Virus record (IMG/VR): IMGVR_UViG_3300000101_000235
Coordinates: 1-20,992 of that record
Reading direction: 5' to 3' (one strand)
DNA length: 20,992 bases
Source of the DNA: a virus
Shown: positions 1-20,992 of the stretch, one piece after another
Layout: every line of letters starts with the position of its first letter
Position numbering within the stretch: position 1 is the first letter of the stretch
Program-made: the position numbers and the translations under genes
Notes under the pieces: generated by a model
Told to the model about the DNA's origin: nothing
Database searches by the model: none
The model's input: only the letters and a program-made list of their open reading frames with translations

Positions 1-422
1 TCCATCCAACGCAATACACCATCTCTTTTCTTTTGTGCTTTAGGACAATTAGGATCTTTCCAATCGCCTTCCCAAACACCTTTACCAATTTGGAAACCAC
101 CTGAGTCACCTAATAACCAAGTGTTTTCTCTATCTCTATTACGCACCATATCTTCTTTAGGCACAATCTTATTTGTATCTAAGTCAGCATGTCCTGCAGA
201 ATAGAGTGTCCACTTATAAGTGAACGCTCCTTCTTTTGCATTAAGATAGTTAAGACTTTCTACACCACTATTCCAATTAGCAGGAATACGATCATCTTCA
301 ATGTAAGGACCTTTAACAGGATCAGGAAAGCGTTGCTTACCTACATATGTTGCATAGAAGCCGCTCAATGCTGGCAAAAAGTGTGCGTAATCGTTCTGTG
401 TCGCTGTTAAATCCTTATTCAT
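1..422 (-). CDS. TGT/DpdA-like transglycosylase, 5' part only (runs off left edge)
   Basis: An open frame starts at ATG 422-420 and stays open for 140 codons to the window edge, so the C-terminal part is missing. The start overlaps the clamp stop codon (TAATG). Around residues 102-107 it reads DSGGFQ, preceded by WLLG and followed by IGKGVWEGDW. DSGGFQ is the signature of the tRNA-guanine transglycosylase superfamily; its Asp acts in base exchange. In that superfamily, bacterial Tgt and archaeal enzymes exchange guanine in tRNA, while phage DpdA proteins place 7-deazaguanines in DNA. The family rests on this motif and on the context. The choice between tRNA and DNA as substrate is inference: a phage replication operon favours DpdA. 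The TIM-barrel remainder, the second catalytic Asp and any zinc ligands lie outside the window. Confidence 0.62.
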   Translation of the reverse strand, partial: MNKDLTATQNDYAHFLPALSGFYATYVGKQRFPDPVKGPYIEDDRIPANWNSGVESLNYLNAKEGAFTYKWTLYSAGHADLDTNKIVPKEDMVRNRDRENTWLLGDSGGFQIGKGVWEGDWKDPNCPKAQKKRDGVLRWM

Positions 423-1150
423 TATTTGCTCTGTGCTGGAAGAATATAATCGTATTTGACCATACCGCTATCAACGCTGATCATCATAGCACCTTGGTCA
501 CTAATGCTCATTGTAGCATCACCGTCTAAGCCTAAAATTGCTTGTACTTGTGCTACTGGCCAACTCCATGTATGTGCGAGTGTGCCTTCGATACCGTGTT
601 GGAATACAAACTCACCTGCGTGTGTACTTGCATCACCAAAACTAAACACTAAGTTACTGTCTGTAGTTTTAACATTAAACGTAGGCTCTTCTGTATGCGC
701 CGCACTCATTAACTTCATACGTGCAATACTTGCCATACTTGGTTGAAATGTTACAGCCCAGCTTGCACCTTTAAACTTAACAGTTTTCAACTTCTCTTCA
801 ATAATAGCTTTGTTCATAAAGCGATAATCGTTTTCAAAGTCGCCAGCTGCATTTTCAAAGTGAATATGCGTAGGAATAGTTTCTCCGTTGCGCTCTGCTT
901 GTACTACATCAATCTTAGCATCTTTTTGATACTCAGGATTTTTTAGATGTAGTGCTAACTTATCTAAGTTAGGCATACCAAACGTACCTGTAAACTCTGC
1001 TACAGGTGCATGTGTTGCCGCACTTAAAATAACTGAGCGATCTTCTGCCATTGAGTCAATAGCTGTTGCTTCATCATTACTTACTTTTACTAAAGCTAAA
1101 AAGCCTAGTGAATGTGTGTGTGCAACGATGTCTTGTAAAATGTCTTTCAT
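422..1150 (-). CDS. 45: Sliding clamp, gp45-type DNA polymerase accessory protein
   Basis: The 242-aa product is close to T4 gp45 (228 aa). It is mixed alpha/beta and ends ISVDSGMVKYDYILPAQSK, a final strand resembling the last strand of PCNA and beta-type clamps. A central stretch (FKGASWAVTFQPSMASIARM) and the repeated half-domain pattern also fit a clamp. A clamp of this type trimerises around DNA and tethers gp43; in T4 it also activates late transcription. The start is ATG 1150, overlapping the SDR stop (ATGA) behind GGAGAA. Similarity to T4 gp45 itself is weak by eye, so the call rests on resemblance to marine T4-like clamps, length and replication context. No clamp-loader gene (gp44/gp62) is visible in the window. 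Confidence 0.68.
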   Translation of the reverse strand: MKDILQDIVAHTHSLGFLALVKVSNDEATAIDSMAEDRSVILSAATHAPVAEFTGTFGMPNLDKLALHLKNPEYQKDAKIDVVQAERNGETIPTHIHFENAAGDFENDYRFMNKAIIEEKLKTVKFKGASWAVTFQPSMASIARMKLMSAAHTEEPTFNVKTTDSNLVFSFGDASTHAGEFVFQHGIEGTLAHTWSWPVAQVQAILGLDGDATMSISDQGAMMISVDSGMVKYDYILPAQSK

Positions 1151-1896
1151 AAAGTTTCTCCTATTTCAAGTTTTATTATATTATCATTTGTCAAAGAAGT
1201 CAAGTAGTTTTCTACACTATATTTAGGTTTAAAGCCAAGTGACTTAATTTTTTCCATACTAGCACAAGTCCAATTGCGTTCATATGGGGTATTTAGGCGG
1301 ACAGGAACATTTGGAGCAAAGTCTGACACTTTATAAGGATGTCCAGTTCCAATATCAATGGTACCTAAATATTTACTATTCATACATAGCTGTATTGCAT
1401 TACAAAGATCTTCAATGTGTATAAAGTCTCTGTAATGTGTTGTTGTATATTCTAGTTCGTTATCGATAAGTTTTTGTAAAAACATACCTGGTCTTGGCGT
1501 ACTTGAATATACAGTGTGAAAACGCATACCTAATGTATTAGGATAACGTTCTGCAGCTTCTTCCATACAATACTTAGATGCTGCATAAGGGTTTAAATCG
1601 GGCTCATAGACGCTACTAGAGCTTGCATAAAGCACTCTTGTGTCAGGATAACGTGCAAACAAGCGTTTACTTACTTCTACGTTATTACGCCAGTATCCTG
1701 CAGGGTCGTTAATACTTTCACGTACTCCACTTTTACCTGCTAGGTGTATAATTAAATCAAATTCTTCTTTAAGTTCAATGTCGTATAAGTCTTGTCCGTC
1801 TTGTAGATCAAATCCAACTACACTATGATCTTTAGTCAGTTTTCGTAACAAGTTACTTCCTATAAAACCTCTATGTCCCGTTAACATAATTTTCAT
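1147..1896 (-). CDS. NAD(P)-dependent sugar epimerase/dehydratase (extended SDR, short form)
   Basis: The 249-aa protein has a Rossmann nucleotide-binding start (GHRGFIGS, residues 7-14), a Ser run at 92-95 (ASSSSVYE) and the catalytic pair Tyr104/Lys108 (YAASK). RDFIHIEDLCNAI (156-168) is the usual segment near the sugar-binding lobe. This places it among nucleotide-sugar epimerases and dehydratases. It is shorter than typical members (about 310 aa): the stretch between the Ser run and YAASK is compressed and the C-terminal lobe reduced, so substrate class cannot be read. It overlaps the oxygenase upstream (ATGA, SD AAGGAA) and the clamp downstream. With the cytidylyltransferase and phosphomannomutase-like genes it suggests activated-sugar synthesis. 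Confidence 0.85.
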   Translation of the reverse strand: MKIMLTGHRGFIGSNLLRKLTKDHSVVGFDLQDGQDLYDIELKEEFDLIIHLAGKSGVRESINDPAGYWRNNVEVSKRLFARYPDTRVLYASSSSVYEPDLNPYAASKYCMEEAAERYPNTLGMRFHTVYSSTPRPGMFLQKLIDNELEYTTTHYRDFIHIEDLCNAIQLCMNSKYLGTIDIGTGHPYKVSDFAPNVPVRLNTPYERNWTCASMEKIKSLGFKPKYSVENYLTSLTNDNIIKLEIGETL

Positions 1897-2447
1897 TTTG
1901 TTTCCTTTTCTATAAATGTTGAAATAGAGAATCTAAATTTAGGACCAATTCTACTTGGACCGTTAAATCTATGTACTAATTCACCATTAAACTTTATCAT
2001 CCTATTTGGAGTATATGGAGAAGTGTATATTATTTCTTTTCCGTGGCTATCGTAAAAGAATGTCTCTCCTCCCCAACCATCTTTCCATTCATTATTCACA
2101 TAATACAATATAACATCTTGATTGTTATGTGTATGAACGGTGTGAGAATCATATGTTGTATCACAGTTTACTACAGTTTGTACAATCTTACTTTCGTTTA
2201 TTTCTGCAAACGGCTCGCTTGTAGCAAGAGGGTTTAAAAAGTCATTTAAACTTTGATCTCTTTTTCTATTAGCCCACATATCTTTTGTTATACGACTGTG
2301 TAAAAAACTTTCTTTTTCGTTAAAACTATCTTCCCATCCTATAAAGTAAGGAACTTTAGTACAATTTAACATTATGCTTTTATTTAGATCCCAATCAAAC
2401 ACTTCGTCATATATTGTAATTTCAGGATGTGGATTAGATACTATCAT
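1893..2447 (-). CDS. 2OG-Fe(II) oxygenase (prolyl-4-hydroxylase-like)
   Basis: The 184-aa protein has a double-stranded beta-helix pattern. There is a proximal His cluster (H102, H105, H107), then LYYVN and GGETFF (126-131), then a distal His at 159 (GELVHRF) and Arg172 (KFRFSIS), which would bind 2-oxoglutarate. Such enzymes hydroxylate proteins, small molecules or nucleic-acid bases using Fe(II), O2 and 2-oxoglutarate. The usual HxD carboxylate is not obvious next to the proximal His; HTH stands there instead. The start chosen is ATG 2447, which overlaps the upstream stop (ATGA) behind GGGAG; in-frame ATGs at 2462 and 2513 lie inside the upstream gene. Substrate is unknown. Confidence 0.78.
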   Translation of the reverse strand: MIVSNPHPEITIYDEVFDWDLNKSIMLNCTKVPYFIGWEDSFNEKESFLHSRITKDMWANRKRDQSLNDFLNPLATSEPFAEINESKIVQTVVNCDTTYDSHTVHTHNNQDVILYYVNNEWKDGWGGETFFYDSHGKEIIYTSPYTPNRMIKFNGELVHRFNGPSRIGPKFRFSISTFIEKETK

Positions 2448-3139
2448 TTTAATAACTCCCATGTATGTTTCCAATCCTTTACTTGGTGTGTAGAACTGTT
2501 TCCTCTTTCCCATAAAACTTTTTTTAAAGGATAGTCGTTACCTTGTGGATCCATTCTATCTCCGTAAAAGTGTAACGTATCGTCGATATCAAAATCATAA
2601 ATGATTTGACTCTTGTCTGATCCTCTAGGGGCAATATCAATACCTGTTTCGCCACCTGCCTTAGCATCTAATTCAGGAAAGCGGAAGTTAAACTGTGCCA
2701 CAATGTGTTTGCGTTCTAGGTTGTTTTCATCCCATTGAACATATAATTTACGTTCACCTAGTGTAGCATTACGCCCTACAACACTAAAATTAACCATACC
2801 TGATCGTTCTTCAATATGTAGACCTGTGCGTAATGGAAATTTACTTTCTTCTAGTTTATTTTCTAACCAGGATTTGACCTGTAAAGGAATTTTCCAATTG
2901 TCTACTTTAATTTGTCTACTACCTTCCCAAACATCACCACCGGAACAGTTGTAAACACGTTTACATCTATTGTATATCTTTTCACCTATTTGTTCGATAG
3001 TTTTAGGTCTATCGCTACCGGTAATTAGATAAACATCATTAGCTAAACAAAAGTTTTCAAAAAACTGTTCAAACTCTTTATCTATTAATCCACGGCTCGG
3101 TGTTAATGTGCCGTCTACATCAAATATAAATTTATTCAC
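2444..3139 (-). CDS. Eukaryote-type phosphomannomutase-like HAD protein
   Basis: The 231-aa protein starts with the HAD nucleophile motif FDVDGT (residues 6-11; D7 and D9). It continues with TGSDRPKT (40-47), GMVNFSVVGRNATLGER (114-130), GETGIDIAPRGSDKSQ (163-178) and FYGDRMDPQGND (191-202). This order and spacing match the HAD-fold phosphomannomutase family typical of eukaryotes (human PMM1/PMM2, about 246-262 aa), not the unrelated bacterial alpha-phosphohexomutases. Expected chemistry is interconversion of mannose-6-P and mannose-1-P, or a related sugar-phosphate phosphatase or mutase. The start is GTG 3139, overlapping the cytidylyltransferase end by 8 nt behind GGAGAAGAG. A longer frame to 3259 exists, but its extra N-terminus would lie inside the upstream gene. 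Confidence 0.85.
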   Translation of the reverse strand: MNKFIFDVDGTLTPSRGLIDKEFEQFFENFCLANDVYLITGSDRPKTIEQIGEKIYNRCKRVYNCSGGDVWEGSRQIKVDNWKIPLQVKSWLENKLEESKFPLRTGLHIEERSGMVNFSVVGRNATLGERKLYVQWDENNLERKHIVAQFNFRFPELDAKAGGETGIDIAPRGSDKSQIIYDFDIDDTLHFYGDRMDPQGNDYPLKKVLWERGNSSTHQVKDWKHTWELLK

Positions 3140-3536
3140 AAACTCTTCTCCGAAGATCACTTGAACTAAAACGGTGATCTCTTTTATTAAAATGTAATTC
3201 AATATCACGCTTACGACAAATGTCTTTGCCTGTAAAGTCTTTGTCGCGATATTCTTCACCTAGTATACGTACATCAATTGGGTACATACTAAGGATGTCT
3301 TCTAAATCAGTTTCTGTTCCGTATGGAATAATTTCATCCACATATTCAACACCTTTTAATTGGGTGTAGCGTTCCACTACAGTCTGTATAGGTGCGTTCT
3401 TTTCTTTCCTATCCATACTAGGATCAACTTGCAATCCGCATATAAGATAATCACATTGTTCCTTTGCTTCACGCAACATAATTACGTGTCCTGCGTGTAA
3501 TAAGTCAAAAGTGCTACAGGTAAATCCTACCTTCAT
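3132..3536 (-). CDS. Glycerol-3-phosphate cytidylyltransferase-like (TagD-type) nucleotidyltransferase
   Basis: The 134-aa protein has the normal length of TagD (about 130 aa). It opens GFTCSTFDLLHAGH, whose HAGH (14-17) is the HxGH nucleotide-binding motif. RYTQLKGVEYVDEIIP and the late FSSSDLRRR match the conserved Arg/Val-Asp-Glu and I-S-T-T helix motifs of the family. The reaction would be CTP plus a phosphorylated alcohol or sugar giving a CDP-activated product. The true substrate could be glycerol-3-P, a heptose phosphate or something else. It starts at ATG 3536 inside the stop of the upstream oxygenase (ATGA) and overlaps the phosphomannomutase-like gene downstream, so the two activating enzymes are translationally linked. 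Confidence 0.85.
   Translation of the reverse strand: MKVGFTCSTFDLLHAGHVIMLREAKEQCDYLICGLQVDPSMDRKEKNAPIQTVVERYTQLKGVEYVDEIIPYGTETDLEDILSMYPIDVRILGEEYRDKDFTGKDICRKRDIELHFNKRDHRFSSSDLRRRVCE
3143..3151 (-). promoter_or_regulatory. Shine-Dalgarno deciding the GTG start of the PMM-like gene
   Basis: GGAGAAGAG lies 3 nt before GTG 3139, inside the end of the cytidylyltransferase gene. It supports the short 231-aa form over the 271-aa reading that would begin at 3259. Confidence 0.75.
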
Positions 3537-4144
3537 GTTGCTAATCCGTAATTGAAACTAATGCTGTATCTATTTTTTGTTGAATTATTCATAGTAATTT
3601 TATGAGGTATCCAAGCACTAAACAAATATAAATCACTTGTTGCACTAACATATCTTGCTTCGGGCTTGTTAAATGGAGTGTGGGCACTTTTTACAAAGTC
3701 CGGCATATGTAATGCACTTGTGTCTTTACGTTCAAAAACGATGTCACCTTGATCTAGTTCAGGATCACATTCAACATAGTAAACTCCGCTGAATAATGCT
3801 CCCATTTGATCTGCATGGTGTAAATGTGTATGTACTGGATTTTCAACTCCTGGTGGATTTTCGTTTATCCATATATTCAAAAGATGCATTGGCATTAACC
3901 CAACTTCATTACATATTTTATGTATATCATTTGTAATTATGTCAGTAAGTTTCTTTAATTCTAAACACTCTTCTACATTAAGATCTGCTACTTTCCATGG
4001 ACGATCATCTATATGCAAAGCTCTAAGCATTGCTTTTTCTTTTAAAACACTTTGAGCATAGTCTTTTATAATAGTATTATCTACTTCTTTTACATCGCCG
4101 GTCCAAACATAATCCGGAAACCATAAATCTCTACCATCAATCAT
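3533..4144 (-). CDS. 2OG-Fe(II) oxygenase of the phage SGVYYV type
   Basis: The 203-aa protein has the pattern of a 2OG-Fe(II) oxygenase family common in T4-like marine phages: NIWIN (90-94), HTH (105-107), then FSGVYYVE (118-125), GDIVFER, then FSAWIPHKI with the distal His at 181, and NRYSISFNY with the 2OG-binding Arg at 192. The proximal histidines and H181 would hold iron. Substrate is unknown. It differs in sequence from the second oxygenase at 1893-2447, so the two are not a recent duplication. The start chosen is ATG 4144, which overlaps the MazG stop (ATGA) and has GGAG upstream; a GTG at 4159 in the same frame is the alternative. Confidence 0.82.
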   Translation of the reverse strand: MIDGRDLWFPDYVWTGDVKEVDNTIIKDYAQSVLKEKAMLRALHIDDRPWKVADLNVEECLELKKLTDIITNDIHKICNEVGLMPMHLLNIWINENPPGVENPVHTHLHHADQMGALFSGVYYVECDPELDQGDIVFERKDTSALHMPDFVKSAHTPFNKPEARYVSATSDLYLFSAWIPHKITMNNSTKNRYSISFNYGLAT

Positions 4145-4419
4145 ACTAATGTACTCCACTTCTTAAGTTTTTCTTTTTTATATTCAACCCTTTTTTGTAG
4201 GTCGTCCCACTTAACTACATCATTGTCGACCATTAACCCTATCATACATAATACATCACCTACTTCTTCAGTAAGTTTTTTAATCTGTTCGTCATCTGCT
4301 TGATCAAGTGTTTTGTATTTTCGCATTATTTTTGAACAACGTTGTGTAAGTTCTCCACACTCTTCCATTGTGATACACATTAACTGTTGTAAATGGTTTA
4401 TAGGACTATTTTTTAACAT
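4141..4419 (-). CDS. mazG: MazG-like nucleotide pyrophosphohydrolase
   Basis: The 92-aa all-helical protein carries EECGE (19-23) and EEVGD (51-55), the EExxE...ExxD metal-binding pattern of the MazG/dUTPase-like all-alpha NTP pyrophosphohydrolases. These hydrolyse (d)NTPs to (d)NMP and PPi; in phages they have been proposed to clean up nucleotide pools or alter ppGpp signalling. It is a single-domain form, much shorter than E. coli MazG (about 263 aa). The start is ATG 4419, behind GGGAG and overlapping the cupin gene by 14 nt. An in-frame extension to 4500 lies wholly inside the cupin gene and is rejected. Confidence 0.85.
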   Translation of the reverse strand: MLKNSPINHLQQLMCITMEECGELTQRCSKIMRKYKTLDQADDEQIKKLTEEVGDVLCMIGLMVDNDVVKWDDLQKRVEYKKEKLKKWSTLV

Positions 4420-4741
4420 GTCTACTCCCGTCAAATACGCATACAAAATATAATTCTTCGTGCATGCCTGCGTGTACACGATGGAATACACCATCCTCAA
4501 TTAGAACAACATCACCCGGCTCAACTTTGATCATTTCTTCGTCAAGTTCCATTTTGCCTGTGCCTTCAATAAAATAATATACTTCTTCTTGTCCAGCATG
4601 TGAATGTCCACTTGTTGCTTTACGCGGCTGTAATCGTGTACTGCTTACAACAAGATTGTTTAGAGATGTATTATCCTTAACAATATATCGTTCATCTTGT
4701 TTAACAACTTCACCACCTATATCACTTATGCTAACTTTCAT
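4406..4741 (-). CDS. Small single-domain cupin
   Basis: The 111-aa protein has both cupin motifs. Motif 1 is SGHSHAGQEEVYYFIEG, whose HxH (46 and 48) and following Glu bind metal. Motif 2 is PGDVVLIEDGVFHRV, with its His. It is therefore likely a metal-binding beta-barrel. Small cupins of this kind include sugar-phosphate isomerases, dioxygenases and ligand sensors; none can be picked from sequence alone. Context (TagD-like, PMM-like and SDR genes) favours sugar metabolism. The start is ATG 4741, 1 nt after the polymerase stop and behind GGAGAG. A frame extension to 4771 lies within the polymerase gene and lacks such a site. Confidence 0.82.
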   Translation of the reverse strand: MKVSISDIGGEVVKQDERYIVKDNTSLNNLVVSSTRLQPRKATSGHSHAGQEEVYYFIEGTGKMELDEEMIKVEPGDVVLIEDGVFHRVHAGMHEELYFVCVFDGSRHVKK

Positions 4742-4742
4742 A

Positions 4743-7412
4743 TTACTCTCCGAATTCAAACAAACTACCAAATGTAGTATTTTGTTTTGTGTCCTCTAGT
4801 GGATAGTTGAGCACACCAATTAAGTTGTCTAGTTTGTTATCAATAATTGTAGATGCCATAGCCGCATCGTCAAATGGTAACTCTTTGAACCAGTCTGGAA
4901 TACGTAGTTCGTCCGTCGGATACGCAACACTTGTATACCCTAGTGGGTTCTGTTTAAGTTTGCAAACAATAACTTTCATACCATCTACAACCTCTTGCGA
5001 ATACTTGTCTCCGTTCATACGTTTAAGTGTATTCCAATTAATACTTGCTCTTACGTGTCCAGGCATGTTTGCTTTGCCTAGTTTTTCTTCAAGACGCTGA
5101 TAGTGTCCAACTTTGTTTGCACGTTTAGGTGAACCTTTCTCCCAACCAGGACGATCACTAAACTCCTTACGGAATGTTGTAATACGATCAAGTATGTCTT
5201 TTTGCGGTTTATCAGTGAGTACCATTAGTAGTAGCTCGCTCAAGAACTCTTGCATAAACACAGGAGTATCTGATCTACGCAAGTCTAAGCCCATTGCTTT
5301 TACTTTGCCTGCTTTGCCATCTCCGTCACTTCTAAATCCTTCAATATCATATACTAGTGCCGCATAACGTTTCTTAGTAATAAACAATCCGCTTTCAGCA
5401 ACAATTTCTCTACCTGCCGCAATAACGTCTGATCTACTTTTAGGACAATGAAATGCATCTTGCATAAATCCAGGAAATGTTTCATTAGCCGCTTCACATA
5501 CTTGATCATACAATTTAATTACGTTATCTTTATCCCAAGGAATACTACCTTTATCGATTTGTTCTTTTAGTATAGGGTATCCACTAAAGTAACAACTATC
5601 TGTATCACCATAAATCATTGCTTCACCAACATGATCATAAGTACCTGTAATAACTTTGTTAACTTCAGCACTCATATGCTTAACAATAGTTCTACCTGTT
5701 AGTGTAGTCGACTGTCCAATACGCTTGTCAAAGAATCTACAACCTGGATTAAGGATAGCACCATACAAACTGTTTAAGTTAATCTTCTTAACCAGCTGTC
5801 GCTTGTCCCAGTATTCAATTTCAATTGCATTACCTGCATCTTTTGCTTTTTTAAGTTGTGCTTGTAGTTCTTTACGTTCACTGTACCAACGCTTTAGGAT
5901 ACCAGGAATAACACCTTCAAACTCTGTTGTAAAGATAGTACCATTACTACTAAGCATCCAAGGTTGATTACTATCAAAAATTACTTTGTATATTTCAGCA
6001 CCACTTAGTATATCACTTCCACCTGATTCCCAATCAATTGTTAATGAAACATCTCGTTTTTGTTCCATAACCGCTTCGTACTCTTCTGTACTAAAACGTC
6101 CTTCCCAACTGCCTGCAAATGACTTCTTCTTTAGTGTCATATCTTCATGCACACGACTGTCACTAATATCAGGACGTATTTGTCCTATGATAGTTTCAGG
6201 CGCCATGTTTAATGCACGAATTACACTTGGATATAGTGAATTCAAATCCATAGATCCAATCCACTTGTGTAAGCCTTTTTTTGGAAATGCAACATAAGCA
6301 CCTGCGGCTTGTGTTGATTCATCGTCATATCTTTTACGATTAGGAACTTGTAAGCCTCTATTCCATGCTTCATTAACAATCGCTTGCTCTGTAACAGCAA
6401 CAGCACCCATAGTGGTCTGTAGCAAAACAGTATTTGCATGTGCTAGTTCGTTACTAAGATCAATAAACCTTAGCTTTTTGTCCAGCTTGTCCAGTAGTGC
6501 GGTATCTTGTATGTTGTATTCGATGAACTTTCTAAAGTCATTGTTGTACAATTGATCCAAAGTGCCTTCATAAGGAACCTTGTTCTCGCCAACTTCGATT
6601 TCGCCAATGGCATCAAGTCTATATGTGTGTCTTTCTTCATATGTGTATTTACGATATAAATTCAAACTATCTAAATGCACTCTGCCTATTAGGTCAAAGG
6701 TTTGAGCTGTTTTACCAAACTTCTCATACTCACGTTTCTTAGGTAACTGTCCCCACAAACAGAATCTACGTGTGTCATCTTTGCTTAGTACACGACTTGT
6801 CCTGTTTACAGTATACGGAATATCATAACCTTCACTGTTCCAACCTGACAAAATATCAGCGTCTTCAATTAGTGTTAAGAAAGTGTCAATCATTTCACCT
6901 TCTTTTTCAAATAACATTACGTTTTCAATGCCTTCTAGTGTTTTCTTTGCTTCGTCCATAGTAAGTGTCTTAGGCGGAACTGCTAAACACACCATTGTTT
7001 CAAGCCATTGCAAGTAAACAGATATAGATGTAATAGGCATAAAGGGATCACTTGGGTCAGCAAAGCCACGCTCTGGATCAAAGTCAGTCTCAATATCAAA
7101 GAACGCAATGTTTAGTTTGGGTGCATCTTGATTAAGATAGTTTTCACTCAAACATTGGAATATAGGATTAATATCACTTTCAAAAAGTTTTTTATCTCTG
7201 TTAATAGCAACTTCCTTACGAAAATCCTTTGTACTTTTGCAAACAATACGTGTTAGTGGATCTCCATAAACACTTTTGTACTTGCCTCGTTGATCTTCAT
7301 GATAAAAAGTATATTTTGCTTGGTATTCTCTGAAATCTCTTTTTCCATCTTTACGTTCAACAACTCGGATAATATCACTGTCTCTGTCAAAATGTGCGTC
7401 TACGTAACTCAT
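4743..7412 (-). CDS. 43: DNA polymerase, family B (gp43)
   Basis: The 889-aa protein matches T4 gp43 (898 aa) in size and motif order. The exonuclease domain has Exo I FDIETD (D106, E108), Exo II around GWNSEGYD (190-197) and Exo III YNIQD (299-303). The polymerase domain has motif A MDLNSLYPS (388-396), motif B KKINLNSLYG (542-551), motif C YGDTDS (601-606) and the KKRY element (680-683). All catalytic acids are present, so both proofreading and synthesis should work. The C-terminus ends FGSLFEFGE, resembling the clamp-binding tail of RB69/T4 polymerase. It is uninterrupted: no intein or split. The start ATG 7412 overlaps the upstream stop (ATGA) behind AGGAA. It replicates the phage chromosome with the clamp encoded downstream. 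Confidence 0.97.
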   Translation of the reverse strand: MSYVDAHFDRDSDIIRVVERKDGKRDFREYQAKYTFYHEDQRGKYKSVYGDPLTRIVCKSTKDFRKEVAINRDKKLFESDINPIFQCLSENYLNQDAPKLNIAFFDIETDFDPERGFADPSDPFMPITSISVYLQWLETMVCLAVPPKTLTMDEAKKTLEGIENVMLFEKEGEMIDTFLTLIEDADILSGWNSEGYDIPYTVNRTSRVLSKDDTRRFCLWGQLPKKREYEKFGKTAQTFDLIGRVHLDSLNLYRKYTYEERHTYRLDAIGEIEVGENKVPYEGTLDQLYNNDFRKFIEYNIQDTALLDKLDKKLRFIDLSNELAHANTVLLQTTMGAVAVTEQAIVNEAWNRGLQVPNRKRYDDESTQAAGAYVAFPKKGLHKWIGSMDLNSLYPSVIRALNMAPETIIGQIRPDISDSRVHEDMTLKKKSFAGSWEGRFSTEEYEAVMEQKRDVSLTIDWESGGSDILSGAEIYKVIFDSNQPWMLSSNGTIFTTEFEGVIPGILKRWYSERKELQAQLKKAKDAGNAIEIEYWDKRQLVKKINLNSLYGAILNPGCRFFDKRIGQSTTLTGRTIVKHMSAEVNKVITGTYDHVGEAMIYGDTDSCYFSGYPILKEQIDKGSIPWDKDNVIKLYDQVCEAANETFPGFMQDAFHCPKSRSDVIAAGREIVAESGLFITKKRYAALVYDIEGFRSDGDGKAGKVKAMGLDLRRSDTPVFMQEFLSELLLMVLTDKPQKDILDRITTFRKEFSDRPGWEKGSPKRANKVGHYQRLEEKLGKANMPGHVRASINWNTLKRMNGDKYSQEVVDGMKVIVCKLKQNPLGYTSVAYPTDELRIPDWFKELPFDDAAMASTIIDNKLDNLIGVLNYPLEDTKQNTTFGSLFEFGE
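4746..4751 (-). promoter_or_regulatory. Shine-Dalgarno of the cupin gene
   Basis: GGAGAG lies 4 nt before ATG 4741 and overlaps the end of the polymerase gene. It decides the 4741 start over the in-frame upstream start at 4771. Confidence 0.8.
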
Positions 7413-8131
7413 GTTTTATTCCTACTTAACCATTTTTTTGTTTTTCTATAAAAGCCGTCAAAAGTAAATTGATGTTTTAACAATCTTCGCCATTCTTCTT
7501 CAGTTACCCACTTAACTTCTACTTCTACTTTAACATCATATTGCAATGGAGTCAAGTATGCAATTATACTTCCTGCTTCTAATGTTAGTTCGGCTGGACC
7601 AAGACTTGGTTGTAAAAACATATTAACGGCTGTTGCTGATTGATATGCAAAATTTAGTTCGCCTGGTAGTAAATTGTATTTGCCTAACTGGGTAGTATTA
7701 TGCCAACTAGGATCATGCATCAAAAACGGAGTATCTCGATATGGGCCTTCTGCTGTTACTAACCAAGGGCTCATAAGTTTTACATGAGTATACCCTTTGA
7801 ATGCTTGGTTCCATTGTACTGGCATGTGTTGTTGTACAAAATGTATTTCTTCGCCTTTAGGTACACCCGGAACATCTACATCTTGGATACTACCGTTATC
7901 GTATTTGATACGTATGTCTTGCCATAGTGGAATATTCACAGTATTCTTAAACAAGTCTACCATACCAGGACAACTATTCATATTAGGAAATAATGTATTT
8001 TTTGAAACTTTTAAAGTTTTAAACCAGTCTGGAGCTGATTGTCCTGCTAGTTTTGGTGGAAACATATCTATCAGCTGTTGAGTCTGATAAGTATGAAAAG
8101 TCAGTTTGACTTTCTTTTCTTTTTTAAACAT
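7409..8131 (-). CDS. Unrecognised 240-aa protein coupled to DNA polymerase
   Basis: I do not recognise a family with confidence. The 240-aa protein is soluble, mixed and rich in Trp, Pro and Tyr. It has APDWFKTL near residues 33-40, an NSCPGMVDLF segment with one Cys, and a predicted beta-rich middle. Near the end, EVKWVTEEEWRRLLKHQ leads to a basic tail (RKTKKWLSRNKT). No signal peptide or membrane segment is seen. It starts at ATG 8131 behind CGGAGAA after a 74-nt gap, the second largest in this half of the window, and overlaps the polymerase start by 4 nt. The coupling suggests co-expression with gp43. A replication-linked or small-molecule-binding (beta-barrel) role is possible but only a guess. 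Confidence 0.7.
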   Translation of the reverse strand: MFKKEKKVKLTFHTYQTQQLIDMFPPKLAGQSAPDWFKTLKVSKNTLFPNMNSCPGMVDLFKNTVNIPLWQDIRIKYDNGSIQDVDVPGVPKGEEIHFVQQHMPVQWNQAFKGYTHVKLMSPWLVTAEGPYRDTPFLMHDPSWHNTTQLGKYNLLPGELNFAYQSATAVNMFLQPSLGPAELTLEAGSIIAYLTPLQYDVKVEVEVKWVTEEEWRRLLKHQFTFDGFYRKTKKWLSRNKT

Positions 8132-8205
8132 CTATTCTCCGTTGCTTGTGGCCAACTTAACCTTAATTCTTGCCTGGCAATTGCCATTGGCGTTATTAGT
8201 ACTTA
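8132..8205 (-). promoter_or_regulatory. Structured leader between membrane gene and the gp43 pair
   Basis: This 74-nt gap has no ORF. It contains a perfect 12-nt palindrome, TGGCAATTGCCA (8175-8186), overlapping TTGCCAGGCAA. An upstream GCCAA can pair with TTGGC near 8150. It is richer in G+C than its surroundings. There is no U run, so it is not a simple terminator. It may be a protein-binding site or an mRNA structure controlling the next genes. Confidence 0.35.
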
Positions 8206-8424
8206 TTACAGGACAAGTCCTGCAACATAAATTACGGTTAGTCCTGCATTAAGAACAATAAGACTTCGTTCTTTCCACAGTACTCCTATTAATACCCATA
8301 GTGCATTGCTTGCAATAAAAGCATATATGTACCATGGATAGATATTAAATGCGGCCATTGTAGCCGCAACTAATAGACATGCTGTACTAAACCATGCTAG
8401 CCATTGATAGGGCTTTACCACCAT
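8206..8424 (-). CDS. Small integral membrane protein (72 aa)
   Basis: Nearly the whole protein is hydrophobic, with about three membrane helices (roughly residues 8-26, 29-48 and 54-71). The middle is broken by WKERS, a charged turn. The start at ATG 8424 overlaps the end of the preceding membrane gene by 10 nt, with only a weak GGGG upstream, so expression is probably by translational coupling. No catalytic motif is visible. Such pairs of tiny membrane proteins in early phage operons may alter host membrane transport or block superinfection, but nothing in the sequence decides this. Confidence 0.7.
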   Translation of the reverse strand: MVVKPYQWLAWFSTACLLVAATMAAFNIYPWYIYAFIASNALWVLIGVLWKERSLIVLNAGLTVIYVAGLVL

Positions 8425-8696
8425 AATGCTGCAACCCCATATCCAAATACATTAATAACAGCAAAATATCCTGTTAATAACATTACCCATGCCGCGCCTC
8501 TACGTACTGCCGCGTAGCATTGAGTTACCGATCCTACAAAGAAGAACGGATATATAACTAGCATGTTTGGATCTACGGCATTAAATGCCAAAGTCAAACT
8601 TGCCATAACTGTAAATACGAAACTTATTAATTCGAATCCAAAAGCAACCTTATCACTTTTGTAACTATTGATCCAAAAATCTTTTACTTTTTTCAC
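8415..8696 (-). CDS. Small integral membrane protein (93 aa)
   Basis: After a short basic N-terminus (KKVKDFWINSYKSDK) there are about three hydrophobic helices (roughly 19-38, 46-63 and 70-92). It has an AVRRGAAW loop and a C-terminal aromatic pair. The start is GTG 8696, directly after the dsbA stop with no gap. AAGGA within the dsbA end can serve as ribosome site. The positive N-terminus predicts a cytoplasmic N-end. The PnuC-like or small-transporter feel of the sequence is not strong enough to name it. It forms a unit with the 72-aa membrane protein that overlaps it. Confidence 0.72.
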   Translation of the reverse strand: MKKVKDFWINSYKSDKVAFGFELISFVFTVMASLTLAFNAVDPNMLVIYPFFFVGSVTQCYAAVRRGAAWVMLLTGYFAVINVFGYGVAALWW

Positions 8697-8960
8697 TTAG
8701 ACTTTGTCCTTGCCGACAGTAACAACTAATGTTTCTAAGTCATCAAATTCGTCTGCAACACGCTCCCAGTCAGATTTTTGTGCAATCTTAATTGCTTTAT
8801 TAATTAAACTTGGCTTAATATCTAGTTCTTCTGCTACTGCTTTTACAGTATCTTTCAAGCCTGCATTTAGATCTTCGATCTCTTGCAACACTGTAACACC
8901 TTCGTTAACAAGACGTTCTAGTTTTGCTTTTTCTTCAGCACCATAGGTACGTTCACTCAT
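8697..8960 (-). CDS. dsbA: DsbA-like double-stranded DNA-binding protein
   Basis: The 87-aa, highly charged helical protein matches T4 DsbA (89 aa) in length and pattern: a central KAVAEELDIKPSLINKAIKI segment like T4's RAKDELGVDGKMFNRLLAL, followed by an acidic tail with ETLVVTV. T4 DsbA binds dsDNA near late promoters and helps late transcription. The start is ATG 8960, behind AAGGAG 7 nt upstream. It is the first gene after a consensus sigma70 promoter, so it should be transcribed by host polymerase early or mid infection, before its expected late use. The following gene starts directly at its stop codon. Confidence 0.78.
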   Translation of the reverse strand: MSERTYGAEEKAKLERLVNEGVTVLQEIEDLNAGLKDTVKAVAEELDIKPSLINKAIKIAQKSDWERVADEFDDLETLVVTVGKDKV

Positions 8961-8985
8961 AATTTACTCCTTGTAATTTAAGTAT

Positions 8986-9014
8986 ATTATACGTTATTTT
9001 TTAGGGTTTGTCAA
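8986..9014 (-). promoter_or_regulatory. Consensus sigma70 promoter for the dsbA-gp43-gp45 operon
   Basis: On the minus strand, TTGACA (9014-9009), 17 nt, TATAAT (8991-8986): both hexamers perfect and spacing optimal. The expected start is near 8979-8980, giving a leader of about 20 nt to dsbA ATG 8960. The -35 box begins 3 nt after the stop of the preceding gene. Confidence 0.88.
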
Positions 9015-9017
9015 GTA

Positions 9018-9755
9018 TTATTTTTGCTTTTTTTCTTCAAGCATTTTTAGAAGCATATCTTTGATAGATTCGTTCTTTTTGGCGTTTTTGGTTGCTGTAG
9101 CATACATAACTGCTTCAGCATCTTTGCCATAGCGATCCTTGAAATCGCTTGTTTTCTTCTTCATGCCTTTTACAATACGTTCTTTTTCTTTTGTTTCGGG
9201 CTTTGTAAGTTCACGCTCTTGTATAGATTCTTGCATGCTGTTTGCAGCCGCGTTTGCTGCTTTTTTAACTTCTGCTTCGTCTGCTTCTGGCATTATTGCT
9301 TTGATAGCACGATATATTGCTTTATACAATTCACCTGTAGGACTAAAGCCAATTTTTTTAGCAATAGTTCCCTGTCCAAAACTCTTATCAATTGCGTTTA
9401 CAAACGGGTCATCTTCATCTTCGCCAACTAATTTATTTCTAGCCGGATGCGGTGATTCGTTACCACCAGGTTTGCTACTTTTAGTAAATTTATCTTTGCC
9501 TTTAAGTTGACCAGCACTACCTGTCTTTTGTGTTTCGTTTAATGTAATACCAGCTAATCTAGCAAAGTCAGACATACTATACTCTTTGTCCATTTGTAAT
9601 GAACCTTCTTGTACTTGTACGTTCTCTTGTATTACTGCTGGAGTTTCAATAGGTGCTGAACCACCTGCCATTTGCATAAGAGCTTTTTTATCTGCTTCTG
9701 GATTAGAAGGAAATAGTTCCCTCATCCTTGCACTCATTTCATAAAAATCACTCAT
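9018..9755 (-). CDS. Unrecognised charged protein with two marine-phage peptide modules
   Basis: The 245-aa protein is low in aromatics and rich in Lys, Glu, Ala and Gln, as in phage scaffold or core proteins. Residues 66-74 (RLAGITLNE) contain a LAG(I/V) motif also seen in the 75-aa protein at 13231, ending in an (L/I)xE site. Residues 208-223 (RYGKDAEAVMYATATK) form a basic module that I recall as appended to many otherwise unrelated marine phage proteins. There is an Ala-rich helix at 160-175. No enzymatic motif is seen. The start ATG 9755 overlaps the upstream stop (ATGA). It is the last gene before the sigma70 promoter gap and probably belongs to the late block. Confidence 0.7.
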   Translation of the reverse strand: MSDFYEMSARMRELFPSNPEADKKALMQMAGGSAPIETPAVIQENVQVQEGSLQMDKEYSMSDFARLAGITLNETQKTGSAGQLKGKDKFTKSSKPGGNESPHPARNKLVGEDEDDPFVNAIDKSFGQGTIAKKIGFSPTGELYKAIYRAIKAIMPEADEAEVKKAANAAANSMQESIQERELTKPETKEKERIVKGMKKKTSDFKDRYGKDAEAVMYATATKNAKKNESIKDMLLKMLEEKKQK

Positions 9756-10135
9756 GATCTATCTGCTCTTAGTGCTTGTACTCTTTTAATTACACGTTCA
9801 ATGTCTACAGGCATAATGCTTGGAAATTTTATTTTTAACTGCTTACGAATTCCATCATCGGGTAAGTAGAACATTTTTTTTCGAGCAAATTTTATATACC
9901 TTGGAAAGTCATCTTCGGGACCGTTCATAAAAGTACTCCACATTTTGCCAAAGTCAAGTTCTTCATTTTTTTGTGATTGTTGATAAAATTGTAAAAACTC
10001 TTTGTGGTTCTTATGCATTGCTGCAACATCTTTGTTCTTCACGTATAATTTCAACCAGCCTTTGTATTCAGGACTATCGCCGATTGTTTTTTCTTTCTTT
10101 TTAAACCAGTCAAATATACCTTCAGAAACTCTCAT
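9752..10135 (-). CDS. Unrecognised basic helical protein (127 aa)
   Basis: The 127-aa protein begins MRVSEGIFDWFKKKEK, an amphipathic start resembling its neighbours' short leaders. It then consists mainly of predicted helices rich in Lys, Phe and Tyr, with no membrane segment or known motif. The centre (FGKMWSTFMNGPEDDFPRY) and a basic end (IKRVQALRADRS) are the only distinctive parts. The start is ATG 10135 behind AAGG, 11 nt after the upstream stop. Size, charge and neighbours suggest a virion or core component; this is inference. Confidence 0.65.
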   Translation of the reverse strand: MRVSEGIFDWFKKKEKTIGDSPEYKGWLKLYVKNKDVAAMHKNHKEFLQFYQQSQKNEELDFGKMWSTFMNGPEDDFPRYIKFARKKMFYLPDDGIRKQLKIKFPSIMPVDIERVIKRVQALRADRS

Positions 10136-10146
10136 TGTATTTTACC

Positions 10147-10602
10147 TTACTTAGCTACGCAGTTGTTAACTCGCTTGCCGCCCTTCATCTTAGTCTTAGG
10201 GCTACCAAGTTTTTTAGTACTCCAACATGCAGGTCCGCCTGCTGGTGATTCTTTTTCGCTAATTTTTTTAGTAACTTTAGCTTCTATCATTTCTAAGTAT
10301 GATTCTTCAGTCATTGTCTTAGAACGCTTCATTACATTTTTAGTGCTTTTAGATTCCGCAAATTTCATATCGTAATCCATAGCATGATACACTGATCCAA
10401 TGTAATCTGCTGCTTTTGTAATTTTTGATTGTTGCCAACCTTCAATGCCTTCAGCTTCACTTACTGTTTTAAGCATATCGTGTAATTTAATAGCATACTT
10501 TGCAATCTTATAAAGATCTGCACGAGCCATTTGCACTTCATGGTCACGTTCGGCTGCATGTGCTAAATCGCCTAGTCCGCCTTCTTTAAGTTTTTTACTC
10601 AT
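10147..10602 (-). CDS. Modular late protein with basic two-Cys C-terminal tail
   Basis: The 151-aa protein has two parts. Residues 25-78 form a helical module (ARADLYKIAKYAIKLHDML, then GWQQSKITKAADYI) of a kind I recall recurring in T4-like marine phages. The C-terminus (122-151) is a basic tail with Cys126 and Cys148: GGPACWSTKKLGSPKTKMKG, ending GKRVNNCVAK. The tail could bind metal or form a disulfide. An acidic linker with EESYLEMIEAKV joins them. The start is ATG 10602 behind CGGAGA, and a T4-type late promoter candidate lies about 27 nt upstream, so late expression is likely. Probably structural or core; function unknown. Confidence 0.7.
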   Translation of the reverse strand: MSKKLKEGGLGDLAHAAERDHEVQMARADLYKIAKYAIKLHDMLKTVSEAEGIEGWQQSKITKAADYIGSVYHAMDYDMKFAESKSTKNVMKRSKTMTEESYLEMIEAKVTKKISEKESPAGGPACWSTKKLGSPKTKMKGGKRVNNCVAK

Positions 10603-10628
10603 GTTTATCTCCGAATACTTTAATAGTA

Positions 10629-10637
10629 GTATTTATG
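10629..10637 (-). promoter_or_regulatory. T4-type late promoter candidate
   Basis: The minus strand reads CATAAATAC, one base from the T4 late box TATAAATA and like the NATAAATA form used by marine T4-like phages. It overlaps the stop of the upstream gene and lies about 27 nt before ATG 10602, leaving room for a start and the CGGAGA ribosome site. Confidence 0.55.
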
Positions 10638-11247
10638 CTTGTTTCTTCTTCTTTGACTTCTTTTTGCCGCCTAGTAAATTTCCGTATTCTAGTCCGTTTT
10701 TCATTGTACCGTCTGCATTGTACATGTTTCTACTCTGTGTACGGCCAACATTTCCTACCACTGTAGCAACACTTGAAGCACCCATTCCTGATGCTGTTTC
10801 GTTTGTTTGACCTGCCATACGATCTTTTTGCATTTTAGTAGGAGTTATATTTGTTCCCTTATAGGTTCCGTCTTTAGTTAAGTTACCAGTGGGTGTTCCA
10901 TACTTTGCAGCCATTGCCTTTGAGTCAGCAGCCATTTGTTTGAGCTTAGGCATTTCTGCCATTATTTGATCATATGCTTTTTGCATTTCACCAACTCTAT
11001 TTCCGTATACACCGTTATCTATACCTTGTTTAATTGCTGTCGCAAACGTTTGGAAGAATTTTAACATTTGCGAACCTATGTCTGCTTTTGCAGCTGTTGT
11101 TGCCATTCTTTGCATAGCATTCATAGTAAGGTTAGGATCATACTGGCCAGACGCCGCCATGTTTTGTAAATCAACTGAATCTTGTTTCATTTGGGCTATT
11201 TCTTTATTGCCCGGCATTTGTTCATTTAATATTTCAAAAACTTTCAT
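10633..11247 (-). CDS. Possible capsid-targeted late protein (204 aa)
   Basis: The N-terminus MKVFEILNEQ resembles the T4 capsid-targeting leaders, with a possible prohead protease cut after ILNE. The rest is Met-, Gln-, Ala- and Gly-rich and mostly helical up to residue 115, then low-complexity with Gly, Thr and Asn. It ends in a strongly basic tail (GGKKKSKKKKQA), as expected for a DNA-contacting internal or core protein. No enzymatic motif is seen. The start ATG 11247 overlaps the upstream stop (ATGA) behind GAGGAAAG. The TAA stop lies within the late promoter candidate that serves the next gene. Confidence 0.68.
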   Translation of the reverse strand: MKVFEILNEQMPGNKEIAQMKQDSVDLQNMAASGQYDPNLTMNAMQRMATTAAKADIGSQMLKFFQTFATAIKQGIDNGVYGNRVGEMQKAYDQIMAEMPKLKQMAADSKAMAAKYGTPTGNLTKDGTYKGTNITPTKMQKDRMAGQTNETASGMGASSVATVVGNVGRTQSRNMYNADGTMKNGLEYGNLLGGKKKSKKKKQA

Positions 11248-11438
11248 GTTCTTTCCTCTAAAATACTTTTTAATACATTAGTTGTTGTATTTGTAAAAAA
11301 ACGTGGTGCAACACTATGTATAACTAGTGCAGGCACTAGTAGTTGTAATTTTACAGCAGTATTTAGTGCCTTTTTCATATGTTGCAGCCCAGTCTCGCCT
11401 TGCATTTCTAGGTGTAATTTACATTGTTTACTTAACAT
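11244..11438 (-). CDS. Small conserved membrane-associated protein (DUF6356-like)
   Basis: The 64-aa protein has the shape of a small family I recall as DUF6356: a short start, the GETGLQHMKKAL helix, one hydrophobic segment (about residues 30-49, LQLLVPALVIHSVAPRFF), and a closing TTTNVLKSI. Members are usually 60-75 aa and uncharacterised. The start ATG 11438 overlaps the upstream stop (TAATG) and its own end overlaps the next start (ATGA). It probably sits in or on the inner membrane. The family name is from memory of the pattern and should be taken as moderate. Confidence 0.6.
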   Translation of the reverse strand: MLSKQCKLHLEMQGETGLQHMKKALNTAVKLQLLVPALVIHSVAPRFFTNTTTNVLKSILEERT

Positions 11439-12943
11439 TATTTCTTACCTGATTTCATATTAGCACACCAGTGATACATTTTAGCACGTTCGCCGCTGGC
11501 TTTTTTTGCTTTTGCTCTTAATTCTGTTACACTGCCGTTGCAACTAGCACCTGACTTCTTTACTCTACCAGGTCTGCTTTTGCCTTTTTTCTTACCATCA
11601 GCAAAGTTTTCTTTGTATACATTTCCTATATGGTCCATAGATCCTATAAATTTATCGTTAAGATAAAACTTAAAACTTGGCACAGAGGCTTTAGATTTTG
11701 AATATACTTTTTTTATTGAATCTTTAAAAGAATCTATTTTTTCCTGTAATGTTCCAGGTAAATTAGATATATCAAACACCTTACCGTTGTCTGCTTTTAC
11801 AATTAATTTATCTAATGATTCAGCAAAGTTTTCTGTAATAGACTCTCCTAAATAATCATGCTTTATATAATATATAACATTACCAAGCCAATGTTTAAAC
11901 ATTTTATCTGTTTTGTTACCAACGTTACCGTCAACTTTAATAGGATATCCGTCTTTTTTCAATTGACGTTGTAATTTTAAAACTACAGGACCATTTTTAA
12001 GTTTTATACCTACAATACCATATCGTTCACTTGTTACCCATATTTTTTGTAATTCAGGATATGATTGCATTATTAAATCAGCAATGTCTTTTCGTATTGG
12101 CAAGTCATAAGGTTTTGCTTTTTGCGTTGCTGCGTCTTGTGTTTTTTTATTAGTTTCTTTATTTTCTGCAACAGGCTCTTGCATGTGTTGTTTGATTGCA
12201 TTTGCTGTGCGTTCAAACTTATGATCTTTATACTTAAATGCTGTACCGCCTGCGGCTTCCCATTCACTTACATTTTTACCGAAGTCGTCAATTAGTATGT
12301 TAGGTGTACCATCTGACTGTGTTGCATATTCGGGTTTATTACTTGTAATTATTACTTCTTTAGGTGGAAAAAATGCTAGATTCTTTTTTATCCACTCACG
12401 CTTGTGTGGTTCGGAATTAGGATCATCTGCTAGTGGGCTACTACATATATTGTACTCGCCTTTGATTTGTTTTATAACTGAAAGTAACTGTTTCGCTTGG
12501 GGTAACATTGGCAAGTTTAACCAAAACTCATCTGTGTCTCTTATTGCTTGTAGTGCATCACCGATTTTATGTTCTTTGTCAATCTTAGAAAAATGATCAA
12601 CTTTCATTAGTTTAGCCCACTCACCAAAAAAGTCTGCAAGTACGCCATCCATGTCTACATATATTTCTGTTGCCTGTGCTATCTCGCCTAAAGTTTCCTT
12701 CATATGTCTGTAGTATAGCACACTTTCGTATAGATTGTCAACCGATTCTGCCATACCTAAATTAAACAATACGTTTGTTTTGGATCCTTTTACTTTTTTC
12801 TTCATGTTAGCAGGCCGGCCGTCTTTGTCTACCTTGTTACCAAACTTAGCAGCCTGTATGGATATCTCGTTGGGACCAACATCAACAGTTTGATTCTGTT
12901 TTGTAATGCGTCCTACGCCTTCTTTGATATCGCCATACTTCAT
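11438..12943 (-). CDS. Multi-domain protein with HAD 5'(3')-nucleotidase domain and basic two-Cys tail
   Basis: The 501-aa mosaic starts MKYGDIKE, a leader-like peptide ending in IxE. Next comes a module (residues 20-62) with GPNEISIQAAKFGNKV. Residues 93-245 form a HAD domain: YVDMDGVLADF (95-105) with nucleophile D97, ICSSPL (166-171), and LIDDFGKN (217-224). This resembles 5'(3')-deoxyribonucleotidases, which dephosphorylate nucleoside monophosphates. Residues 320-352 (LKLQRQLKKDGYPIKVDGNV) resemble a peptidoglycan-binding repeat. The C-terminus (447-501) is a Lys-rich tail with Cys468 and Cys493 (YHWCANMKSGKK). The acid residues of the HAD core are present, so activity is plausible. Start ATG 12943 abuts the upstream stop. 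Confidence 0.75.
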   Translation of the reverse strand: MKYGDIKEGVGRITKQNQTVDVGPNEISIQAAKFGNKVDKDGRPANMKKKVKGSKTNVLFNLGMAESVDNLYESVLYYRHMKETLGEIAQATEIYVDMDGVLADFFGEWAKLMKVDHFSKIDKEHKIGDALQAIRDTDEFWLNLPMLPQAKQLLSVIKQIKGEYNICSSPLADDPNSEPHKREWIKKNLAFFPPKEVIITSNKPEYATQSDGTPNILIDDFGKNVSEWEAAGGTAFKYKDHKFERTANAIKQHMQEPVAENKETNKKTQDAATQKAKPYDLPIRKDIADLIMQSYPELQKIWVTSERYGIVGIKLKNGPVVLKLQRQLKKDGYPIKVDGNVGNKTDKMFKHWLGNVIYYIKHDYLGESITENFAESLDKLIVKADNGKVFDISNLPGTLQEKIDSFKDSIKKVYSKSKASVPSFKFYLNDKFIGSMDHIGNVYKENFADGKKKGKSRPGRVKKSGASCNGSVTELRAKAKKASGERAKMYHWCANMKSGKK

Positions 12944-13234
12944 TTATGCACCTTTAATATATCCTGCTGCTATTCCGGTTTGAATAAGGTCTTTAATCTT
13001 TTTCTCCATATCAGGATCAGTTTGTCCAAAACCCTTTAGCATTTGGTATGTTGATTGTAACATTTGAAGAGTTCTTCCAAAATCTTTTTGTGCTTTTTTG
13101 TATGTAGGATTTGAATAATCTGTATCAACTTCAGGTTTTTGTATTTTAAAATCTTTTTTATCACGAGGAGAAGCTAGGTCAGTAAATAATTCTGGCTGCT
13201 TTGGATCTTCTTTTATGATATCGTGTATATTCAT
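12944..13234 (-). CDS. Small possible capsid-targeted protein (96 aa)
   Basis: The leader MNIHDIIKED has an I-K-E site at residues 7-9 resembling a prohead protease cut site. After it the protein is hydrophilic: a disordered, Lys/Asp/Pro-rich first half, then a helical stretch (about 46-90) with FGRTLQMLQSTYQMLKGFG. It has no membrane segment or known motif. It starts at ATG 13234 overlapping the upstream stop (ATGA), and the next gene starts directly at its own stop. I do not recognise the family; a core or internal-protein role is inferred from leader and neighbours. Confidence 0.62.
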   Translation of the reverse strand: MNIHDIIKEDPKQPELFTDLASPRDKKDFKIQKPEVDTDYSNPTYKKAQKDFGRTLQMLQSTYQMLKGFGQTDPDMEKKIKDLIQTGIAAGYIKGA

Positions 13235-13458
13235 TTTTTGCGTCCTCTAAACCCAGCTGGCATATTTTGATTCATCATCTTTGGTTGGCTAAACCAAAGT
13301 CTAAACCATTCTGGATCACCAGGTCTAATATTTTTATCACGCATCTTTTTAGCATTTGAGTTTGCTGCATCACTGATGTTCTCAAGTGTATACTCTGTGT
13401 AACCTTTAAATTCGTTTACACCAGCAAGTTTCTTGAGTTCGTCAATACTATCGTACAT
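13231..13458 (-). CDS. Small basic protein with LAG motif (75 aa)
   Basis: The 75-aa protein begins MYDSIDELKKLAGVNEFKGY. The KKLAGVNE part repeats the motif RLAGITLNE of the 245-aa protein at 9018. The rest is polar and basic, with SNAKKMRDKNIRPGDPEWF and a tail MPAGFRGRKK. No known fold. The start ATG 13458 overlaps the upstream stop (TAATG); its end overlaps the next gene (ATGA). Its coupling to the neighbouring late genes suggests a structural accessory role, which is inference. Confidence 0.62.
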   Translation of the reverse strand: MYDSIDELKKLAGVNEFKGYTEYTLENISDAANSNAKKMRDKNIRPGDPEWFRLWFSQPKMMNQNMPAGFRGRKK

Positions 13459-14834
13459 TAGGACTTGCCCTTCTTTAGCATTGCTATTGCCTGGTCGTAT
13501 GGTACGCTTTGGCCTTGACTATTTTTAAATATTACTTTAGCACCAGCCTTTTTGGCCATCATTGGTATTTTTATTAGATCTGATACAGTGCCGTCTTTGT
13601 TAGGTGACTTTACAATAGCATCCATACTTTGTTTTACTTTAGGTGTAACTGGTTTTCTATCAGCAACTATATGCATTGATAAATTAGGACTTATGTTGTA
13701 ATTAATTTTAAAGTTTTTATCACTTTGACTAATACCCAAGCCACCAGATCTTATACCCATTTCACCTTTGTCAATCAAGTTTCCTTTTAGATCATATACA
13801 GCGTCTGTATCTACTACTGTTGTAGATGTACTAAGGTCTATACCATTCTTTTTTAATATTTCTGCATCAGCTGGTTTTTGTCCGAAGTCGGGATTTTTAG
13901 TTGTTACTGAGGTATTAGCATCAACAGTAATTGTACTTTTTATAAAATCATGTATTTGACTGTAACCTTTTATCTTAGGAGTTTTCCATCTAATCAAACG
14001 GGAACCGTCAAAAGTATATGTGCCACCACCGTTACTAACATGCATAATATTGTCGTTATACTTGTCCTGTTTATACGTAGTACCGTCTGATTTAGTATGA
14101 CCATCTCTACTACGAGGGATTGTTGCGTCTGGTGCTTTAGGAGGTTGCGACATTTTAATTGGCTTTATCTTGTTAGGAACTGGATTATCATCTTCTTGTA
14201 TGCTTTCAGCAGGTACTTCTGGATCACCAAGTGCGTCATTAAGCAACTTACTAGCAGTTTCACCGTTACCTGGATACATTAATTCTGCAGCTTTTGCTTT
14301 TGATTCATCATCCATTTCAGGCCACGTTGCTCTAAGTTCACTTGCACTCTTAATATCCATACCACTAAAATTAAAATCAATCGTAGGACCATATGTCATA
14401 TAACCATGCATATCTGCACCGTGTTCTAGTTCACCATTGTAGCTTATAATGTAGCCCATTTGTCCATCGCTTTTTCTTATCTGATCCGGCTTAGGATGAC
14501 TTGTTTGATCTTTTTCGCTACGTACAAATACTAATGCAGTATTTTCTGGATCACTTAGTAAGCCTGTATACGACAACGCATTGAAAGGACTTTTAACTTG
14601 TATAAAGCGTTGTGTAGGTACACCGGCCATAGCAGCTAATTTTTGTTTTATAGCAAAAGGAAAGGGTCGAGACTTAGTGTCGTCGGTAGCAGCTACATAA
14701 ACATTAGGTTTACCGAACGTGTCAACTGCCCAGTCGTATAAACTTTTGTGTCCAGGATGGAAAGGATGAAATCCTCCTGGCATAACTGCAACAACCTTCT
14801 TTTTACGTTCTTCAAATAATTCCCTTAGTTTCAC
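13458..14834 (-). CDS. HxGH nucleotidyltransferase with capsid-leader-like N-terminus and long unknown C-terminus
   Basis: The 458-aa protein starts MKLRELFEER, closely resembling T4 capsid-targeting leaders. An adenylyl/cytidylyltransferase fold follows: VMPGGFHPFHPGH (18-29..) with HPGH at 26-29, and SASELR (163-168) in the position of the family's (S/T)xxxR helix motif. NMN/phosphopantetheine adenylyltransferases and cytidylyltransferases share this fold; substrate cannot be told. Residues about 215-458 are beta-rich, Lys/Asp/Gly-rich and unrecognised, with a basic end (AIAMLKKGKS). The start is GTG 14834 overlapping the upstream stop. It is unrelated in detail to the short TagD-like enzyme at 3132. 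Neighbours are late proteins, odd company for a free metabolic enzyme. Confidence 0.75.
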   Translation of the reverse strand: MKLRELFEERKKKVVAVMPGGFHPFHPGHKSLYDWAVDTFGKPNVYVAATDDTKSRPFPFAIKQKLAAMAGVPTQRFIQVKSPFNALSYTGLLSDPENTALVFVRSEKDQTSHPKPDQIRKSDGQMGYIISYNGELEHGADMHGYMTYGPTIDFNFSGMDIKSASELRATWPEMDDESKAKAAELMYPGNGETASKLLNDALGDPEVPAESIQEDDNPVPNKIKPIKMSQPPKAPDATIPRSRDGHTKSDGTTYKQDKYNDNIMHVSNGGGTYTFDGSRLIRWKTPKIKGYSQIHDFIKSTITVDANTSVTTKNPDFGQKPADAEILKKNGIDLSTSTTVVDTDAVYDLKGNLIDKGEMGIRSGGLGISQSDKNFKINYNISPNLSMHIVADRKPVTPKVKQSMDAIVKSPNKDGTVSDLIKIPMMAKKAGAKVIFKNSQGQSVPYDQAIAMLKKGKS

Positions 14835-15151
14835 TTGTACTCGCCTTTTTTAATTTCTTCCATTTCTTCTGAAAATAGTTTATTTAAAATAGCATCACGG
14901 TGTTCTTTTGTATATAAATCATCTGGATGTTTTGCTAAATTATACTTTTTACAGTAACTTGTACAGCCGTGATTAACCATGTCACCTAAGCATTTTCTAG
15001 GATTTATTTCTTGACCTTTATTATGCATATCAGCAATACTTGCCATCGCAGGAAAATATTCCTTACGATAAAACTCAGGGTCATTACGCATATAAAAACT
15101 TGTGTCGTCTACTAAATCAAATTGTGGCTCTACTACTTCGAATATCTTCAT
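14831..15151 (-). CDS. Small Cys-containing protein with leader-like N-terminus (106 aa)
   Basis: MKIFEVVEPQ resembles the neighbours' leaders (V-V-E instead of L/I-x-E). Residues 50-70 carry three Cys and a His (NPRKCLGDMVNHGCTSYCKK), a spacing that could bind metal, though no named zinc-finger pattern fits. The rest is helical and charged, ending EEMEEIKKGEYK. The start ATG 15151 lies 3 nt after the upstream stop, and its stop overlaps the GTG start of the nucleotidyltransferase. I do not recognise the family. Confidence 0.65.
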   Translation of the reverse strand: MKIFEVVEPQFDLVDDTSFYMRNDPEFYRKEYFPAMASIADMHNKGQEINPRKCLGDMVNHGCTSYCKKYNLAKHPDDLYTKEHRDAILNKLFSEEMEEIKKGEYK

Positions 15152-15154
15152 AAC

Positions 15155-15739
15155 TTACCACTTTCTACAAGACCAGTAACGTGCTTTATGACGCGGTCCT
15201 GGATTATCACAGTTGTGTCTTGCTCTAAAAGAGCGTCTTGCTGCTGGATTATTTTTTCTAATACGCATAGACTTACCTTTAACACTTGATCCACCGTGTC
15301 CAAAGTTAACTTTAACTACATTGCCTTTTGGATTCTTAACATATACTTTAAACTTTTTAGTGTCGCCAGCCATTGGCTTACCAAGTTTAACTTTACGTCC
15401 TTGATATTCTGCTTCATCGATAACATCATCATCGTTATACCACATCTCACCGTACTCTGCATAAAAGTCGTCATCGTCGTCAAATGTAACTTCGTCTAAA
15501 TCTTCTGCTTCGTGTGCATTTACAAAAATATCAAAATCTTCATAACCTTCTGAAAATAAATAGTTTGCTAATTTATTTGCATATTCGCCTGATTCCTGTT
15601 CGTCAAGTGTTCTAGGCAAAGGTATTTGCATAACTGTTGTGTCTTGTTCGCTTTCAAACGTTTCATAAATGGGAAATGCACTTTCGTCTAATGTTTTAGT
15701 TTCCTGTTTTTCCATTACTACTGTTACATAATGTTCCAT
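15155..15739 (-). CDS. Acidic-basic two-part protein with conserved two-Cys C-terminal module
   Basis: The 194-aa protein is sharply split by charge. Residues 1-112 are acidic, with an Asp run at 87-91 and (L/I)xE sites such as TLDE (16-19). Residues 114-194 are strongly basic: GRKVKLGKPMAGDTKKFKVY, then KNPKGNVVKVNFG, then a tail with RARHNCDNPGPR and ARYWSCRKW (Cys177, Cys191). I recall this tail as common on T4-like marine phage proteins. The acidic part is scaffold-like, and the basic part could contact DNA or capsid. Start ATG 15739 is behind TAAGGA. Function unknown; late assembly role inferred. Confidence 0.7.
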   Translation of the reverse strand: MEHYVTVVMEKQETKTLDESAFPIYETFESEQDTTVMQIPLPRTLDEQESGEYANKLANYLFSEGYEDFDIFVNAHEAEDLDEVTFDDDDDFYAEYGEMWYNDDDVIDEAEYQGRKVKLGKPMAGDTKKFKVYVKNPKGNVVKVNFGHGGSSVKGKSMRIRKNNPAARRSFRARHNCDNPGPRHKARYWSCRKW

Positions 15740-15748
15740 GTTTATTCC

Positions 15749-16114
15749 TTAATGATTTAGTAATACACTGCTTACAGTACCGTCAGTCCAAGCACTAATA
15801 TAAGCTCTAACCCATACATAGTTACCTGTAAAGTTATACGTATGTGTACCAGTATTATACTGTCCGCTATCGTCTGTACTTGTTAAATTGGTTCCTGTAA
15901 TAGTAAACCAGTCAGCATCAGTAGGATTGACAGCAAGTGTAGCTTGCATATCTATAGCACCTTGAAACCCTGTTACTGTGTATTGTACACTATGAAAACC
16001 GTCACTACGTCCGTAGTAACCGTCTCCTTTGAATTTTTCACCTGTATGAGTCTGTACAGTACTGTCTCCTACGTGTGCTTGATTTGATATTATTGTTTCA
16101 CTATTACTTGGCAT
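15749..16114 (-). CDS. Beta-rich probable virion surface or tail-associated protein (121 aa)
   Basis: The protein is rich in Thr, Ser, Gly, Asn and aromatics, with alternating beta-strand pattern (QYTVTGFQGAIDMQATLAV, then THTYNFTGNYVWVRAYIS). It lacks Lys runs and Cys. This is typical of small beta-sandwich structural or fibre-related domains and resembles short marine phage structural proteins with FHSVQYTVTGF-like strands. The start chosen is ATG 16114 (MPSNSET), 4 nt after the upstream stop. An ATG at 16138 in the same frame would overlap that gene by 20 nt and add a non-beta peptide. GATAAATA just upstream could be a late promoter but would leave almost no leader. Confidence 0.68.
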   Translation of the reverse strand: MPSNSETIISNQAHVGDSTVQTHTGEKFKGDGYYGRSDGFHSVQYTVTGFQGAIDMQATLAVNPTDADWFTITGTNLTSTDDSGQYNTGTHTYNFTGNYVWVRAYISAWTDGTVSSVLLNH

Positions 16115-16118
16115 ACAC

Positions 16119-16772
16119 TTATTTATCAGTTTTTGCAATGTATACTAATTTGTCGATTCGCTGTATATTACCAATGAACAGAGTTAGTAATTGCATTACT
16201 TTCTCATCTCTAACGTAAATATAAAAGCCTTTTACATAACCGTTGTTTGCTATCTCTCTTAAACAAACAGGTCCTGCTTTTGCTTTATCTTCGTTAGATA
16301 TTATCCAATTTGCTAATGCAGGGTCAACATTTTCGCCTAAACTTACTTTATATTCAAACTTAGGAGGATCCGATACAACAATAACATTTTTATTTAATTT
16401 TGGTACATCTATACGAGGCTCCCAGAATTCAATGGCACTAAATTTTTCTGATATATGGGATAGCCATTGATATTCTTGTGAGTATACTTGTATTAGATCA
16501 GCTTCAATTCTAAGTTTAAAGTCAAGTTTTTTTGAAAACTCTATATATAAATTTCTAGCATCAAAAAAAGTTTTATGTGACATGTGTTCAACCCTCATGC
16601 CGTAATTTCTTACTAGAGGAAGATTTTGTTCGTAAAGTAATTGGATTTCATCTAGCACATCTTTTGCGTGTGCTAGTTTTTTTTCTCTAAATATTGAAGC
16701 AAGTGTGTTCCTAACAACTACCTTATAAGGATATTCGTTATAAAAGAGCTTAATTGTTTCACACTTTTTCAC
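16119..16772 (-). CDS. Unrecognised 217-aa protein downstream of clpA
   Basis: I do not recognise its function. The protein opens with TIKLFYNEYPYKVVV, a beta start, then helices (LASIFREKKLAHAKDVLDEI). It continues with basic and aromatic segments, and a C-terminal half with IDVPKLNKNVIVVSDPP, ALANWI and GFYIYVRDEKVMQLLTLFIG. It has no membrane segment or metal motif. I recall similar proteins as hypothetical in marine phages. The start is GTG 16772 behind AAGG, overlapping the clpA end by 14 nt, which suggests coupled translation. There is no other start until codon 59. A role in replication or host takeover is possible; nothing here proves it. Confidence 0.68.
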   Translation of the reverse strand: MKKCETIKLFYNEYPYKVVVRNTLASIFREKKLAHAKDVLDEIQLLYEQNLPLVRNYGMRVEHMSHKTFFDARNLYIEFSKKLDFKLRIEADLIQVYSQEYQWLSHISEKFSAIEFWEPRIDVPKLNKNVIVVSDPPKFEYKVSLGENVDPALANWIISNEDKAKAGPVCLREIANNGYVKGFYIYVRDEKVMQLLTLFIGNIQRIDKLVYIAKTDK

Positions 16773-18999
16773 TTACAGTTTTACCTTCTGTCTTCAAAGA
16801 TATTTCATTGTCGACCATGTCAATAGTTACTTTACCACCATCTTTAAGATCACCGAATAATAATGCTCTTGCTAATGGACGTTTGATCTCTTTATCGATA
16901 ACACGTTGTAAGGGTCTTGCACCCATTTTAGGATCAAATCCTTTATCAACTAAGTAATCAAGGGTTTCGTCAGTTACACTTATTGTAACATTCTTATCTT
17001 TGACCATGTCTTTAAGTTCAACAAGAAACTTACCAACAATTTTCATCATAACCTCTTTGCTTAGTTTAGCAAAAGTTACAATACCATCAAGTCTGTTTCT
17101 AAACTCTGGTGCAAAGTATTTCTTAAGAGCGCCGTCCTCGTATTCTTTTTCAAACTCGTCACCGAATCCAATTGAATTCTTTTCAGCATCTGCTGCGCCT
17201 AGGTTAGTTGTAAGAATTAAAATACAGTTACGTGCATCTGCTTCTTTACCATTAGAACCTGTGATCTTACCATTGTCCATAATCTGTAATAAAACTTGCG
17301 ATACATCTGGATGAGCTTTTTCGATCTCATCTAACAGTAGTACACAGTTTGGATTCTCTTGCAACTTCTCAATTAACAATCCACCCTTTTCTTCGTGTCC
17401 TACATACCCCGGAGGAGATCCAAGTAGTTTACTTACACTATGACGCTCTTGATATTCACTCATATCAAAGCGTACAAGAGTAGTACCTAAATGTGTAGCA
17501 AGTGCTTTTGCTGTTTCTGTTTTACCAGTTCCTGTTGGACCCATAAATACAAAACTACCAATTGGTTTATCTGCGCTCTTTAGGCCTGCCTGGCTCACAA
17601 GTATCTTATCTACAACATCTTCAACTGCTTTATCTTGGCCGTATACTTGACTCTTAATGTTATGTTCAAGATGTGCAAGATTTTCAGTTTCACGTTCAGC
17701 AACTTGTTCTTCTGGAATGTTAATTACTTTTGCAAGTTCAAATTGAATTGATTCTGCTGTAACAACTTTTTCTTTTACAGGTGCCTTCAAGTTAAAGCGT
17801 GAACATGCTAAGTCTATTAAGTCAATTGCTTTATCAGGAAGTTTTTTATCTGCTTGATATTTTACACTAAGTTTAATAGACTCGTCAATTGCTTCTTGTG
17901 TAATAATAGTAGTATGATAATCTTCGTAATATTTTTTAATACCGTTAAGGATATCATTTGTTACTTCTACACTAGGCTCATCAACTGTTACACGCTGGAA
18001 TCTACGCATCAATGCACGGTCTTTTTCAAAGTACTTACGATACTCGTCCCATGTAGTTGATGCAACAACTTTTAAGTCGCCTTTAGTAAGTGCAGGCTTC
18101 AGCATGTTTGCTAGATCGTTTGAACTGTTTCCTCCACCAGCACCAGCACCATTCATCATGTGTGCTTCGTCGACAAACATAATTGTTTTGCCTTGCTTTT
18201 TTAATCCTGCTAGTACAAGTTTAAATCGTTCTTCAAAGTCTCCACGATACTTACTACCTGCTAACATAGCACCAATGTCTAAATTAAATACTTTATATTC
18301 TTGTAAAAATTCTGGGACATTACCTTGAACAATATTAAATGCCATACCTTCTGCAATAGCTGTTTTACCAACACCTGGATCACCTACAAGTAATACGTTA
18401 TTTTTCGAGCGTCTTCCGATTGCTAATGCAATATTATCTAGTTCAATTTCACGTCCGATAACTGGATCAATTTTATTTTGCTTTACTTCTTCGTTTAGAT
18501 TAGTTGTAAATGCCCGTAGGGCTCTTTGTGCTGCACCTGATGCTTCTTCGTCTTCGTAATTAGTTTCGAATTCAGCTTGTAAGTATTCAGCAAAAGATGC
18601 TTTACTAATTCCTGATTTTTCCATGTAATAGTTTGCATGGGTTTTCTTTTCATGAAGCATACTAAGAGCAACATCACTTAGTTCAATATTAGGTCTCCCT
18701 GCAAATAAAACTTGCGTAAATGCTCTGTTTAAAACACGTTCTACAGTTTGTGTTTTTTTAGGCTTATGCTTTGGATCTTCTATTTTGATCTCGTTCATCT
18801 CATTTTTAATATGATGTTCTAAGTTGGATTTCAAAAAGTCAACGTCAGCGCCAAATCCTTTACATAAATTATAAAAATTTTCACTACACATCATTGCAAA
18901 TAGTAAATGCTCTAGAGTCACAAATTCATGACCTAATTTTTTAGCATCTCTAATTGACTTGTCAAATACCAACTGTAAATCTTTTGATGGTTCTACCAT
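16759..18999 (-). CDS. clpA: ClpA-type AAA+ unfoldase with ClpP-docking loop
   Basis: The 746-aa protein is nearly the size of E. coli ClpA (758 aa). It has a Clp N domain (1-142). AAA1 has Walker A GDPGVGKT (206-213), pore loop KYRG (250-253) and Walker B FVDEAH (275-280). AAA2 has Walker A GPTGTGKT (487-494), pore loop GYVG (531-534), Walker B LLLDEIE (554-560) and sensor 2 GARPLQR (693-699). There is no ClpB middle coiled coil. It keeps I610-G611-F612 in the loop after sensor 1, matching the IGL/IGF tripeptide that docks ClpA/ClpX on ClpP. It should therefore unfold proteins and feed ClpP; no clpP is in the window, so host ClpP is the likely partner. Start ATG 18999 overlaps the deformylase stop (TAATG), SD GGAG. 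Confidence 0.93.
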   Translation of the reverse strand: MVEPSKDLQLVFDKSIRDAKKLGHEFVTLEHLLFAMMCSENFYNLCKGFGADVDFLKSNLEHHIKNEMNEIKIEDPKHKPKKTQTVERVLNRAFTQVLFAGRPNIELSDVALSMLHEKKTHANYYMEKSGISKASFAEYLQAEFETNYEDEEASGAAQRALRAFTTNLNEEVKQNKIDPVIGREIELDNIALAIGRRSKNNVLLVGDPGVGKTAIAEGMAFNIVQGNVPEFLQEYKVFNLDIGAMLAGSKYRGDFEERFKLVLAGLKKQGKTIMFVDEAHMMNGAGAGGGNSSNDLANMLKPALTKGDLKVVASTTWDEYRKYFEKDRALMRRFQRVTVDEPSVEVTNDILNGIKKYYEDYHTTIITQEAIDESIKLSVKYQADKKLPDKAIDLIDLACSRFNLKAPVKEKVVTAESIQFELAKVINIPEEQVAERETENLAHLEHNIKSQVYGQDKAVEDVVDKILVSQAGLKSADKPIGSFVFMGPTGTGKTETAKALATHLGTTLVRFDMSEYQERHSVSKLLGSPPGYVGHEEKGGLLIEKLQENPNCVLLLDEIEKAHPDVSQVLLQIMDNGKITGSNGKEADARNCILILTTNLGAADAEKNSIGFGDEFEKEYEDGALKKYFAPEFRNRLDGIVTFAKLSKEVMMKIVGKFLVELKDMVKDKNVTISVTDETLDYLVDKGFDPKMGARPLQRVIDKEIKRPLARALLFGDLKDGGKVTIDMVDNEISLKTEGKTVSEKV

Positions 19000-19502
19000 T
19001 AACTAACTCCTGCCATTAATTTTTTTTGTTTCTTTTTTGCCATATCTAACTTCAACTTACTTACCCTATCTGTAAACTCTATACCTTGTAGATGATCATA
19101 TTCGTGTAGGAAGCATCTAGCATCTATCCCACTAAACTCTAGTATACACTCATTCTCCTCAATGTCAAGGAACTTTGCTACCAATTTCTTTGGTCTGCGT
19201 ATATTTAATAATAAACCTATATGACTTAAACACCCTTCTTTCCCTAGTTCAGTATTTTCGTCTACTTCTAGTATTTCCGGATTAATTATAGCAAACGGTT
19301 TAGTTACTTCTTTGTGTTCGATAGGTCTCATTACAAATATTTGTGCATCTAATGCCACTTGATTAGCTGCTAATCCTATACCATTCTTAGAAAGCATAAT
19401 ACTTGCCATTCTTCCTGATATTTCCTTGGCGTTTAGTTCTTTAAAATTAAAAGGTCTAACTTTCTTTTCTAACCAAGAATCAGGTGATTTAACTAGTTCC
19501 AT
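18999..19502 (-). CDS. def: Peptide deformylase
   Basis: The 167-aa protein has all three deformylase motifs: GIGLAANQ (41-48), EGCLS (89-93, metal ligand Cys91) and HEYDH (133-137, metal ligands H133 and H137 and catalytic E134). It removes the formyl group from new protein N-termini. The length equals bacterial enzymes and it keeps a basic C-terminal helix (VSKLKLDMAKKKQKKL); many marine phage deformylases are shorter and lack that part. The start ATG 19502 overlaps the dnaJ end by 14 nt behind AAAGGA. In marine phages deformylase is thought to keep up with fast phage protein synthesis; here it shares an operon with DnaJ and ClpA, pointing to protein maturation and quality control. Confidence 0.95.
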   Translation of the reverse strand: MELVKSPDSWLEKKVRPFNFKELNAKEISGRMASIMLSKNGIGLAANQVALDAQIFVMRPIEHKEVTKPFAIINPEILEVDENTELGKEGCLSHIGLLLNIRRPKKLVAKFLDIEENECILEFSGIDARCFLHEYDHLQGIEFTDRVSKLKLDMAKKKQKKLMAGVS

Positions 19503-20298
19503 TTCGTATGTCCTTTATTTGGTTTATTTGCTGTTCGTTTAATATTGGCATCTTTGCATCTAACTTAATATGTATATTACCTGGTCTTTTAGTATGAACA
19601 TCCGGTATTCCGTGTCCTGTAATACTAAAGGTTGTTCCTGGTTTAGTGCCAGCAGGTACAGTTAAACTAAATTTTCTATTTGTAGGAGTAACTACTTCAA
19701 TTATAGTACCTACAATAAAATCAAAAACATTTATTTGTCTTGTAGCATGAATGTTATTACCATCTCTGTGCCATATTGGATCTCTTCCAACTTTAACTTT
19801 TAAAATTAAATTTCCTTTAGGCAATCCGTTTATACTATCGTCACCTAATCCTGCAAATTTTACTGTACTTCCATTTTGTACTCCTGGAGGAATAGCTGCA
19901 TCTAAGTAGCCTGTTCGTCCACTTGGAAGATTGTATTGTATATTTACACCAACCCCTGTAAATACTTCTTTAAATTCTAATGAATAGTTAAGTGCTATAT
20001 CTTGGTTACGCTGTTGGCGCTGTTGAGGATGTCTAAATCCAAAGTTTGCAAAGATATCTTCAAATCCTCCCATACCTTGAAAGCCATTTGGTCCAAACCC
20101 TTGTGGTTGTGGGTTATCATATTGCTGACGTTTTTGGGGATCTTTAAGAGTAGAGTATGCTTCATTAATTTGCTTGAATTTAGCATCGCTTCCACCATTA
20201 CGGTCGGGATGATGCTGCATACTTAATTTCTTGTACGCTTTTTTAAGATCTGCTTCAGAAGCATTTCTACCTACACCGAGTGTTTCGTAATAGTCCAT
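19489..20298 (-). CDS. DnaJ/CbpA-type J-domain co-chaperone (no zinc finger)
   Basis: The 269-aa protein has a J domain at 1-65 with HPD at 30-32, a Gly/Phe/Gln linker (66-97), then two beta-sandwich substrate-binding domains (about 100-255: PPGVQNGSTVKFAGLGDD and VPAGTKPGTTFSITGHG are the class signatures). There is no CxxCxGxG cluster, so it is a class B/CbpA-like protein, shorter than E. coli CbpA (306 aa). It lacks most of the C-terminal dimerisation part. It should stimulate an Hsp70 ATPase, presumably host DnaK since no hsp70 is here. The start ATG 20298 has no clear SD and sits in an inverted repeat, suggesting structure-controlled translation. It overlaps the deformylase gene. Confidence 0.92.
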   Translation of the reverse strand: MDYYETLGVGRNASEADLKKAYKKLSMQHHPDRNGGSDAKFKQINEAYSTLKDPQKRQQYDNPQPQGFGPNGFQGMGGFEDIFANFGFRHPQQRQQRNQDIALNYSLEFKEVFTGVGVNIQYNLPSGRTGYLDAAIPPGVQNGSTVKFAGLGDDSINGLPKGNLILKVKVGRDPIWHRDGNNIHATRQINVFDFIVGTIIEVVTPTNRKFSLTVPAGTKPGTTFSITGHGIPDVHTKRPGNIHIKLDAKMPILNEQQINQIKDIRNGTS

Positions 20299-20315
20299 AC
20301 TATTACTTATAGTAT
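20297..20315 (-). repeat. Perfect 7-nt inverted repeat over the dnaJ start
   Basis: The minus strand reads ATACTAT-AAGTA-ATAGTAT; the second arm includes the A and T of the dnaJ ATG. No Shine-Dalgarno lies in the 17-nt gap. An AT-only 7-bp hairpin could mask the start and open with heat or with arriving ribosomes. Confidence 0.55.
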
Positions 20316-20702
20316 CTATTTGTTAGATTTACTAGATCCGGTATAAAGGCCAAACCAAGCTGCACCAGCACCTACTACAATACTAACAAGACCACTTTGT
20401 TCAAAACTTGGAGCAGGCAAATCCATAAACCAAATTACTACTTTGTACAATAGTATAATATACACAGTTAAGAACATTCTTGGAAAAATTCTCCAAGCAT
20501 CAAGTGCTTTAGCTAAGTGTATAAGTTTTGCATACGGATTAGGACCCATGTCTTTTACACTAGTATCTACTTCTAAGTCTAGTTTAACTTTACGTGTAGT
20601 TGTATCTTGTGTGCTTACTACTACAGCATCTGGCTTTTTTTCTGCTACTGGAGCAGGAGCCGCCGCTGGTTTATCTAAATCTTCAAGTTTTTTTCTTGGC
20701 AT
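20316..20702 (-). CDS. Two-helix membrane protein with Pro/Ala-rich N-terminus (128 aa)
   Basis: The first about 65 residues are polar (PAAAPAPVAEKK low-complexity, then charged). They are followed by a helix LTVYIILLYKVVIWFM (about 79-94) and a Gly/Ala-rich second helix SIVVGAGAAWFGLY (about 107-120), ending GSSKSNK. With a cytoplasmic N-terminus both ends would be inside. Size and topology allow a holin or virion-linked membrane protein, but no lysin is adjacent, so this is open. The start ATG 20702 lies behind GAGGGA and overlaps the upstream gene by 20 nt. Confidence 0.68.
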   Translation of the reverse strand: MPRKKLEDLDKPAAAPAPVAEKKPDAVVVSTQDTTTRKVKLDLEVDTSVKDMGPNPYAKLIHLAKALDAWRIFPRMFLTVYIILLYKVVIWFMDLPAPSFEQSGLVSIVVGAGAAWFGLYTGSSKSNK

Positions 20703-20982
20703 TTTTCTTTCCCTCTAGTTTATTAAGACGTGCTTCTAATTCATCTATTTTAGATGTTATTTTAGGATATTTTACACGCCAAGCATTTGGATCATTTTGT
20801 AGCCATGTCCATCCCCAACGTATTGCTAGGTACTCTAGTGCGGCATCAAACTTGCGAACTGCCCATGTTGCCATTCTTGTATCTTTGAACCAGAATAAAA
20901 ATCCTGCTCCAAATACTGATCCAGCTAATGCTGTGTAAATCCATAGACGATTGCTCGCCATTTGTTCAATCATTTCCCACAT
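20683..20982 (-). CDS. Single-pass membrane protein with C-terminal coiled coil (99 aa)
   Basis: One strong membrane helix (about residues 13-31, LWIYTALAGSVFGAGFLFWF) is followed by an amphipathic Trp-rich segment (IRWGWTWLQNDP), then a short heptad coil (ITSKIDELEARLNKLEGKK) and a Lys tail. This is an anchored, oligomerising small protein. The start ATG 20982 lies behind AGGGA, 10 nt from the window edge, so its upstream neighbour is not visible. It overlaps the next membrane gene by 20 nt, and the two are likely partners. Confidence 0.66.
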   Translation of the reverse strand: MWEMIEQMASNRLWIYTALAGSVFGAGFLFWFKDTRMATWAVRKFDAALEYLAIRWGWTWLQNDPNAWRVKYPKITSKIDELEARLNKLEGKKNAKKKT

Positions 20983-20992
20983 ATTAATCCCT

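Follow-up and report, generated by a model that had tools for sequence, protein, structure and literature searches.

The question raised by this locus is why a run of neighbouring phage proteins with unrelated bodies should begin with similar short peptides, and whether these peptides could send their proteins into the phage head as the leaders of the T4 internal proteins do. The window analysed here is a virus record of 20,992 bases, which encodes a family-B DNA polymerase, a ClpA-like ATPase, a peptide deformylase and DnaJ, and close relatives of it are held in IMG/VR. In the leader block (window 9752-15739, minus strand) the products of eight genes start with an N-terminal peptide of 5-10 residues ending in hydrophobic-x-E (Table 1). 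The ClpA/PDF/DnaJ cassette adjoins this block. A sequence-only reading had listed five such N-termini and a looser one, MRVSEGIFDW, and all of them were found as described, all on the minus strand; two leader genes, 15155-15739 and 10147-10602, were absent from that list. A comparable block is present in the isolated phages Melnitz and HTVC008M, and a tblastn comparison of 10147-10602 with isolated phages gave no match.

Table 1. Features of the leader block and its surroundings (window positions; the arrow marks the putative cleavage site).
Position	Strand	Feature	Leader (position)	Support
9018..9755	-	Neighbour; LAGITLNE near residues 67-74; basic C-terminal module (9066-9191)	no short leader	PHROG 12788
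9752..10135	-	Protein	MRVSE↓G, short (10121-10135)	hydrophobic-x-E in 12/12 homologues
10147..10602	-	Protein; C-terminal RVNNCVAK module	MSKKLKE↓G (10582-10602)	E7 invariant
10630..10636	-	T4-type late promoter core ATAAATA (CATAAATACTA), upstream of 10147-10602		in 64/67 homologues, 4.3 expected
10633..11247	-	Protein	MKVFEILNE↓Q (11221-11247)	site kept in all 5 non-identical homologues
11244..11438	-	DUF6356 small protein	absent	
11438..12943	-	5'-nucleotidase (NT5C, HAD); C-terminal SCNGSVTELRAKAKKASGERAKMYHWCANMKSGKK module (11441-11545)	MKYGDIKE↓G (12920-12943)	Pfam NT5C, PDB 3bwv
12944..13234	-	Protein	MNIHDIIKE↓D (13208-13234)	family of 2 members only
13231..13458	-	75-aa protein; LAGVNE conserved near residues 11-16	no short leader	family alignment by eye
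13458..14834	-	Nucleotidyltransferase, HPFHPGH motif, GTG start	MKLRELFE↓E (14811-14834)	Pfam CTP_transf_like in homologue L213
14831..15151	-	Protein	MKIFEVVE↓P (15128-15151)	weakest leader; P1' = Pro
15155..15739	-	Small protein; C-terminal SFRARHNCDNPGPRHKARYWSCRKW module	MEHYVTVVME↓K (15710-15739)	hydrophobic-x-E in 87% of 67 homologues
16120..16126	-	Late promoter core ATAAATA, directly upstream of 15749-16114		in 64/69 homologues, 3.6 expected

The likeness of the leaders goes beyond chance, and here the original claim stood well. A strict motif, M[KRN][ILVFYM]x[ED][ILVF]x(1-2)E, was derived from the window and applied to families independent of the window, and permuted motifs obtained by shuffling its residue classes served as control. 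The search for the leader proposed along with the claim found the motif in 4 of the 32 automatically called genes of the window (5 with the GTG gene), against an average of 0.09 for 119 permuted motifs. In the relatives it was carried by 176 of 3,797 proteins and by 73 of 1,274 protein families, with a permuted median of 1 in both cases, and high permuted counts came only from permutations overlapping the true motif. These families result from a stricter clustering, used instead of a first run that merged 649 proteins, plausibly via shared C-terminal modules. Furthermore, a leader profile built from families without window or large-genome members recovered, at a score of 8, four genes in the window and 5, 7, 7 and 10 in the relatives G003, G001, G005 and G006; the expectation from internal methionines was 0. 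On small proteins, a generic pattern ([KRN]...hxE) proved too noisy and was discarded. A scan for leader-like C-termini was also set aside; it gave one good case, S-SCSM1 gp279 (RTFKEFLEYIE), and was confused by other C-terminal motifs, such as those of DNA polymerases.

Alignment of the leaders in related genomes, another of the proposed checks, showed that the site is conserved and that conservation goes up sharply at the block edges. In a lenient test that looks for hydrophobic-x-E at residues 5-12, 80-100% of the homologues were positive for 9752, 10147, 10633, 11438, 12944, 13458, 14831 and 15155, versus 0-35% for most genes outside the block and 23% over all families. The hydrophobic residue at P3 and the glutamate at P1 are conserved, and the leader length and other residues vary. 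The nucleotidyltransferase, whose GTG start overlaps the stop of the upstream gene, begins with MKLRELFE or MRLRELFE in the relatives; M1, L3, R4, F7 and E8 are invariant in 11 homologues with overall identity down to 29%, and the leader is conserved better than the enzyme. In 20 aligned homologues of 10147 the glutamate is invariant and the leader varies in length and sequence (MSKKLKE, MRHNEINKKVNE, MRMKKIQE, MRKNEFKE), the MKYGDIKE↓G site is kept in 91% of 44 homologues of 11438-12943, and L109, a homologue of 9752-10135, starts with MKIVDLDE↓G. By its sequence, MKIFEVVE is a doubtful member of the set: the strict motif occurs in 8 of 69 homologues, the conserved part is the first half (MKIxE), and the high lenient-test figure of this family is due to a glutamate near residue 5. 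Three block members (13231, 9018 and 11244) lack a short leader, which counts against a role in capsid targeting. The sequence LAG(I/V)xE was rejected as a general signal, as it was found in few families only.

Concerning the protein bodies, the nucleotidyltransferase and the NT5C-type nucleotidase of the window lie beside small proteins with no assigned role. A sequence search of the PDB with the nucleotidyltransferase returned no relative, and 11438-12943 presents, apart from NT5C, a sub-threshold PG_binding_3 match and no match to MPTase. In the relatives other domains are added: NT5C is fused to a poly(A)-polymerase/CCA-type head (NT5C with PolyA_pol in L202), and KOW with sigma-70 region 1.1, peptidoglycan-binding domains and, below the Pfam cut-off, a PARP-like domain are also present. 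C-terminal modules with cysteine and basic residues recur in many of these proteins, as judged partly by eye.

The leaders were also compared with the rules known for the T4 prohead protease, gp21, which cuts after L/I-x-E (PMC9026906). Genes for a T4-type gp21 (PF03420) and for the major capsid protein gp23 (PF07068) are present in five large relatives of 139-358 kb; they were not found in the 21-kb fragment of the window, which weighs against the capsid-targeting reading. The combination of ClpA with a prohead protease is reminiscent of the published 'moraphage' lineage (PMC12619734). The sequence at the maturation site of gp23 is FLTE↓A for T4 and LLTE↓A for S-CREM2; Melnitz has FLSE↓A and the window clade YLSE↓A or YLSE↓S, and L63 and E65 (T4 numbering) are invariant from T4 to this clade. 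As for the T4 leaders that had been invoked as models, MKTYQEFIAE of IPII/IPIII and MELITELFDE of Alt were confirmed in the T4 record, but the propeptide of Alt has about 7 residues (PMC9026906), so that cleavage of MELITELFDE does not simply fall behind the final glutamate. In MKTYQEFIAE, residues 4 and 7 are important for targeting and residues 8 and 10 for processing. The 9-residue leaders (MKVFEILNE, MNIHDIIKE) carry hydrophobic residues at 3, 6 and 7 and glutamate at 9, which is the T4 spacing shifted by one; among leaders of this length position 3 is hydrophobic in 66% and position 6 in 74%, position 7 having been selected for. The clade-trained profile did not recognise most leaders of Melnitz and HTVC008M, which indicates that the consensus forms differ. 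The unlikeness of the clade consensus to T4 and cyanophage leaders, and the proline at P1' of one leader, also count against capsid targeting.

Moreover, late promoter cores are conserved within and just ahead of the block. The expected counts of Table 1 were obtained from shuffling, the commonest distances upstream of the 10147 homologues are 21-29 nt, and 15749-16114 is the first gene ahead of the leader block. In the relatives, ATAAATA is also found ahead of several leader genes and of many structural ones. The full TATAAATA was not found in the window, where the conserved part is the ATAAATA core only. The conserved core at operon-head genes of the block predicts late expression.

Support from virions comes from cyanophages. 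The mass-spectrometric virion proteome of S-CREM2 includes leader-bearing accessory proteins (PMC10665884, Table 3). According to the genome, the N-termini of proteins listed there are MKDFDSFLEE (SAM hydrolase), VKRFDAFLTE (kinase), MKNFSSFLTE (cytidylyltransferase) and MKDLHSFLTE (ORF13), and a Cas9-like virion protein has LRFASFMAE at residues 17-25. Of 24 non-structural virion proteins, 5 have F-h-x-E within the first 26 residues, compared with 3 among the 164 proteins that were not detected (Fisher p=0.00098, an optimistic value, since the motif was fixed after viewing the S-CREM2 N-termini); F-h-x-E corresponds to the T4 internal proteins and gp23. The S-CREM2 paper proposes encapsulation, and the words leader, targeting and N-terminus are absent from it (PMC10665884). 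The S-SCSM1 record marks as virion proteins an NMNAT (MKSFLQFLKE↓A) and the products of four genes next to it (PMC9602691), and the same leader type is found in P-SSM2 (MKSFSQFLTE) and S-CRM01 (MKLFNQFFKE, MKKLDQFLTE). The virion nucleotidyltransferases of cyanophages share with that of the window the superfamily and a similar gene position. The authors of the published virion data note that abundant proteins may co-purify, a point to be counted against the targeting role. A full-text literature search, which covered a minority of subscription papers, gave no report of the leader in marine T4-like phages.

A further feature follows a hydrophobic-x-E site in certain proteins. When the residues after the gp23 site were searched in the relatives, the best matches beyond gp23 itself were eight non-capsid families of the window clade, in which a gp23-like segment (S/TATAGATSAGNIA) stands directly after hydrophobic-x-E, as in IIE↓AATSGATSAGNVAAVANP, VSE↓TATAGSTSSGNMATVANP and LIE↓TASAGATSAGSVAAVANP. 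In the cyanophages, a copy of the phage's own gp23 arm is present in ORF160 of S-CREM2, which was detected in virions (score 95, against at most 54 after shuffling), and in a small gene of S-SCSM1 (score 83, against at most 46 after shuffling). The cyanophage arm, GFTGxxAxxGPxAGYDPLM, is unrelated to that of the window clade (arm scores of 20 between the two lineages versus 110 between the two cyanophages). As the arms of the lineages are unlike each other, the copy in each follows the capsid protein of that lineage. Within the window, 10633-11247 has a faint stretch of this type, NE↓TASGMGASSVATV (10759-10797), which is not significant alone. The internal proteins of marine T4-like phages may thus bear, besides the leader, a copy of the mature N-terminal arm of their own gp23 directly after the prohead-protease site, with which the cleaved fragments could dock on the inner capsid wall; this is put forward tentatively, with chances slightly short of even. 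The copies would be a possible second addressing element.

As far as sequence can tell, the leaders are real, conserved and modular elements that match the gp21/gp23 cleavage rule. It is very likely that they are T4-type capsid-targeting propeptides, borne by a large suite of internal proteins and cleaved by the head protease. The reading of the block as such a suite, put forward from the start, gains support from the S77 protease of the clade, the gp23 LxE site, the many unrelated families, the late promoters and the cyanophage virion proteins. Late in infection the block would be transcribed from the T4-type late promoters, whose core is observed. By comparison with T4, each protein would dock on the prohead scaffold core through its amphipathic N-terminus of 5-10 residues, and the S77 protease gp21 would then cut after the conserved hydrophobic-x-E, as at gp23 LxE↓(A/S). 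The mature proteins, including the nucleotidyltransferase and the 5'-nucleotidase, would remain in the head with the DNA. Cleavage and packaging would accordingly be expected in the phage of the window itself, and some mature proteins would probably enter the host with the DNA, an injection suggested by analogy.

The fate of the proteins is where the main alternative lies. The leaders could be gp21 propeptides on scaffold or core proteins that shape the head or organise the DNA, and not on effectors delivered to the host. The gp22-like scaffold proteins of the clade begin similarly (MLDALKTLFE, MDILRALLE), several block proteins are small and basic, and the gp23-arm copies suggest a structural role. 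This explanation is rather unlikely; against it, the nucleotidyltransferase and the nucleotidase retain enzyme domains, PARP-like and poly(A)-polymerase domains have been added in relatives, and the T4 proteins with such leaders (IPs and Alt) are injected (PMC9026906, PMC12373910).

The position of the ClpA/PDF/DnaJ cassette beside the block would also suit leaders that serve some other partner, such as the ClpA-like ATPase nearby, as short docking motifs or degrons and that the prohead protease leaves uncut. Such a role seems very improbable, given that leaders occur as well in T4 and S-CREM2, where ClpA is unannotated in the regions examined, that hydrophobic-x-E is the gp23 maturation site, and that virions contain leader-bearing proteins. 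It is scarcely credible that the N-termini are alike by chance or composition, or simply as paralogues from a single gene family. AT-rich genomes do commonly have starts rich in K and I, and the most lenient test is passed by 23% of all families, but such an origin is contradicted by the permutation and internal-methionine controls, by protein bodies that belong to unrelated families, and by leaders that are conserved where the bodies diverge.

Capsid targeting by a cleavable leader would matter because a role has yet to be assigned to many proteins of the T4-like phages that abound in the sea. With a packaging code that can be read from the sequence, head-carried proteins (among them nucleotidyltransferases, nucleotidases and ADP-ribosyltransferase-like proteins) could be listed from genomes, and the presence of metabolic enzymes in cyanophage virions would be explained; as a tag, the leader would be a simple way to recognise head-carried proteins in a large group of ocean viruses.

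Among known systems, the head propeptides of SPN3US/phiKZ (PMC5694885) are similar in that many inner-head proteins are cut by the prohead protease after xxE, but most of them exceed 100 residues and the protease is of a different MEROPS family (S80). Phage polyvalent proteins (Iyer et al. 2017, PMC5512222) are multidomain mosaics for which packaging and delivery have been proposed, and in the relatives NT5C, poly(A)-polymerase and C-terminal modules are likewise combined; the polyvalent proteins often have an MPTase domain, whereas here there are a leader and putative prohead-protease processing, with one or two domains per window protein. The virion accessory proteins of S-CREM2 and S-SCSM1 (PMC10665884, PMC9602691) also comprise an adjacent leader-bearing nucleotidyltransferase and small proteins, with T4-like leaders (MKxFxxFLxE) unlike those of the window clade. 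The T4 capsid-targeting sequence of IPI-IPIII and Alt, cut by gp21 (PMC9026906, PMC3012670), shares the short hydrophobic-x-E N-terminus on unrelated head proteins, as well as the gp23 LxE↓A site, the late promoter core and, in the clade, an S77-family gp21. The clade consensus, M(K/R)hx(E/D)hxE with 8-9 residues, differs from MKTYQEFIAE and is found on many more families (73) and on metabolic enzymes, with cleavage and injection presumed for the clade. T4 offers the precedent for such a system; what is new here is how many families carry a leader, the consensus particular to the clade and the presence of enzymes among the cargo.

Sequence comparison revealed that unrelated accessory proteins of the window's clade contain copies of the mature N-terminal arm of the major capsid protein, the segment just after its cleavage site (see table). 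In the cyanophage S-SCSM1, gp275 consists only of a capsid N-terminal arm copy and a short basic tail.

Two genes of the leader block (window 9018-9755 and 13231-13458) lack the short leader and present a conserved LAG(I/V)x(1-3)E in its place; the 9018 family also keeps an ESIKxxLYxxL-like C-terminal helix behind a variable middle. A leader-like sequence, RTFKEFLEYIE, is found at the C-terminus of the S-SCSM1 virion protein gp279 (L290 6547-6756), while a related protein in L143 (start 825) carries its leader, MKINEVVAE, N-terminally.

Four C-terminal modules in the window are basic, mostly with Cys, and recur across different proteins of relatives. They could possibly be tails binding DNA or the capsid.

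In window 16114-16126 (minus strand), a conserved late-promoter core has the start codon of 15749-16114 only 11-12 nt downstream, with no clear Shine-Dalgarno. The late mRNA of this gene is a possible candidate for a near-leaderless transcript.

Features of the window and of the compared phages
Feature	Location	Remarks
Arm-copy carriers, window's clade	L063, L066, L089, L086, L133, L135, L039, L051 (compared phages)	each copy directly after hydrophobic-x-E
L063 arm copy		IIE, then immediately AATSGATSAGNVAAVANP
S-CREM2 ORF160 arm copy	L252 16343-17236	accessory protein
S-SCSM1 gp275	L290 8042-8227	61 aa; annotated major head protein
Module MYHWCANMKSG	window 11441-11545	minus
Module RVNNCVAK	window 10150-10173	minus
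Module ARYWSCRKW	window 15158-15232	minus
Module AVMYATATK	window 9066-9191	minus
ClpA, peptide deformylase and DnaJ (chaperone-like cassette)	window 16759-20298	adjoins leader block

Concerning known systems, ClpA, peptide deformylase and DnaJ are likewise grouped in Sinorhizobium phage Phosso. In the cyanophage S-CREM2, the arm copied in ORF160 is that of its own capsid protein, unlike the arm copied in the window's clade.
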